A stretch of 64,000 nt of DNA, taken from NCBI GenBank assembly GCA_002255955.1, contig NKIM01000002.1:186001-250000 (forward strand), written 5' to 3'. The DNA is from Burkholderiales bacterium PBB2 (GTDB taxonomy: Bacteria; Pseudomonadota; Gammaproteobacteria; Burkholderiales; Burkholderiaceae_C). Under the pieces are notes generated by a model. The model searched no databases, was not told the origin of the DNA, and was given only the letters and a program-made list of their open reading frames with translations. The position numbers and the translations under genes are program-made. This document shows, piece after piece, positions 1 through 64,000 of the stretch (the first letter of the stretch is position 1; the number at the start of each line of letters is the position of its first letter).

Positions 1-1
1 T

Positions 2-601
2 TTCCGCTCGGACGGCGGTGTCCGCAGCTTCATGGTGGCCTTGCAACCCGAGGCCTTGCATGCGTTGACCGGCCTGGATCTGTCTGCCTTGCTGGATCGT
101 TATGTGGCGATCGAGCAGCTGCTACCGGGTGAGGACTGGCGCCAGCTCAACACCCAGATGCTGGCCGCGCGCGACGAGCAGGACTGCATGGCACTGCTGG
201 AGGCCTTTTTTCTGCCGCGCTGGCGGGCGCTGCAGCAGGAGTGGACCGCCGCCCCCGAGCGCGGCCGCTACCGCGACTGGATGCAACACCTGGCCCTGCG
301 CGCCATCGCCGGCGGCCATGGCGCCAGCCTGCGCCAGATGGAGCGGCGCATCAAGCAGTGGAGCGGCCAGAGCCTGCGCGCCCTGCGCGGCATCAGCCGG
401 GCCGAGGCCACCTTCTTCCAGGTGCGCCGCGAGATGGAGGCCGGCGAGGTGGTCTGGAGCGCCCTGGCCCAAGACGCCGGCTACACCGACCAGGCCCACC
501 TTTGCCGCGAAACCCGCCGCGTCACCGGCTTCAGCCCCGAGGAGCTGCGCCGCCGCATTGAGGAGGACGAGGCTTTCTGGCCTTACCGCATCTGGGCCTG
601 A
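2..601 (+). CDS. AraC-family transcriptional regulator, 5' end missing
   Basis: The reading frame is open from the left edge, so the N-terminus lies outside the window and about 200 residues are visible. The C-terminal third is a typical AraC two-helix-turn-helix DNA-binding region: a first helix pair around the ATFFQVRREM segment and a second around the AQDAGYTDQAHLCRETRRVTG segment, ending with the family-typical GFSPEEL. The N-terminal part resembles the sensor half of AraC regulators with a poorly defined ligand. The last 19 bases overlap the 3' end of the convergent gene. No target can be inferred because the upstream neighbour is not visible. Confidence 0.85.
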   Translation, partial: FRSDGGVRSFMVALQPEALHALTGLDLSALLDRYVAIEQLLPGEDWRQLNTQMLAARDEQDCMALLEAFFLPRWRALQQEWTAAPERGRYRDWMQHLALRAIAGGHGASLRQMERRIKQWSGQSLRALRGISRAEATFFQVRREMEAGEVVWSALAQDAGYTDQAHLCRETRRVTGFSPEELRRRIEEDEAFWPYRIWA

Positions 602-1518
602 GCAGCGCCGGCCTGGCCGCCGGTTTCGGCCCGCCAGCACGTGCCGTCTTCCTCGCTGCAGAAGGACGCCAGCAAGGCCGTGTCCAGGGCCTGGCCCGGC
701 AGGGGCAGCTCTTCGTTGGGCCAGCGCTTGACCAGATGGCCGTTGGCCACGCCGCCGGCATGGAGCGCTTGGTAGGCGCGGCGGTGCTGCATGGTCACGC
801 CGGCGTTGGCATTGGCAATGATGCGGCTCTCGCCCAGCTGCCAGGGTTCGAAGTAAGCGTCGGCCAGGCGGTCGACCTCGCGGAAGTAGGCGCGCGCGCC
901 CTCGGCATCGAGCTTGCGGCGCACGGTGCGGGTGATCTGGCCCTGCAGCTGGTCCAGCGTTTCATAACTCATGGCCTGCACGGCAGCCGGCGAGAGATCG
1001 CGGCCCTGCATCAGTGCCTGCAGCGCCGGCGCCGCAGCCAGCTCGCCGGACAAGGCTTGCACCATGGCTGACACCACCGCATGGTGGGGCGCCACGGCGG
1101 TGGCAATGGAGCGGGTTTGCGGCTGATATGGGCAGCGGATTTCGACGAAGCGCGGCTTGGTCGGGCCCGAGCAGCCGTCGTGGTGGTAGTACTCGCCCTG
1201 GCTCAAGCGGCCCTTGCTGGAGCGGCCGCGCACATCGCGGTAGCTCAGGTGCCGGCTGTCCAGATTCAGGCAGACCACCAGGCCGGTGGCATCGGCCAGC
1301 TGGAAAAAGGGCTCGCGCCATTCGGGCTGCAGCAGGATGTCGTGCAGATAGTCGCTGGACGCAATGTTGCCATCCAAGGCCTCGGGCTCCAGGCCCTCGA
1401 TCACCAGCACAAAAGGCTTGGGCCGGCGCACGCGCCAGCGCCGGCCGGCGAAATCGAGGGGGGTGGTGGCAGACATGGGCGGGTGGGCAGACATCAGGGC
1501 GGGCCGATCGAAAAACAA
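583..1518 (-). CDS. Hypothetical protein, possible Fe(II)/2-oxoglutarate dioxygenase-like fold
   Basis: A 311-residue soluble protein with no signal peptide. A HHDG segment near residue 112 and a distal RIIANANAGVTMQHRRAY segment near residue 245 resemble the HxD...H metal triad and the closing strand of TauD/clavaminate-synthase-like oxygenases. This is a weak, pattern-based suggestion and not an assignment. Methionines at residues 9 and 15 are alternative starts. The gene converges on the AraC regulator gene and overlaps its end by 19 bases. Codon use matches its neighbours. Confidence 0.7.
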   Translation of the reverse strand: MFFDRPALMSAHPPMSATTPLDFAGRRWRVRRPKPFVLVIEGLEPEALDGNIASSDYLHDILLQPEWREPFFQLADATGLVVCLNLDSRHLSYRDVRGRSSKGRLSQGEYYHHDGCSGPTKPRFVEIRCPYQPQTRSIATAVAPHHAVVSAMVQALSGELAAAPALQALMQGRDLSPAAVQAMSYETLDQLQGQITRTVRRKLDAEGARAYFREVDRLADAYFEPWQLGESRIIANANAGVTMQHRRAYQALHAGGVANGHLVKRWPNEELPLPGQALDTALLASFCSEEDGTCWRAETGGQAGAAQAQMR

Positions 1519-1591
1519 AGGCCGCAGCCGCCCGGCAAGGGCAGTGCGGCGCTCGTGATTTTAGGCGCCCGGCTTCCCGAGCGCGGCGGCC

Positions 1592-4057
1592 TCAGGGGCC
1601 GAGGATCAGGTTGACGCTGAAGCTGCCCGAGCCGGTCAGGCTGGACGTGGGCGTGGCCACCTTGGTCCAGTTGCCGCTCCAGACCATGCCCTGCACCCGG
1701 CCGTTGAAGCTGTAGCCGTAGGAATCGGCCGCCATGTTCACCGTCACATCGGCGTTGCTGCCGTTCTTGTTCAGCGGGCCGCTTTGCGTGGCCGTGCCAA
1801 AGCTGTTGCTGGCGCCGATGCAGCTGATGTCGCCGTTGAAGGTGCAGGGCGTCTGCGTGCCCCGGAGCTTGTGGAAGTCGTAGCCGCCGCCGGTCAGCTG
1901 GCCCGTGTTGCTGAGCGTCAGATTGACGCGCAGCGGGTAGCTCTCGCCGTCGCTGCCGATCAGCAGATTGCTGCCGGAGCCGGCGGGCGCCATATTGCTG
2001 GTGTAGACGTTGACGCGCCAGCCGCTCACGCGCGCCGTCGTGCCCACCGCCTCCAGCACGACCATGCGGCCCTGGCGGTTCTGCAGCAGCTTCCATTCAC
2101 GCACCGTGCTGCCGCGCTGCAGGCGCAGGGCGCCGTCCGCCGTGAGGCTCCAGCTCAGCGGGAAGCGGGTTTCGCTGCCGTCCGGGTTGCGCTGCACCTG
2201 GTTGCCCACGCCTCGGCTGCCGATCTCGAAGGACAGGTCCGGCGCGAAGCCATGCTGCCAGCGGCTGTAGATCCAGGGGCTGTCGCTGAAGACTTCGTTT
2301 TCCACGCCCACGGCCGCCACCTCATGGGAGCGCCGCGTGGCACCGTCCTGCGTGTCCACGGCGATCAGCTGCTTCATGCCCAGGCTGTCGTCGTTGGCCA
2401 GCTCGGCATAGCTGCGCTCAAACACCGCGGTGCTGAGGATCAAGCGGCCCTCGCTGAGGCGCCATTTGAACTGCGTGCCGCTGCGCAGCAGGCGGGCGGT
2501 GTCGGGCCCGGTGAACTCGAGGATGTCGGCGCCGTGTCCATCGTCGATGGCCTGCACGCCGGCTATGCGTTCGCCCACCTGGAAGCCGCCGGTCAGCGGC
2601 GTCAGCTGGCTGGCATCGCTGGCCTTGACCAGGCCCGCGGCTGTCCACTGCTCGTTGCGGATCTGGCCCGCCTGCGGGCCGCTGAGCACCTTCTCGCGGG
2701 TGCGCAGGCTCAGTGCCTGCGTGCCACCGTCCAGATCGCCGGTCAGCTGCCGAAAACGCAGGCCGAGGGTCTCGTGGCGCAGCTGCACTTGCTGGCCCGT
2801 GGTCGGGTCGATGTCGCTGCTGAGGCTGGTGTTGCCGTAGGGCTGGTCCAGCGTCAGTGTGACGCCCTCGGCGTCGGCGACCCAGGTGGCCGATTCACCG
2901 AACAGGCTGTTCAGCACCCGCGCCTTGCCGTCGGGCTGGAAGTCGATCACAAAGCCACCCGAGGTGCCCAGCTTCTGCACCCATTGCACCAGGCGGAAAG
3001 CCTGGCTGGGCGCAAAGCGCGGAGCGGCGCCGCCGAGGCCTTCACCCGCGCTGACCTCGCGCAGCGCCGCCTGGTAGGCGCTGCTGTTGCTGCTGGACTG
3101 CTGGTTGAGGAAGGCGCTCACGGCGCCAGAGGCCTGGCCCACCAGAGCGGCCGTGTCGGCAATGCCCGCGGGCAGGGCGGCGCCCTTGTCCACCACCAGC
3201 TTGATGGCCAGGGCCATGTCCTGCAGGCGCTCGCCCGAGACCTGGCGGCTCAAGCTCTTGATCTGGGCCAGGGTGGTGGGCAGCTGGTTCTGGTTGGCCT
3301 CGCGCATCAGCACCTGCAGTGCCGTGCTGTAGTGGCTGATCGTGGTGCCGGCGGCCTGGCTCGCGCCCAGCACCCCGTCCTTGTCCGCCAGCTTGGCCAG
3401 GCTGGCCAGGTCGCCCAGGCTGCTGCTCAGCTTGACATGGCTTTGCGCGCCGGCGCCGCTGGCGTTGAGCTGGATGGGCTCGCTGCTGCTGTCGCTGAGC
3501 ACGGTCAGGCGGTAGGCGCCGTTGCCATCGGCCGTGGCGCTGAAGCTCTTGCCGCCCACGCTGGCGCTGACCTGCGCATTGGCAATCGGCCCGTCGCTGA
3601 CCAAGCCTTGCAGGGTCAGCGCCGCCAGCACCTTGAGGTTGATGTTGATGCTGGCCTTGCCTCCGTCCTCGGCCTGGGCGGTGTAGCTGAAGCTGTCCGG
3701 GCCCACATAACCGGCCACCGGCGTGTACTCCAGCTCATTGCCGACGATCTTCACCGCGCCATGGCTGGGCGTGCCCACCGCCGCCAGACTCAAGCTGCCC
3801 TTGCTGGCGCTGTCATTGGCCAGGGGCTTGAGCACAAACGCCTTGTTCCAGGGCAGGCTGGCTTCATCGGCGCTCAGGGATAGGGCAATCGGTGCGGGCG
3901 CTGGGGCAGGCGCGGGGCTCTCGCCTCCACCGCCGCCACAGGCGGAAAGCAATAGCAGCGCTAGCGGCGACAGCACCGCCGGCAGGCCCAGGCGGGCCGG
4001 TCGCGGCGGGGCCGCGAGAGGACGTTGAGAAAGACGGGGCGACAGTTTCGGATGCAT
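1592..4057 (-). CDS. Large secreted lipoprotein with an Ig/cadherin-like N-terminal repeat
   Basis: The 821-residue protein begins with a basic region and a hydrophobic stretch ending in the lipobox LLSAC, then a GGGGG spacer and a Pro-Ala linker, which is typical of an outer-membrane lipoprotein. Residues about 75-145 form a tandem-95/cadherin-like domain (LANDSASKG...GYVGPDSFSYTA). The remainder is rich in beta-strand patterns and has no recognisable catalytic motif. It may be a surface adhesin or carbohydrate-binding protein, but that is inference. No partner gene lies next to it, and the 0.5 kb upstream holds no annotated gene. Confidence 0.8.
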   Translation of the reverse strand: MHPKLSPRLSQRPLAAPPRPARLGLPAVLSPLALLLLSACGGGGGESPAPAPAPAPIALSLSADEASLPWNKAFVLKPLANDSASKGSLSLAAVGTPSHGAVKIVGNELEYTPVAGYVGPDSFSYTAQAEDGGKASININLKVLAALTLQGLVSDGPIANAQVSASVGGKSFSATADGNGAYRLTVLSDSSSEPIQLNASGAGAQSHVKLSSSLGDLASLAKLADKDGVLGASQAAGTTISHYSTALQVLMREANQNQLPTTLAQIKSLSRQVSGERLQDMALAIKLVVDKGAALPAGIADTAALVGQASGAVSAFLNQQSSSNSSAYQAALREVSAGEGLGGAAPRFAPSQAFRLVQWVQKLGTSGGFVIDFQPDGKARVLNSLFGESATWVADAEGVTLTLDQPYGNTSLSSDIDPTTGQQVQLRHETLGLRFRQLTGDLDGGTQALSLRTREKVLSGPQAGQIRNEQWTAAGLVKASDASQLTPLTGGFQVGERIAGVQAIDDGHGADILEFTGPDTARLLRSGTQFKWRLSEGRLILSTAVFERSYAELANDDSLGMKQLIAVDTQDGATRRSHEVAAVGVENEVFSDSPWIYSRWQHGFAPDLSFEIGSRGVGNQVQRNPDGSETRFPLSWSLTADGALRLQRGSTVREWKLLQNRQGRMVVLEAVGTTARVSGWRVNVYTSNMAPAGSGSNLLIGSDGESYPLRVNLTLSNTGQLTGGGYDFHKLRGTQTPCTFNGDISCIGASNSFGTATQSGPLNKNGSNADVTVNMAADSYGYSFNGRVQGMVWSGNWTKVATPTSSLTGSGSFSVNLILGP

Positions 4058-4559
4058 GTGCAGCTCAACTCACAAACAAGGCTCGGCATGGGCCCATGCC
4101 TGAAAGGCTGCCCACCGCTGTGGCGGGCTTGTGAGGTGAGAGTGGGCGGCCGGAGAAACCTCAGGCCCTGAAGTGCGGGGGAGGGAAAGCCCAGGGGTCA
4201 GGTCTTGCCTTCACGCATCGTGAACCTGGAGTCAAACTCGCCACCTACACGTCAAGCTGTAAGACCTGACAGGCTGACGGCACCAATCCCTTGGAGCACA
4301 TTCGCGCGCGTCGCATGCGCACACGCCGGAGCCGATCTATCCATCGCAGAGCGCTTGGCGAAGTCTAAGAACAAGAGATCGATTGTCAGACTGGGCTGTG
4401 AGTGAAGCTCGCCAGGCCATCCGGGTCTTGACGAGGGAGTGATTCAAACGCGTGAGCTCAACGCCAGTGCGTGGGGTTGTGGTGCGTTTGCGCGCCTTGT
4501 GGGTGGTCGTGGTGGCGAAGTTCGCAGTTAGTTTGTGAAGGTCGATGCAAGGTAGATTT
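4058..4559. other. Intergenic region with a 10-bp inverted repeat
   Basis: No convincing protein gene is seen here. The stretch is visibly richer in A and T than the flanking genes. It holds a perfect inverted repeat, GTCAGGTCTT at 4197-4206 and AAGACCTGAC at 4261-4270, separated by 54 bases. The arms could be the ends of a small decayed element or a regulatory loop. No T-tract follows, so it does not look like an intrinsic terminator. Confidence 0.5.
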
Positions 4560-4593
4560 GTGAATAAAGAATGCGATCGTCTGTATTTCTCGT

Positions 4594-4737
4594 GTGCTTG
4601 TTGCTGGGGCAATGTTGGCAGCGGGAGTAGCTGTGGCAATGGCGGTTCCAGTGCACTCTGATTGTTTTGAGAAATGCACGGGCTTGGGGAACCCTCAATC
4701 TATTTGTGAGCGCAAGTGCAAAGCCATCAATCTGTGA
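4594..4737 (+). CDS. Small secreted Cys-rich peptide (CX3C-X9-CX3C), start uncertain, possibly frameshifted
   Basis: This frame encodes a hydrophobic signal-like stretch rich in Val, Ala and Gly, then HSDC and a 27-residue tail with the spacing CX3C-X9-CX3C, ending INL before TGA at 4735-4737. GTG at 4594 is the only ordinary start in frame and has no good ribosome-binding site. A good site, AAGG at 4549-4552, sits 7 bases before GTG at 4560. That GTG is in another frame, but dropping one G near 4569 would give MNKNAIV... and a textbook signal peptide. This suggests a recent one-base insertion or a sequencing error. The peptide lies just before the TonB receptor gene in the same lower-GC patch. 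The function is unknown. Paired CX3C motifs are known to form disulfide-linked helical hairpins. Confidence 0.45.
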   Translation: MLVAGAMLAAGVAVAMAVPVHSDCFEKCTGLGNPQSICERKCKAINL

Positions 4738-4803
4738 CGAGTTTTGCGTGGCTTCGTATTTACCCGGACACGCCTTTTGTATCCTCCAAATATTCGAACT
4801 GCT

Positions 4804-7008
4804 TTGTACTCAAGAAAAACAGTTTTTTGTTATGTGCTGGTTTGGAGTTCATGGGCCTTCGACCCGTGTTTCGCAGGCGATGCAGTCTCCCCCCCGAAGC
4901 AGCCGCTCGAAGCAGTGGAGATCACAGGACATCAAAGCGACAGTGCACAACGCAAGAACAGCACCGCCGCCAAACAGACGTTCGGTCGAGAGGAGATCGA
5001 ACGCCTGGGTGGGGCAAATGCTGCCGAATTGCTGAAGCAGTTGCCGGGCATTGAGTTGAACCGTTATGGCGGCTTGGCTTTACGGGGCTTGCAGGGCTAC
5101 ACGCAAATCCTGGTGGATGGCAAGCCGCCTGCGCCAGGTGTGCAAGCGCTCGATCTACCGCTGTCGCAATTGGAGCGCGTTGAAGTGGTGCGAGGCGCAA
5201 CCGCCGAGTTTGCCGGCCAGGGCATTGGCGGCACCATCAACTTGGTCTTGCGCACGGTCAAGCCACGCAAGCGAATGAACGAATGGACTGGGAGCGCCGG
5301 GATTGATGCTCGCGGCGTCACGCCATCTCTGTCCTGGGTCCGCCATGGTCAATGGACCGAGGATGCCAGCTACACCAGCTCCCTGGGCTACAGCAGCTTT
5401 CAATGGGAGAGTCGGGTCCGCGGCATGGAAGACCGGGAGGGGCTGGAGCCGGTGGATGTCGAGACCGCCAATCAGGGACAAGTCAAGTCCATCAACGCTC
5501 GAGTTCGAGCCCGCGTTCAGAATTTTGGAAAAGGTGATCTGAACCTGAGTCTGGGTGGATCTGAGTTCGGCAACCGCTCCGTCGTTCAACAGTGGCAGCG
5601 CAGCGCGGATCCGCTGCCCTTCGACCATGCCGAAACGCGCAACCGTCGCGACGGACGGTCACTCAACACCGATGTGAGTTGGCAGCGTCCTTGGGGTGAG
5701 ACCGGCACGATCAAGCTGGAAGCGGGTCTGACCTACTTTCAGGCCGACTCACACGCTAGACGAGAGGAGACGGTCCCGCCCTCTGCCTCGATTCTGGAGC
5801 GCCTGCGTCTCGGCCACGAACGTCAGCACCGAGCGACTTGGGGGCTGAAGTGGAGTGAAGGTGGGCTTCAGGAAGGACACCAGATCAGCGCAGGCCTGGA
5901 GGGCACGTACGGCCACGATTCGACAGAGATCAAGCGATGGCGCCAAGGCGAGCCGGACCTTGAACTGCCTCGCTATCTGGGGCCAAGCCGATTCGGGCGC
6001 CACGAACTGGCTGTGTTCGTGCAAGACGATTGGGAGCTGAGTCCGAGCTGGAGCGCCAATCTGGGCTGGCGCTGGCAGCACTCGCGCCTCGCTGGGAATT
6101 TGGGAGCCTACGACCGGCGCAACCGCTTTGGCGTGCATCTGCCCTCTGTCAATCTGCTTCACAAGTTGGATAAAGCCGGCCGTGACCAGATTCGTCTGGG
6201 CTTGTCGCGCAGCTTCAAGGCGCCAGAGCCAAGTCAATTGATGCAAAGGCCCACGATCAATCCTTACTTCGCGTGCCCACAAGATCGGTTGTGCGATCAG
6301 ACGAACTCCATGCTGTATCCCGATACGGCCAGCAACTCCGCGCTACGCCCGGAGCGCGCCTGGGGGCTGGATGTGTCGTGGGAGCGCAGCCTGGAAGGCG
6401 AAGGCTTGTTCAGCGTAGGCCTCTTTCACCGGCGCTTGCAGGATCGCTTGGCTGTGGCCTTGCTTCAGCAGCAGGTTGAGTGGTCGTCGGTGCCGCGTTG
6501 GGTACATCTGCCTCTGAATCTCGGAAGTGCATGGAGCCAGGGCTTGGAGCTGGAGTTGAAGCAGCGGCTGGACCTGCTCTCGCCACAGCTGCCTCCTTGG
6601 GTGTTGCGCGCTTCTGCCAGCGTGTACCGCTCGCGCGATGAAGCGCTGCCGGGGCCACACAACCGCCTTGCAGATCAAGGGCGCGGCAGTGCCAAACTCG
6701 GGCTCAGCCAGCAGTTGAAGAGCCTGCCCTTGAATTGGAGTTTGGACGCGCGTTGGCAGGCCGGAAGCTTGATGCGAGTCAGTCGCTACGAGTTGATGGA
6801 TGTCGGCGCTCATTGGGATCTGGACGCCAGCTTCGGATGGCGTTTCAGCCCCGAACTGCAGCTGCGGCTCAAGGCCAGCAATCTGCTCGCCCGGCACAAG
6901 GAGAGTCGATCTTTGTTTGAGCAAAGCGCCACAAGTCAGGCCCTGCGCCGTGATCAGGATCGCTCCGCACAGCGAAGCTGGATGGTCAGTTTGGACGCCA
7001 AGTTTTGA
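4804..7008 (+). CDS. TonB-dependent outer-membrane receptor
   Basis: A roughly 734-residue receptor. A hydrophobic leader ends near CFA-GDA. A plug domain follows (about residues 60-165), with the family patterns LLKQLPGIEL, RGLQGYTQILVDGKPP and LERVEVVRGATAEFAGQGIGGTINLV. The rest is a beta-barrel with alternating aromatic strands that ends in phenylalanine, as outer-membrane barrels do. The chosen TTG at 4804 leaves a compact signal peptide; TTG at 4744 is an alternative, and neither has a clear ribosome-binding site. No TonB, ExbB or ABC genes are adjacent and no convincing Fur box was seen, so the ligand is unknown. Base composition is visibly lower in GC than the flanking genes, which fits acquisition by transfer. 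Confidence 0.9.
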   Translation: MYSRKTVFCYVLVWSSWAFDPCFAGDAVSPPKQPLEAVEITGHQSDSAQRKNSTAAKQTFGREEIERLGGANAAELLKQLPGIELNRYGGLALRGLQGYTQILVDGKPPAPGVQALDLPLSQLERVEVVRGATAEFAGQGIGGTINLVLRTVKPRKRMNEWTGSAGIDARGVTPSLSWVRHGQWTEDASYTSSLGYSSFQWESRVRGMEDREGLEPVDVETANQGQVKSINARVRARVQNFGKGDLNLSLGGSEFGNRSVVQQWQRSADPLPFDHAETRNRRDGRSLNTDVSWQRPWGETGTIKLEAGLTYFQADSHARREETVPPSASILERLRLGHERQHRATWGLKWSEGGLQEGHQISAGLEGTYGHDSTEIKRWRQGEPDLELPRYLGPSRFGRHELAVFVQDDWELSPSWSANLGWRWQHSRLAGNLGAYDRRNRFGVHLPSVNLLHKLDKAGRDQIRLGLSRSFKAPEPSQLMQRPTINPYFACPQDRLCDQTNSMLYPDTASNSALRPERAWGLDVSWERSLEGEGLFSVGLFHRRLQDRLAVALLQQQVEWSSVPRWVHLPLNLGSAWSQGLELELKQRLDLLSPQLPPWVLRASASVYRSRDEALPGPHNRLADQGRGSAKLGLSQQLKSLPLNWSLDARWQAGSLMRVSRYELMDVGAHWDLDASFGWRFSPELQLRLKASNLLARHKESRSLFEQSATSQALRRDQDRSAQRSWMVSLDAKF

Positions 7009-7058
7009 TGGCGAAGGCACCCGCAGGGGCCTGAGCGAGCCGACAGCTGGCCCTGCCG

Positions 7059-8000
7059 TCACCGACCCGCCCGCCGCCACTCCCCCGCCGTCGCCCCCAG
7101 ATCCGCCCTCAGGCTGCGGCTCAGGTGGCTGGCGCTGGCGTAGCCGCAGTGGGCGGCGACCTGGGCCAGGCTCAGGCTGGGGCGTTCGCGCAGCAGGGCC
7201 AGGGCGCGGGCGCTGCGGCGCTGGCTGATCCAACCGTGCACGCTGCAGCCCAGGCTGTGGCGGAACATGCGCGCGAAGTGGAACTCGGACAGGTTCGCTT
7301 CCGCCGCCAGTTCGGCCAGGCTCAGGCCCTCGGTCTGGCCGGCGGCCAACTGCGCCTCGATCTGCTCCAGCACGCGGCGGCGTGCGGCCGGGGCCAGGCC
7401 GCCCTTGGCCAGATGCAGGGCGCGTTCTCGCGCCTGGGGCTGGGCTGCCATCAGCACCAGGTGGTCCAGCGCTGCCTCGCTGAGCTCGTGGGCTTGCAGG
7501 CGCTGCGCGGTGTCGCCCCAGTCGAGCGCGCTGACCTCTCGGCCCCAGCGGGCCAGGGCCGGGTCCTGGCCAAAGATGCGCGGGGCCAGGGTGTAGGCGC
7601 GCGGCTCGGCGTCGAGCAGGCGGACGATGCGCTGGGCCCAGGCGCTGTCGGACAGATACAGGTGCACAAAGCGCAGCGGGCCGGCGATCTGCCACTGCGA
7701 TTCATGCTCGGCCGGCAGGATGCAAAACGTGCCCGGCTCGCCATGCGGCGCGTCCTGCGGGCTGCGCTCGCCGACCACGCGCACATCCTGGCCGCCGTGT
7801 AGATAGACCGACAAGGTGTGGTGGCCGGGCCGCTCGTAGCCGGTGTGATCTTCACGGTTGCGCCACTGGGCCAGGCGCAGGGCGCCGCCCAGGTCCGCCA
7901 GGCGCTCCAGCTGCGCGCGCGACTGGCTCAGCACCGCGAACACCTGGGGTGTTGGGGCGGCGCCGGCGGCAGGGCTGGGCGGTGCGGAGGCCGTGGACAT
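7059..8000 (-). CDS. AraC-family transcriptional regulator with cupin-like sensor domain
   Basis: 313 residues. The N-terminal half (about 30-190) resembles the AraC_binding beta-sandwich: YERPGHHTLSVYLHGG, then GTFCILPAEHESQWQI. The C-terminal half has two helix-turn-helix units, LSLAELAAEANLSEFHFARMFRHSLG and LSLAQVAAHCGYASASHLSRSLRADLG. The open frame extends far upstream of 8000, but that extension is low-complexity and antisense to the next genes, so ATG at 8000 is preferred. It is divergent from the EamA transporter gene with about 120 bases between starts. AraC regulators often control such divergent exporters, so the transporter is a plausible target (inference). Confidence 0.9.
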   Translation of the reverse strand: MSTASAPPSPAAGAAPTPQVFAVLSQSRAQLERLADLGGALRLAQWRNREDHTGYERPGHHTLSVYLHGGQDVRVVGERSPQDAPHGEPGTFCILPAEHESQWQIAGPLRFVHLYLSDSAWAQRIVRLLDAEPRAYTLAPRIFGQDPALARWGREVSALDWGDTAQRLQAHELSEAALDHLVLMAAQPQARERALHLAKGGLAPAARRRVLEQIEAQLAAGQTEGLSLAELAAEANLSEFHFARMFRHSLGCSVHGWISQRRSARALALLRERPSLSLAQVAAHCGYASASHLSRSLRADLGATAGEWRRAGR

Positions 8001-8123
8001 GGCCTGATTTTCAGCGCCGCCGGGCTGCCGCGGCCCAGCCGGCGCGCAAAAAGCGCAGGATTGTGCAATCTCCGGCAGGGCGGGGCCGGCATGCTGCAGC
8101 CCTGATTCCGAGGAGCTGTGTTT

Positions 8124-9038
8124 GTGAATGCCATGCTGTACGCCCTGGTGGTGCTGATCTGGGGCACGACCTGGATCGCCCTGAAGTGGCAGCTGGGCGT
8201 GGTGCCCATCCCCTTGTCGATCGCCTACCGCTTCGGCCTGGCGGCCTTGATCCTGTTCGCCTGGCTGGCCTGGCGTGGCCAACTGCAGCGGCCGCGCGGC
8301 CGCGCCGGCCTGTGGGTGCTGGGCCAGGGCCTGTGCCTGTTCTGCTTCAACTTCGTCTGTTTCCTGAATGCCAGCGCCCTGATCCACAGCGGCCTGGTGG
8401 CGGTGGTGTTCTCCAGCTCCACACTCTGGAATGCGCTGCTGGGCCGCCTGGTTCATGGCCGGCGCCTGGCGCCCCAGGTGCTGGCCGGCGGCGCGCTGGG
8501 CCTGGGCGGCTTGCTGCTGCTGTTCTGGCCCGAGATCAGCGCCCACGGCGCCAGTGCCAGCACCTTGCAAGGCCTGGCCTGGGCGCTGGGAGGCACGCTG
8601 TGCTTCTCGACCGGCAATCTGCTCTCGGCCGCCCTGCAGGGCCAGGGCCTGAAGCCGGCGCAGACCAACGCCTGGGGCATGCTGGTCGGCACCGTGTTGC
8701 TGCTCAGTTACTGCCTGCTGCAAGGCGTGCCCTTTGCCTACGAGCCGGGCTGGCGCTACAGCAGCGCGCTGCTGTACCTGGCGATCCCGGGCTCGGTGAT
8801 CGGCTTCACCGCCTACCTGACCCTGGTTGGCCGCTTGGGCCCCGAGCGGGCGGCCTACAGCACGGTGCTGTTCCCGGTGGTGGCGCTCAATGTCTCGGCC
8901 CTGTTCGAGGGCTACCGCTGGACGCTTCCGGCCCTGCTGGGCCTGGCCTGCGTGATGGCGGGCAATGTGTTGGTGTTCCGCAAAAAGGCGCCGCCTCTGC
9001 CCATTTCGACCGCAAATCCCCGCCAATCCGCGGCTTGA
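8124..9038 (+). CDS. EamA/DMT-family membrane transporter
   Basis: About 304 residues with ten hydrophobic segments in two EamA repeats. The N-terminal VVLIWGTTWIALKW is the classic opening of RhaT/YdcZ-type drug/metabolite transporters, and the second repeat begins near QGLAWALGGTLCFSTGN. The start is placed at GTG 8124 because AGGAG at 8111-8115 then has an 8-base spacer; GTG 8118 is too close to it and ATG 8133 is farther away. The substrate is unknown. DMT members export metabolites, amino acids or drugs. The gene lies head-to-head with an AraC regulator gene that may control it. Confidence 0.9.
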   Translation: MNAMLYALVVLIWGTTWIALKWQLGVVPIPLSIAYRFGLAALILFAWLAWRGQLQRPRGRAGLWVLGQGLCLFCFNFVCFLNASALIHSGLVAVVFSSSTLWNALLGRLVHGRRLAPQVLAGGALGLGGLLLLFWPEISAHGASASTLQGLAWALGGTLCFSTGNLLSAALQGQGLKPAQTNAWGMLVGTVLLLSYCLLQGVPFAYEPGWRYSSALLYLAIPGSVIGFTAYLTLVGRLGPERAAYSTVLFPVVALNVSALFEGYRWTLPALLGLACVMAGNVLVFRKKAPPLPISTANPRQSAA

Positions 9039-9113
9039 GCCCGGGGCACTCCGGGCTAGGATGAGTCCAGGCGGCCGCTGACCTGGGAGGCAGACGGCCC
9101 GGGAGAGCCCGAT

Positions 9114-10241
9114 ATGAACCTGCCACCGTCCACCTGGGCCTTGCACCAGCTGGAAGTCGAGAAGTCCGGCCTGGCCGGGCGTTTGCGCAGCCTGCACAGC
9201 ATCATCCAAGCGCGTTTTCCAGCCATCGGCCGCATGGCGCTGGCGCTGTATGACCCGGTCAGCGATGCGCTCAAGACCTTTGCCAGCAGCAACGAGGATG
9301 GCGAGGCGCTGCAGCGCTATGAGGCGGTGCTGGCCGAGGTGCCCTCGCTGCTGCAGCTCAAGACCGAGCGCCGCACCCGGGTGGTGCAGGACATCGAGGC
9401 CAGCTTTGCCCACCCCACCGCGCACACCGCCTGGCTGCGCGGTCAGCAGTACCGCAGCAGCTACACCCTGCCTATCTTCAGCGGCCATGAGCTGGCGGCG
9501 TTTCTGTTCTTCGATGCCAAGGAGGCGAACGCCTTCGGGCCCGAGGTCACGGGTTTTTTGGACATCTTTGCCGACATCGTCAGCCAGCTCTACCTGCTGC
9601 GCCTGGCGGCGGTGAACACCTTGGTGGGCGCGGTGGACATCGCCACCGGCCTGGCCCGCATCCGCGATGTCGAGACCGGCCGCCACCTCGAGCGCATGGC
9701 GGCTTACGCGCGCCTGATCGCCAAGGCGCTGGCGCCCAGCCATGGCCTCAGCGACGAGCAGGTCGAGTATGTGCACCTGTTCGCGCCCCTGCACGACATC
9801 GGCAAGGTCGGCATCCCCGATCGCATCCTGCTCAAGCCGGGCCGGCTGGACGCCGAGGAGTTCGCTGCCATGAAACGCCATGTGCAGATCGGCCTGGATC
9901 TGGTCGAGCACATGGTGGCCGATCTGGGCCTGCAGGGCGACCCGGCGGCCCAGGTCATGCGCGAGGTGGTGGGTGGCCACCATGAGCGCGGCGATGGCTC
10001 GGGCTATCCGCGGGGCCTGCGCATGGCGGAGATTCCGCTGGTGGCGCGCATCGTGGCCGTGGCCGATGTCTACGATGCCCTGTCCACCGAGCGGCCTTAC
10101 AAGCCGCGCTGGAGCGAGGCCGACTGCCTGGCCGAGCTGCAGCGCGAGGTGGCGGCGGGCCGGCTGGATGCCGATTGCGTCGCCGCCCTGGCCGCGGCTG
10201 AGGCCGCGCGCGCCGACATCCGCCGCCGTTTGGCGGACTGA
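9114..10241 (+). CDS. HD-GYP domain cyclic-di-GMP phosphodiesterase with N-terminal GAF-like sensor
   Basis: 375 residues. The N-terminal 20-165 looks like a GAF sensor (LYDPVSDALKTFAS..., LPIFSGHELAAFLFFD). The C-terminal half is a complete HD-GYP domain: the HD pair at His227-Asp228 within LHDIGKVGIPD, then HHERGDGSGYP at 289-299, and VADVYDAL further on. Family members hydrolyse cyclic di-GMP to pGpG or GMP, lowering the second messenger that promotes biofilm and represses motility. All metal and GYP residues are present, so it is probably active. The gene is convergent with the pap2 gene, 7 bases apart. A counterpart cyclase lies at 34-37 kb. Confidence 0.93.
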   Translation: MNLPPSTWALHQLEVEKSGLAGRLRSLHSIIQARFPAIGRMALALYDPVSDALKTFASSNEDGEALQRYEAVLAEVPSLLQLKTERRTRVVQDIEASFAHPTAHTAWLRGQQYRSSYTLPIFSGHELAAFLFFDAKEANAFGPEVTGFLDIFADIVSQLYLLRLAAVNTLVGAVDIATGLARIRDVETGRHLERMAAYARLIAKALAPSHGLSDEQVEYVHLFAPLHDIGKVGIPDRILLKPGRLDAEEFAAMKRHVQIGLDLVEHMVADLGLQGDPAAQVMREVVGGHHERGDGSGYPRGLRMAEIPLVARIVAVADVYDALSTERPYKPRWSEADCLAELQREVAAGRLDADCVAALAAAEAARADIRRRLAD

Positions 10242-10248
10242 AGCCTTT

Positions 10249-10956
10249 TCAGGCCTGCACGCGGCGCGCCCGCCAGGCCGCAGCCGCCACGCAGATCGCC
10301 CAGCAGATCCAGGCCGACCACATCGTGTGGCTCACATAGTGGGCGCCACGGGCCAGCTGGGCCCAGCCGAACAGGCTGCCGAAGACCAGCACGCCGGCCA
10401 GCCAAAGCCGGGCGATGGCCGGCCGGTCTTGGCGCCAGAGGAAGAACTGGCTGAAGAAGGCAAAGGCCGCAATCGCATGGCCCGAGGGAAAGCAGTGGCC
10501 GCCGCCGCCGTCCTTCACACCCAGCAACCAATGCGGCACATAGGGCGCGCTGCCGCCGAACTCTTGCAGATCCCAGGGGCAGCTGGTCTGACTGACCTGC
10601 TTGAGCGCGGGAATCGCGATCAGGCAGGCCAGGGTCACCAGCAACCAAAAGCGCCGTTCGCTGCGCGCCGGGCTGGGCAAGGCCGATTGGCCGGGCCGGG
10701 CGATCCAGGGCCGGACGGCGTCGACGATCAGGCCGATGAAGATCAGCCAAGCCAGGTTGCGCCCGCCCTGGTGGCCCAGGCCGGCGGTCAACCAGGCCTC
10801 GCGCCAGGCAAAGCCGTTGGCATCGCCGTAGAGGCGCGAGATGCTCAGGTCCAGGCCGCTCCATTCCCAGCAGGCCAGCAAGGCCAGGGCGAGCAGGGTG
10901 AGGAGCAGATCCCGGCGCCAGGCGGAGGCGCTGGCGTTCTGGCCTGCGGCGCTCAT
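10249..10956 (-). CDS. PAP2-superfamily membrane phosphatase
   Basis: 235 residues with about six membrane segments. The PAP2 core is visible: KQVSQTSCPWDL (motif 1 in a KX6CP rather than KX6RP form), GHCFPSGHA (motif 2) and ARGAHYVSHTMWSAW (motif 3 with the catalytic His). The start is ATG 10956, whose ATGA overlaps the TGA of eptA, so the two are translationally coupled. PAP2 proteins beside EptA/MCR enzymes are thought to recycle or remove phosphate from lipid A or undecaprenyl carriers. The altered motifs place it in a divergent subfamily, and its exact substrate is not evident. Confidence 0.9.
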   Translation of the reverse strand: MSAAGQNASASAWRRDLLLTLLALALLACWEWSGLDLSISRLYGDANGFAWREAWLTAGLGHQGGRNLAWLIFIGLIVDAVRPWIARPGQSALPSPARSERRFWLLVTLACLIAIPALKQVSQTSCPWDLQEFGGSAPYVPHWLLGVKDGGGGHCFPSGHAIAAFAFFSQFFLWRQDRPAIARLWLAGVLVFGSLFGWAQLARGAHYVSHTMWSAWICWAICVAAAAWRARRVQA

Positions 10957-12659
10957 TTCGCCGCCCCGGTCTTGCAGTTCTGGGCCAGATTCCATTCCGG
11001 GGCGAAGACGCTGCTGTTCACATCGAGCAGGCCCATCACGGTGTGGAAGAGGTGGTCATGGCGAGGTGCCGGCTCGGCTTGCACGGCGCGCTGGCGCAGG
11101 CATGCCATGTCCAGGCCGGCATTGGCGCCGAAGCCCGGGCTGGCCCACATCAGCATGGGCACCTGCGTCTGCTGCTTGGGAGCGATGGCGTAGGGGATGC
11201 CGTGCAGGAACAGGCCGTTCTCGCCCAGCGATTCGCCGTGGTCGGAGACGTAGATCAGGGCCGTGTCCACCTCGTCCGAGCGGGCTTTGAGCTTCTTGAT
11301 CAGCTCGGCCAGCACATGGTCGGTGTAGAGCAGGGCATTGTCGTAGGCGTTGACGATTTCTTCCTTGCTGCACAGGCGCAGATCGTCCTTCTGGCAGGCC
11401 GGCTTGAAGCGCTCGAAGGCCTCGGGGTAGCGGCGGAAGTAGGACGGGCCGTGGTTGCCCAGCTGGTGCATGACCCAAAGGTGGGTGGAGGCGGACTGGC
11501 TCTTGGCGGCGCTCAGGCGGGCGTCCAGGTCGGCGATCAGGCCTTCGTCCAGGCAGCGCTTGCCGTCGCACAGGCCGGGGGCGTTCTGGGCATCAACCGC
11601 GTCATTGGGCAGGCCGTCGCAGACGCCTTTGCAGCCGCTCTGGTTGTCGCGCCACTGCACTTGCACGCCGGCGCGGGCCAGCAGGTGCAGCAGGGATTCG
11701 CTGCCGCGGATGCGGGCTTCGTCGTAATCGCGCCGGCCGATGGGCGCAAACATGCAGGGCAGGGAGGTCTCGGTGTTGGTGCCGCAGGCCTCGACCGGCG
11801 GCAGGCTGATCAGCTCGGGCAGCTGGGCCAGCTGCGGCGTGGTCTGGCGGGCATAGCCGTTCAGTCCCCAGTTGGCCGCGCGCGCGGTCTCGCCCACCAC
11901 CAGCACCAGCACCAGGGGCTTGGCGCGGGCGCTCATCTGCGTACCCGGTTTCGCGTCCAGGCCCAGGGGCTGGCGCGGCTTGGCCGCACCTTTCAGGTCT
12001 TGCGCGATCACCGAGCCCAGGGACCAGATGTAGTTGGCCGGGGTGATCAGGTAGCGGATCTCCTTGTTGTTGCGCATCAGCGAGGAGAAGGGCTGGAACA
12101 CCGACAGAACAGCCGCCACCGCCGTGGCCAGGGCCAGCAGCAGCACGCCCAGGCGCACAAGCAGCGCGCGCTGCCAGCTGCGCCGGCGCACCAGGTCCAC
12201 CCGCCACAGCGCTAGCAGCGGCAAGCCGGCCCAGAGCAGCACATGGCCGGCCATGCGCAGGGAGAGCAGCTCCGAGGCCTCGGCCGGGTCGGTGCGCAAG
12301 GTGTTGCGCAGCATGGTCGGGTCGAGGTAGACGCCGTAGGTCTGCATGTAGAAGGTGGCGCAGGCGGTGCCGATCAGCAGCACGCTGAGCACCGGCTTGA
12401 TGGTCCAGCGGTGGGCCACCAGGCCGACCAGAAAGACATGCAGGGCCAGCACCATCACGCCGATGGACAGGCCGAAGCCCCAGCTGCTGGCGTCGCTGGC
12501 GACGCGTTCGGCCAGGGCGGCTTTGAAGAACAGGCGGTTGGCGCTGAACAGCCAGAACAGGCTGGAGATCAGCAGCAGCTGTTCGACGCTGAGAGCCAGC
12601 GTGAAACGGCGCCGGGCGGGGGAGGACGAGGGCGTCCGGGAGGAGGCAAAGGCGGTCAT
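10953..12659 (-). CDS. eptA: Phosphoethanolamine-lipid A transferase, EptA/MCR family
   Basis: 568 residues: an N-terminal block of five membrane helices (about 20-190), then a periplasmic sulfatase-fold domain. The signature residues are present: Glu in VVGETARAANWG, the nucleophile Thr296 inside CGTNTETSLPC with the flanking Cys292 and Cys302 that form a disulfide in this family, and the zinc-binding Asp-His of VSDHGESLGENGLFLHG. The enzyme moves phosphoethanolamine from phosphatidylethanolamine to lipid A phosphates on the periplasmic face, which reduces binding of cationic peptides such as polymyxin. It is first in an operon with pap2. No two-component regulator gene is adjacent. The function is confident from the motifs; the exact lipid A position is not. 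Confidence 0.93.
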   Translation of the reverse strand: MTAFASSRTPSSSPARRRFTLALSVEQLLLISSLFWLFSANRLFFKAALAERVASDASSWGFGLSIGVMVLALHVFLVGLVAHRWTIKPVLSVLLIGTACATFYMQTYGVYLDPTMLRNTLRTDPAEASELLSLRMAGHVLLWAGLPLLALWRVDLVRRRSWQRALLVRLGVLLLALATAVAAVLSVFQPFSSLMRNNKEIRYLITPANYIWSLGSVIAQDLKGAAKPRQPLGLDAKPGTQMSARAKPLVLVLVVGETARAANWGLNGYARQTTPQLAQLPELISLPPVEACGTNTETSLPCMFAPIGRRDYDEARIRGSESLLHLLARAGVQVQWRDNQSGCKGVCDGLPNDAVDAQNAPGLCDGKRCLDEGLIADLDARLSAAKSQSASTHLWVMHQLGNHGPSYFRRYPEAFERFKPACQKDDLRLCSKEEIVNAYDNALLYTDHVLAELIKKLKARSDEVDTALIYVSDHGESLGENGLFLHGIPYAIAPKQQTQVPMLMWASPGFGANAGLDMACLRQRAVQAEPAPRHDHLFHTVMGLLDVNSSVFAPEWNLAQNCKTGAAK

Positions 12660-12788
12660 CCCGACATTGGAACCGATGCCGATGAAGCCGCCCTTAAGGA
12701 CTTGCCCCCGGCCCGCCTTTTCAGCGGAACGGGGGCGGATATCAGCACCGCCAAGCGGCAGTCTGAGGCTCAGCGCTGAGGGGCGTGA

Positions 12789-14195
12789 TCAGCGCGCGAT
12801 CCAGGCATCGCCCCAATGGGCGCCCACGCCCGGCTCGTAGGCCGTGGCGTTGCTGCTCCACTGCCGGCACCAGCCCTCGTAGGGGAAGGGCTTGCATTCG
12901 TAGACCTTGCCGTTCTTGGGCTGCAGCACCTTGGTACCGCCCTTGTAGCTGGCCAGGCTGTTGGGGAACACAAAGTCGTACGTGCTCGTGCCGGCCGGCT
13001 TGACGGTGATGGCATAGGTCTTCTGCAGCACATTGCCGCCGGCCTTGGGGCTGCCCTTGACCACCAGGTTGTAGGCGCCGGCGGTGGCGGGGTTGAGGGC
13101 CAGGTTCAGGGTCTGGCCGCTGTTGTTCAGCGAGACGCTGGCCTGGGCCTTGCTGGTTCCTGCGGCATCGAACAAGGTGGCCGTCACGTCCAACTCACCC
13201 ACGGCAGTGACGCTGAAGCTGAGGTTCAGCGGCCCGCTGGTCGGCGCGGTGTACTCGGCGGCCACGCCGTTGACCAGCAGGTCGACATTGGGCGGTGGCG
13301 CCTTGTCGATCTGGATCTCCACCCGCTCCAGGCTGCTGTCGCTGCGCACAAAGACTTCGTTCTGGCCGTAGGCGGGGCTGATGCTGCCGTCGGCGGCCTT
13401 CTGGCCGGCCTTGAGCTGGCTCTGCTCTGCATTGATGCGGCCGGCCAGCAGGAAGGGCCAGGTGTTGCGCTGGCCGTCCGTGCTGTTGGCGATGGTGATG
13501 CGGGTCTGGAACTCGGGCCGCTCGCCCTTGGCGTCAAACACCCGGGTGGCGACCTTGTCTCCGGCGGCCAGGTCCACCGAGGGGTAGATGGTGCCCTTGG
13601 GGTTCCAGGTGATCACGGGCGGCGTGCCGTCGAACGTGACGTCCACCAGGTTGTAGAAGCTGTTGGGCGTGTCGGCCACCTCCCAGACGCCCAGGATGAT
13701 CTGGTAGCCGCTGCGCGCCGGCACGGTGCAGCTGTGGTTGACGTTCTTGGGCGGCTGCTTGCCGCCGCCGTCCACGGTGCAGAAAGGCTGGGTCTCAAAG
13801 GAGGAGCGGCTCAGCTTGAGGTTGGGGTTCCAGTCGGCGCGGGTGATGTAGTAACGCCAGTTGCGCGTGGCATGGTTGGCGGTGAAGGTCCAGGAGAAGG
13901 GCTGGGCGCCGGCCTTGATGGCGCGCTTGGTCCAGCGCGTGCTGGTCTGCTCATCCAGGGCGCCGAACTGGGTCAGGCCGGCGCTGGCGATGCGGCCATC
14001 GGCCGGACCGGTGGCGGGGTAGCCCGAGGGGCCTTCCAGGCTTTGCGGCTCGTACTGCACGGGGCCGCAATTGCTGTTGCCGCCCTTGCTGCACAGCAGG
14101 CTGCGAGACTCGGGCGCGCTGATGTAACCGTGGGCGGTGGCCAGGGCCGGCAGCGTGGCGGCCAGCAGGCCCAGAGCGAGGGTTCGGATGCGCAT
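12789..14195 (-). CDS. gbpA: Secreted AA10 lytic polysaccharide monooxygenase, GbpA-like
   Basis: 468 residues. The signal peptide ends ALATA, leaving His22 (HGYISAPESR) as the N-terminal residue of the mature protein. With His108 in TANHATRNW it forms the copper histidine brace. The AA10 domain spans about 22-205. Middle domains (about 210-400) resemble the GbpA domains 2 and 3, and the C-terminal 55 residues, rich in Trp and Cys (ECKPFPYEGWCRQW), form a small chitin-binding module. LPMOs oxidatively cleave chitin or cellulose; the GbpA architecture points to chitin. The upstream DNA holds a palindrome and a 22-bp spaced direct repeat, listed separately. Confidence 0.93.
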   Translation of the reverse strand: MRIRTLALGLLAATLPALATAHGYISAPESRSLLCSKGGNSNCGPVQYEPQSLEGPSGYPATGPADGRIASAGLTQFGALDEQTSTRWTKRAIKAGAQPFSWTFTANHATRNWRYYITRADWNPNLKLSRSSFETQPFCTVDGGGKQPPKNVNHSCTVPARSGYQIILGVWEVADTPNSFYNLVDVTFDGTPPVITWNPKGTIYPSVDLAAGDKVATRVFDAKGERPEFQTRITIANSTDGQRNTWPFLLAGRINAEQSQLKAGQKAADGSISPAYGQNEVFVRSDSSLERVEIQIDKAPPPNVDLLVNGVAAEYTAPTSGPLNLSFSVTAVGELDVTATLFDAAGTSKAQASVSLNNSGQTLNLALNPATAGAYNLVVKGSPKAGGNVLQKTYAITVKPAGTSTYDFVFPNSLASYKGGTKVLQPKNGKVYECKPFPYEGWCRQWSSNATAYEPGVGAHWGDAWIAR

Positions 14196-14231
14196 AACGT
14201 CCTCCTTGTTGGGGTCGGACGATTCTGCGCA

Positions 14232-14248
14232 GTGCGCACATTGCGCAC
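14232..14248. promoter_or_regulatory. 17-bp palindrome upstream of the LPMO gene
   Basis: GTGCGCACATTGCGCAC has perfect 7-base arms around CAT, and another TGCGCA lies directly beside it at about 14225. It sits roughly 35-55 bases before the LPMO start, where an operator would be expected. The binding protein is unknown. Confidence 0.45.
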
Positions 14249-14251
14249 AAG

Positions 14252-14287
14252 TGGTTTTAAATTGGGGTTTATCTGGTTTTATATTGG
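14252..14287. promoter_or_regulatory. Two near-identical 14-bp direct repeats at 22-bp spacing before the LPMO gene
   Basis: TGGTTTTAAATTGG (14252-14265) and TGGTTTTATATTGG (14274-14287) differ at one base and start 22 bases apart, about two helical turns. They lie in an A/T-rich patch just upstream of the palindrome. This is the geometry of a two-site activator and could couple LPMO expression to chitin or to another signal. Confidence 0.45.
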
Positions 14288-14362
14288 TTTGCAGTAACTT
14301 ATGAAACCGACGCGTGAGAGGGGTGACATCTTGTCAACAGCGGCCACGTGGACCGCCCTGTT

Positions 14363-14743
14363 TCAAAGCCCCAGCCAGGGGCTGCGCGTGATCGAACAGG
14401 CCAACATATAAGCCAGGGACAGCAAGGCCAGCAGATAGCCCAGGCTGCGGAACTCGCCCCGGCCCATGGCCCAGTGCGCACAGACCGTGTAGGCCACCAG
14501 GGCGATCAGCTTGGCCAGCAGCCAGCTGTCGCGCAGAAAGGGGTTCAGGGCGAGCAGGGCCCAGAGGCTCAGGCCGGTGATGGTCATCAGCAGGTCGATG
14601 CCGAAGACCAGCACGCTCAGGCGGCTGTCCAGCGCCCACTGCCCGCCCAGCTGAAACGCCAGGCCGCGTACCAGAAACAACGCCACGCTGCACCAGGCCA
14701 GCAGCACATGGATCTCGCTCATCTGCAGGTCGAAGGAGTACAT
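14363..14743 (-). CDS. SirB-family integral membrane protein
   Basis: 126 residues with four hydrophobic helices: EIHVLLAWCSVALFLVRGLAFQ at the start, then a helix around VFGIDLLMTITGLSLWALL, KLIALVAYTVCAHWAM, and a last one near SLGYLLALLSLAYMLACSI. The layout and length match the SirB2/SirB family of small membrane proteins with no firm biochemical role. It begins 10 bases after the racemase gene on the same strand, so the two are probably co-transcribed. The functional link between them is not obvious. Confidence 0.8.
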   Translation of the reverse strand: MYSFDLQMSEIHVLLAWCSVALFLVRGLAFQLGGQWALDSRLSVLVFGIDLLMTITGLSLWALLALNPFLRDSWLLAKLIALVAYTVCAHWAMGRGEFRSLGYLLALLSLAYMLACSITRSPWLGL

Positions 14744-14753
14744 GGCGTGGACC

Positions 14754-15560
14754 TCAGCCGTTCACGGGGGCTGCCAGCTTGGAGACGGGCTCGGTGGCTG
14801 TCAAGAAGGCGGCCTGCGCCAGGATTCGGGTGGTGTTGAGGTAACGCAGGCCGGCGGCCTCAAACACCGGCGCCTCCCGGTGCGCCGGGAAGGCCAGGGG
14901 CAGCTCGGTGCAGGCCAGGCAGATGGCCGCCTCGCCGTTGCGGGCCGATTCGCCCAGGGTCTGCAGAGCCAGGGCTTGGATCTGCGCGGCGGCGGCCTCG
15001 GCTTGCGGCGCGGCCTGCAGCTGCAAAATCAGCGGCGCCAGGGCGGCGCGCTCGGCGCTGCAGGCCCTGGGCACACAGGCCTCGATGTCCTGGCGGGCCA
15101 GCGCGGACGGCAAGGCCTGACCCCGCATGGTGGGCTCGGTGCCCAGGATCAGCAGGCGGCGCAGGCCCAGGGCCGCCGCCTCTTGGGCCACCAGTTCAAA
15201 CAGGTTCAGCACCGGCAGGCTCAGGCCAGCGGTGATGGCTTCAAAGCGGTTGTGCGGCGTGTTGCTGGCGATCAGGGCGAAATCGACGCCGCTGGCCTGC
15301 AGGCGCAGCAGGGCGGCGCGGAAGTAGGCGTCAAAGCCGGCCCAGGAGGCCTCGTCACCCTCGATGCCGCGCAGGCTCTGGCTGCGCGCGATGTTCAGCG
15401 ATTCGATGCTGAACTCGGGCATCTGCGGCGCGCCGGTCGGGCCGAGGCCCTGCGCTGTCGTTTGGGCATGCGCTTGCGCCTGCGCCAGCTGGCACAGGGT
15501 CTGGTAAATCTCCACGGTCGAGGCCCAGGCCACACCGCCAACGATGCCGATTTTTTTCAT
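14754..15560 (-). CDS. Aspartate/glutamate racemase-family protein with Ser in place of the first catalytic Cys
   Basis: 268 residues. The opening MKKIGIVGGVAWASTVEIYQ is the family signature of YgeA/RacX-type racemases. Two-base racemases have Cys in both the CNT-H and ACTE loops. Here the first is SNTPH with Ser99, while the second keeps Cys217 in ACTELPL. E. coli YgeA also lacks the first Cys (it has Thr), so activity may be retained with altered specificity. The likely role is making or interconverting a D-amino acid in the cytosol. The gene is followed by a SirB gene, 10 bases on, and is divergent from the MBL-fold gene. Confidence 0.85.
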   Translation of the reverse strand: MKKIGIVGGVAWASTVEIYQTLCQLAQAQAHAQTTAQGLGPTGAPQMPEFSIESLNIARSQSLRGIEGDEASWAGFDAYFRAALLRLQASGVDFALIASNTPHNRFEAITAGLSLPVLNLFELVAQEAAALGLRRLLILGTEPTMRGQALPSALARQDIEACVPRACSAERAALAPLILQLQAAPQAEAAAAQIQALALQTLGESARNGEAAICLACTELPLAFPAHREAPVFEAAGLRYLNTTRILAQAAFLTATEPVSKLAAPVNG

Positions 15561-15773
15561 GGATGTCGTCCTCCCGTGCGCCCGCCGCTCACCTGCCGCC
15601 GCGCGCCAAGCCCCCGAGGGGCAAGCCAGCTCAGGAAGGGTGCTTCACTGGCTGGGAGGGGACATTGTCACCGGCCCGTGCTGGCGGCGGGACGGCTTGC
15701 TATGCTGCGCCAGACCTGGCCCTCCCGCGCCAGCCCCCATCGCCCCACCCCCTGCTGTTCAAGGAATCACGCC

Positions 15774-16745
15774 ATGTCCCGTCTTGCATTCACGAGTCTT
15801 GCCCTGGCCGCTGCCGTGCTGGCCACCGGCCTTCCGCTGCGCGCTGAGGCCGCTGCGCCCCAGGTCAAGACCCAGGCGCCGGGCTACTACCGCATGATGC
15901 TGGGGGATTTCGAAGTCACGGCCCTGAACGACGGCACCGTCGATCTGCCCATGGACAAGCTGCTCACCGGCGCCAAGCCGGGCCAGGTGGCACGTGCCCT
16001 GCAGCATGCTTATCTCGGCGTGCCGCTGGAGACCTCGGTCAATGGCTATCTGATCAACACCGGCAGCAAGCTGGTGCTGGTCGACACCGGCGCTGCCAGC
16101 CTGTTTGGCCCCACGCTGGGCAAGCTGCTGGGCCATCTCAAAGCTGCCGGCTACCAGCCCGAGCAGGTCGACGAGATCTACATCACCCATCTGCACGGCG
16201 ACCATGTCGGCGGCCTGCTCAGCGAGGGCAAGCCGGCCTTCCCCAATGCCGTGGTGCGCATCGATCAGCGCGAGGCTGACTACTGGCTTAGCGAGGCCAA
16301 TATGGCCAAGGCCCCCGAGGCGGCGCAAGGCGGTTTCAAGGGCGCCATGATGTCGATCAAGCCCTACCAGGAGGCTGGCCGCTTCAAGCCCTTCGAAGGC
16401 TCGCCGCAAGGCGTGGAGCTGGTGCCCGGGGTGCGCGCAGTGTCCACCTACGGCCACACGCCCGGCCACAATGTCTACGTGGCCGAAAGCAAGGGCCAGA
16501 AGCTGGCCATCTGGGGCGACCTGATGCATGTGGCCGCGGTGCAGTTCCCGGATCCTTCCGTGACCATCCAGTTCGACAGCGATTCCAAGGCCGCCCGCCC
16601 GCAGCGCGAGAAGGCCTATGCCGATGCTGCCAAGCATGGCTATTACGTCGGCGTGGCCCATGTGGCCTTCCCCGGCATCGGCCGCCTGCGCGCCGATGGC
16701 AAGGGCTATATCTGGGTGCCGGCGAACTACAGCAGCAAGCCCTGA
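15774..16745 (+). CDS. Secreted MBL-fold metallo-hydrolase
   Basis: 323 residues. An N-terminal signal peptide (FTSLALAAAVLATGLPLRAEA) is followed by a metallo-beta-lactamase fold with the zinc motif HLHGDHVGG near residue 140, a GHTPGH motif near 225 and an IWGDLMH aspartate motif further on. These place it among the periplasmic MBL hydrolases related to quorum-quenching lactonases and alkylsulfatase-like proteins. The substrate cannot be told from sequence alone. It stands alone, divergent from the racemase gene. Confidence 0.88.
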   Translation: MSRLAFTSLALAAAVLATGLPLRAEAAAPQVKTQAPGYYRMMLGDFEVTALNDGTVDLPMDKLLTGAKPGQVARALQHAYLGVPLETSVNGYLINTGSKLVLVDTGAASLFGPTLGKLLGHLKAAGYQPEQVDEIYITHLHGDHVGGLLSEGKPAFPNAVVRIDQREADYWLSEANMAKAPEAAQGGFKGAMMSIKPYQEAGRFKPFEGSPQGVELVPGVRAVSTYGHTPGHNVYVAESKGQKLAIWGDLMHVAAVQFPDPSVTIQFDSDSKAARPQREKAYADAAKHGYYVGVAHVAFPGIGRLRADGKGYIWVPANYSSKP

Positions 16746-17052
16746 ACCCGGGCCGGGGAGACGCCGCGCCGGCTCCCCCAAGTTCTAGGGACGGCGAGGA
16801 AACAAAGCGTAAGTAATTCACGAACGGCGACAGCGCTCGCACAGAATGCCGGCGGTTTCACGATGCTTCGGTGTCGTGCGCCGGAGTGCTTCTGTGGCTG
16901 CGCCTGAGGGCTGGCGACAGGGGCTGTGAGTCTCACGGACTGTTGTGGTCCTTGTTGTCGGTTTCGATTCTGGATTGGCCTTGTTCAGGCCTCGCCCCCG
17001 GTGGGCGGGCGCCCGGCCCCGGCTTCGAACGAGCCCGGGAGTTGTCGTCGCC
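16746..17052. other. Intergenic region with a probable terminator hairpin
   Basis: No gene is seen in these 307 bases. A GGGGAG...CTCCCC hairpin at about 16755-16778 lies 10 bases after the MBL-fold gene and may terminate it, although no T-tract follows. A purine-rich CGGGAG at 17036-17041 serves as a possible ribosome-binding site for the next gene. No sigma-54 promoter of the kind found before many PEP-CTERM genes was recognised. Confidence 0.4.
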
Positions 17053-18105
17053 ATGGCCCTGTCTGCCGCCGAGCTGTTCATGATGTCTGCACCCGCTGCC
17101 GTGGCGGTCGGTGCCCGGCCGGTCTTGCCGCAGCCCACCCTGTCCTTGCGCCAGCTGGCCAGCCGGGCTGGTGTGCGCCTCCTGCCCGACCGCGTGCAGG
17201 CGCCCTGGCAGCGTTGGCAGCCCCAACACAGCCAGACCCAGGCCTCGGCCGCGGTGGAGAGCACGGCGCTCAGCGAGCAGGACCGGGCCGAGTTTTCCGA
17301 AAGCGGCCTCGCCCTCGACAGCGAGGTCACGGTGGCCAGCGAGGGGCGCTCGGTGCTGAGCTTTGCCACCGTGGCGTCCCATCACGCGGGCTGCTACGCC
17401 TCCTCCCAGCAGGCGGGCGGCCCAGGCGTCAGCCTCAGCCAGGGGCACAGCCACAGCAGCCTGAGCTTTTGCATCGATTTCAAACGCCCCGTCTCAGCGG
17501 TGCTGGATCTGCATCTGAGCGGCACGCTGCGTGTCAGCGGCCCGCGCTCGGGCGTCTTGCCTTTGCCCTCGCGTGCGGCGGTGGCCGCGTACGCTCTGGG
17601 CTCCACCAGCGATGGCGATCTGGCCGGCCGTGCCCGCCTGTTCCGACAGCTGGGCCTGGCCCAGGAGCTGGAGGGCGAGGCCTTGCTCGCCCAGCTGCGC
17701 GCCTGGCCTTGCAGCAGCCAGCCCCAGCTGCAGACCTTTGGCGCCCGCGCCAGTGCGCACATGCAGGATCTCGTGATCGAGCAGCAGCTCTCGGTGCAGG
17801 CCGACAGCCATTGCCTGGGCCCGGAAGATGGTGTCGAGCCTTCGCTCTACGGGCGCCATCGCCTGAGCTTCGAACTCTTCTTGTTCACCGAGGCGCAGAA
17901 CGGCGCCGTGGCCGATTTCTCGCCGGGCCTGAGCCTGGAGGCCTTGCACCTGCCTGAAGACTGTGCCCTGAGCTTTGAGCCCGGGGCCGAGCTGCCCGTG
18001 CACGCCCTGCGCGAGCCCGAGCCGCGCGGGCCCGGCGGCCTGTTGGCACGGGGTTGGTCGGCCATGCTGGGCCGCCGCTTCGAGCGTGCCCCGGTCGTGC
18101 CCTGA
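17053..18105 (+). CDS. Exported protein, paralogue of the following PEP-CTERM protein with a degenerate tail
   Basis: About 350 residues from ATG 17053. The protein shares with its downstream neighbour the order LEGEALLxQL..WP, SQxxLQTxG, and FxLFLFTxAxNGxVADFS, so the two are tandem paralogues. The tail is EPEPRGPGGLLARGWSAMLGRR. It keeps an EPEP-like motif and terminal arginines, but the hydrophobic segment between them is short and broken. It is therefore doubtful that an exosortase would process it. The N-terminal signal (AAELFMMSAPAAVAVGA) is also weak. The function is unknown; the shared region looks beta-rich, as PEP-CTERM ectodomains often are. Confidence 0.75.
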   Translation: MALSAAELFMMSAPAAVAVGARPVLPQPTLSLRQLASRAGVRLLPDRVQAPWQRWQPQHSQTQASAAVESTALSEQDRAEFSESGLALDSEVTVASEGRSVLSFATVASHHAGCYASSQQAGGPGVSLSQGHSHSSLSFCIDFKRPVSAVLDLHLSGTLRVSGPRSGVLPLPSRAAVAAYALGSTSDGDLAGRARLFRQLGLAQELEGEALLAQLRAWPCSSQPQLQTFGARASAHMQDLVIEQQLSVQADSHCLGPEDGVEPSLYGRHRLSFELFLFTEAQNGAVADFSPGLSLEALHLPEDCALSFEPGAELPVHALREPEPRGPGGLLARGWSAMLGRRFERAPVVP

Positions 18106-18180
18106 GGGCGGCCTTGCGTTCGCCTCGCCTCGCTGCTCGGATGGATGACTGATTTTTTTGTTTCTTGGATTGCCTCTCCC

Positions 18181-19194
18181 ATGACTGTTTCCGAAGTGCT
18201 CAACCGCCCCTCTTTCCGCCTCCAGGTGCTGGTGGCCAGCGTCCTGGCCCTGACCGCCAGCAGCGTGCTGGCGAGCAGCACGCCCGAGCTCAATCGCTGG
18301 TATGTCATGGAGAGCAAGACCTCGGCCGTGGCCGTGATCGATGGCCAGTTGCAGAATGATTTCCATCGCCACATTTACGGCGACGGTCTGCTGGCCGAAG
18401 ACAGCCAGGCTCGCCTGAACCTGGACGGCCGCTCGGCCGAGGCGCGCAACTCCGTGGCTGCAGGCCGCATCGGCAGCTTCAGCGCTGCACGCCAAGCGCT
18501 GAACCCGGACGCGACCTTCAGCCTGGCGCATGGCTACTCCATGATCAGCTTTGCCGCCTTCTTGAGCAACGCCGCGCCGGTCACCCTGGACCTGCACCTG
18601 ACGGGCAGCCTGCAGACCCTGGGCGATCGCGCCGCCACGGGCAGCGATCCTTCGCGCGCCGTGGTGGCGGCCTATGGCCTGGGCTCGCCCACTGATGTCA
18701 ACGAAGGTGGCTTTGACCGCCTGTTTGCCAACATCGGCATCGATCCGAACCTGGAGGGCGAGGCTTTGCTGAACCAGCTGGCGCACTGGCCCACCACATC
18801 GCAGCGCAATCTGCAGACCGTGGGCGTGCAGACCGACAGCCTGCACCGCAGCGCCGAGGTGGACCAGCGCTTCAGCGTCACGGCCGATTCGACCCGGTAC
18901 GACTGCCCCGCGGGTGTGGTCTCACCGCTGTGCGGCAGCTACTACCTGCAGTTCCACCTCTTCCTGTTCACCGCGGCCGAGAATGGCGGTGTCGCTGATT
19001 TCTCGCACAGCCTGGCGGTCGACGCCATCCGTGTGGCCGAGGGCACCAGCCTCAGCTTCGATCCCGGCCAGGCCTTGCCGGTGATCACGACGCCGGTGCC
19101 CGAGCCCAGCCGCGCGGCCTTGCTCGGCCTGGGCCTGCTGGCCATCGGTGGCCTGAAGTCGCGGCGCGGCCACCGCAAGCCAGCTCGCGACTGA
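18181..19194 (+). CDS. PEP-CTERM sorting-domain protein
   Basis: 337 residues from ATG 18181, which gives a clean signal peptide (RLQVLVASVLALTASSVLAS). ATG 18145 in frame is an alternative. The C-terminus is a textbook PEP-CTERM signal: VPEPSRA, a hydrophobic helix ALLGLGLLAIGGL and the basic end KSRRGHR. Such proteins are recognised and cut by exosortase (EpsH/XrtA-type) and usually end up in an exopolysaccharide matrix. No exosortase gene lies in this window, so it must be encoded elsewhere. It follows a paralogue on the same strand by 75 bases. The ectodomain function is unknown. Confidence 0.85.
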   Translation: MTVSEVLNRPSFRLQVLVASVLALTASSVLASSTPELNRWYVMESKTSAVAVIDGQLQNDFHRHIYGDGLLAEDSQARLNLDGRSAEARNSVAAGRIGSFSAARQALNPDATFSLAHGYSMISFAAFLSNAAPVTLDLHLTGSLQTLGDRAATGSDPSRAVVAAYGLGSPTDVNEGGFDRLFANIGIDPNLEGEALLNQLAHWPTTSQRNLQTVGVQTDSLHRSAEVDQRFSVTADSTRYDCPAGVVSPLCGSYYLQFHLFLFTAAENGGVADFSHSLAVDAIRVAEGTSLSFDPGQALPVITTPVPEPSRAALLGLGLLAIGGLKSRRGHRKPARD

Positions 19195-19345
19195 GCTTTC
19201 GCGCCGCCTGCTGCGGGGCGCTGGGCGCACCACCGAAGGCGGCGAGGCGGGCCAAAGGCACGGGCTGTGGGTCTGTGCGGATTGCCGGGCTGCAGGCCAT
19301 GGCGGACAGTGAGGCCAGTTCCATCACTTCAAGACCGCAACGGCC

Positions 19346-20833
19346 ATGCGCCGGCTGCGGCGGCCGCCTGTGAGCACTCCCGCCAATTCCGCCCCCTTGC
19401 CTTTGAACGCCGGTGCAGCACCGGATCTCGCGCCATCCGCAGGCAGCAGCGCGCCGCGCAGCGATCGCGCCTTTTTCGGCCACCCGGTCGGCCTGGGCTG
19501 GCTGGCCTTTTGCGAGCTGTGGGAACGCTTCTCCTACTACGGCATGCAGGCCCTGCTGGTGCTCTACCTGAGCAACTACCTGTTCCTGCCCGAGAACATC
19601 GGCCATGTCGCCGGCATCGAGACCTTGCGCGCCTGGATCGAGGGCGTCACCGGCCCTCGCTCGCCGCAGCAGCTGGCCTCGGTGGTGTTCGGCCTGTATG
19701 CCGGTTTCGTCTACCTGACGCCTTTGTTCGGCGGCTTGCTGGCCGACCGCCTGCTGGGCCGCACCAAGACCGTCACCCTGGGTGCCGGCCTGATGGCCCT
19801 GGGCCATTTCCTGATGGCCTTTGAGGCCAGCTTCTTGGCGGCCCTGGCCTGCCTGCTGATCGGCGTTGGCTGCTTCAAGGGCAATATCGCTGCTCAGGTC
19901 GGCGCACTCTACGTGCCCGGCGACCAGCGCCGCGCCAGTGCCTTCCAGATCTTCATGCTGGCCGTGCAGGTGGCGGTGATCCTGGCGCCCATCGTTTGCG
20001 GCACCCTCGGTGAGAAGGTGGCCTGGCACTGGGGCTTTGGTGCCGCCGGTGTGGGCATGGTGATCGGCCTGGTCGTTTACCTGGCCGGCCGCCGCCACCT
20101 GCCGCCCGAGACCTCGCGCGCTCATGCCGCGCAGAACAACCCGGCCGAGCCCCGGCTGCGCATGACGGGCAATGAAAAGGCCCGCCTGGTCTTGCTGATT
20201 GCCTTGATCCCGGTGCTGATGCTGAGCATCGTTGGCAACCAGCAGTTCAACAACGCCTACCCGCTCTGGTCGCAAAAGCACATGGACCTGGTCATGTTCG
20301 GCTGGCAGGTGCCGGTGACCTGGCTGCAGGCGGTCGATGCTTTTCTGAGCACGGCCACCATGATCGCCTCGCTGGCCTTCTGGCGCTGGTGGGCCACGCG
20401 CCGGCGCGAGCCGGACGAGATCACCAAGATGGCCCTGGGTGCCTTGCTCGCCGCCACGGCCCCGGCTCTGCTGGTGATTGCCGCCGGTCAGATCGAGGCC
20501 ACGGGCGAGAAGATCAGCTTTGCCTGGACCATCGGCTACGCCCTGCTCAACGACCTGGGCTTTGCCAACATCCTGCCGGTCGGCCTCGCGCTCTACTCAC
20601 GCGCCGCGCCGCGCCGGCTGGAGGGCCTGATGATTGGCATCTACTACCTGCACCTCTTCATCGGCAACACCTTCGTCGGCTGGCTGGCCGGTTTGCTCGA
20701 TGTGCTGCCGGGCACGCAGTTCTGGGCCCTGCATGCCGCCTTGGTGGCGGCCGCCGGCGTGATCCTGGTGCTGGTGAAGTTGCTGCTGGGCAAGGTGCTG
20801 GAGCCTCAGCCACCGCTTCAGGTCAATGCCTGA
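19346..20833 (+). CDS. Proton-dependent oligopeptide transporter (POT/PTR2 family)
   Basis: 495 residues with about 12-14 membrane helices. The N-terminal GHPVGLGWLAFCELWERFSYYGMQ carries the POT signature ExxER (ELWER), essential for proton coupling, followed by GGLLADRLLGRTKTV, the family's loop 2-3 motif. POT proteins import di- and tripeptides with protons. The first 40 residues are a Pro/Ala-rich cytoplasmic extension; GTG 19370 is a shorter alternative start. The gene is convergent with the binding-protein gene, whose stop is only 3 bases away. Confidence 0.93.
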   Translation: MRRLRRPPVSTPANSAPLPLNAGAAPDLAPSAGSSAPRSDRAFFGHPVGLGWLAFCELWERFSYYGMQALLVLYLSNYLFLPENIGHVAGIETLRAWIEGVTGPRSPQQLASVVFGLYAGFVYLTPLFGGLLADRLLGRTKTVTLGAGLMALGHFLMAFEASFLAALACLLIGVGCFKGNIAAQVGALYVPGDQRRASAFQIFMLAVQVAVILAPIVCGTLGEKVAWHWGFGAAGVGMVIGLVVYLAGRRHLPPETSRAHAAQNNPAEPRLRMTGNEKARLVLLIALIPVLMLSIVGNQQFNNAYPLWSQKHMDLVMFGWQVPVTWLQAVDAFLSTATMIASLAFWRWWATRRREPDEITKMALGALLAATAPALLVIAAGQIEATGEKISFAWTIGYALLNDLGFANILPVGLALYSRAAPRRLEGLMIGIYYLHLFIGNTFVGWLAGLLDVLPGTQFWALHAALVAAAGVILVLVKLLLGKVLEPQPPLQVNA

Positions 20834-20836
20834 GCC

Positions 20837-21778
20837 TCAGTCCCCGACCTGGTCAGTCGGGAACTTGAGCGAATCCCGCATCAGGTAGTTCATCGGCACA
20901 TTGAGGTTGGCGTTCTTGGGCGGGATCGGGGACTCGAACCACTGCTTGTAGAGCTTGGCCACCTCGCCGCCGCGGATCAGGCGGCCCATCTCGGCGTCGA
21001 CAAACTTCTTCAGCGCGGGGTCCTTCTTGCTCATCATCAGCGACAGCGGCTCGATGGACAGCAGCTTGCCGACCACGGCGAAATCCTCGGGCTTGGGCGC
21101 GCTGGCGCGGAAGCTGTAGAGCAGGATGTCGTCCATCAGATAGGCATCAGCCTGGCGCTTGTCCACGGCGTTGAAGCATTGCAGGTCGTCGTCGCATTCC
21201 ATCAGGGTGACCTTCAGGCCGAGATCCTGGCTCTTGCTCTTGATCAGCGGTGCCGAGGTCGTGCCCTTGGTGGTGATGACGCGCTTGCCGCCGAGGTCTT
21301 CCACCCGCTCAATATTGGAATCCTTGCGCACCAGCATGCGGGTGCCGGCGATGTAGTGCGGGATGGTGAAGGCCATGCCCAGCTTGTCGCGGCGCTCGCG
21401 GTTGTTGGTGGTGTTGGCGCATTCCAGGTCCACCTGCCCCTCGGCCACGGCCGGGAAGCGCTGCTTGCTGTCAACGGCCTTGTAGCGCAGGGTCAGGTCC
21501 TTGAGCTTGAGCTCCTTCTTCATCGCCTCGGCGATCTGCTTGCAGATCTCGATCGCATAACCAACCGGTTGCTTAGCGCCCGGCACGTCGTAGGAGAAGG
21601 GCACGGCATCGGCGCGGTAGCCGATCACCAGTTCGCCGCTGCTGCGGATGCTGTCCAGGCTGCCCTGGCCGGCTTGGGCCGGCAGGGCGGCAGCTGCGGC
21701 CATGGCGCCGAGGATCAGCGGCAAGGGCCAGGTCTTGCTCAGGGTGGGCGCAGCCGGGGGAAAGCGGTGTGTGGTCAT
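20837..21778 (-). CDS. Amino-acid ABC transporter periplasmic binding protein (family 3, GltI-like)
   Basis: 313 residues with a signal peptide ending PAQA-GQG. Family 3 binding-protein features follow: SGELVIGYRADAVPFSYDV, GYAIEICKQIAEAM, VDLECANTTNNRERRDKLGMAFTIPHY and GKRVITTKGTTSAPLIK. The closest pattern is the glutamate/aspartate-binding GltI group. No permease or ATPase gene is nearby, so this is an orphan component that presumably works with a transporter encoded elsewhere. ATG 21778 is chosen over an upstream in-frame start because it gives a short basic n-region. Confidence 0.88.
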   Translation of the reverse strand: MTTHRFPPAAPTLSKTWPLPLILGAMAAAAALPAQAGQGSLDSIRSSGELVIGYRADAVPFSYDVPGAKQPVGYAIEICKQIAEAMKKELKLKDLTLRYKAVDSKQRFPAVAEGQVDLECANTTNNRERRDKLGMAFTIPHYIAGTRMLVRKDSNIERVEDLGGKRVITTKGTTSAPLIKSKSQDLGLKVTLMECDDDLQCFNAVDKRQADAYLMDDILLYSFRASAPKPEDFAVVGKLLSIEPLSLMMSKKDPALKKFVDAEMGRLIRGGEVAKLYKQWFESPIPPKNANLNVPMNYLMRDSLKFPTDQVGD

Positions 21779-21934
21779 TGCGATCGTCGGGTCGGGTGGG
21801 GCCCGGAGGCTGCCGGCATGCCGGCACAAAACGTGGTTCGGCGGACCGACACCACGCGGCTGAGCCGACCATAGCAGAGGCGAACCCGCCCGCGGTGTCA
21901 GAGTCTGTGAACTACAACCATTGCCCGCAAGGAC

Positions 21935-22123
21935 TCAGCCACCGTGTGGTGTCGCCGCGTCGAAGCCCATCAGGACCGCGGCCAGCTCCAGCGAGCGCCA
22001 CAGATGCGGCGGCATCTCCATGATGCGCTCCGGCGTCTTGGCCTGGGTGGTCCAGCTGAGGATCTCGAAATGCTGCTCGGGGCTGAGCAGCTTGAGTGCC
22101 AGCATCTCGTTCAGGGTTTGCAT
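21935..22123 (-). CDS. Small hypothetical protein, 62 residues
   Basis: The ATG at 22123 is preceded by GAGGAG with an 8-base spacer, which supports real translation. The product is soluble, contains no Cys, and looks mostly helical (MLALKLLSPEQHFEILSW, then a Leu/Ala/Met stretch). No known domain was recognised. It lies between the orphan binding protein and the hairpin array behind prfC, on the same strand as prfC. Confidence 0.6.
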   Translation of the reverse strand: MQTLNEMLALKLLSPEQHFEILSWTTQAKTPERIMEMPPHLWRSLELAAVLMGFDAATPHGG

Positions 22124-22193
22124 CGCCGCCGCTCCTCGGGCCCACAGGCCTGTGCCATGTTTCGGCTCAGGCTAGCACAGCAGGGTGGGTGTT

Positions 22194-22479
22194 TTGGCGA
22201 CGCCAAGGCCGCAGGGCCTTGGTTTTGTCCCAACTCAGCCCGGCCTTTGCACGCAGGACGTGCACGGTGTTCACCGGGCGTCGCTTGATGCGCAGGCATC
22301 AAGCTCGGTCCCAGTTCACCCCGGCCTTTGCACGCAGGACGTGCAAATGCGTTCGTCAGGCGTTGTTGGATGCGCATGCATCCAACTCGGTCCCGCTTCT
22401 CCCCGGCCAGCCCGCGCGGGACGCGGTCTGGCGTAAGTTGAGCGACGCCAAGGCCGCAGGGCCTTGGCTTTGTCCCAAC

Positions 22480-22483
<4 letters not shown>
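22194..22483. repeat. Tandem array of about 82-bp units, each with two covarying hairpins
   Basis: Three units start with GTCCC at 22227, 22308 and 22390, and a fourth, partial one starts at 22472. Each holds a first hairpin (TGCACG-CAGGA-CGTGCA; TTTGCACG-CAGGA-CGTGCAAA; CCGCG-CGGGA-CGCGG) and a second hairpin (CTTGATGC-GCAG-GCATCAAG; TTGGATGC-GCAT-GCATCCAA; GCCAAGGCC-GCAG-GGCCTTGGC). A lone hairpin of the last type stands at 22203-22222. The stems change sequence between units while pairing stays perfect and loops stay similar. In the last unit an outer stem, GTAAGTTG (22433-22440) with CAACTTAC (22476-22483), encloses the hairpin and includes the prfC stop codon. On the prfC strand this is the 3' untranslated region. 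Confidence 0.9.
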
Positions 22484-24132
<1,649 letters not shown>

Positions 24133-24198
24133 GGCGGCGGCGCGCAGCCGCAAAGGCTGCACGGGTCAGGGGGAAAGGGGCGGATTATCGCAGCGCAA

Positions 24199-24258
24199 GC
24201 CCCGGTCGGCCGCAGCTGCAGCTCAGACCGCCCGGGCTGCGGCCTGTCCGGCCGGGGC
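24199..24258. repeat. Nested inverted repeat between prfC and the serine hydrolase gene
   Basis: GCCCCGG (24199-24205) pairs with CCGGGGC (24252-24258), and inside it GGCCGCAG (24208-24215) pairs with CTGCGGCC (24237-24244). It lies in a divergent promoter region, 77 bases before the hydrolase start. A terminator role is therefore unlikely, while an mRNA leader structure or an operator is possible. Confidence 0.5.
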
Positions 24259-24334
24259 TGGACGGGCTGTACTGGCCTGGCTACCCTGCCGGCACTTCTT
24301 TGTTGCCCCCGCCGCTTTGCCGTGGCAAGCCATC

Positions 24335-26239
24335 ATGTCGACACTTCGCCCGCGCCGTTCTTCCCGTGCTGCCTCCGCAAGTTGGTCCACCACGCGGGCG
24401 CAGCCATGGCGCGCCTCCCTCCTGGCCCTGGCCTGTGCCGCGCTGGCAGCGCCCCTGACGGCGGCAGCCGCCAAACCGGCCGCCTCACCCTTTGCTGAGG
24501 CCAGCGATGCAGCCCAGGAGGCCCGCATCGCCCGGGTGCTGGCCGGCCTGCGGCCACCGGTCAGCTTTGTCGGCGACCCGACCTGGACGTTGGAAGCGCG
24601 CATGAAGCATTACGGCGTGCCTGGCCTCAGCATCACCGTGATCGACCGGCATGGCCTGGCCTGGACCCGCGTCTTCGGCCTGGCCGACCGCGAGGCCGGC
24701 CTGCCGGTGCGGCCCGACACCTTGTTCCAGGCCGCCTCCATCAGCAAGCCGGTGGCCGCCTTCGGCGCCCTGACCCTGGTTCGCGACGGCAAGCTGGCGC
24801 TGCAGGAGCCGGTCAATGCCCGGCTCAAGGCCTGGCGCATCCCCGACAACGAATGGACCGCCCAGCAGCCGGTGACGCTGGACCATCTGCTCAGCCACAC
24901 CGGCGGCCTCACGGTCCATGGTTTCATGGGTTATGCCCCCGGGGTTGCGGTGCCCGATGTGCCCACCTTGCTGGAGGGCAAGCCGCCGGCCAACTCGGCC
25001 GCCGTGCGCGTCGACCAGCGGCCGGGTCAGGCCTTTCGCTATTCGGGCGGGGGCTACACCGTGGCCCAGCTGCTGATGAGCGAAGCCGAGGGGCGGCCCT
25101 TCGCCGAGCTGATGCAGCGCCGCGTGCTGGGGCCGCTGGGCATGCGCGAGCGCCGCTTTGCCCAGCCTTTGCCTGCGCCCTTGCTGGCGCGCGCGGCCGC
25201 CGGCGTGCTGCCCGATGGGCGTGCCGTGACCGGTCAGCGCAACACCTACCCCGAGCTGGCCGCCGCCGGCCTGTGGACCACTTCGCAGGATCTGGCCCGC
25301 TTTGCGCTGGGCGTGCAAGCCGCCTGGCGCGGCGACAAGAAGGCGCTGCTGCCTGTGCCCCTGGTCAAGGACATGCTCAGCGCGCGCGCCGGCAGTGGCT
25401 ACGGGCTGGGCTTCGGCCTGCCGCAGGAGCAGAGCGAGGTCTATTTCGCCCATGGCGGCTGGAACGAGGGCTTCTGCGCCAGCTTGATGGCCCACCCGAG
25501 CGCCGGCGTGGGCATGGCCATCATGATCAATGCCAACCAGCCGGCCCTGATGGACGAGCTGCGCCGCGCCGTTGCCTTTGAATACCGCTGGCCGGGCTTC
25601 CAGGCTCAGCAGCCCCTGCCGGTCAGCGCTGAGGCGCTGGAGTTGGCGCCGGGTCGCTATCGGCTCAATGGGGAGCAGTTCGTGCAGGTCACACGCGAGG
25701 GCGACAAGCTCTTCCTGGCTCACGGCGGCGAGCCTGCCAGCGAACTGGTGCCCGTGGCCGGTGGGCGTTATCTGCAGCGCGAACAGGAACAGGCGCGTAG
25801 CTTTGAAGCCGATGCACAGGGCCGTTGGCAGCTGCGCCTGGAGCAGCGCAACAGCAACAAGCCTTTGCTCTTGCCGCGCCTGGCAGAGGGCAGCCGTGCG
25901 CCGCGTGAGCTGCTGCTGGCTGGCGATCAGACCGCGGCCGTGGCGGCCTACAAGGCCTTGCGTGAAGCGGGCGACGAAGCCGGCAGCGAGGTCTATCTCA
26001 ACGATCAGGCCTATCGCGAACTGGGCCGCGGCCGCAAGCTGGTGGCACTGGCGCTGATGCGACTCAACACCGAGCTGGCCCCCGATTCGGCCAATGCCTG
26101 GGACAGCCTGGGCGAGGTCTTGCTGAGCCAGGGCGATACGGCCGCAGCTCGGGCAGCCTATCGCCGCGCGCTGGCCTTGAATCCCAATTCGACCTCAGCC
26201 AAGGCTGCCTTGGCGCGCTTGCCGGCCGAGGGGTCTTGA
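24335..26239 (+). CDS. Periplasmic class C beta-lactamase-like serine hydrolase with C-terminal TPR
   Basis: 634 residues. A long basic leader and hydrophobic stretch (SLLALACAALAAPLTAAAA) mark export. The serine hydrolase domain spans about 80-410: Ser135-x-x-Lys138 (SISK) is the nucleophile pair, Tyr236-Ser-Gly replaces the usual YxN, and HGGWN at 373-377 stands where KTG/HTG is usual. A beta-barrel-like segment follows, then two TPR-like helices at the C-terminus (NAWDSLGEVLLSQGDTAAARAAYRRALALNPNS). Such proteins include D-aminopeptidases, esterases and penicillin-binding-like enzymes rather than true beta-lactamases. The substrate is unknown. It stands alone and is convergent with the PstS-like gene. 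Confidence 0.88.
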   Translation: MSTLRPRRSSRAASASWSTTRAQPWRASLLALACAALAAPLTAAAAKPAASPFAEASDAAQEARIARVLAGLRPPVSFVGDPTWTLEARMKHYGVPGLSITVIDRHGLAWTRVFGLADREAGLPVRPDTLFQAASISKPVAAFGALTLVRDGKLALQEPVNARLKAWRIPDNEWTAQQPVTLDHLLSHTGGLTVHGFMGYAPGVAVPDVPTLLEGKPPANSAAVRVDQRPGQAFRYSGGGYTVAQLLMSEAEGRPFAELMQRRVLGPLGMRERRFAQPLPAPLLARAAAGVLPDGRAVTGQRNTYPELAAAGLWTTSQDLARFALGVQAAWRGDKKALLPVPLVKDMLSARAGSGYGLGFGLPQEQSEVYFAHGGWNEGFCASLMAHPSAGVGMAIMINANQPALMDELRRAVAFEYRWPGFQAQQPLPVSAEALELAPGRYRLNGEQFVQVTREGDKLFLAHGGEPASELVPVAGGRYLQREQEQARSFEADAQGRWQLRLEQRNSNKPLLLPRLAEGSRAPRELLLAGDQTAAVAAYKALREAGDEAGSEVYLNDQAYRELGRGRKLVALALMRLNTELAPDSANAWDSLGEVLLSQGDTAAARAAYRRALALNPNSTSAKAALARLPAEGS

Positions 26240-26278
26240 GGGCTGGGCGAGCGCGTTAGACCGGCCCACGGCCTGGGC

Positions 26279-26707
26279 CTATTTGGTGGGCAGCACCTTG
26301 ACGCTGGCGTCCACCTTGCTGCTGTCGAGGATGCCGACGCCGTTGGGCGTGCTGGCCACCCATTTCTTGAGCTCGTCTTCGCTTTCGAACTGCTTGGGCG
26401 CTTGGGCGCGGCCGGTGAAGATCAGCTGGGTCCAGATGGCCTTGTACTGTTTTTCGTTCTTGCCGACATAGCCGATCACGAAGTCTTCGCGCAGCTTGCC
26501 TTCCTTGGGCAGGCCCAGCTGCACCGCGCCGCTGCCGGGCAGGGTGGTGGCCTGGCCGAGGAAGACCGCCTTCACTTCATCGGCGCTGGGCTTGCTGGCC
26601 AGGGCCGGGTTGACCACCACCACCGGTTCCGCCCGGCAGGGGCCGATGGCAGCCCAGGCGATCAGCAGCGCGCTGCGCAGCAGGCGTGTGTTGGATTGCG
26701 TGCGCAT
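26279..26707 (-). CDS. Small PstS-like periplasmic phosphate-binding-type protein
   Basis: 142 residues with a signal peptide ending PCRA. The pattern VVVNPALASKPSADEVKAVFLGQATTLPGSG..., then KWVASTPNGVGILDSS, matches the short PBP-like proteins annotated as phosphate ABC transporter substrate-binding, about half the length of PstS. It starts 11 bases after the porin gene, so the two form an operon. No Pst permease or ATPase gene is nearby. It may pass a solute from the porin to something else or act as a sensor subunit; this is inference. Confidence 0.8.
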   Translation of the reverse strand: MRTQSNTRLLRSALLIAWAAIGPCRAEPVVVVNPALASKPSADEVKAVFLGQATTLPGSGAVQLGLPKEGKLREDFVIGYVGKNEKQYKAIWTQLIFTGRAQAPKQFESEDELKKWVASTPNGVGILDSSKVDASVKVLPTK

Positions 26708-26718
26708 GGCCGTTCTCC

Positions 26719-27846
26719 TCAGAACACATGGTCGAGCGAGATGGCAATCGCCTTGGCATTGCCCATGAAGTTGAAGGCTGATTTGTCCTTGAACACGTCG
26801 TACTGCAGCTTCAGCGCGGTGTCGGGCCGGAAGTCCCAGCGCAGCGTGGCGATCCAGGTGTTGTGCTTCTCGTTGGCCGTGGGGTCGTCCTTGAAATCCT
26901 CGCTGAAGCGCGAGTAGGTCAGCATGGGCAGCCAGTCGCCGAAGCGGTAGCCGCCACCGAGGAAGAAGACGTTGTAGATGTCCTTGGGCGCATCGGGCCG
27001 CACAAAACGGTTGATCTCGCTGCGCAGCACGAAGTTGCCGTAGTCCACATTGCCGGTGATGCCGTAGAAGTTCTGCTTCACCCCGTCCTTGTTGACGCTG
27101 CGTGCGGCGCCGGTGCCGAGGAAGCGGTCCACCTTGCTGGTCATGGCCACCAAGCGCAGCGAGCCCCAGTCATTGCTGAGCTCGACGAAGCCGCCGAAGA
27201 TGCCCTTCCATTTCTCCTCGACCTTGTCGCCGTAGTAGATCTGGCCCAGCATGCGGTTGTCCTTGTCGGACTCGCTGCCTGCCCAGATATTGGCCGACAC
27301 GGAGATGCTGCCGATGCTGCGGCGGTACTGCAGATTGGCGCCGTTGTAGGCCACGATCTGCCAGCCGTAGAGATCGCCCGGCGGGCGGATCCATGGGTAG
27401 GCGTAGCCGACATGGAAGAAGTCCGAGTAGCCGAACAGGGGCAGGCGCTTGCGGCCGGCCTGCAGGGTCAGGCTTTCGCTGAGATTCCAGCTGGCATAGG
27501 CCCAGTCCATCGTCGGCTTCATGTCATTGGCGGCATGGCCGGTCAGCTGGCCGGTGAAGCTGATGGTGTCGTTGGGGCGGTAGATCAGCTGCACGCCGGC
27601 ACGGGTGTCAGGCTTGAGCGAGAAGGAGTCGCGGTAGACGCCCACATCGGGGTAGTTGGCGATGTAGCAGGGGCACTTGAAGCCAAAGTAGTCCTGCTTG
27701 ACCCCCGACACCGTCTTGCCCACCCCCAGGGTGGCGAAGCCCGAGACGCTCCAGTCATCGGCCCGGGCAGCCGCGCTGGCGCCCGCCAACGACATCCCGA
27801 CCAGAACCCAAGCGAGGGCCGGCAAGCCCTGTGATGCACGACGCAT
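26719..27846 (-). CDS. Outer-membrane porin-like beta-barrel protein
   Basis: 375 residues with a signal peptide (LAWVLVGMSLAGASAAARA). The mature part begins DDWSVSGFATLGVGK, has alternating aromatic beta-strands throughout and ends SLDHVF with the terminal Phe required for barrel insertion. It resembles trimeric porins with no clear specificity. A short CPCY segment near residue 58 is unusual for a porin and may form a loop disulfide. It is the first gene of a pair with the PstS-like protein. Confidence 0.85.
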   Translation of the reverse strand: MRRASQGLPALAWVLVGMSLAGASAAARADDWSVSGFATLGVGKTVSGVKQDYFGFKCPCYIANYPDVGVYRDSFSLKPDTRAGVQLIYRPNDTISFTGQLTGHAANDMKPTMDWAYASWNLSESLTLQAGRKRLPLFGYSDFFHVGYAYPWIRPPGDLYGWQIVAYNGANLQYRRSIGSISVSANIWAGSESDKDNRMLGQIYYGDKVEEKWKGIFGGFVELSNDWGSLRLVAMTSKVDRFLGTGAARSVNKDGVKQNFYGITGNVDYGNFVLRSEINRFVRPDAPKDIYNVFFLGGGYRFGDWLPMLTYSRFSEDFKDDPTANEKHNTWIATLRWDFRPDTALKLQYDVFKDKSAFNFMGNAKAIAISLDHVF

Positions 27847-27988
27847 GGCGAACTCCTGATACAGCCAAGGGGTCAGGTCATGATGCCATCGCTGAACTTT
27901 GTGCGATAGCCGCCCGGCGTGCCATCGGCGCCACAGGCGCGGGCCTTGAGGCCGCTGCCTCGTGCGAAAGAACCGGGTGGCTGCAGCC

Positions 27989-28816
27989 TCAGCGCCCGCT
28001 GCTCATGCCGTAGCGCTGCGCCAGCCGGGGCAGGGTGCCGCGCTGGATCAGGCGGCCCAGGGCTTCGTTGATGGCGGCGAGGCGCCAGGGCGAGCTGGGG
28101 GAGACCAGGCATTGGGTGTCGGTGATCGAGAAGCTGCGGCTGCTGATGTGGAAGCGCTCGCGTTCCTCAGGGAAGCGTTTGAAGTAGCCGGAGATTTCCA
28201 CTTCGGAAGTGATCAGGGCATCGGCCATGCCCAGGCGCAGGCGGCGGAACAGCAGCTCGACCTGGCGCTCGTCCAGGCGGGTGACCTGGCCGCTTTCAAA
28301 CGCGGCTTGCAGCTGCGGGAACCGGTAGCCGAGCAGCACGGCGATGCGTTTGCCTTGCAGGTCGGCCAGGCTGTCGAAGGGCAGGGGTTGGGCCGCCAGG
28401 GACACCACGCGCTCCACCTGGGGCACCACGGGCAGTGTCCAGTGCTCGCGAGAAACCGGGATCCAGAGCGGGCTGTAGTAGCAGGCGATGTCGGCCTCGC
28501 CGCCCATCACCGTGCCTTCCATGCGCCGGCGGGCGACCAGCAGGTGCTGGGCTTCGGTGCCCAGCTCGGCGGCGATCAGGTCGCCGAGTTCCTTGAGAAA
28601 GCCGCCGCTCAAGCGGTTCGGTGGCGTGATGCTGAGCAAGGGGTAGGCCATGGCCTCGGTGTGGGCCACCCGCAGCAGGGGCTTGCCGGGGGCGGCGGAG
28701 GCTGTGGCTGCGGGCGTGCTGGCGGCCTGCGCCCCCAGCACGAAGCATGAGGTGGCCACCATCACGACCCACCGGCCCAGAGGGCCGAGGTGGTGGAGCG
28801 CCCCGCCGCCTCTCAC
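27989..28816 (-). CDS. Family 3 extracellular solute-binding-like protein, coupled to the DJ-1-like gene
   Basis: 275 residues. GTG at 28816 overlaps the upstream TGA as GTGA and gives a good signal peptide (n-region with Arg, hydrophobic WVVMVATSCFVLGA, cut at AQA-AS); ATG 28762 would truncate it. The body shows the SBP_bac_3 pattern: LLRVAHTEAMAYPLLSI, LSGGFLKELGDLIAAELG, DIACYYSPLWIPVSREHW, GKRIAVLLGYRFPQL and MADALITSEVEISGYF. No transporter genes adjoin. Such stand-alone proteins may feed distant transporters or sensory enzymes. Coupling to a DJ-1-like protein gene is uncommon. Confidence 0.85.
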   Translation of the reverse strand: MRGGGALHHLGPLGRWVVMVATSCFVLGAQAASTPAATASAAPGKPLLRVAHTEAMAYPLLSITPPNRLSGGFLKELGDLIAAELGTEAQHLLVARRRMEGTVMGGEADIACYYSPLWIPVSREHWTLPVVPQVERVVSLAAQPLPFDSLADLQGKRIAVLLGYRFPQLQAAFESGQVTRLDERQVELLFRRLRLGMADALITSEVEISGYFKRFPEERERFHISSRSFSITDTQCLVSPSSPWRLAAINEALGRLIQRGTLPRLAQRYGMSSGR

Positions 28817-29475
28817 AGCCCGCTCCGCAGGCTTGTGGAGCCGCGCCGCAGCTGGGCCAGGAGCAGCTCCAGTTGCGCCTCTCGGTCGCCGACCGGCAGG
28901 CTGGGCCGCAGGGCCTCGCGCACCGCGGCCTCGCCCTCGGCTTCCCGTATCAACCAGGCGGCCAGCAGGGGCGCGGCCAGGCCACCGCTGCAGGTGGCGA
29001 CCGGGCCCTGGGCATGGAAGGCCTCGTGCTCCAGCACCCGCACGCCCGCCTCCAGCAGCCAGGGCCGGGTGGCGGCGTCGCAGCAGGCCGGGCTCTCGCC
29101 CAGCAGGCCCAGGCGCGCCAGCAGCAGGCTGCCGGAGCCCAGGGCGCCCAGGCGTTGCCGCAAGGGGTCCAACTGCAGCCGGTCCAGCAGGGCGGAGTTT
29201 TCGGCCACGGCGCGGTTGTACAGGCCGCCGACGAAGAGCACCGCCTCGGCCTCGTTGGCCCATTCCAGCGGGCGCTGCAGGGGCTGCTGCAGGCCGTTCA
29301 TCGAGCTGAGCACGGGGCCTGGCCCGCACAACTCGGCGCTCCAGCCGCGGGGGCGCATCTGGTTCAGCAGGGCCAGGGGGATGAAGGCGTCCAGCTCCTG
29401 GAAACCGTCAAAGCAGACCAGGGCCACCCGCTTGGCGCCGGGTGCGTTCAGACCGGAGGGGGTGACTTCACGCAT
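28813..29475 (-). CDS. DJ-1/PfpI-family protein lacking the catalytic cysteine
   Basis: 220 residues. The fold is recognisable from VALVCFDGFQELDAFIPLALLNQM and AEAVLFVGGLYNRAVAEN. In active relatives the nucleophile sits in a VCxGxxxLAxAGLL elbow. Here the elbow is ALGSGSLLLARLGLL, with Gly113 at the Cys position, so glyoxalase- or hydratase-type chemistry is unlikely. It may be a regulator or binding protein. Its TGA overlaps the GTG start of the binding-protein gene downstream (GTGA), so the two are translated together. Confidence 0.82.
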   Translation of the reverse strand: MREVTPSGLNAPGAKRVALVCFDGFQELDAFIPLALLNQMRPRGWSAELCGPGPVLSSMNGLQQPLQRPLEWANEAEAVLFVGGLYNRAVAENSALLDRLQLDPLRQRLGALGSGSLLLARLGLLGESPACCDAATRPWLLEAGVRVLEHEAFHAQGPVATCSGGLAAPLLAAWLIREAEGEAAVREALRPSLPVGDREAQLELLLAQLRRGSTSLRSGL

Positions 29476-29582
29476 GGCCCGATTGTGAACCCGGGGTTAC
29501 ATTGCGCGCCACTCCCGGCGTTTGTGCGCCGGCTTCCGGCTCCTTGTGGGCCCTTTTTTGTTGCCGTTTTGGTTTGTCACCC

Positions 29583-31403
29583 ATGTCCGCCATTCCCTTG
29601 AATCCGCCCCTGGCCGTCCCCAACGACACCCGCCGCTGGGCCTGGTTGCCGCCGGTGGGAAGCTGGGGCTATTACGCCCTGCTGTCCGCCATTGGCATGT
29701 TGCTGCTGGGCCCCCTGGGTGGCATCGCCGCGGCCTTCATGAATTTCTCCATCGGCTTCTATGTCGGCGGGCAGGTGCTGGCCGGCATCCTGGGTTCGGT
29801 GGTCACCTACGGCTACGGCGCCGAGGGCAAGCATGGCGCCAACTACATCCAGACCACGGCCGCCTCGGTCGCCGGCATGATGGCCATGAGCACCCTGATT
29901 CAGGCCATGGCCTGGATGGGCATGCCCGAGGTGCCGGCCTGGCAGCTGGTCACCTACATGCTGTGCATCGGCATGATGGCCGCAGGCATCGGCATGCTTT
30001 ACACGCCCATCTTGGTCGAGCGCATGCAGCTGACCTTCCCCTCGGGCCTGGCGGTCGCCAACATCCTGCGCGCGCTGACCGACCCGGTGCTGCTCAAGCA
30101 ATCGGTGTCGCGCCTGTTCGGTGGCATGGGGGCCGGCCTGGTGGGCGGCATCGGCGCGGCCAAGATTGCGGTGTTGGGTGCGATCGAGCTGTCCACCTCC
30201 ACCTTCGGCGCCGGCCTGATCGTTGGTGCGCGGGTCGGCATTCCGGCCATCGTCGGCGGGGCCGTGTTCGCCCTGTTGGCGCCGTACTTCGTCAGCATCG
30301 GCTGGCTGAAGGAGGGTGAGCCCTTTCGCAAGATCGCTTTCCTGATCGCCCTGGGCATGATTTTGGGCGCGGCCGTCGTCGACCTGAGCCTGATCTTCTG
30401 GCGTGTCGCCCGTCGCCTGACCCAGCCGGGTGAGCGCGTCGTGGTGCCCGAGGAGCAGCGCACCGGCCCGCGTGCCAGCCTGCCGCGCCTGCTCGGCTGG
30501 GTGGGCGTCTGGACCGTGGCCACCATCGTCTGCGGCGTGCAGTTCTTCAACGAGCCCCTGGGCTACATGATCCTGGCCGTGGCCCTGGTCTACCTGTTCG
30601 TCATCGTCAACGGCATCTCTTTGGGCCTGACCGATTCCAACCCGATCTCCAGCGCCTTTGTCGTCACCGTGCTGATCCTGGCCAGCATCGGCCTCAAGGA
30701 CCCGATGCTGGGCCTGATGGCGGCCATGGTGGTGTTCGTCTCGTCCAGCGTGGCCGGCGATATGCAGCAGGACCGCTCGACCGGCTGGCGCCTGGGCTCC
30801 AACCGGACCCTGCAGTTCCGCTTCCAGGTGGCCGGCCTGCTGCTGGGCTCGGTGCTGGCTGTGGCTGTGGCCAAGTTCTTCATGACCGCCTACCCAGTGC
30901 TGCAGCTGGACCAGACCGTGATGAGCGCCGACCAGGCGCCCGCGCAATGGACCTCGGCCATGACCTACAAATTCGTCGGTGCCCTGCGCAGCCTGACCGA
31001 GCCCAAGCCCTACCAGACGCAAGCCATCCTGATCGGCGTGCTGATCGGCTTCGTGACCGAGCTGCTGCGCAAGATCATCAAGGCCAACAAGGGCTACCAG
31101 CGCTTCGCCGCCGGCAGCAAGGCCGGCTTCGCCACCGACTTCATGCTTGATGCCGTGCTGCTGCCCAGCCCCTACGCCTCGTCCTTCGGCGGCTTCGTCA
31201 ATCTGCACACCTCGGCCTGGTTTGCGGCCGGCGGCGTGATCTCCAGCGCCATCAACACCTTCGGTCCCAAGCCCAAGGCCGGTGAGGAGCAACTGCCCGA
31301 AGACATGAGCAGCACCTCCTTGGTGGGCGGCGGCCTGATCGCCGGTGACGCCTTGGCCGCGCTGGGCCTGGGCCTGGCGGGCATGGCCGCGGTGCTGGGT
31401 TGA
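29583..31403 (+). CDS. OPT-family oligopeptide transporter
   Basis: 606 residues with about 14-16 membrane helices. It carries OPT-family patterns such as GYGAEGKHGANYIQTTAASVAGMMAMS near residue 80, TFPSGLAVANILRAL near 150 and NPISSAFVVTVLILASIGLKD in the middle. The family moves peptides or siderophore-metal complexes with protons; bacterial members are poorly characterised. The ATG at 29583 is preceded by a T-rich stretch and no strong Shine-Dalgarno sequence. A TPR protein gene follows after 6 bases, so the two form an operon. Confidence 0.9.
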   Translation: MSAIPLNPPLAVPNDTRRWAWLPPVGSWGYYALLSAIGMLLLGPLGGIAAAFMNFSIGFYVGGQVLAGILGSVVTYGYGAEGKHGANYIQTTAASVAGMMAMSTLIQAMAWMGMPEVPAWQLVTYMLCIGMMAAGIGMLYTPILVERMQLTFPSGLAVANILRALTDPVLLKQSVSRLFGGMGAGLVGGIGAAKIAVLGAIELSTSTFGAGLIVGARVGIPAIVGGAVFALLAPYFVSIGWLKEGEPFRKIAFLIALGMILGAAVVDLSLIFWRVARRLTQPGERVVVPEEQRTGPRASLPRLLGWVGVWTVATIVCGVQFFNEPLGYMILAVALVYLFVIVNGISLGLTDSNPISSAFVVTVLILASIGLKDPMLGLMAAMVVFVSSSVAGDMQQDRSTGWRLGSNRTLQFRFQVAGLLLGSVLAVAVAKFFMTAYPVLQLDQTVMSADQAPAQWTSAMTYKFVGALRSLTEPKPYQTQAILIGVLIGFVTELLRKIIKANKGYQRFAAGSKAGFATDFMLDAVLLPSPYASSFGGFVNLHTSAWFAAGGVISSAINTFGPKPKAGEEQLPEDMSSTSLVGGGLIAGDALAALGLGLAGMAAVLG

Positions 31404-31409
31404 ACGGCC

Positions 31410-31832
31410 ATGGCTGAAACACTCACAGCCGCGGAAGCGGCGCGCGTGCGCGCCCTGACCGCGCGCGGTGACGAGCTTGCGGACGAGGGCGAGTTCGAGG
31501 CCGCGCTGGACCTGTTCGAGCAGGCGCTGGAGCTGCTGCCTGAGCCCTGGTCTGCCCATGCGCAGGCTCAGGCCCTCTTGTTCTCCATCGCCGACATGCA
31601 GTTCCTGCTCGACGATTTCGAATCTGCCAGTGACACCTTCAGCGCCTTGCTGGCCAGCTTCGAGTCGGCGCACGAGGAGGCGCTGCCCCGGCTGCGCTTG
31701 GGCCAGTGTCTGCTTGAGCAAGGCCGGGAGGCCGAGGCGCTGCCGCATCTGCAGGCGGTGCTGAAAAGCGCGGGCGAGCAGGCTTTCCGCTTCGAGGATC
31801 CGAAGTACCTGGATCTGGCGCGTCGCGCCTGA
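31410..31832 (+). CDS. TPR-containing cytoplasmic protein, partner of the OPT transporter gene
   Basis: 140 residues, all helical. Repeats include ARGDELADEGEFEAALDLFEQALELLPEPWSAHA and GQCLLEQGREAEALPHLQAVL, which fit tetratricopeptide units that bind other proteins. It has no signal peptide. It begins 6 bases after the OPT stop codon, so it is co-transcribed and could be a regulator or accessory of the transporter. Two hairpins follow the gene. Confidence 0.8.
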   Translation: MAETLTAAEAARVRALTARGDELADEGEFEAALDLFEQALELLPEPWSAHAQAQALLFSIADMQFLLDDFESASDTFSALLASFESAHEEALPRLRLGQCLLEQGREAEALPHLQAVLKSAGEQAFRFEDPKYLDLARRA

Positions 31833-31839
31833 GAGGGGC

Positions 31840-31882
31840 GACGCTGACTGAAATCAGCGTCAAGGAGCCCGCGTGAGCGGGC
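31840..31882. terminator. Double hairpin between convergent genes
   Basis: GACGCTGA-CTGAAA-TCAGCGTC at 31840-31861 and GCCCGC-GTGA-GCGGGC at 31867-31882 lie between the TPR gene and the lipoprotein gene, which converge. Neither has a T-tract, but their position fits a bidirectional terminator. Confidence 0.6.
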
Positions 31883-31894
31883 CCCTGTGCGGGC

Positions 31895-32494
31895 TCAACG
31901 CAGCTTGGCGGATGCCTCTGCCAAGGCCTGGATCAGCTTCTTCAGCGCGTCTTCGGAGGCGCGCTTGGCTGACAGCGAGAAGTCGCTTTTGAACTCCGAG
32001 AACTCGGCGCGGCCTTCGCCCTGCGCCCGGACCACCGTCACCGCTTGGCCCTGCGCGTCCACGATGGCGCAGCTCAGCTCCACGGTGAACAAGGTCGGCG
32101 GCCAGGTGAAGGGGCTGTCGGACCACGAAGTGGTGTTGATCGTGGGCGTCACCACATAGCTCAGCCCTTCGCTCTTGACCTTGGGATCTTGCGGGCCACT
32201 GACTTTGCTGACGTCCGCAAACACCTGCGACAGCGCTTGGTAGAGGCCGACTTCCAGGTCGCGGTAGGGGAAGTAGCTCAGCTTGTCGCCGCCGCCGCCC
32301 GGGGTGTTGACCTCACGCGCGCGGTTCTGCTCCGTGATCACCAAACCCGCTTTGCGTTCCAACTTCTGCACCGGGGCCGTGGTCACCTTGGAAAAATCGG
32401 GCGACAGTGAGATCGGGTGGGCACAGCCCGTGGCCATCAGCACCACCGCGACGGACAGCAGGCGACCCGCCCAGGTCTTGAATTGATTCATCAT
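31895..32494 (-). CDS. Outer-membrane lipoprotein of unknown function (first of a pair)
   Basis: 199 residues. The signal ends ATGC-AHP, a good lipobox at residues 21-24. AGGAG lies 6 bases before the first of two adjacent ATGs. The mature part has the mixed alpha/beta pattern of small DUF lipoproteins: FPYRDLEVGLYQALSQVFADV, then YVVTPTINTTSWSD and a helical end rich in Lys, Ala and Leu. It begins 15 bases after the next lipoprotein gene on the same strand, so they are co-expressed. The shared composition suggests a complex, but no function was recognised. Confidence 0.8.
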   Translation of the reverse strand: MMNQFKTWAGRLLSVAVVLMATGCAHPISLSPDFSKVTTAPVQKLERKAGLVITEQNRAREVNTPGGGGDKLSYFPYRDLEVGLYQALSQVFADVSKVSGPQDPKVKSEGLSYVVTPTINTTSWSDSPFTWPPTLFTVELSCAIVDAQGQAVTVVRAQGEGRAEFSEFKSDFSLSAKRASEDALKKLIQALAEASAKLR

Positions 32495-32509
32495 GATCTG
32501 CTCCTGGCC

Positions 32510-33091
32510 TCAGCGAATTGCCTTTTGAAACTCGGCGTCCGCGAACAGCTCCGACAGCAGCTTCTGAACCATGGCCGTGTACTGCTGCTGCGCCTTTGGA
32601 ATGGCGATGGCGCCCACGAACGAGGACTCCCAGCCGATGTAGGCGCGCTGGACCTTGTCGTAGCGTTGCTGGCCGTCGTTCTTGACGATGAAGCGCGCCT
32701 CGATCTCGCCGGAGGCGGTGGCGAAACCGCCGGCCGAGATGTCGTTCTTGAGCAGCACGCCCGAGATTTCGATCTTCGATTTCTCGTCCAGCTTGCCGGC
32801 CAGGACCAGCTCCTTGCGCAGCGCCTCGGCCAGGTAGGCCGCGTAGTCTTTGCCCACGGGCGATTCCAGGCTCGAGCCGCGCAGGCCGATGGAGGTGGCG
32901 CCGACCGTGCTCGCGGTCACGGTGAAGGCACCCACGGCGACCGACTTGGGCGCGTTCTTGACGAGTGCCGAGTTGTCCAGCGATGGGGTGTAGGTCGGTG
33001 CCTGGATGGCGCAACCGCTGAGCAGGGCCACGGCCGAGGCCGCCACTGCCAGGCTGAAGCCGCGAAGATTCAGTGAAGTAGAGAAGTTCAA
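32510..33091 (-). CDS. Outer-membrane lipoprotein of unknown function (second of a pair, TTG start)
   Basis: 193 residues from TTG 33091, with a lipobox LLSGC-AIQ at about residue 27. GGAGG is 7 bases before this TTG. An ATG two codons upstream (33096) lies in another frame and runs straight into TGA, making a two-codon frame ATGGCTTGA that overlaps the real start. Ribosomes starting there would terminate and could reinitiate, which might tune expression. The body resembles trafficking or assembly lipoproteins (AVGAFTVTASTVGATSIGL, then DYAAYLAEALRKELVLAGKL). The function is unknown. Confidence 0.78.
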   Translation of the reverse strand: MNFSTSLNLRGFSLAVAASAVALLSGCAIQAPTYTPSLDNSALVKNAPKSVAVGAFTVTASTVGATSIGLRGSSLESPVGKDYAAYLAEALRKELVLAGKLDEKSKIEISGVLLKNDISAGGFATASGEIEARFIVKNDGQQRYDKVQRAYIGWESSFVGAIAIPKAQQQYTAMVQKLLSELFADAEFQKAIR

Positions 33092-33128
33092 GCCATTTCC
33101 TCCCGAAGCGCGACATGCGCTTCTTCTA

Positions 33129-33152
33129 GCCGGCCTTGATGTGAAGGCCGGC
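33129..33152. other. 9-bp perfect hairpin in the leader of the lipoprotein gene
   Basis: GCCGGCCTT-GATGTG-AAGGCCGGC lies about 38-60 bases before the TTG start. It could be a leader structure or the downstream end of a terminator for dps transcription. Confidence 0.4.
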
Positions 33153-33230
33153 CAGGAATATATCGGTGGGCTTGCCGCTGTGGCAGCAGGGTAAGCGACA
33201 GGTTGGCTCCGGCTATCGCCCGTTCAGCAC

Positions 33231-33255
33231 AAAGGGGTCCCGTAGGACCCCTTTT
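33231..33255 (-). terminator. Intrinsic-type terminator, probably for dps
   Basis: AAAGGGGTCC at 33231-33240, loop CGTA, GGACCCCTTTT at 33245-33255: a perfect 10-base stem with A/T at both ends. It lies downstream of dps on its strand and before the lipoprotein operon. Confidence 0.75.
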
Positions 33256-33307
33256 CATGCGCAGGAACAAACCAAGCGGCGTGAGAGGCTGGCGTTGGTG
33301 CCAGCGG

Positions 33308-33447
33308 CTCAGTCCTCCAACAGACTCCTGAGCATCCAGGCCGTCTGTTGGCTGCGCCGACAGCCGCTCGGTGCTGGCGCACCTTCGGGCTTCGCCCTCC
33401 GTCTGCTCAGTCCTCCAACAGACTCCTGAGCATCCAGGCCGTCTGTT
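33308..33447. repeat. 42-bp direct repeat of the dps 3' end flanking a 56-bp hairpin-rich spacer
   Basis: The same 42 bases occur at 33308-33349 and 33406-33447. The right copy contains the dps stop codon and its last codons (encoding [11 protein letters not shown]), so the left one is a duplicated fragment. The 56-bp spacer holds small hairpins such as GGTGC-TGGC-GCACC and GGGC-TTC-GCCC. Together they look like a small palindromic element between target-like repeats, or a partial tandem duplication. Confidence 0.8.
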
Positions 33448-33931
33448 CATGCACGGTCAGGCGTTGGGTGAGGAGGTCGGCGCTGGGTTCGTCGCTGGCC
33501 TTGTCGACGGCGGCGAACAGGCTGCGGGCGGTGCGGGCCACGCCTTCATGGCCTTCCACCAGGATGCGCACCATGTCCAGGGCCTTGGGCGGCTGGGTCG
33601 GGGCGTCGGGCAGGCTGCTGAGCTGGGCGAACTGGGCGTAGGAGCCCGGCGCCACATGGCCCAGCGAGCGGATGCGCTCGGCGATCGGGTCGACCGCGTT
33701 CCACAGCTCCGTGTACTGGGCCATGAACATGGTGTGCAGGGTGTTGAACATCGGCCCCGTCACGTTCCAGTGGAAGTTGTGCGTGGTCAGGTAGAGCGTG
33801 TAGGTATCGGCCAGCAGCTTGGACAGACCGGCGGCAATGGCGGCACGGTCCTTTTCGCTGATGCCGATGTTGATGCTGCTGGGCTTGTTGTGGGTGCTGG
33901 CAGCGGACTTGGCGACGGGCTTCTTGGCCAT
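33407..33931 (-). CDS. dps: Dps-family ferritin-like DNA-protecting protein
   Basis: 174 residues from ATG 33931. The Dps ferroxidase helix is clear: [24 protein letters not shown] with the diiron His, then the [20 protein letters not shown] helix with its Asp and Glu. Dps uses hydrogen peroxide to oxidise and store iron and protects DNA. The N-terminal Lys/Ala tail ([13 protein letters not shown]) fits DNA binding. Together with katG and oxyR, encoded within 11 kb, it forms a peroxide-defence neighbourhood; regulation by OxyR is plausible but no operator was identified here. Confidence 0.92.
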
Positions 33932-34029
33932 GCGGTGACTCCTGTGAACAAAAAGAAAGGGGATGGCGAGGACCGACAACAGCCATCGGCCATGCGGGAA
34001 CTATAGAGCGCGGCCGTGAACGGCGAGCG

Positions 34030-36885
34030 TCAAGCACCGAGCGCAACCCGGGCTGTCACGGCGGCCGTGGCAGGCAGGTCGACCGGGCGCGAACGCTTGC
34101 GCAGCAGGCCCGCGCTCACGCTCGCCTGTGGGGCGCTGAGCAGGGTGCCCAGCTCGGTCAGCTCGGCACAGGCCGCGCTGGCGCTGAGGCCCACCCAGGT
34201 GTTGCGGCCGGCGCGCTTGGCCATGTAGAGGGCCTGGTCGGCCAGGCTGACGACCTGCTGCCAGTCCAGGCGCTCGGCCTGGCTGGGGATGAAGGGCAGG
34301 GCGGCGAAGCCGACCGAGCAGCTCAGGGCCAGGGTCGCATCGGCCGCGATGGCAAAGGGCTCCTGGGCCACGGCCGCGCGGATGCGCTCGGCGAACTGCG
34401 GGCCGGCCTCGGCGTCCACTCCGCGCGCCACGACCAGGAACTCCTCGCCGCCCCAGCGCACCAGATAGTCTGATTCGCGGCAGGCGCGGCGCAGGCGCTC
34501 GCGCATCTGCACCAGCACCGCATCGCCGGCCGGGTGGCCCCAGTCGTCGTTGACCTGCTTGAAGTGGTCGATGTCCACCAGCAGAAAGACCAGGTCCGAC
34601 TCCGCCGGACGTGGCCGTTCGGGCTGGCGCCGCCAGTCTTGATAGAGGCGCAGGCATTGCGCCACCTCGGTGGCCAGGTGCTGCTCCAGAAAGCGACGGT
34701 TGCGCAGGCCGGTCAGCGGGTCGGTCAGGCTGATGTCCTTGAGCGATTGGTAGGCGCGCTCCAGCTCCTGGTTCTTCTCCAGGACCTCGGCCTGGGCCTG
34801 GTGCAGATGGCCCAGGGTGCTTTCCAGGCGGCGGTAGTTGCGCGTGTTCTCCAGCGCGATCGAGCCGTAGGCGGCCAGGCTGCGGAAGATCAGGCGCTCG
34901 CGGTCGGCGTAGGCAAACGCCTGGCTGGACTGGATGGACATCACGCCCAGCACCCGCTCATTGGCCAGCAGGGGCATGAACATGGAGCTCAGGGTCGGCT
35001 GCGTGCCCGGGGCCAGGTTTTGCGGCGTGTCCGGGCTGATGTCGCGGAACAGCTCGCAGCGCTCGCGGGCGCAGCGTGCCGCCTGAGACTGTGGCGAATC
35101 GCAGGGAATGGCAAAAGGCGTGATCGGCCGGCCGTTCTCGGTGCCGTAGGCCAGGCGCAGCTCCTGAGCCGCCTCGTCGAGCAGGTAGACGGCGAAATGG
35201 TTGGCCGTCAGCAGGCCGTGGACATTGCGGTCCAGGGTGGCGTAGACCGCCTGCTCCTGCAGATGGGCGGTGATCTCCTGGCCGATCAGGCTGAGCTTCT
35301 CCAGCGTCGCACCAGTTTGGCTGAGCAGCTCGGCGCGCTCGGCCGAGGCGGCGGCCAGCTGGCGCAGATGCTCGCTCTCGGCCGCCGTGCGTTCGGCTTG
35401 GAAGCGCGCCTCCATGGACATCAGGCGTTTGCTGACGTCTTGCTTGTGCACGCTCTCGCTGGCCGCGCGGGCCCGGCCGGCGTAGTGATACGCCTGCAGG
35501 CCATCGCCGAGGCGGGCGTACTCGCTGGCAATGGCGTCGAACACCGCGGGCGGCACATTGTGCTGGGCCTCGGGCGCGTACACGGCCAGGGATCGCAGCA
35601 GGAAATGCAGGCTGGCGCTGGCCGCCTGCATGCCGGGCGGTGGCGGCAGGGCGTGGCGCTCGTGCAGGGTGGCCAGCACGCGCAAAGCCTCGCAGTGGTG
35701 GAAGGCGAAATGGCTGGGCTGGGCCAGGGCCAGGGCTTTCTCGGCCGTGGCCACCGCCTCCTCGGCGCGGCCCAGCTCCGACAGGCAGAGCGCGGCCACG
35801 TTCATGGCATTGAGGCGCAGGTCCAGGCTGCGCGGTATAGGCCCCGGCGCCTCCAGGCGCAGGGCGGTGGCCAGCGCCGCCTCGGGCTGCTTGAGGTCGC
35901 GCTGCAGCTCGGCCAGGTAGAGCAGACCCAGGCTGTAGGCGCGCGAGCTTTGCAGCGGCGCCAGCAGGGCCAGGCCTTCGTTGAGGGCCTGCTGCGAGGT
36001 TTGCAGCTCGCCCAGCCGGCATTGCACCGTGCCCACCTGCAGCAGGGCCAGGCCCAGCACCAGAGGCCAGCCGGTCGGTCGCGCGCGGCTCAGGCTGCGC
36101 TGCATCCATTCCATGGCTTGGGCGTCGTCGCCGAGGTTGGAGAAGGCCACGCCCATGGTCGTCAGCGTCAGCGCAATCTGGCGCGGCAGGCCGGCACGGG
36201 TCAGCTCGGTGACGGTGTGGCTGCAAACCTGGAAGACGGTGCGGAAGTCCGAGCGCTGCAAGGCCTCGAAGCTCAGGAACTCGTTGCACATCACATGCAG
36301 GGCCGGGTGCAGGGCTCGATCCAGGCGCTCGCGCACATGCCGGCTCCACTGCGCGGCGGCGGCCGGGCCGTCCTGGCGCAGGGCCGCATGGGCAATGCAG
36401 AGCTGGGCAAACTCCAGCCGGAAATCGTCGTCGCAGCCCACGGCCACGCTGGCCGCGGCATCGAGCTCGCGGCAGCGCAGGGCCAGGTCGTAGCGGTCGC
36501 CGGCGATCTGGGCCAGCAGCAGATGGGCATCGGACAGCAGCCGCATCTCGCCCTGCTGGCGCGCCAGCTCCACCACCTGGCGCGCTTGCGCCTGGGCCGC
36601 GTCCAGCTCGGCGAACAGCCACAGGCATTCGGCCTGCAGCAGCTGCAAGCGCAGACGCAGACCCGCCGCCGTGCCGCCGGAGTTCAGCGCATGGGCGACC
36701 GGGGCCTCTTGAAGTTCGGCCAGCAGCTGCTCGGCCAGCTGTTGCGCGCGCCGCGTCTGACGTTCGCGCAGATGCCAGGCCAGGGCCACGCGCTCGTGCA
36801 CGCAGGCAGCGGCACCGGCCGCATGGAGGCGGGCCTCCAGCTCGGCAAACTCATCGTCGGTGAGGATCAGATGCATGGCGCGCAT
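34030..36885 (-). CDS. TPR-GAF-GGDEF diguanylate cyclase
   Basis: 951 residues. About 1-500 are TPR-like helical repeats, about 530-690 a GAF domain (TLEKLSLIGQEI, YATLDRNVHGLLTANHFAVYLLDE, VLGVMSIQSSQAFAY), then a coiled coil, and a GGDEF domain with intact GGEEF at 812-816 (DPLTGLRNRRFLEQHL before it). An RxxD inhibition site (RESD) sits five residues upstream, so product inhibition is expected. It is predicted to make cyclic di-GMP in the cytoplasm in response to a TPR- or GAF-sensed signal. The TPR-GAF part is paralogous to the histidine kinase at 41-44 kb. ATG 36876 is an alternative start. Confidence 0.92.
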   Translation of the reverse strand: MRAMHLILTDDEFAELEARLHAAGAAACVHERVALAWHLRERQTRRAQQLAEQLLAELQEAPVAHALNSGGTAAGLRLRLQLLQAECLWLFAELDAAQAQARQVVELARQQGEMRLLSDAHLLLAQIAGDRYDLALRCRELDAAASVAVGCDDDFRLEFAQLCIAHAALRQDGPAAAAQWSRHVRERLDRALHPALHVMCNEFLSFEALQRSDFRTVFQVCSHTVTELTRAGLPRQIALTLTTMGVAFSNLGDDAQAMEWMQRSLSRARPTGWPLVLGLALLQVGTVQCRLGELQTSQQALNEGLALLAPLQSSRAYSLGLLYLAELQRDLKQPEAALATALRLEAPGPIPRSLDLRLNAMNVAALCLSELGRAEEAVATAEKALALAQPSHFAFHHCEALRVLATLHERHALPPPPGMQAASASLHFLLRSLAVYAPEAQHNVPPAVFDAIASEYARLGDGLQAYHYAGRARAASESVHKQDVSKRLMSMEARFQAERTAAESEHLRQLAAASAERAELLSQTGATLEKLSLIGQEITAHLQEQAVYATLDRNVHGLLTANHFAVYLLDEAAQELRLAYGTENGRPITPFAIPCDSPQSQAARCARERCELFRDISPDTPQNLAPGTQPTLSSMFMPLLANERVLGVMSIQSSQAFAYADRERLIFRSLAAYGSIALENTRNYRRLESTLGHLHQAQAEVLEKNQELERAYQSLKDISLTDPLTGLRNRRFLEQHLATEVAQCLRLYQDWRRQPERPRPAESDLVFLLVDIDHFKQVNDDWGHPAGDAVLVQMRERLRRACRESDYLVRWGGEEFLVVARGVDAEAGPQFAERIRAAVAQEPFAIAADATLALSCSVGFAALPFIPSQAERLDWQQVVSLADQALYMAKRAGRNTWVGLSASAACAELTELGTLLSAPQASVSAGLLRKRSRPVDLPATAAVTARVALGA

Positions 36886-36910
36886 TCTGTCAGTCTGGAC
36901 CCACCAAAAC

Positions 36911-36939
36911 GAAGGGCTCGCCGGTCAAGCGAGCCCTTC
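36911..36939 (-). terminator. Strong hairpin after the katG unit
   Basis: GAAGGGCTCGC (36911-36921) and GCGAGCCCTTC (36929-36939) form a perfect 11-base stem with a 7-base loop. On the minus strand GTTTTGG follows closely. It ends the katG/small-peptide unit before the cyclase gene. Confidence 0.7.
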
Positions 36940-36975
36940 TTGCTGTGCATCAATGCCGCTTTCGCGGCACGGCGT

Positions 36976-37092
36976 TCAATGCGGCTGGTTGTGCGTGAAC
37001 TGCAGCAGCATGCCCAGGCCCGCGGCGGCACCGCCGCAATGGATGGCCAGTCCGGCCAGCAGGCGCAAGTGTCGGCGCATCTTCAGGTCCAT
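36976..37092 (-). CDS. 38-residue single-pass membrane peptide downstream of katG
   Basis: ATG at 37092 and TGA at 36976-36978. GGGAG stands 6 bases before the ATG, and the start is only 15 bases after the katG stop, with a strong hairpin downstream. The product has a basic start (MDLKMRRHLR), one hydrophobic helix of about 22 residues (LLAGLAIHCGGAAAGLGMLL) and a polar tail ending NQPH. It was found by reading the gap. Co-transcription with katG suggests a role in peroxide stress, perhaps a membrane-associated small regulator or protein partner. No homologue is known to me. Confidence 0.6.
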   Translation of the reverse strand: MDLKMRRHLRLLAGLAIHCGGAAAGLGMLLQFTHNQPH

Positions 37093-37107
37093 ATCTGACT
37101 CCCGATT

Positions 37108-39366
<2,259 letters not shown>

Positions 39367-39424
39367 GCAAAAGCTTGCTCGCCCTGACAATCGCATGCCC
39401 ATCTTCTGAAGAAAACGAAAAACC

Positions 39425-40174
39425 ATGTCCCTGCGATGGAGTCCTTTGCTGTTCCGCTGGCACCGCTGGCTGGGCTATCTCGTGGCGCTGCAGGTGCTGG
39501 CCTGGATCCTGGGCGGGCTGATCTTTGCCTGGCTGCCCTTTCAAGCCTGGGTCAAGGGCGGTGAGGTGCTGCGCAAACCCCAGCTCAGCCTGCCCGCAAG
39601 CTGGCAGCTGCAGCAGCAGGAGCTGCCGAGCGAGCGTGGCGCGCTGCTGGCCTTGCAGGCCGTGGCCACGCCGGCCGGCGCGGCGCTCAAGCTGCGCCAT
39701 GCCCAGGGCGGCGAGAGCTGGGTGCTGGCCGGTGGCGGCCCCCTGGCCGCGCCGACGGCGGCTGAAGTGGAGGCCTTTGCCCGCACGCTCTACATCGGTG
39801 AGGGGCCCTTGCTGGGTGTCGAGCAAATCGACGAGCCGCCCCGCCGCCTCGGCCTGGTGCGGGAGCTGGGCGAGCGCCCTGGGCCGTTCTGGCGTGTGCG
39901 CTTCGACGATCGCTTCCAGAGCCGCTTCTACTTCGACACCCGCAGCGGCGAGCTGCTGGCCGTGCGCAACGAGGCCTGGGTGCTCTACGACTTTTTCTGG
40001 CGCCTGCACCTGATGGACTACCAGGGTGGCGAGGATTTCAACAACGGCTGGCTGCGCGCGGCCTCGGCCGCCGCCCTCCTGCTGGTGATCAGCGGCCTGG
40101 GCCTGAGCGGGCTGGCGCTGGCGCGGGCCTGGCGCCGCGCGCGCCGCCATGCGGCGGCATCAAGCCCGGGCTGA
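39425..40174 (+). CDS. PepSY-domain membrane protein
   Basis: 249 residues: an N-terminal transmembrane helix (WLGYLVALQVLAWILGGLIFAW), a periplasmic PepSY-type region (about 55-205, with FYFDTRSGELLAVRNEAW), and a C-terminal helix (AASAAALLLVISGLGLSGLALA) with a basic tail. It belongs to the PepSY-associated transmembrane group linked to iron reduction, cofactor handling or peptidase control. It is divergent from katG, so a common promoter region serves both. Its last 15 bases overlap the convergent Ada-like gene. Confidence 0.82.
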   Translation: MSLRWSPLLFRWHRWLGYLVALQVLAWILGGLIFAWLPFQAWVKGGEVLRKPQLSLPASWQLQQQELPSERGALLALQAVATPAGAALKLRHAQGGESWVLAGGGPLAAPTAAEVEAFARTLYIGEGPLLGVEQIDEPPRRLGLVRELGERPGPFWRVRFDDRFQSRFYFDTRSGELLAVRNEAWVLYDFFWRLHLMDYQGGEDFNNGWLRAASAAALLLVISGLGLSGLALARAWRRARRHAAASSPG

Positions 40175-41026
40175 AGCGGCGGCACCCGTGGCCCGCGCAT
40201 CGGCCCGGGCCAGCTCCAGGCCCAGCAGGGCGCGCTTGCGCTTCGGGCCCCAGCGGTACTCGCCGAACTCCGCATTGGCGCGGATCACCCGGTGGCAGGG
40301 GATCAGGCAGGCGATCGGGTTGGCCGCCACGCAGCTGGCCACCGCCCGCACCGCCTGCGGCGCGCCGGCCAGCCGGGCCAGCTGGGTGTAGCTCAAGACC
40401 TGACCCTCGGGGATCTGCAGCAGCGCTTGCCAGACCTTGAGCCGCAGCGGCGTGCCGCTGAGCGCCAGGCCGATGGGCTGACTGGGCTGCAGGCCGGACA
40501 GGCGCCGCTGCAGCTCCTCGGCCAGCGGCCGCAGCGCGCTGTCATCGCGTTGCCAGATGGCCTGGGGCAGCTGCTGGGCCGCAGCCTCGGCCAGGGCCTC
40601 GGGGGATTCGTCCTGCAAAAAGCTCAGCTGGTGCAGGCCGCGCGCGCTGGCCGCCAGCCAGACCGGGCCGAGCAGGCTGTCCACCACGCTCCACTGCATC
40701 TGCAGGCCCTGGCCAGCCTGTTTGAACTGGCCCGGCGTCATGCCGTCGACGCTGAGAAACAGGTCGTGCAGGCGCGAGGGCCCCGAGAGCCCGGCCGCCA
40801 GGGCCGCGTCCAGCACCGGCTCGGCCGCGCGCAGGCTGGCCTTGGCCCGCTCCAGGGCCAGGGCCTGCTCGAACTCCTTGGGCGTGACGCCGGCCAGCTC
40901 GACAAAGCGGCGCTGGAAATGAAACAGGCTCATACCCGCGGCCTCGGCCAGGGTTTGCAAGGGCACGGGGCCCTGGCTCAGCTGCTCCAGGGCCTGGCGG
41001 ACGCGGTCGTAGTGGGGGCGGTTCAT
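40160..41026 (-). CDS. Ada-like AraC regulator fused to O6-methylguanine-DNA methyltransferase
   Basis: 288 residues. An AraC-type helix-turn-helix region (about 5-105, LQTLAEAAGMSLFHFQRRFVELAG) is joined to a methyltransferase domain with the active-site Cys244 in ANPIACLIPCHRVI and the following FGEYRWGPKRKRALL. The N-terminal zinc domain of full-length Ada, with its phosphotriester-sensing Cys, is missing. The protein can therefore repair alkylated bases but may not be switched on by methylphosphotriesters. GTG or other upstream starts are unlikely; ATG 41026 is used. Its 3' end overlaps the PepSY gene. Confidence 0.88.
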   Translation of the reverse strand: MNRPHYDRVRQALEQLSQGPVPLQTLAEAAGMSLFHFQRRFVELAGVTPKEFEQALALERAKASLRAAEPVLDAALAAGLSGPSRLHDLFLSVDGMTPGQFKQAGQGLQMQWSVVDSLLGPVWLAASARGLHQLSFLQDESPEALAEAAAQQLPQAIWQRDDSALRPLAEELQRRLSGLQPSQPIGLALSGTPLRLKVWQALLQIPEGQVLSYTQLARLAGAPQAVRAVASCVAANPIACLIPCHRVIRANAEFGEYRWGPKRKRALLGLELARADARATGAAASARA

Positions 41027-41085
41027 GGCTTCAGTGTGCCGGGCGCTGCGGCCCGCGGCCACCCGCTTCTTGCGGCATCGCCCGT

Positions 41086-43965
41086 TCAGATCGCCGCAGC
41101 CGCATCGCCAGCATCTGCATCAGCCGGGCGCTGGGCCTCGGGTGCTTGCAGTGGCAGGCAGAGGACGAAGCAGCAGCCCGGCCCGGGCATGGGGTCCAGC
41201 GCCAGGCTGCCGCCGAGCAGGGAGCTGACGATGTTGTGGCTGATGGACAGGCCCAGGCCGCTGCCGCCCTGGCCGAACTTCGTGGTGAAAAAAGGCTCGA
41301 AGATGCGCCCGGCATGGGCCGGGCTGATGCCCACGCCGTCGTCGCGGAAGCGCAGCTCGGCGCGGCCGTCCTTCAGCAGCCGGGCGCTCAGCCGCATCAG
41401 GCCGCCGCGGCGGGCGCCAAAGCCGTGCAGCATGGCGTTGTTGACCAGATTGCTGAGCACCTGGCCCAGGGGGCCGGGAAAGCTGTTGAGCAGGATGCCC
41501 TCGGGCACGTCCAGCTCCAGCTTGTGGCCTTGCTTGCGGATGCTGGCCTGCAGCGTGGCGGTGACCTGCTCGCAGAGCACGGCCAGGTCGAACAGGCGAC
41601 GCTGCTCGGCCGTGCGGTCCACGGCCACCTGCTTGAAGCTGGTGATCAACTCGGCCGCGGTTTCCAGGCCTTGCATGATGAGCCGGGCCACCGAGCGGGT
41701 TTCGCCCAGATAGGCCTCCAGCTCGCTGCGGCGCAGCTCCTTGCTGGCGGCGGCGCGCTCGATCTCCTGGGTGCGCTGGTCCAGGGTGCTGGCCATCAGC
41801 AGGCTGTTGCCCAGCGGGGTATTCAGCTCGTGGGCGATGCCGGCCACCAGGGCGCCCAGGGCGGCCAGCTTCTCCTGCGCCACCAGCTGGCTTTGCGCCT
41901 GCTGCAGGCGGCGGTAGGCGATGGCGTTGTCCAGGGCGATGGCGGCAAAGGCATTGAGCGAGCGGAAGATCATGCGCTCATGCTCGCCGTAAGCCTGGGC
42001 CTGGGGCGATTGCACGGTCACCACGCCCAGCAGGCGCTCCTGGATCAGCAGGGGCGCGAACATGGCGCTGAGCGTGCGCATGGTGCCGGGCACCTGGCTG
42101 GGGTCGCTGCCGTCTTCGGCCAGCTGGATGGACAGCTCGCGGCGCTCGCGCGCGCAGCGGGCGGCGTTGGAGCTGGGGTTGTCCAGGGCGATGTGGTCGG
42201 GCGGCAGGGGCTGGCCGTCTTCCAGGCCGAAGACCGAATTGATGCCCTCGCCCTCATCGTCCAGCAAGTAGATCTCGAAGCCGCGCGCATCGAGCAGGGC
42301 CGGGATGTGGCGGCTCAACGCCGCGAAGATCGAGGCCGTGTCCAGATGGCGGGTCAGCTCCAGGCCGATCTGGCCCAGCTTCTCCAGCGTGCTGCTGTTG
42401 CGCTGCATCAGGGCGGCGCGCTGGCGCTCGGCCTCGGCCAGCTGCTGCAGATGCTGGGCCTCGGTGCGGGCGTTCTCGTTGAGGTGATGCAGCTGCAAGG
42501 CCTCGACCCGGTCGGCCGAGCTGCGGCTGAGCATGCTGGCGCGCGCGCTGGCGGCCTGCTGGCTGGTCTCGAAGGCCTCGCGGTAGCGGCCCGTGCCGGC
42601 GTAGGCCAGGGCCAGGGCGGTCAGCAGCTCGGCGCTGTCCTTGTAGCCGGCGATGGATTTGGCCCGCTCGCGAGCCAGTTCCAGCAACTGCACGGCCTGG
42701 GCCTGCCCTGCGGCGCCGGGCGCGCGCTGGGCGATCTGGGCCAGCACCATGCGCAGCTCGACCTCGGCCTCGGCGGCGCCGCTGAGCTCGGCCACGGCCA
42801 GGTCTTCGCGTGCCATCTGTTCGGCGGCCTCACCCTGGCCGAGCAAGAGCAGGGCGCGCGCATGGCCGCGCCGGGCATTGCGTTGCAGATCAAGGTAGCC
42901 GCCCGGGTGTCGCTGCAAGGCTTCGAAATAGTCGAGCGCCTTTTGACCCTCGCCCAGGTCCAGGGCCAGCAGGCCTTGGTAGCTCAGGCAGACCGCGTAA
43001 TTGCGCGAATCGGGCTGCGGCGCGAAGATCTGCGTGCCCTCGTCGAGCAGGCTGCGTGCCAGCTCCAGCCGGCCCAGGCGGCGCAGGGTTTCGCCCATCT
43101 GCATCAGGCAGCTGCCCAGGCTGGCCGACCAGCCCGAGGCGCGCGCCATCTGCAGGCCGCGCTCCATCCACTCCAGCGCCGACTCCGGGTCGTTCAAATC
43201 GTTGAAGGCGCTGCCCAGATTGCCGAGGGTGTTGATGGTCTCGCGCACATAGCCGGCGTCCTGCAGCGGCTGGATCAGGCTGGAGAAACGCCGCACAGCC
43301 AGCTTCAGGTCCCGCGCACGCAGGGCGCGGTAGCCCTGGTAAAGCTCGATCAGCACCGCCGCGCTGACATGCAGGCCACTCAGCTCGCTGGGGAAATGCT
43401 GGCCCCAGCGCAGCTCGGCAGCTTCGCGGTTTTGCAGGCCGGCGCTGCGCGCCAGGCTGCATTCAAAAATCCACTGGCGGGTGCGGTCGCCGGCCTGCTC
43501 GGCCCGGGCAATGGCCTGCTCCAGCGCGGCGCAGCTGGCGGCCATCTGCCCGCCGCCGCTGTGCAGCTGGGCTTGCAGCCAGGCGACATCGGCGCAGGCC
43601 AGCCAGTCCTGTGCGGCTTCGGCTTCGGCGCGCAGCACCCGGGCCTCGAACAGGCCTTCGGCATAGCGGGTGTAGAGGCGCAGCGCGTCCAGCCGGGTCA
43701 GGCGCAGGCGGCGCTGCAGGGCGGCGCGTGTGGCCTCGGGCAGTTCGGGCGTGTCGGCCATGGCCTGCTCGGCGGCTTCGGCGCGGGCCAGGGCTTGGGG
43801 CGTGTCGCGCTCGCGCTCATGCCAGGCCAGGGCCACCCGCAGGGCGCAGCGTTCGGCCGGCGGCAGGGCGGGGCGGTCCAGTTGCGCCCTCAACTCGGCC
43901 AGCACGGCCTCCTGCTCGTACAGCCGCAGCTCCGAGAGGATGGCTGCCGCGGCCGCTTCGCTCAT
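41086..43965 (-). CDS. TPR-GAF histidine kinase, translationally coupled to oxyR
   Basis: 959 residues. TPR-like helices fill about 1-500, a GAF domain lies at about 520-690 (TLEKLGQIGLELTRHL, FAALSRHIPALLDARGFEIYLLDD, LLGVVTVQSPQAQAYG), and the kinase core follows: phosphoacceptor His712 in GIAHELNTPLGN, N-box NLVNNAMLHGF, G1 box DDGVGIS and G2 box GSGLGLSISH. It is probably cytoplasmic with no membrane helix. Its ATG overlaps the oxyR stop as ATGA, so the two are made together. No cognate response regulator gene adjoins. The sensory half is paralogous to the diguanylate cyclase at 34-37 kb. Confidence 0.92.
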   Translation of the reverse strand: MSEAAAAAILSELRLYEQEAVLAELRAQLDRPALPPAERCALRVALAWHERERDTPQALARAEAAEQAMADTPELPEATRAALQRRLRLTRLDALRLYTRYAEGLFEARVLRAEAEAAQDWLACADVAWLQAQLHSGGGQMAASCAALEQAIARAEQAGDRTRQWIFECSLARSAGLQNREAAELRWGQHFPSELSGLHVSAAVLIELYQGYRALRARDLKLAVRRFSSLIQPLQDAGYVRETINTLGNLGSAFNDLNDPESALEWMERGLQMARASGWSASLGSCLMQMGETLRRLGRLELARSLLDEGTQIFAPQPDSRNYAVCLSYQGLLALDLGEGQKALDYFEALQRHPGGYLDLQRNARRGHARALLLLGQGEAAEQMAREDLAVAELSGAAEAEVELRMVLAQIAQRAPGAAGQAQAVQLLELARERAKSIAGYKDSAELLTALALAYAGTGRYREAFETSQQAASARASMLSRSSADRVEALQLHHLNENARTEAQHLQQLAEAERQRAALMQRNSSTLEKLGQIGLELTRHLDTASIFAALSRHIPALLDARGFEIYLLDDEGEGINSVFGLEDGQPLPPDHIALDNPSSNAARCARERRELSIQLAEDGSDPSQVPGTMRTLSAMFAPLLIQERLLGVVTVQSPQAQAYGEHERMIFRSLNAFAAIALDNAIAYRRLQQAQSQLVAQEKLAALGALVAGIAHELNTPLGNSLLMASTLDQRTQEIERAAASKELRRSELEAYLGETRSVARLIMQGLETAAELITSFKQVAVDRTAEQRRLFDLAVLCEQVTATLQASIRKQGHKLELDVPEGILLNSFPGPLGQVLSNLVNNAMLHGFGARRGGLMRLSARLLKDGRAELRFRDDGVGISPAHAGRIFEPFFTTKFGQGGSGLGLSISHNIVSSLLGGSLALDPMPGPGCCFVLCLPLQAPEAQRPADADAGDAAAAI

Positions 43966-44882
43966 GACAGGCGCTTCACCCCCGCCAGGCTGCAGCCGTA
44001 GACGGCGTTGCGCAGCGCAGCGATGGCCTCGTAGCGGGTGAAGGTCTTGCGCCAGGCCAGCACCACGCGGCGTGTGGGCACCGGCGGCGCAAAGGGCACG
44101 AAGCGCAGATGCGTGGGCGGCAGCAGGGGCACGCTGAGCGCCGGCACCACGGTCACGCCCATGCCCGAGGCCACCATGTGCTTGATGGTTTCGAGTGAGC
44201 TGCCTTCAAAACTCTTGCGTATGCCTTCGGCATCGCTGCTGAAGCGGGCGAACTCGGGGCAGACCTCGAGCACATGGTCGCGGAAGCAATGGCCGGCGCC
44301 GAGCAGCAGCATGGTTTCGCTCTTGAGCTCCTCGGCCGACACCGACTCGCGCCCGGCGAAGGGGTGGCTGGCCGGCACGGCGATCATGAAGTCTTCGTCG
44401 TAGAGCGGCGCCACGGCCAGGCCGGTGTCGGGGAAGGGCTCGGCCATGATGGCGCAGTCCAGCTCGCCGGTGCGCAGCATCTCCAGCAGCTTGACGGTGA
44501 AGTTCTCCTGCAGCATCAGCGGCATCTGCGGGTACTGCTCGATGACGTTCTTCACCAGCTCGGGCAGCAGATAGGGCGCGATGGTGTAAATCAGGCCCAC
44601 GCGCAGGGCGCCGGCCAGGGGGTCTTTGCCGCGCTTGGCGATCTCGTGGATGGCGCTGGCCTGCTCGATCACCGACTGGGCCTGGCGCACGATGTCTTCG
44701 CCCAGCGGCGTCACCTTGATCTCGTTGGCGCCGCGCTCGAAGATGCGCACGTCCAGCTCTTCTTCAAGCTTCTTGATGGCCACGCTGAGCGTGGGTTGGG
44801 ACACGAAACAGGCCTCGGCGGCGCGGCCGAAATGGCGTTCGCGGGCCACGGCAACGATGTAGCGCAACTCGGTCAGGGTCAT
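43962..44882 (-). CDS. oxyR: Peroxide-sensing LysR-type regulator OxyR
   Basis: 306 residues from ATG 44882, which is preceded by AGGA at an 8-base spacer; ATG 44891 is a less likely start. The N-terminal helix-turn-helix is the LysR pattern MTLTELRYIVAVARERHFGRAAEACFVSQPTLS (read in segments). The redox pair Cys199 and Cys208 in GHCFRDHVLEVC sits at exactly the E. coli OxyR positions. On oxidation these form a disulfide and activate katG, dps, ahpC and similar genes. katG and dps are both encoded in this window. The gene is first in an operon with a histidine kinase gene. Confidence 0.95.
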   Translation of the reverse strand: MTLTELRYIVAVARERHFGRAAEACFVSQPTLSVAIKKLEEELDVRIFERGANEIKVTPLGEDIVRQAQSVIEQASAIHEIAKRGKDPLAGALRVGLIYTIAPYLLPELVKNVIEQYPQMPLMLQENFTVKLLEMLRTGELDCAIMAEPFPDTGLAVAPLYDEDFMIAVPASHPFAGRESVSAEELKSETMLLLGAGHCFRDHVLEVCPEFARFSSDAEGIRKSFEGSSLETIKHMVASGMGVTVVPALSVPLLPPTHLRFVPFAPPVPTRRVVLAWRKTFTRYEAIAALRNAVYGCSLAGVKRLS

Positions 44883-45038
44883 GCGGCCCATCCTAACTGG
44901 AGCGCGGGGCTTGCGCCCGGGGCCGGCCCGCCATTGGATGGCCCAGCCTAGCGCAAACCCGGATACAGGCGGCTACACTGCGCGCCAATTGGGGCCTGGC
45001 TTTGCGGGCTCCGCCCCCACAGCCCCCGAGGAGCCGCC

Positions 45039-45845
45039 ATGACCGAGCGCAAACCCATGACCTTGCAGCGCCTGCTGGACATGCATGCCAGCGGCGACAA
45101 GATCGCCATGCTGACCTGCTACGACGCCGCTTTCGCCACCTTGCTGGACGAAGCGGGCGTGGACGTGCTGCTGGTCGGCGATTCCCTGGGCAATGTGTTG
45201 CAGGGCCAGAGCAGCACTGTGCCGGTCTCGCTGGACGAGATGGTCTATCACACCCGCTGCGTCGCCCGTGGCCGCAAGAGCGCCTGGGTGATCGGTGATC
45301 TGCCCTTTGACAGCTATCAAAGCTCGCCCCAGGAAGCCTGGAAGAGCGCGGCCGCCCTGGTCAAGGCTGGCGCTCACATGGTCAAGCTCGAAGGCGGTGG
45401 CTGGACGGCACCGGTGGTGCGCTTTCTGGTCGAGCGCGGCATCCCGGTTTGCGGCCATCTGGGCCTGACGCCGCAGACCGCCACCATGCTGGGCGGCTAC
45501 AAGGTGCAGGGCCGCGAGGAAGCGGCCGCCGCGCTGATGAAACAGCATGCGCGCGAGCTGGTCGAGGCCGGCGCGCAGATGCTGGTGCTGGAGATGGTGC
45601 CCTCTGCCCTGGCGGCCGAGCTGACCCAGAGCCTGGGCATCCCGGTCATCGGCATCGGCGGCGGCGTGGCCTGCTCGGGCCAGGTGCTGGTGCTGCACGA
45701 CATGCTGGACGTGACCCCGGGCCGCCGCCCGCGCTTCGTCAAGAACTTCATGCAGGGCGCGGCCTCGGTGCAGGACGCGGTGCTGCGTTATGTCGCCGCG
45801 GTCAAGGCCCAGACCTTCCCGCAGGACGATCTGCACGGCTACTGA
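45039..45845 (+). CDS. panB: 3-methyl-2-oxobutanoate hydroxymethyltransferase
   Basis: 268 residues. The family signatures are intact: [47 protein letters not shown] and [21 protein letters not shown], with metal ligands in the DSLGN and EGG segments. It adds a hydroxymethyl group from methylene-tetrahydrofolate to 2-oxoisovalerate, the first step of pantothenate and coenzyme A synthesis. It is followed by panC 30 bases downstream. A TACACT at 44974-44979 is a possible -10 element. Confidence 0.97.
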
Positions 45846-46709
<864 letters not shown>

Positions 46710-46718
46710 GCCTCCCGG

Positions 46719-46756
46719 CCGAGGCCGCCCGCAGGCCGGGCGCCCTCGGTTTTTTT
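46719..46756 (+). terminator. Intrinsic terminator of the panBC operon
   Basis: CCGAGG (46719-46724) and CCTCGG (46744-46749) enclose an inner CGCCCG/CGGGCG stem and are followed by seven T bases to 46756. It is the clearest rho-independent terminator in the window. Confidence 0.9.
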
Positions 46757-46938
46757 GTCAGTGCGATTTGTGGGATGATTTCCCACGCGAGTGCGTACAT
46801 CGCCCGTTTTCGCGGTTTCGCGTCGCCGCGGCGGAGATACTGCGCACGCTTCGAGGCAGCCGACACGTCGCTCTTCTTCTCTCTCCCCCTCACGTGTTTG
46901 GCTCTTTTTGTTGACCGCAAGACGCAAACGAGTCCCTG

Positions 46939-47634
46939 ATGAAACTTCTGTCCACTCCTTCTTCGGCCCTGACGGCCGCCAGCCTGGGCCTGATGGCTCT
47001 TTTGACCGCCTGCGGCGGCGGTGGCTCTGGCGGTGGTGACACCCCCGCGCCCAAGCCCAAGCCGAACCCGGTCACCACCCCGCCGACCACCACCTGCAGC
47101 GCCGCCGGCATCGCCGCCTCCAAGGCCAGCACCGCTGCCGCCACCGTCTGCATGCTGACCAGCAAGGGCGAGATCGTGGTCGAGCTGGAAACCGTCAAGG
47201 CGCCCATCACCACCGCCAACTTCCTGGCCTATGTGAAGAGCGGCTTCTACAAGGACACCATCTTCCACCGCGTGGTGCCGGGCTTTGTGGCGCAGGGCGG
47301 CGGCTTCGTCTCCGGCGGCACGGCCAAGGCCGGCGCGCTGGCGCCCATCGCTCTGGAGAACCAGAACGGCCTGTCCAATCTGAAGTACACCATCGCCATG
47401 GCCCGCACCAGCGCGGTCGATTCGGCCACCAGCCAGTTTTACTTCAACACCGTGGACAACAAGAGCCTGGACTACAGCTCCGCCGTGGCTGGCAAGAACG
47501 GCTATGCCGTGTTCGGCCGCATCATCTCGGGCAAGGAGACCGTGGACGCCATCAATGCCGAGCCCCAGCTCTACACCGGCGCCGACATGACGGCCACCGA
47601 AGTGCTGCTTTACTGGGCCACACAGCTCAAATGA
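46939..47634 (+). CDS. Cyclophilin-type peptidyl-prolyl isomerase lipoprotein (first of tandem pair)
   Basis: 231 residues. Signal peptide with lipobox LLTAC, then GGGGSGGG and a Pro/Lys linker. The cyclophilin domain (about 65-231) carries FHRVVPGFVAQGGG with the catalytic Arg, and YAVFGRIISGKETVD. Such enzymes speed cis-trans proline isomerisation; here the domain would be held in the periplasm by a lipid anchor. A second, related copy follows by about 97 bases. A GTGGGA-TGATT-TCCCAC palindrome stands 150 bases upstream. Confidence 0.9.
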   Translation: MKLLSTPSSALTAASLGLMALLTACGGGGSGGGDTPAPKPKPNPVTTPPTTTCSAAGIAASKASTAAATVCMLTSKGEIVVELETVKAPITTANFLAYVKSGFYKDTIFHRVVPGFVAQGGGFVSGGTAKAGALAPIALENQNGLSNLKYTIAMARTSAVDSATSQFYFNTVDNKSLDYSSAVAGKNGYAVFGRIISGKETVDAINAEPQLYTGADMTATEVLLYWATQLK

Positions 47635-47731
47635 GCTGACTTTCACCCGCAAGGGTAAGCAGTTGTCAGCGCCGTCGGCGGCGCTGCGACCGAGCGCGTT
47701 GAGCAGGCACCTTGTTCAGGAGTCTTGCCTC

Positions 47732-48421
47732 ATGCGCTCTTTTGTTTTGCGCCTGGCCGCCGTGGCCACCCTGGTGACCTTGACCGCCTGCGGTGGCGGT
47801 GGCGGCGATGGCGACCATTACCGCCCGGACCCGGTGCCCGTGCCGGTGCCCAACCCGAACCCGCGCCCCAATACCAACAGCTGCAGCAACGAAGGCCTGT
47901 CCAAGTCGGCCCAAAGCCGCTACGCCACCGTCTGCATGCTGACCAGCAGCGGCGAGATCGTCCTCGAGCTCTACACCGAGTACGCGCCGGCCACCGTGGC
48001 CAACTTCCTGCGCTATGTGGCCGACGGCCATTTCAACAACACCTTGTTCCACCGCGTTGAGCGCGATTTCGTGATCCAGGGCGGCGGCTACACCAGCGGC
48101 ATGTACGAGCGCCGCGCGACCTACGGGCCGGTGCCGCTGGAAAGCAACAACACACTCGCCAACTTGCCCGGCACCCTGGCCATGGCGCGGCGCAGCGAGC
48201 CCAACAGCGCCACCAACCAGTTCTTCATCAATGTGAAAGACAATCCGGGCAATGACTACAAGAGCCCGACCCAACCTGGTTACGCCGTGTTCGGACGGGT
48301 CATTTCCGGCATGGCCACGGTGGAGGCCATCAATGCCGTGCCCACCTACTACTACGCCGATGCCGATGTCTCGCGGCCGCGCCAGGAAGTGCTGATCTAT
48401 TGGGTGCAAAGACTGCAGTAA
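47732..48421 (+). CDS. Cyclophilin-type peptidyl-prolyl isomerase lipoprotein (second of tandem pair)
   Basis: 229 residues from ATG 47732, with AGGAG about 9 bases before it. Lipobox TLTAC, GGGGG and a Pro/Asn linker with repeated PVPVPNPNP, then a cyclophilin domain with FHRVERDFVIQGGGY and YAVFGRVISGMATVEAIN. The catalytic Arg and Gln are kept. It is clearly a duplicate of the preceding gene that has diverged in the linker and substrate loop (MYERRATYGPVPLESNN). The two may serve different clients. Confidence 0.9.
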   Translation: MRSFVLRLAAVATLVTLTACGGGGGDGDHYRPDPVPVPVPNPNPRPNTNSCSNEGLSKSAQSRYATVCMLTSSGEIVLELYTEYAPATVANFLRYVADGHFNNTLFHRVERDFVIQGGGYTSGMYERRATYGPVPLESNNTLANLPGTLAMARRSEPNSATNQFFINVKDNPGNDYKSPTQPGYAVFGRVISGMATVEAINAVPTYYYADADVSRPRQEVLIYWVQRLQ

Positions 48422-48456
48422 GCCCTTCCCAGCCCGCGGCCCTGAGCCTGGCGCGC

Positions 48457-49509
48457 ATGCGCCTGCAATGGAGCCGCGCCGAGCTGGCCGCCCTGCTGCG
48501 ACGCTGGGCGGCTTTTCTCGCGGTGGTGGCTGCCGTGCTGGGCAGTTTCATCAGCACCCTGATCGGCTGGCCGGCCTTGCCCCTGTTCTGGGCCATGCAG
48601 GCCGACACGCCGGCTGCTCTCTCCCTCACCGCGTTGCTGAGCCATGCGCTGCCCGGCCTCTTGCTGGCCTGGGGCTTGCGCGAGGCCTTGTTGCCGGCGC
48701 GCTGGATGCCCTTCGAGCGCGCGCTGCCGCTGCGGCGCACGGACATCTGGCGGGCCGATCTGGGCGTGCTGGCCTTGGCCCTGCTGCCCTGGGCCTTGCT
48801 CAACCTCATCTCCTTCGCCGCCTGGCGGGCGGCCCGCCCGGCCTGGATGCAGGGCTTGTGGTTGCAGGCCTTGTTGGGCTTTGTCTTCTCCCTGCTGCTC
48901 TCGGCCGGGGGCGCTCTGGCCCTGATGCAGTGGCGCCGCCGCTCCGGCCGTCCGGCCCGGCGGCCACAGGCGTCTGGCAAGCCCACCGGCCGCCAGACTG
49001 CCTCGACCTGGACCGCCTTGCTCTGGCTGCCGCTGTGGCGCGGCCCGGCGCGGCCGGTGCTGCATGGCTTGCTGGCTGCGCTGCTGGCTTTGCTGCTCTG
49101 CCTCGCCGCGGCCTGGCACTTTCCGGTGCATGCAGCCTGGGCGCTGGCTTTCTCCACCTTGCTGACCCTGGGCTTCTGCGCCCGGCTGCAAGCCCAGGCG
49201 CGGCAGTGCTACGCGCCGCTGCAGGCGGCCAGCGCCATGCTGCCTGTGTCACCCCAGGCCTGGTCTCTGCGCCTCTATGCCCTGGCCTTGCTGCCGGCGT
49301 TGTTGGCCTGGCTCAGTTGGGCGGTGCTGCTGGCGCTGGGCCCCTGGTTGCTGGGGCCGCGCGCCATGCCTGCTTTCTTTGTCGCCGCCCTTGCCGCGCC
49401 CGCCTTGGCGCTCTGGCGCCCCGAGAACCTGAGCCCCGAGGCGCGCGCCGGCCGTTGGCTTTTGTCCTGGGGTATCTGGGTTGCCCTGGCCAGTGAAGTC
49501 ATTGTCTGA
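48457..49509 (+). CDS. ABC-2-like membrane protein, probable permease partner of the following ATPase
   Basis: About 350 residues with seven or more hydrophobic helices and a basic loop (RRRSGRPARRPQASGKPTGR) in the middle. No named family was recognised, but the next gene encodes a stand-alone ATPase that starts 5 bases after this stop. The pair therefore looks like a small ABC exporter or permease. The start is uncertain: ATG 48457 is used, while TTG 48400 in frame would overlap the end of the cyclophilin gene. Confidence 0.7.
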   Translation: MRLQWSRAELAALLRRWAAFLAVVAAVLGSFISTLIGWPALPLFWAMQADTPAALSLTALLSHALPGLLLAWGLREALLPARWMPFERALPLRRTDIWRADLGVLALALLPWALLNLISFAAWRAARPAWMQGLWLQALLGFVFSLLLSAGGALALMQWRRRSGRPARRPQASGKPTGRQTASTWTALLWLPLWRGPARPVLHGLLAALLALLLCLAAAWHFPVHAAWALAFSTLLTLGFCARLQAQARQCYAPLQAASAMLPVSPQAWSLRLYALALLPALLAWLSWAVLLALGPWLLGPRAMPAFFVAALAAPALALWRPENLSPEARAGRWLLSWGIWVALASEVIV

Positions 49510-49513
49510 AACC

Positions 49514-50158
49514 ATGCCCGACGCTCCTTATCCCACCGATTTCCGCCTGCAGGTCCGCGCCCTGAGCTTTGCCTACCCCGGCCAGACGCGGCGCGTGGTC
49601 GACCTCTGGAGCCAGACCTTCGGCCCCGGCCTGGTCTGGCTGCGCGGGGCCAATGGCACGGGCAAATCCACCCGACTCAAGCTCCTGGCCGGCGCGCTGG
49701 CGCCGCAGTACGGCAGCGCCGAGCTGCAGGGCTGCGATCTGCTGCGGCAGCCCTTGGAGTACCGGCGCCAGGTCGCCTTTGTCGGCGCCGAGCCGCCGCC
49801 GTTTGAGCATCTGAGCCCGAGCGAGTACTTCGGCTTTCTGAGTGGCTTGTATCTGCGTGCCGACGTGACGGACTGGCAGCAGCACATCGAGGGTTTCGGC
49901 CTGCAGCCCTTTCTGGGCCAGCCGCTGCGCAGCCTGTCCACCGGCACGCAGCACAAGGCCGCGCTGGCGGCGGCCTTGGCGCTGAACACGCCCTTGCTGC
50001 TGCTGGATGAGCCGCTCAACGCGCTCGATGCCGCCTCGCTTGCGCATCTGCGCCAGGTCTTGGCCCGGGCTGCCGAGGCCCGCGACCGCCTGCTGCTGCT
50101 GGTCAGCCATGAGGAGCTGGGTGTGGCGCCGAGCGCCTGCGTCGAACTCTCAGCCTGA
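49514..50158 (+). CDS. ABC transporter ATP-binding protein
   Basis: 214 residues. Walker A GANGTGKST is near residue 45, the signature LSTGTQHKAALAAAL near 145 (in place of LSGGQ), Walker B LLLLDEPLNALD near 165, and the switch His in LVSHEE. The LSTGT signature is unusual but seen in CcmA-like and ABC-2 ATPases. It is coupled to the upstream membrane protein gene (5-base gap). The substrate is unknown. Confidence 0.9.
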   Translation: MPDAPYPTDFRLQVRALSFAYPGQTRRVVDLWSQTFGPGLVWLRGANGTGKSTRLKLLAGALAPQYGSAELQGCDLLRQPLEYRRQVAFVGAEPPPFEHLSPSEYFGFLSGLYLRADVTDWQQHIEGFGLQPFLGQPLRSLSTGTQHKAALAAALALNTPLLLLDEPLNALDAASLAHLRQVLARAAEARDRLLLLVSHEELGVAPSACVELSA

Positions 50159-50242
50159 GGGCTTGATCTGGGACAAGGCTGGCGCGGCGGGCGCTGGCTA
50201 GACTGCCGCGCCCCTGCCTTCCGCCCCCGACCGAGCCCCGCC

Positions 50243-51622
50243 ATGACGACGCCACCTCTTGCCGCCCCCGAACTGCTGCTGCCCGCGGGCGATCTCGAGC
50301 GCATGCGCGCGGCCTTTGATTTTGGCGCCGATGCCGTCTACGCGGGCCAGCCGCGCTACTCCCTGCGCGCGCGCAACAACGACTTCAAGCTCGAGAACCT
50401 GCAGATCGGCATTGCTGAGGCGCATGCGCGCGGCAAGAAGTTCCTGGTTGCCAGCAACATCCTGCCGCACAACGGCAAGCTCAAGAACTACCTGGCCGAT
50501 ATGGCGCCGGTGGTGGCGATGAAGCCCGACGCCCTCATCATGGCCGATCCCGGCCTGATCATGATGGTGCGCGAGCGCTGGCCCGATCTGCCCATCCACC
50601 TCTCCGTGCAGGCCAACACGGTCAACTACGCCGGTGTGAAGTTCTGGCAGAAGCAGGGATTGAAGCGCGTCATCCTCTCGCGCGAGCTGAGCCTGGACGA
50701 AGTGACGCAGATCCGCCAGGAATGCCCGGACATGGAGCTCGAGGTCTTCGTCCACGGCGCCCTGTGCATCGCCTACTCGGGCCGCTGCCTCTTGTCGGGT
50801 TACTTCAACCACCGCGACGCCAACCAGGGCACCTGCACCAATGCCTGCCGCTGGGATTACCAATTAGGCGCTGCCTTCGAGGACGAGGCCGGCCAGGCGC
50901 AGCCGATTCAGTTCGACTTTCACAAGGCCGTGCAGCAGGCCGATCAAGATTTCGCCGCGGCCGGTGGCACGGCTCGCCATCCGCTGGCCGATCGCACGTA
51001 TCTGATCGAAGAATCGCAGCGGCCCGGCGAGCTGATGCCCATCCAGGAGGATGAGCATGGCACCTACATCATGAACTCCAAGGACCTGCGTGCGGTCGAG
51101 CATGTGCAGCGCCTGGTCGAGATTGGCGTCGACTCGCTCAAGATCGAGGGCCGCACCAAGAGCCGCTACTACGTCTCGCGCGCCGCCCAGGTCTACCGCC
51201 GCGCCATCGACGACGCCGTGGCCGGCCGGCCTTTCGACCCGGCGCTGCTGGGCGAGCTGGACGGCCTGTCCAATCGTGGCTACACCAGCGGCTTCTACCA
51301 GCGCCATCGCAGCCAGGACCTGCAGAACTACCTCGATGGCCACTCTAAGGCCCGGCGCAGCCAGTTTGTTGGCGAGGTGGGGCCGGTGGGCGCCGATGGT
51401 TGGGCAGCGATCGAGGTGAAGAACCGTTTTGCCGTCGGCGACCGGCTGGAGGTCATCCACCCCAGCGGCAACCGCGAGATCACCCTGCAGGCCCTGCGCG
51501 GCCGCGAGGGCGAGCCGGTGCAGGCGGCGGCCGGCAATGGCGTGCAGGTCAGCCTGCAGCTGCCGGCCGAGCTGCAGGGCGCTCTGATCGCGCGCTTGCT
51601 GGAGCCGGGCGAGCTTGCTTGA
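50243..51622 (+). CDS. trhP: U32-family tRNA hydroxylation protein
   Basis: 459 residues, matching E. coli TrhP (YegQ). It opens with APELLLPAGDLERMRAAFDFGADAVYAG and carries the U32 signature EVFVHGALCIAYSGRCLLSGYF, followed by Cys residues in QGTCTNACRWDY that fit an iron-sulfur or metal site. TrhP makes 5-hydroxyuridine at the tRNA wobble position using prephenate, so it acts in translation rather than as a peptidase. The stop is 3 bases from the stop of the convergent lipoprotein gene. Confidence 0.92.
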   Translation: MTTPPLAAPELLLPAGDLERMRAAFDFGADAVYAGQPRYSLRARNNDFKLENLQIGIAEAHARGKKFLVASNILPHNGKLKNYLADMAPVVAMKPDALIMADPGLIMMVRERWPDLPIHLSVQANTVNYAGVKFWQKQGLKRVILSRELSLDEVTQIRQECPDMELEVFVHGALCIAYSGRCLLSGYFNHRDANQGTCTNACRWDYQLGAAFEDEAGQAQPIQFDFHKAVQQADQDFAAAGGTARHPLADRTYLIEESQRPGELMPIQEDEHGTYIMNSKDLRAVEHVQRLVEIGVDSLKIEGRTKSRYYVSRAAQVYRRAIDDAVAGRPFDPALLGELDGLSNRGYTSGFYQRHRSQDLQNYLDGHSKARRSQFVGEVGPVGADGWAAIEVKNRFAVGDRLEVIHPSGNREITLQALRGREGEPVQAAAGNGVQVSLQLPAELQGALIARLLEPGELA

Positions 51623-51625
51623 TTC

Positions 51626-53326
51626 CTAGCGTCCCACCGCGTGCAGCTGCGCGCCGTTGATGCTGTAGACCAAGCCATCGGGCCCGGCCACGGTGGGCGT
51701 GTAGGCCTGGCCGATGCCAGCGTTGAGCTTGACGCTTTCGCTGAAACGGTTGCTGACGAAGTCCCAGCGGTAGAGCACGCCGTCCTCGTTGTTGACCAGG
51801 GCTGATTGGCCTTTGACATCGATCACTGCGGTGTTGACGCACCACTCGCGCACGCCGCCGGGCGTCGTGGCATCGGCGGTGGGGCCAACGATGGTCAGCA
51901 CCTCCTTCATCACCGTCACCGCTGGGTTGATGGGGTCGGCCTGGCCGGCCTGCGGGTCCAGCACGGCCATCTTGTTCTGGCCGTCGCCGCTGCCGATGCC
52001 GTAGTAGTTGTTGTACTTGACCAGCAGCAGATAGCTGGAGGCGCCGGCATAGCTGGGCACGGCGCCGGCCGGCACGATGGAGGGCGTGTCGTCCCAGCCG
52101 AAGGAGCCGGGGGTCTTGAGCTGGCTCAGATCGGCGTTGAAGTGCAAGAGCCAGCCGCGGCCGTTGTGATCGGTGCGGGTATTCTCCAGCACGCCGTAGA
52201 AGACATCGCCATCCGGGCCCACGGTGGGCGAGGCGGTGGCGCTGTCGCTGAGGCGGGCCGGCAGATCGGTGGCCGGGTTGATCAAGCGCTGCTTGGCCTT
52301 GAGCGCCAGGGTGGCCGCGTCCAGGGCCAGCAGGTAGCCGGTCTGCATGCTGGAGATGGCCGGGTCGCTGTTGACGGCGATGTAGAGCGTCTTCTCGTCC
52401 AGCGACAGAGCCGGCGCCGCGTTCATGGCGGTCTGGAACATGGCCGCGTCGCCGCTGAGCTCGGCGGCCGATTTCCAGAGCGCCTGGCCGTCGGCCGCCA
52501 GGCGCACGATGCCGCCTCTCAGGCCGCCCGGCGCGCCGGCTTTGGCGGTGAAGCCGAAGAAGGCCGTGCCCTGGCCGTCCAGGGTCAGCGGGGTGTTGAT
52601 GCGCAGCTTGTCGCGGTAGTTGGCGCTGTCGGCCTCAAACGCGGCATTGCCGTAGAAAGCCAGGGTTTGGACCGTGCCGCTGGCGCTGTCCACGCCATCG
52701 CGGATCAGCAGCCGGCCGCCGGCCGCCGGGGCGAACAAGCGGCCTTTGATGTCCAGGCCGATGTTCCAGGACGGCGTCCAGCTGCTGGCCGGCAGCAGGT
52801 AGTCGCTTTTCAGGGTCCAGAGCAGGCTGCCGTCGCTGGCCTTGCGGGCCTGCACCTCGAAATCGCCGACGCTCGTGGTCTTGACCGGCACCAGCACGGT
52901 GTTGCCGCCCGAAATCACCGGCGTGCCGTAGTGGATCAGCAGAAAACCACCGGCGCGGTAGGGCGGGGCCAGGTCCACCGGTGTGCTCCAGACGATGCGC
53001 TGCAAGGGTTGGGTGGCGATCCGCGTCTGCGCCTGGTGCTGAGCATTGCCACCGTAGCTGGCCCAGAAGGGAGCGCTGCCGGGGCTGGGGGCTGGGGGTG
53101 TGGGCGCTGGCGGGGTGGGGGCCGGCGGCGTGGGTGCAGGTGGTGTGGGCGCCGGTGGGACGGGTGCCGGCGTGGGTGCTGGTGGAGGCTCCGAGCTGCC
53201 GCCACCCCCGCCCCCGCAGGCCTGCAGCAAGCCGGCCAGGCCTGCGCCCAGCAGCAGGTGGCGTCGCTGTGGCCGAGGGCAGGGCGTGGGCGTCGGAAGG
53301 GGGCAGGCGTCGTCGCGGTCGGTCAT
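51626..53326 (-). CDS. Lipoprotein with PQQ-like beta-propeller and Pro-rich linker
   Basis: 566 residues. The N-terminus PQRRHLLLGAGLAGLLQAC has twin arginines and a lipobox, so it may be a Tat-exported lipoprotein. A GGGGGG spacer and a run of (P)PAPTP repeats (about 47-80) link it to repeated blades such as ASDGSLLWTLKSDY, ALDAATLALKAKQRL and GPDGLVYSINGAQL, characteristic of PQQ-like propellers. It probably binds protein or ligand at the cell surface; no catalytic site was seen. An upstream extension of the frame was rejected. Confidence 0.85.
   Translation of the reverse strand: MTDRDDACPLPTPTPCPRPQRRHLLLGAGLAGLLQACGGGGGGSSEPPPAPTPAPVPPAPTPPAPTPPAPTPPAPTPPAPSPGSAPFWASYGGNAQHQAQTRIATQPLQRIVWSTPVDLAPPYRAGGFLLIHYGTPVISGGNTVLVPVKTTSVGDFEVQARKASDGSLLWTLKSDYLLPASSWTPSWNIGLDIKGRLFAPAAGGRLLIRDGVDSASGTVQTLAFYGNAAFEADSANYRDKLRINTPLTLDGQGTAFFGFTAKAGAPGGLRGGIVRLAADGQALWKSAAELSGDAAMFQTAMNAAPALSLDEKTLYIAVNSDPAISSMQTGYLLALDAATLALKAKQRLINPATDLPARLSDSATASPTVGPDGDVFYGVLENTRTDHNGRGWLLHFNADLSQLKTPGSFGWDDTPSIVPAGAVPSYAGASSYLLLVKYNNYYGIGSGDGQNKMAVLDPQAGQADPINPAVTVMKEVLTIVGPTADATTPGGVREWCVNTAVIDVKGQSALVNNEDGVLYRWDFVSNRFSESVKLNAGIGQAYTPTVAGPDGLVYSINGAQLHAVGR
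53087..53188 (-). repeat. Tandem 15-bp minisatellite encoding PAPTP-type repeats
   Basis: About six imperfect copies of a 15-base unit encode the Pro-Ala-Thr linker of the propeller lipoprotein. Copy number could vary by slippage, changing linker length. Confidence 0.75.
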
Positions 53327-53458
53327 GGTGGTTGCGGCATGGGAAGCGGTGCGCCGCCAAAGCATGTGTGACAGGAATTGGACGCGGTGGAACTCCACTT
53401 GGGCCCGGGTGAATTCCCTAGTCGGGTGGAATCCAGCCTAAGCTCGACAATCAGCAGC

Positions 53459-54760
53459 ATGCGCACGGCTTTTGATTCCCTGTTGGCTTGGCCCCGTCAC
53501 CGCTCAGGGCTGGGTCTGGGTTTGCTGCTCGTGCTCAGCGCATGCGGCGGCGGTGGCGGAGGAGACATGCCCGCGGCGCCCGTTTCACCGACCGGCGCGG
53601 CCAGCAGCCCCGGCACACCCGCTTCAGCGCCGCCTCCCAGTTCCAAGCCCCTGAGCTTGCAGGCCCAGCTGGGCGAGAAGATTTTTCACGACCGCAACCT
53701 CAGCGGCTCCGGCCGCATGTCCTGCGCCACCTGCCACGACCCGGCCTTCTTCCACGGGCCGCCGAACACGCTGCCGGTGCAGGTGGGCGGCGCCTTCGAG
53801 ACGGAGTTCGGCACCCGTGCCGCGCCTTCGCTGCGTTATCTGGAAACCCAGCCAGCCTTCAACGGCACGCCGCAAACCCTGGTGGCCGATCTGCGCGGCG
53901 GCCTGATGGCCGACGGCCGCGCCGACAGCCTGGCCGCCCAGGCCAAGCTGCCCTGGTTCAACCCGCGCGAGATGGACAACGGCAATGCCGCCACGCTGGC
54001 GCGCAAGCTGCGCGCCGCCGCCTACGCCAGTGACTTCGGCCGCGCCTTTCCGCCGGCCGCCGGCGCCTCGGCCCCGGACGACGACAGCCTGGTCACCCAG
54101 GCCAGCCAGGCCCTGCAGAGCTTTCAGATCGAAGACCCGCGTTTCCACCCCTACGACTCCAAGTTCGATTGGGTGCAGCAGGGTCGCGCGCAGTTCAGCA
54201 ACGCTGAGACGCGCGGCCTGAGGGTGTTCAACGATCCCCAACGAGGGGCTTGCTTGAGCTGTCATCCTTCGTCCAGCTCGAACCAGGAGCCGGTTGCGTT
54301 CACCTCCTTTGGCTATGCGGCGCTGGGCGTGCCGCGCAATGCAGCGCTGCAAATCAATGTCGACCCTGCAGCCTTTGATCTGGGCCTGTGCCAATCGCCC
54401 CATGCCGCTGTCAAGGGGCGCAACGAGGCCTGCGGCTTCTTCCGCATTCCCAGCCTGCGCAATGTCGAGCACCGCCCGGTGTTCTTCCACAACGGCGGCT
54501 TCACCAGCCTGGAGCAGGTGCTGCGCTTCTACGCCACCCGCGACACCGACCCGGCCCAGTGGTACCCGAGCGTCGCCGGCCAGGTTCAGCTCTACGACGA
54601 TCTGCCGCTCCACTTGCAAGCCAATGTCGAACGCAACGCGCCCTTCGGCCCGCGGCGGACGATGAGCGACGCCGACATCGCCGACATCCTGTGCTTTCTG
54701 CGCACGCTCAGCGACGGCTACACCGGGCCGGCCACACCGCCTTCGCCCGGCTGCAATTGA
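53459..54760 (+). CDS. Di-heme cytochrome c peroxidase/MauG-family lipoprotein
   Basis: 433 residues. The signal ends LVLSAC, a lipobox, followed by GGGGGG and a Pro/Ser/Ala linker. Two heme c motifs are present, CATCH in RMSCATCHD and CLSCH in GACLSCHP, about 180 residues apart as in CcpA/MauG proteins. LGEKIFHDRNLSGSGRMSC and SLRNVEHRPVFFHNGGF are family patterns. It would reduce peroxide or oxidise a partner in the periplasm. The start is divergent from the propeller lipoprotein, and the two may share a promoter region. Confidence 0.9.
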   Translation: MRTAFDSLLAWPRHRSGLGLGLLLVLSACGGGGGGDMPAAPVSPTGAASSPGTPASAPPPSSKPLSLQAQLGEKIFHDRNLSGSGRMSCATCHDPAFFHGPPNTLPVQVGGAFETEFGTRAAPSLRYLETQPAFNGTPQTLVADLRGGLMADGRADSLAAQAKLPWFNPREMDNGNAATLARKLRAAAYASDFGRAFPPAAGASAPDDDSLVTQASQALQSFQIEDPRFHPYDSKFDWVQQGRAQFSNAETRGLRVFNDPQRGACLSCHPSSSSNQEPVAFTSFGYAALGVPRNAALQINVDPAAFDLGLCQSPHAAVKGRNEACGFFRIPSLRNVEHRPVFFHNGGFTSLEQVLRFYATRDTDPAQWYPSVAGQVQLYDDLPLHLQANVERNAPFGPRRTMSDADIADILCFLRTLSDGYTGPATPPSPGCN

Positions 54761-54780
54761 TCGGCAGCAGTTGATCGGCA
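54757..54780. repeat. Short direct repeat after the peroxidase gene
   Basis: TTGATCGGCA occurs at 54757-54766 and 54771-54780, 14 bases apart, with the first copy covering the peroxidase stop codon. A related TTGATCGATCGG lies just downstream. Confidence 0.6.
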
Positions 54781-54900
54781 CCCGCTGATGGCTTGATCGA
54801 TCGGCCGAGTGCCACGGGCCGCCATGTCCGGCAGCGCTGCAAGTCATTCGCATTGCGTATGGCGCCGCCGCAGCACCGGCGCTGCAGCCAGAATCGCCGC

Positions 54901-56271
54901 ATGAACACCAGCAACAGCACAGGCCGACCCGCCGCGCGGCCCCGGGTCTTGATCATCGGTTGCGGCTTCGGCGGCCTCGCCGCCACCCGCGCCCTGGCCG
55001 GGGCGCCGGTGGACATCACGGTGATCGACCGCAGCAACCACCACCTGTTCCAGCCCTTGCTCTACCAGGTGGCCACAGCCGGCCTGTCGGCGCCCTCGAT
55101 TGCTGCGCCCATCCGCCACATGCTGCGCGGCCAGCGCAATGTCACGGTGTTGATGGCCGAGGTCTGCGGCATTGATCGCCAGCAGCGCCGCGTGCAGCTG
55201 AGCGATGGCCAGAGCCTGGGCTATGAGTACCTGATCGTCGCTGTCGGCGCCACGCACAGCTACTTCGGCCGCGACGAGTGGGCCGCCCATGCGCCGGGGC
55301 TCAAGACCTTGCAGGACGCTTTTGCCCTGCGCGCCCGCGTGCTCAAGGCCTTTGAGCAGGCCGAGAGCTCGCCCGACCCGGCGCTGCAGCGCGCCTGCCT
55401 GAGCTTTGTGGTCATCGGCGCCGGCCCCACCGGGGTCGAGATGGCCGGCACCCTGGCCGAGATCGCCCGCCACACGCTCAAGAACGAGTTCCGCCGCATC
55501 GATCCGGCCAGCGCCCGCGTGCTGCTGCTGGAGGGTTCACCGCGGGTGCTGCAGGCCTTGCCGCCCGAGCTCTCGGCCAAGGCGGAGGCGCAGCTGCGAG
55601 CCCTGGGGGTCGAGGTGCGTACGGGCTGCCGCGTCGTCGGCATCGATGCCGACGGGGTGGAGGTGCAGACCGGGGAGGGTGCGGTGGCTGCAACAGAGCG
55701 CATCGCCGCCCGCACCGTGGTCTGGGCGGCCGGTGTGGCCGCCTCCCCCCTGGGCCGCATGCTGGACGTGCCGCTGGACCGGGCCGGTCGTGTGGTCGTT
55801 GACGGCCGGCTCAACATCCCCGGCTACCCCGAGGTCTTTGTGATCGGCGACCTGGCCGCCGCCCAAAGCCTGCAGTCCGATGGCCGCACGCTCAAGCCCG
55901 TGCCCGGCGTCAGCCCGGCGGCCAAGCAGATGGGGGCCTACGCAGCAAGCCAGATCCTGCGCGCGCTGCGAGCGCCACAGGGTCAGGTCTTGCCGCCCAT
56001 GCCCGCCGATGCGCCCGGCGCATTTCGCTACCGCGACTACGGTGCCCTGGCCACCATCGGCCGCAAGGCGGCCGTGGCCGATCTGGGCTTCGTTCAGTTC
56101 TCGGGCTACTTCGCCTGGCTGTTCTGGCTGTTCGTCCACATCTATTTTCTGATCGGCTTCCGCAACCGCCTGGTCGTGCTGATGGACTGGGCCTGGGCTT
56201 ACTGGAGTTTCCAGCGCTACGCCCGGGTGGTGGCGGAGCCGGTGGATGCGGTGCAGAAGGCCGGTGACTGA
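54901..56271 (+). CDS. ndh: Type II NADH dehydrogenase
   Basis: 456 residues from ATG 54901. Two nucleotide-binding folds are intact: GCGFGGLAATRAL for FAD near residue 20, and VVIGAGPTGVEMAGTLAEIA for NADH near 175. FVIGDLAA is the FAD-closing motif. The C-terminal region (FAWLFWLFVHIYFLIGFRN) is amphipathic and hydrophobic, as in the membrane-binding end of NDH-2. It passes electrons from NADH to quinone without pumping protons. It stands alone downstream of the di-heme peroxidase. Confidence 0.93.
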   Translation: MNTSNSTGRPAARPRVLIIGCGFGGLAATRALAGAPVDITVIDRSNHHLFQPLLYQVATAGLSAPSIAAPIRHMLRGQRNVTVLMAEVCGIDRQQRRVQLSDGQSLGYEYLIVAVGATHSYFGRDEWAAHAPGLKTLQDAFALRARVLKAFEQAESSPDPALQRACLSFVVIGAGPTGVEMAGTLAEIARHTLKNEFRRIDPASARVLLLEGSPRVLQALPPELSAKAEAQLRALGVEVRTGCRVVGIDADGVEVQTGEGAVAATERIAARTVVWAAGVAASPLGRMLDVPLDRAGRVVVDGRLNIPGYPEVFVIGDLAAAQSLQSDGRTLKPVPGVSPAAKQMGAYAASQILRALRAPQGQVLPPMPADAPGAFRYRDYGALATIGRKAAVADLGFVQFSGYFAWLFWLFVHIYFLIGFRNRLVVLMDWAWAYWSFQRYARVVAEPVDAVQKAGD

Positions 56272-56383
56272 ATCTGCAGGGCGCACGGCGATGTGCGGCG
56301 GAAGCGGCATGTCCGTTTCAGTCCCTGAGAATCCAGGCTGAGATGGTGGTGATGGTGCCGCCCTTGAAACGTTGATGGGGTGT

Positions 56384-56752
56384 ATGCGAAGTTCAAACGC
56401 AGCCGTGAAGCGAGTATTCAGTGCCCTGGTCCTGGCCTGTTGGATGGGGAGTTCGCTCGTGCAAGCTCAGGAAGCGGGGGCCAAGTCCGCTCGCCAGGCT
56501 GCCTGCGAACGCGACAGAAGCGAGTCTCGGACGGAGCTTCAGACGAGTTATCAGGCCCAGATGGAGGTGTGTCGTCGGCAGATGAAGAGCACCTTGGGCT
56601 ACCTCGGCGAGCAGGGCAAGCAGTTCCTGTACGAAACCGCAGGCTGGGGCGCAGGGAATTGCGCCACCCGATTGACCCGGGATTTTTTGATGATGAACGA
56701 GGTGTTCGACAAGCGGCGCGATGCCTGCCTGCTGGCTGCCAACAAGGACTGA
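56384..56752 (+). CDS. Small secreted protein of unknown function
   Basis: 122 residues from ATG 56384; ATG 56375 or TTG 56372 are alternatives. The signal peptide (VFSALVLACWMGSSLVQA) ends before QEAG. The mature part is charged, helical and has four Cys (at roughly 37, 60, 88 and 111 of the precursor), which could form two disulfides in the periplasm. No domain was recognised. It lies between ndh and the convergent recG. Confidence 0.65.
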   Translation: MRSSNAAVKRVFSALVLACWMGSSLVQAQEAGAKSARQAACERDRSESRTELQTSYQAQMEVCRRQMKSTLGYLGEQGKQFLYETAGWGAGNCATRLTRDFLMMNEVFDKRRDACLLAANKD

Positions 56753-56779
56753 GTCAGTTCGGCCGAACATGCCAATGCG

Positions 56780-56795
56780 GCAGCCACATGGCTGC
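56780..56795. terminator. Hairpin between convergent genes
   Basis: GCAGCC-ACAT-GGCTGC is a perfect 6-base stem in the 56 bases between the small secreted protein gene and the recG stop. No T-tract follows, so it is only a candidate terminator. Confidence 0.4.
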
Positions 56796-56808
56796 GCGCC
56801 GCCCTCGA

Positions 56809-58989
56809 TCAAGCCTTGAGGAACTCCGCCTTCGAGCCCAGCCAGCGCGCCACCTGGCGCTGCGCGGCCTCGGGGTATTTGTCCAGCAGCTGGGGCGCCA
56901 GGCGGCGGGCGGCTTGCAGCAGCAGGGAGTCTTCCTGCAGGTCGGCAAAGCGCAGCAGCTCGGCGCCGCTCTGGCGGGCGCCCATGAACTCGCCGGGGCC
57001 GCGGATGTCCAGGTCGCGGCGGGCGATCTCGAAGCCGTCGTTGGTTTCGGCCATGGCGCGCAGGCGCGATTTGCCGGTGTCGGACAGCGGGCCGGTGTAG
57101 AGCAGTACGCAGACGCTGGCCACCGCGCCGCGGCCCACCCGGCCGCGCAGCTGGTGCAGCTGCGAGAGGCCGAAGCGCTCGGCATGCTCGATCACCATCA
57201 GGCTGGCATTGGGCACGTCCACGCCGACCTCGATCACCGTGGTGGCCACCAGCACGCTGGCCTTACCGCCCGAAAAGCGCGCCATCACGGCGGCCTTCTC
57301 GGCCGGCGGCATGCGGCCGTGCAGCAGGCCCACCTCGAAGCCCGGCAGCGCGTCGACCAGCTCTGCATGGGTTTCGGTGGCGTTGTTCAAGTCCAGGGCC
57401 TCGCTTTCTTCGATCAGCGGGCAGACCCAGTAGACCTGGGCGCCGCCGGCCACCTCCTGGGCGATCTTTTCGATCACGTCCTGGCGTTTGCCATCGGCGA
57501 AGACCTTGGTGACGATGGGGGTGCGGCCCGGGGGTAACTCGTCAATCGTGCTGACCGCCAGGTCGGCGAAGTAGGTCATGGCCAAAGTCCGCGGGATGGG
57601 CGTGGCGCTCATCATCAGCATGTGCGGCTCCAAATCCATCGACGCCAGCTTGCGCCGCAAAGCCAGGCGCTGCGCCACGCCGAAGCGGTGCTGCTCGTCA
57701 ATGATGGCCAGGCCCAGGCGGGCGAACGTGACCTTGTCTTCAATCACCGCATGGGTGCCGATCACCAGCTGGGCCGCGCCGCTGGCCGCGGCGTCCAGCA
57801 TCTTCTGCCGCGCCTTGCCTTTGACGCTGCCGGTCAGCCAGGCCACTTGCAGGCCCAGGGGCTCCAGCCAGCCGATCAGCTTCTTGAAATGCTGCTCGGC
57901 CAGGATTTCGGTCGGCGCCATCAGCGCGCATTGCCAGCCGGCATCGATGGCCACGGCCGCGGCCAGGGCCGCCACCACGGTCTTGCCCGAGCCCACATCG
58001 CCTTGCAGCAAGCGGTGCATCGGTTGGCCCAGGGCCAGGTCTTGCGCAATCTCCTCGCTGACCCGCCGCTGCGCGCCGGTCAGGCCGAAGGGCAGCACGG
58101 CCAGCAGGCGCTCGACCAGGCCGCCGGGCTTGGCGCGCAGGGCCGGTGCCTTCAGCAGGGCGCGCTCGCGTTGGGCCTGCATCTGGCTGATCTGCTGGGC
58201 CAGCAGCTCCTCGAACTTGAGCCGCTGCCAGGCCGGGTGGCTGTGGTCTTCCAGCGTGCCCAGGCGCGCCTGCGGCGGCGGGTGGTGCAGAAAATCCAGT
58301 GCATCGCGCAGTGGCGGCAGGCTGCTGGGTACGGTGCCCTGGGGCAGCAGCTCGCGCAGATCGGCGCGCTGCAGGCCCGAGGCGATGGCGCGGCGCAGGT
58401 ACGTTTGCGGCAGACCGGCGCTGGCCGGGTAGACGGGCGTCAGCGCCTCGGCCAGCGGTGTGTCGGGCTGCACGGCCTTGAACGTGGGGTGCACCATCTC
58501 GCGGCCGAAGAAGCCGTGGCGCAGCTCGCCGCGCACGCGGATGCGCTGGCCCACGGCCATGCTTTTCTGGTGCGAGGGGTAGAAGTGGATGAAGCGCAGC
58601 AGCAGATCGCCGGTCTCGTCTTCCAGCCGCACCAGCAGCACGCGCCGGCCGCGCGTTTCGATGCGGCACTCGATCACCTCACCCTCGCACTGCACGGTGT
58701 CGCCCTCGCGCGTGCGGCCGATCGGCGTGATCTGGGTCTCGTCCTCGTAGCGCAGCGGCAGGTGCAGGGCCAGGTCGATGTCGCGCAACAGGCCCAGCTT
58801 CTCCATGGCCTTCTGCGGCGCGGACTTGGGCTTGGGGGCGGCCGCAGATGCAGCAGCCGTTGCAGCAGTGGCAGGCGAGGAACGAGGAGGCTGAGGGGCC
58901 GAAGCAGGCATGGGCGGGATTTTGCCCTGCGGGCGAAGTTCGAAACCCGGCCGGGGCGTCGAGCTGGTGCGGGGCGCTGGCATCTGCAT
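56809..58989 (-). CDS. recG: ATP-dependent DNA helicase RecG
   Basis: 726 residues. AGAGG is 7 bases before ATG 58989, which supports this start, although the first 60 residues are a Pro/Ala-rich extension. The wedge domain (about 60-230) is followed by helicase motifs GDVGSGKTVVAALAAA (Walker A), DEQHRFGV (DEAH-type), LMMSATPIPRTLAMT, and ATTVIEVGVDVPNASLMVIEHAERFGLSQLHQLRGRVGRG. RecG remodels stalled replication forks and Holliday junctions. A LexA-like box lies about 110 bases upstream. Confidence 0.97.
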   Translation of the reverse strand: MQMPAPRTSSTPRPGFELRPQGKIPPMPASAPQPPRSSPATAATAAASAAAPKPKSAPQKAMEKLGLLRDIDLALHLPLRYEDETQITPIGRTREGDTVQCEGEVIECRIETRGRRVLLVRLEDETGDLLLRFIHFYPSHQKSMAVGQRIRVRGELRHGFFGREMVHPTFKAVQPDTPLAEALTPVYPASAGLPQTYLRRAIASGLQRADLRELLPQGTVPSSLPPLRDALDFLHHPPPQARLGTLEDHSHPAWQRLKFEELLAQQISQMQAQRERALLKAPALRAKPGGLVERLLAVLPFGLTGAQRRVSEEIAQDLALGQPMHRLLQGDVGSGKTVVAALAAAVAIDAGWQCALMAPTEILAEQHFKKLIGWLEPLGLQVAWLTGSVKGKARQKMLDAAASGAAQLVIGTHAVIEDKVTFARLGLAIIDEQHRFGVAQRLALRRKLASMDLEPHMLMMSATPIPRTLAMTYFADLAVSTIDELPPGRTPIVTKVFADGKRQDVIEKIAQEVAGGAQVYWVCPLIEESEALDLNNATETHAELVDALPGFEVGLLHGRMPPAEKAAVMARFSGGKASVLVATTVIEVGVDVPNASLMVIEHAERFGLSQLHQLRGRVGRGAVASVCVLLYTGPLSDTGKSRLRAMAETNDGFEIARRDLDIRGPGEFMGARQSGAELLRFADLQEDSLLLQAARRLAPQLLDKYPEAAQRQVARWLGSKAEFLKA

Positions 58990-59097
58990 GTTTAAGCCTC
59001 TTCGGAGCTCATGACCGGCAACATAATGGTGTTTTCGTTCGGTGCCACGGGCTGCCTTTCGGCCCTGGGGCCCCTGTGCTCGGCGTGCGGTTTGAAT

Positions 59098-59115
59098 ACT
59101 GTATGAATATCCAGT
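59098..59115. promoter_or_regulatory. LexA (SOS)-like operator
   Basis: ACTGTATGAATATCCAGT fits CTG-N10-CAG. The left half TACTGTAT matches the E. coli consensus exactly; one base breaks the CTGT-N8-ACAG form on the right. On the minus strand TTGCTG and TACAGT 16 bases apart could form a recG promoter overlapped by the box. On the plus strand TTGAAT precedes it. The site could control recG, the nucleotidyltransferase gene, or both. Confidence 0.6.
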
Positions 59116-59200
59116 TTATCAGCAAGATCGTCAGCCCGATGTGCCGCAGCCAGGATGCTTGCAAGAGCGCGGCCGCGCGCTCGGCCACGAGGCGCTCCGG

Positions 59201-59785
59201 GTGAACGCCAGGCACCCCGATCGCCAGGACGAGCTGCAGGCCATCGTGCGCAGTTCCCCTTGGCTCATGCAGGCGCTCCATGCCGCCCGTGATCTGTGCT
59301 TGCGCCAGTGGTGCATCGGCGCCGGGGCGCTGCGCAATCGGGTCTGGGACCATCTGCATGGCCACACCGAGCCCTCGCGTCTGGCCGACGTGGACCTGGT
59401 CTATTTCGATCCCGAGGAGCCGCCGGGCTTGGAGGCGAGGCATCAGGCGGCCCTGGCGCGCGACTGTCCGGATCTGCCCTGGGAGCTGACGAACCAGGCC
59501 CATGTGCATCTCTGGTTCGAGTCCTGCTTCGGCCATGCCGTGGCACCGCTGCGCTCGCTTCAGGACGCGGTCGCCTCCTGGCCCGAGTTCGCGACCGCGG
59601 TGGCCGTGCGCCTGGAGGCCGACGACACGCTGACCGTGATCGCCCCCTACGGCCTGGACGACCTGTTTGCCATGCGCATTCGCCGCAACCCGGCCCGGGT
59701 CAGTGTCGAGACCTTTCGCCAGCGGGTGGCGCAGAAGCAGTACGCGCAACGGTGGCCGCGGGTGCAGATCGAGGATGACCACTAG
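59201..59785 (+). CDS. Nucleotidyltransferase-family protein (NTP_transf_6/DUF925-like)
   Basis: 194 residues from GTG 59201, which has GAGG with an 8-base spacer; GTG 59141 is an alternative. The pattern QWCIGAGALRNRVWDHLHG, followed by DVDLVYFD, matches the DUF925 nucleotidyltransferase-like family, with the Asp-x-Asp pair of the polymerase-beta fold. Substrate and role are unknown. A LexA-like box stands about 90 bases upstream, so it may be part of the SOS response. Confidence 0.82.
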   Translation: MNARHPDRQDELQAIVRSSPWLMQALHAARDLCLRQWCIGAGALRNRVWDHLHGHTEPSRLADVDLVYFDPEEPPGLEARHQAALARDCPDLPWELTNQAHVHLWFESCFGHAVAPLRSLQDAVASWPEFATAVAVRLEADDTLTVIAPYGLDDLFAMRIRRNPARVSVETFRQRVAQKQYAQRWPRVQIEDDH

Positions 59786-59795
59786 AGTGCCCCTC

Positions 59796-60560
59796 ATGCA
59801 TCTCGACTCAGTGCAAGCAAGTTCTAGCGACCATGCTCCGCTCAGCTCATCAATCCGTCTCCCGACGCTTGTGCTGCTGCCCGGCATGGACGGTACCGGG
59901 AACTTGTTCGAGCCATTGATTGGGGCCTTGGGGGCCGATTTCAAGGTTCTGGTGGTGCGCTATCCCGAGACGCAAAGCCTCGGGTACGACGAGCTTGTTT
60001 CGTATGTGAGTGGCTTGCTTCCCGCGGATGAGCCGTTTGTCCTTCTTGGTGAGTCCTTCTCTGGCCCCATCGCAATCAAGCTCGCGACGGCGTCTCGGCC
60101 AGGTCTGTGTGGCGTGATTCTTTGCTGCACTTTTGCGCGAAATCCCCGTCCTGCCCTGACGTGGCTTCGGCATCTTCTTCCCTGGGTGCCATTCAATTGG
60201 ATCCCTACGACTCTGCTCAACTGGGCGCTGCTGGGTTCCTTCGCAACGGGCACGCTGCGCGGCCTGCTCAAAGAGGCTGTAGGGCGAGTCAGTCCATCGG
60301 TGATGCGCACCAGGGTTCGCGCCGTGTCGGAAGTTGATGTGACGGTAGAGTTGTCGCAGATGAGGGTGCCCTGCCTTTATCTGCAAGCTTCTGCAGATCG
60401 AGTGGTTCCGGCAAGGGCTGCGACACTCATTAGAAGGGTACTGGTATCGGTTCAGCTGGTGCGGCTTGACGCTCCCCATTGCCTTTTGCAGGGTGTACCT
60501 GAGAAGTCCGCCGATGCTCTTGCTTCGTTCGTCAGACGGCTTGGACTCACGGTTTCATAG
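59796..60560 (+). CDS. Alpha/beta hydrolase
   Basis: About 254 residues from ATG 59796; ATG 59775, overlapping the previous stop, is an alternative. The oxyanion segment LVLLPGMDGTGNLFEPLIGAL, the nucleophile elbow GESFSGP and a late DAPHCLLQ His give a complete catalytic set. Many single-domain hydrolases of this size are esterases. Base composition is visibly lower in GC than neighbours on either side, so this gene may be a recent acquisition. Confidence 0.85.
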   Translation: MHLDSVQASSSDHAPLSSSIRLPTLVLLPGMDGTGNLFEPLIGALGADFKVLVVRYPETQSLGYDELVSYVSGLLPADEPFVLLGESFSGPIAIKLATASRPGLCGVILCCTFARNPRPALTWLRHLLPWVPFNWIPTTLLNWALLGSFATGTLRGLLKEAVGRVSPSVMRTRVRAVSEVDVTVELSQMRVPCLYLQASADRVVPARAATLIRRVLVSVQLVRLDAPHCLLQGVPEKSADALASFVRRLGLTVS

Positions 60561-60620
60561 CTGGGCTTGGAAATGAGCGCAGGCTGGATTGATCAGCGCA
60601 CGCTGTGAAGGGCATTTCAA

Positions 60621-61208
60621 GTGAACACAATGCGATCCGACCGATTTCCCATCGCGGAGTTCCTCCGCTTCACCGCCCCCGACCCTGAGGCCCATGCGCG
60701 CAGCATCGCTGCCTTGCGCGAGCAGCTGGCGCTGCTGCAGGGGAATGCATCGGTCGGCAGGGCCGTGGATGAGGCGGCCTTGCTGGAGGTGGTCGCCGAT
60801 CTGGCGGGCCTCTTGATCACCGCCCGCCAGGAGGACGAAGCCTTGCAGCTCTTGCAGGCGCATGAGGCCCTGGCCGAGGCCGCGAGCCAAGCCTCGCCCG
60901 TGCTGCACGAGGCCCTGGGCTGGTTCTGGTGTGCCTACGCCACCGCCTTGCAATACCTCGGCCAGCGCACCGAGGCGGAGCCCATCTTCGCCCGTACCGT
61001 GGCCTTGTGTGAGGCAGGCGGCTGGGCGCGCTTGCGCGCCATGGTGCTGCAGCACTGGGGCCGCAGCCTGGTCAAGCAGGGGCGCTTCGACGAGGCGGAA
61101 TCGCGCTTCCACGAGGCCCTCGCCTTGCGTGTGCAGCTGCAGGACCCGAGGCAGGCCACCACGCGCGAGGCGCTGGCGCTGTTGGCGCAGTTGCGCGATC
61201 GGGCTTGA
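60621..61208 (+). CDS. TPR-like helical protein
   Basis: 195 residues from GTG 60621, with AAGGG 8 bases upstream. The C-terminal part has tetratricopeptide-like helices (LGWFWCAYATALQYLGQRTEAEPIFARTVAL, then HWGRSLVKQGRFDEAESRFHEALAL). It is probably a protein-interaction module. It is followed by a GNAT acetyltransferase gene after 10 bases, so they likely share a transcript. Confidence 0.8.
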   Translation: MNTMRSDRFPIAEFLRFTAPDPEAHARSIAALREQLALLQGNASVGRAVDEAALLEVVADLAGLLITARQEDEALQLLQAHEALAEAASQASPVLHEALGWFWCAYATALQYLGQRTEAEPIFARTVALCEAGGWARLRAMVLQHWGRSLVKQGRFDEAESRFHEALALRVQLQDPRQATTREALALLAQLRDRA

Positions 61209-61218
61209 GCGGCCCCTC

Positions 61219-61797
61219 ATGATCTCGGACGACCTGCTGGCCCGCTTGGCCGCACCCATCGAATCCCCCCGCCTGTGGCTGGAGCCCCTGCGTGCTACCC
61301 ATGCGGCCGAGCTGTTTGAAGGCTTGCAAGAGCCCGAGCTCTACCGCTGGATCTCTATGCACAAGCCCGACAGCGTGGAGGCCCTGGCCGCCCATTGGCG
61401 AATGCTGGAGGGCCGACGTTCACCCGATGGCCAGTTCGCCTGGCCGATTTGGGCTTTGCGGCGCAAAGCCGATGGGCGCTGCCTGGGTCGGCTGGATGCC
61501 GAGATCGATGCGCAGCTGAACGCACCCAATCTCGGCTACTACCTGCTGCGCCCCGCCTGGGGCCAGGGCTATGCCAGCGAAGCAGTGCAAGCCACCACGG
61601 CCGCGTTGCGTGAGCGCGGCGTGCGGCGCATCGTCAGCACGGTGACGGTGGGCAACCAGGCCTCGGCGCGGGTGCTGCAAAAAGCTGGCTTCGTTTTCGA
61701 TCGCATCCTGAAAGACAACGACTGCATCGCCGGCCAGATGCACGACGACGAGGCGTATGTCTGGACGGCAGACGCGCTCTCAGCGCCCGCTGCTTGA
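61219..61797 (+). CDS. GNAT-family acetyltransferase (RimJ/RimL-like)
   Basis: 192 residues. PRLWLEPLRATHAAELFEGLQEPELYRWIS and the acetyl-CoA-binding GQGYASEAVQATTAAL, then VGNQASARVLQKAGF, are typical of RimJ/RimL N-terminal or small-molecule acetyltransferases. It is co-transcribed with the preceding TPR gene. Its last 18 bases overlap the 3' end of the convergent polysaccharide deacetylase gene. Confidence 0.9.
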   Translation: MISDDLLARLAAPIESPRLWLEPLRATHAAELFEGLQEPELYRWISMHKPDSVEALAAHWRMLEGRRSPDGQFAWPIWALRRKADGRCLGRLDAEIDAQLNAPNLGYYLLRPAWGQGYASEAVQATTAALRERGVRRIVSTVTVGNQASARVLQKAGFVFDRILKDNDCIAGQMHDDEAYVWTADALSAPAA

Positions 61798-62694
61798 GGA
61801 GCCTGCGCCCGCGTCGAACTTGAGCCCCACGCGCTGCTCCCGCAGGTGCCGGGCGATGTTGACAAAACTGTCCACCCAGAAGCGCTCCGGGTGGGCCGCC
61901 AGGTGCTGGAGCAAGGCCTGGTGTGCTTCCTTGGAGACACTCAGATGGTCGCCGCCGATGCCGTGGAAGGTGAGGCTGGCCAGCGTGCCCTGAGCGGCGG
62001 CCTGCTCGACGAGGGCGATCAGCTCGGCGCCGCTGGAGCCCACCGGCCCGGCCGTGGGCACATCGGCCAGGTTCAGCGTGGCCAGCGAAGGCACGACCCC
62101 GCCCACGCGCGTCTTCATGGCCAGAAACTCCCCAGCCACGGCTGGAAGGTATGGCTTGCCGCCGGCCAGTGGGTCCGTGCAGGGGGCGGTGTAGGTGCGC
62201 TGGGTCTGGCCGTCGATGGCATACAAGTAGGCATTGGCCAGCTGCACCTCTTCCAGCATCTGAGCCACGCCGATCTTGTCGAGATCGCGGTGCGGCGCCA
62301 CCCAATCGCGGCCGGGCGCCGAGCGGGAGCAGGGGTGGAACAGGGTGTGGTTGCCCAGTTCATGGCCCGCGGCCGCGGCACGCCGCCATTCCGGCAGGCG
62401 TTGCCGGACGACCGGGCTGGCCAGGGTCAGATAGAAGGTGGCCTTGAGGCCCAGCGCGTTCAGCGCAGGGATGGCGTGGTCGAGCTGGCTGGCCAGGGCG
62501 TCGTCGTAGGACAGGCTGACGGCTGCCCGGGCGCCGCCGGGCCACTGAAAGGCGGGCGCCGGCTCGCTGTGGGCGCCGGTGGCCACCAGGCTCTGGGACA
62601 GACCAAAGGGCAGCCAGAGGGCCAAGCTCAGCAGCGCCCGCCAGCGCGGCCGGCCGGGCGCGTGTGCTGCAGCGAATGTGTTCATCATCATCAT
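61780..62694 (-). CDS. Secreted polysaccharide deacetylase (NodB-like)
   Basis: 304 residues. Four ATG codons in tandem (62685-62694) make the exact start unclear. A signal-like stretch (ALLSLALWLPFGLSQSLVATGAHS) is followed by a NodB domain: AAVSLSYDDALASQLDHAIPAL with the Asp of motif 1, and HELGNHTLFHP with the metal His pair of motif 2. Such enzymes remove acetyl groups from chitin, peptidoglycan or exopolysaccharide outside the cell. With a chitin-active LPMO also encoded in the window, chitin is plausible but unproven. Confidence 0.88.
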   Translation of the reverse strand: MMMMNTFAAAHAPGRPRWRALLSLALWLPFGLSQSLVATGAHSEPAPAFQWPGGARAAVSLSYDDALASQLDHAIPALNALGLKATFYLTLASPVVRQRLPEWRRAAAAGHELGNHTLFHPCSRSAPGRDWVAPHRDLDKIGVAQMLEEVQLANAYLYAIDGQTQRTYTAPCTDPLAGGKPYLPAVAGEFLAMKTRVGGVVPSLATLNLADVPTAGPVGSSGAELIALVEQAAAQGTLASLTFHGIGGDHLSVSKEAHQALLQHLAAHPERFWVDSFVNIARHLREQRVGLKFDAGAGSSSSGR

Positions 62695-62805
62695 CAGAGT
62701 CCGGCGCCTTGATCGTGAGGGAAGGCCGGGCAGCGCCCGGCTGGCGCTGGCAATGATAGGTCGGCGCCGTGGGCCTGACTGCCGGCGCGCCGCGAGTTTT
62801 GTGAC

Positions 62806-62816
62806 GTTTCTGAAAC
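62806..62816. promoter_or_regulatory. Short palindrome and -10 element before the response regulator gene
   Basis: GTTTC-T-GAAAC lies 28 bases before TACACT (62844-62849), a possible -10 element. The response regulator could bind here to control its own gene. Confidence 0.35.
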
Positions 62817-62857
62817 CTCGGCCTGCAGGCCCGCCGCCGCCTCTACACTGCGCCCGC

Positions 62858-63553
62858 ATGCAGCAAGGCAAACCCCTGATCCTGATCGTTGATGACGACG
62901 CCGAACTGTCCGCCCTGGTGGCCACGCTGCTGGGCCGCGAGAGGTGGGAGGTGCACACGGTGCTCACCGGCGGCGACGGCGAGCGCGCCTTGCGCGCGCT
63001 GCGCCCCGACCTGGTCTTGCTGGATGTGATGCTGCCCGATGCCAGCGGCTATGAGCTCTGCCGCCGTTGGCGTGCCAGCCATGCGGAGCTGGGCATCCTG
63101 ATGTTCACCGCGCGCGGCGAGCCCATGGACCGCGTGCTGGGTCTGGAGCTCGGTGCTGACGACTATCTGAGCAAACCTTTCGAGCCGCGCGAGCTGGTGG
63201 CCCGGGTGCGGGCCCTGCTGCGCCGCCAGACCCCCGGGCGCAGCGAGGCCGGTCTGCTGCGCTTCGAGGGCCTGAGCATTGATCTGCTCAAGCGCGAGCT
63301 GCGCGTCGGCGAGCGGGTGGTGGCGCTGACCGGCATCGAGTTCAAGCTCTTGGCCGCCCTGGCCCGGGTGCCCGGGCAGATTCTGCCGCGCGAAGCGCTC
63401 AGCGAGGCGGTGCAGCCCGGCCGTTACCGGCCGCAGGACCGCAGCGTCGATGTGCAGGTGGCGCGGCTGCGCCGCAAGCTCGAAGAGGCCAGCCCCGATC
63501 GGGTCTGGATCAACACCGTTCGTGGGGAGGGTTATGTCTTTCTGCCCGCTTGA
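62858..63553 (+). CDS. OmpR-family response regulator
   Basis: 231 residues. The receiver domain carries DDDAEL, phosphoacceptor Asp in LVLLDVMLPDASG, the Thr of MFTARGEP and Lys in YLSKPFEPREL. The C-terminal winged helix (VVALTGIEFKLLAAL, then RSVDVQVARLRRKLEE and TVRGEGYVF) binds DNA. It is followed 3 bases later by a histidine kinase gene, so the two form a two-component system. The signal is unknown. Confidence 0.95.
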   Translation: MQQGKPLILIVDDDAELSALVATLLGRERWEVHTVLTGGDGERALRALRPDLVLLDVMLPDASGYELCRRWRASHAELGILMFTARGEPMDRVLGLELGADDYLSKPFEPRELVARVRALLRRQTPGRSEAGLLRFEGLSIDLLKRELRVGERVVALTGIEFKLLAALARVPGQILPREALSEAVQPGRYRPQDRSVDVQVARLRRKLEEASPDRVWINTVRGEGYVFLPA

Positions 63554-63556
63554 ACC

Positions 63557-64000
63557 ATGAGTGCGCGCCCCTCCATCGGCTCCCCAAGCGACCCAAACGG
63601 TGTCATGGGTTGGCGGCGCTTCGACAGCCTGTTCGCCCGCCTGCTCTTGCTGCAGATCCTGCTGGCCCTGCTGCTGATGCTGGTGTTCGGTGCCCTGGTC
63701 TATATGGAGCGCAACAAGGCGGTGGCGCGCCTGGTGGGTGAGCGCTGGGCGCCCAGCCTGCGCCAGGCCGCGGGCTGGCCCGAGCCGGGCTTGAGCCAAG
63801 CGCGGCCCTTGCAGTACGGCCGCCAGGCGCCGCCGCCGGCCATGCGCTCGCTGCTGATGGGGCCGCGCATGGCCGCCTTGGTGGAGGAGCTGGAGCGCCA
63901 GGGCGTGCCGGTGCAAGCGGCGCGCATCACGCGCGGCGCCGACGCGCCCATGCTGTGGCTGGAGGTGGCCGGTCCGGCGGGGCAGCGCCAGTGGCTGGGC
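63557..64000 (+). CDS. Sensor histidine kinase, N-terminal part (runs off the window)
   Basis: 148 residues are visible. A cytoplasmic start is followed by a transmembrane helix (LFARLLLLQILLALLLML, then VFGALVYMERNK) and the beginning of a periplasmic sensor region. The kinase domains lie beyond the right edge. It is the evident partner of the response regulator encoded just upstream. Confidence 0.85.
   Translation, partial: MSARPSIGSPSDPNGVMGWRRFDSLFARLLLLQILLALLLMLVFGALVYMERNKAVARLVGERWAPSLRQAAGWPEPGLSQARPLQYGRQAPPPAMRSLLMGPRMAALVEELERQGVPVQAARITRGADAPMLWLEVAGPAGQRQWLG

Follow-up and report, generated by a model that had tools for sequence, protein, structure and literature searches.

The question raised by the prfC locus of Burkholderiales bacterium PBB2 is what a row of hairpins, differing in sequence between units and paired in each, is doing at the very end of a release factor gene. 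We examined the locus within a window of 64,000 nucleotides (contig NKIM01000002.1, positions 186,001 to 250,000), the whole stretch of DNA analysed, in which prfC (peptide chain release factor 3) occupies positions 22480..24162 of the minus strand as a 560-aa ORF matching NCBIfam TIGR00503 (705 bits over cut-off) and Pfam RF3_C. The array lies 3′ of prfC at 22189-22482, has the minus strand as its sense strand and consists of four A hairpins alternating with three B hairpins. The TAA stop codon of prfC (22480-22482) is the first triplet of hairpin A of unit 1, where it is predicted to pair with 22434-22436. The original prediction had placed this stop codon in the outer stem of the last unit; the TAA does lie within an A unit, but in prfC order that unit is the first. 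Further downstream is a small ORF of 62 aa (21935..22123, minus strand), in the same direction as prfC and without an NCBIfam match, whose start is also found 3′ of prfC in G009, with an array, and in G003, without one.

The units were scored with two covariance models: R2, built from 18 copies (the four window units and 14 from loci in six related genomes) and including the TGA described below, and R3, built from 66 diverse copies with the TGA columns removed. All features of the array are on the minus strand. Hairpin A of unit 1 (22434..22482; R2 61.4 bits, as a seed; R3 49.5 bits, as a non-seed; fold z −3.9) is followed by a hairpin B (22406..22432, limits set by eye; fold z −1.5, with 16 of 200 shuffles as good) that matches B elsewhere in place and form. 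Unit 2 comprises hairpin A at 22352..22400 (R2 54.3 bits and R3 43.6 bits, a seed of both; fold z −3.0) and hairpin B at 22327..22347, and unit 3 comprises hairpin A at 22270..22318 (R2 64.4 bits, R3 51.2 bits, fold z −3.9) and hairpin B at 22247..22265, both B hairpins being read from the sequence. Unit 4 is a hairpin A with a decayed outer stem at 22189..22237 (R2 56.7 bits; R3 32.3 bits, over positions 5-39 only), without a following B. Single-unit folds in the window therefore span z −3.0 to −3.9 for three A units and give −1.5 for one B unit; for the array region as a whole z is −6.8 in the sense and −6.6 in the antisense direction, and 0 of 100 shuffles equal it. The window units fold with one open 5×4 internal loop at the place where comparison of copies puts a C-G pair and a bulged A.

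Much of the original description is borne out. The repeated units of about 82 bases are there, as three copies in register spaced 81 and 82 bases apart and a partial copy of 45 nt, 93% identical, lying 245 bases from the first. Both hairpins predicted for each unit were found, and the inner A stems do differ between units with both arms changed. The loops are similar across units as described, but they had been read on the other strand: in the coding sense, which is minus, the A loops are CTGC or ATGC. CsrB-like CAGGA loops on the plus strand were considered and rejected, since GGA is not a conserved A loop. Spacers are absent, in agreement with the statement that this is not a CRISPR, and no known repeat family was recognised, the best Rfam 15 match over the array scoring 16.5 bits (E 3) with no family at its gathering cut-off. 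A match to MIR535 of 18.4 bits lies inside prfC, and on 10 other loci only two tRNAs scored above the Rfam cut-off. By eye, no U run directly follows A or B in the window, so the hairpins do not have the form of an intrinsic terminator; in printed copies elsewhere, U runs belong to separate hairpins further downstream (again by eye).

The check set beforehand, a covariance-model search of the whole genome and its relatives, showed that the array is not unique and that dispersed copies with covarying stems exist. In its own genome R2 found the four window units, two new copies at a norC-like gene and at xerD (E <1e-12), and three matches at E 0.3-2.3. R3 added two copies, behind ilvC and behind an M14-peptidase gene, making four further own-genome loci in total. 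The labels norC and norB are tentative, as they rest on a Pfam cytochrome c match and on sub-threshold NCBIfam matches (cytochrome c, cytochrome oxidase subunit I). With R2, matches were present in 15 of 18 genomes of the genus (E≤1e-3) and in 39 of 299 genomes of the family (E≤1e-5; at most 16 matches per genome), own genome included in both counts. With R3 at E≤1e-6, 7 of 399 genomes of the order had matches; one of these, G653, belongs to a different family and has 15. The class sample gave 0 of 368 genomes besides our own at the same cut-off. The family, order and class searches used stricter filters, by which weak matches are lost, and the sampled loci include close relatives, so the counts are not independent. 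Viral contigs gave 0 matches to the exact core pattern. By prfC similarity the closest named relatives are Roseateles, and Roseateles sp. Bin5 (L024) has a copy directly behind prfC; among 80 named prfC loci, no other had a match at E<0.2.

A nucleotide search of the own genome returned the array itself and matches judged to be due to chance, and thus the covariance model finds a repeat family that sequence search misses. A DNA similarity search of 39 genomes with our own likewise gave few true copies; six of its matches (E 0.004-0.006, query positions 110-142) lie in a gapdh-like coding gene, as judged by eye, and were dropped. In G653, the A hairpins of L299, L301 and L303 are identical at three places, the B hairpins are nearly so, and a similar tail follows B. 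These copies suggest recent spread, in a genome without a match to the transposase domain Y1_Tnp.

The general unit was derived from the copies on the coding strand. Hairpin A begins with the stop codon or TGA, followed by a 6-bp outer stem ending in GG, a bulged A, a C-G pair, a CGA/GAC internal loop, a 9-bp inner stem and the loop CTGC. The whole unit reads TGA, hairpin A, a GAAGG linker and hairpin B, measures about 70-90 nt and is often followed by another TGA. The bulged A was placed within A because the lone C-G pair is seen when copies are compared: over 66 copies it is C-G in 62, G-C in 2 and A-U in 1. Among 139 ungapped distinct copies, the bulged base is A in 127 and the CGA/GAC mismatch is present in 93, and the CTGC loop is conserved; some copies are paired straight through the internal loop and retain only the bulged A. 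That the CGA/GAC loop might form a kink-turn is speculative. Hairpin B was assessed separately. Behind A, 151 of 190 copies have a hairpin scoring ≥7; control stretches 200 bases beyond have one in 61 of 189. Copy by copy, in 109 of 190 no more than one of 40 shuffles did as well.

Covariation was measured on 66 copies at most 84% alike; these are the 66 of 68 selected copies, all first found with R2, that were aligned for this purpose and for R3, two xerD-array units being omitted. Standard pairs fill 82.8% of cells, compared with 57.4% after shuffling, and changes on both sides occur in 316 cells, compared with 88.9 (sd 9.0), and at 19 of 19 pairs; slid-register controls are 26.6-43.4% paired. 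The original reading of stem covariation as a sign of structural selection is thus strongly supported over these diverse copies, and orthologous stop codons carry differing yet paired stems. Inner stems are 94% Watson-Crick, with little excess of G-U or A-C; the 58 G-U and 39 A-C cells counted over 139 copies lean weakly towards the sense RNA as the selected strand.

Eleven sets of orthologous stop codons were available. Of 16 pairs, those with more than one Watson-Crick type numbered 11 for xerD (6 loci), 9 each for rho and prfC (3 loci each), 7 each for ilvC (5) and one further gene (2), and 5 among HIT-like genes (3). The values for rho, prfC and the HIT-like gene are rough, since copies with one-base shifts were not realigned before counting and the order of units is not the same in all prfC arrays. 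The clearest single-pair changes are those between L106 and L202 (xerD) and between L139 and L128 (ilvC). The other five sets, of two close loci each, had no pair with two Watson-Crick types. From the sequences of the varied sets, separate insertions and changes in place cannot be told apart. Within arrays the inner stems have a median identity of 0.94 (54 pairs), yet 24% of pairs fall below 0.6, and between loci the median is 0.5; the window array is of the mixed kind. At L229:1501-1823 and in L235 the units have a period of 91, with a stop codon positioned 4 bases into the element; L229 also has a sub-threshold antisense match to Rfam SorX (24.4 bits, cut-off 46.6).

The first triplet of the unit is mostly TGA. 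Among 150 first units, from which two later units (L118 and one of L229) had been removed, it is TGA in 137, TAA in 6, CGA in 5, CGT in 1 and CAG in 1; TAG does not occur. Three partial or doubtful copies (L184:1408, L203:1578, L231:1667) and L109 were dropped from these counts and from those on motif conservation, hairpin B, the TGA after B and inner-stem identity. Four units with fewer than 240 upstream bases were left unclassed, and among the remaining 146 the triplet is an in-frame stop in 104 and not in 42, by the rule that it must close an open frame whose codon-position GC pattern is the best of all six. Even with the coding strand upstream in every case, chance would account for an in-frame stop in no more than one third. 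A crude comparison of words sorts the 104 in-frame loci into 74 gene groups. Because R2 includes the TGA, R3 served as the control for the stop-codon position: of its 27 matches, 23 remained after removal of the four known own-genome copies, and 19 of these lie behind a TGA, which in 11 cases closes an open frame longer than 70 codons; of the four without it, two are second units. A selenocysteine insertion element was rejected because TAA also occurs and the named upstream genes are ordinary.

Since copies away from stop codons carry the TGA too (for example L134, L183, L211, L310 and L311), the triplet is part of either the element or the site it targets, and stop codons are the position at which the element is mostly tolerated or useful. 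The copies in L134, L183, L185 and L211 (around 1501-1549) and at L188:102-150 share the context GAYGCAC-TGA and, where classed, are not at in-frame stops; the loop is AAGT in four of the five, and GGCAC follows B where the sequence is visible, so that they look like a longer related element. In L287, L289, L291 and L294 of the f30 genomes and in L310 and L311 of G653, the TGA follows a short C/G-run palindrome and is mostly not an in-frame stop.

We then compared orthologous sites with and without the element. Behind the norC-like gene it is present at 2 of 11 loci (G000 and G009), directly after the TGA and as two units in G009; at the other 9 loci, of 8 genomes, the TGA is followed at once by a ribosome-binding site and the norB-like gene. 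Of 16 ilvC loci one (G017) is unreadable at the stop. Three of the 15 readable loci (G000, G009 and G001) carry A and B between the stop codon and the terminator, with a TGA at the far end, and in the other 12 the stop (TGA in nine, TAA in three) is followed by a terminator-like hairpin. The prfC gene has the element in 3 of 16 genus loci (G000, G009 and G005), with four A units in the window and two in the near relative G009, and G003 has the same downstream gene without an array. The prfC 3′ ends of G006 (L279) and G012 (L276) show, by eye, TGAG followed by element-like fragments, possibly decayed copies, and the prfC match in L274 (G010) has one in-frame TAG. From this minority presence we infer gain rather than loss. 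Terminators were detected downstream in 11 of 144 loci (3 upstream, 4 antisense). In 63 of 151 copies the 3′ foot of B carries a TGA, compared with 8 of 151 control stretches; this is partly trivial, because the next unit begins there. Among 123 last units, 49 have a TGA after B, and 18 of these have an A remnant behind it.

We conclude that the family is a TGA-tagged, REP-like, dispersed two-hairpin element found mostly behind TGA stop codons. We regard the structured repeat family as new and of the REP-like palindromic kind, REP-like repeats being known as a class; the full-text literature, in whose coverage subscription journals are largely missing, and the available portion of PMC2817692 hold no description of a TGA-tagged two-hairpin family. 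The reading that we favour, and hold to be somewhat more probable than not, is that the prfC array is a local expansion of this low-copy Burkholderiales element, which inserts at TGA, is mostly confined to stop codons by selection and has a role at the 3′ end of messages. It starts from what was observed directly: the family, its covarying structure, its stop-codon position and the orthologous sites without it. Insertion as the direction of change, its mechanism and any function in RNA are what we infer from these. The element would enter immediately 3′ of a TGA and always in the same orientation, and selection would remove insertions inside genes, so that it is left mostly behind coding-strand TGA stops; arrays would grow mostly by tandem duplication, and units could be lost. 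The hairpins would then occupy the 3′ end of the mRNA, at some loci between the stop and an intrinsic terminator or between two co-directional genes. Because they start at the stop and sometimes precede terminators or the next gene, we guess at 3′-exonuclease protection and an effect on termination: they are predicted most likely to shield mRNA from 3′-to-5′ decay, and they may delay termination or recycling at the stop, as is reported for REPs near stop codons. Tentatively, and with more doubt than conviction, we go further and suggest a novel mobile class of two-hairpin elements that recognises TGA, homes to opal stops via an unknown enzyme and acts through its hairpins at termination in the mRNA. 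The family offers a natural experiment, with one structure, different stems and the same stop codons, present or absent among near relatives. It makes testable both the part of REP-like stop-codon hairpins in mRNA decay or termination and the spread of palindromic repeats without a known transposase.

A search for a mobilising enzyme bears on how far the element could be purely selfish DNA, its hairpins being single-stranded DNA structures recognised in trans by an HUH (Y1) enzyme, like IS200/IS605 ends, with no role in mRNA and a stop-codon position that is a residue of selection. Such an account fits the single orientation relative to TGA, the TGA on both sides of many copies, the orthologous sites without the element, the identical dispersed A hairpins of G653 and the bulged base in the hairpin. 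Y1_Tnp genes are also present in 14 of 15 genomes in one set tested and in 4 of 7 in another, G130 being in both. It is harder to reconcile with G653, G130 and G427, which had no Y1_Tnp at E≤0.01 despite their element copies, and with the Y1_Tnp loci (candidate RAYTs), 0 of 32 of which had an element within ~1.5 kb at E≤1; a search with R2 at E≤10 gave only two partial matches (E 3 and 5.8), and an association with RAYTs was not supported. The differing yet paired stems among orthologs, for which separate insertions are possible, also suggest that structure was kept after arrival. We regard purely selfish DNA as unlikely, if the most serious of the competing accounts. In G644 (G644:C89), the sole Y1_Tnp gene found (L312) lies ~5 kb from the sole listed element (L291). 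Genes shared beside elements were, by eye, orthologous neighbours and common families (ABC transporters, aldehyde dehydrogenases, GGDEF), and of the flank-ORF clusters of first-unit loci, of which the 14 largest were listed, the three inspected held no transposase.

The stop codon inside the motif could instead point to an immobile host RNA motif that arises and is kept gene by gene for regulation, for example as a protein-binding site at stop codons serving ribosome rescue or 3′-end protection. The conserved bulged A, CGA/GAC loop and CTGC loop between free stems would suit such a site, as would the recurrence of xerD, ilvC, rho and prfC across genera. Yet the 74 gene groups have no evident common function (10 upstream or neighbouring proteins per library were scanned), presence is patchy within the genus, identical A hairpins stand at different places, and contexts away from stops are shared, which makes this account improbable. 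Mutation rather than selection might also keep the arms matched, if template switching at quasi-palindromes corrects both together, and the high Watson-Crick share of the inner stems, with little surplus of G-U or A-C, agrees with this. Template switching should, however, erase the bulged A and the CGA/GAC mismatch, both of which are conserved, and we give it very little credence.

As far as the available text of PMC3733652 goes, GTAG-tagged REPs often have their stop codon supplied by the tag (GTAG gives TAG), and GTAG REPs, BIMEs and REPINs resemble our family in being short imperfect palindromes, mostly 3′ of genes, clustered, with the tag as a frequent stop. Unlike them, our family has the tag TGA(G), and a GTAG tag was not found in the 150 first units. 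In contrast to REPINs and BIMEs, its two hairpins stand head-to-tail in a fixed order (B after A, checked on every second distinct copy), and the A matches of one array are all on one strand. Stems within our genome are, unlike those of REPs, mostly unlike each other, with the low copy numbers given above, and, unlike in the RAYT system, none of the 32 Y1_Tnp loci is flanked by the element. For CGTC-tagged REPs, the same available text (Di Nocera 2013, PMC3733652) knows no dedicated transposase, and none was linked to the element here. CGTC is found on the other strand (GACG in the sense) before a 9-bp inner stem with a 4-nt loop in 97 of 139 copies. In our family, however, it is embedded in a covarying stem of greater length and missing from fully paired copies, stem positions 1-2 are not complementary A-T (the first pair is G-C in 45 of 66 and A-U in 8, the second A-U or U-A in 10 of 66), and there is neither a CCA tail nor a head-to-head dimer.

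In E. coli, REPs lying no more than 15 nt from a stop codon are reported to lower translation (PMC12306157, citing its ref. 17). A hairpin beside the stop is common to both cases, whereas here the stop itself is part of the element, the sequence is unrelated and an effect is predicted only. Integron attC sites carry R and L boxes with GTT/AAC cores, and no such core was visible in the alignments of copies. Palindrome-associated miniature elements of the IS200/IS605 type carry a different hairpin at each end and insert on the 3′ side of a fixed, short target, always the same way round. Neither a transposase nor an autonomous relative of our element was found, unlike for these elements, and the likeness is one of anatomy: two different hairpins with TGA at the 5′ end, in one orientation, and nine norC-like TGA sites that stand without the element.
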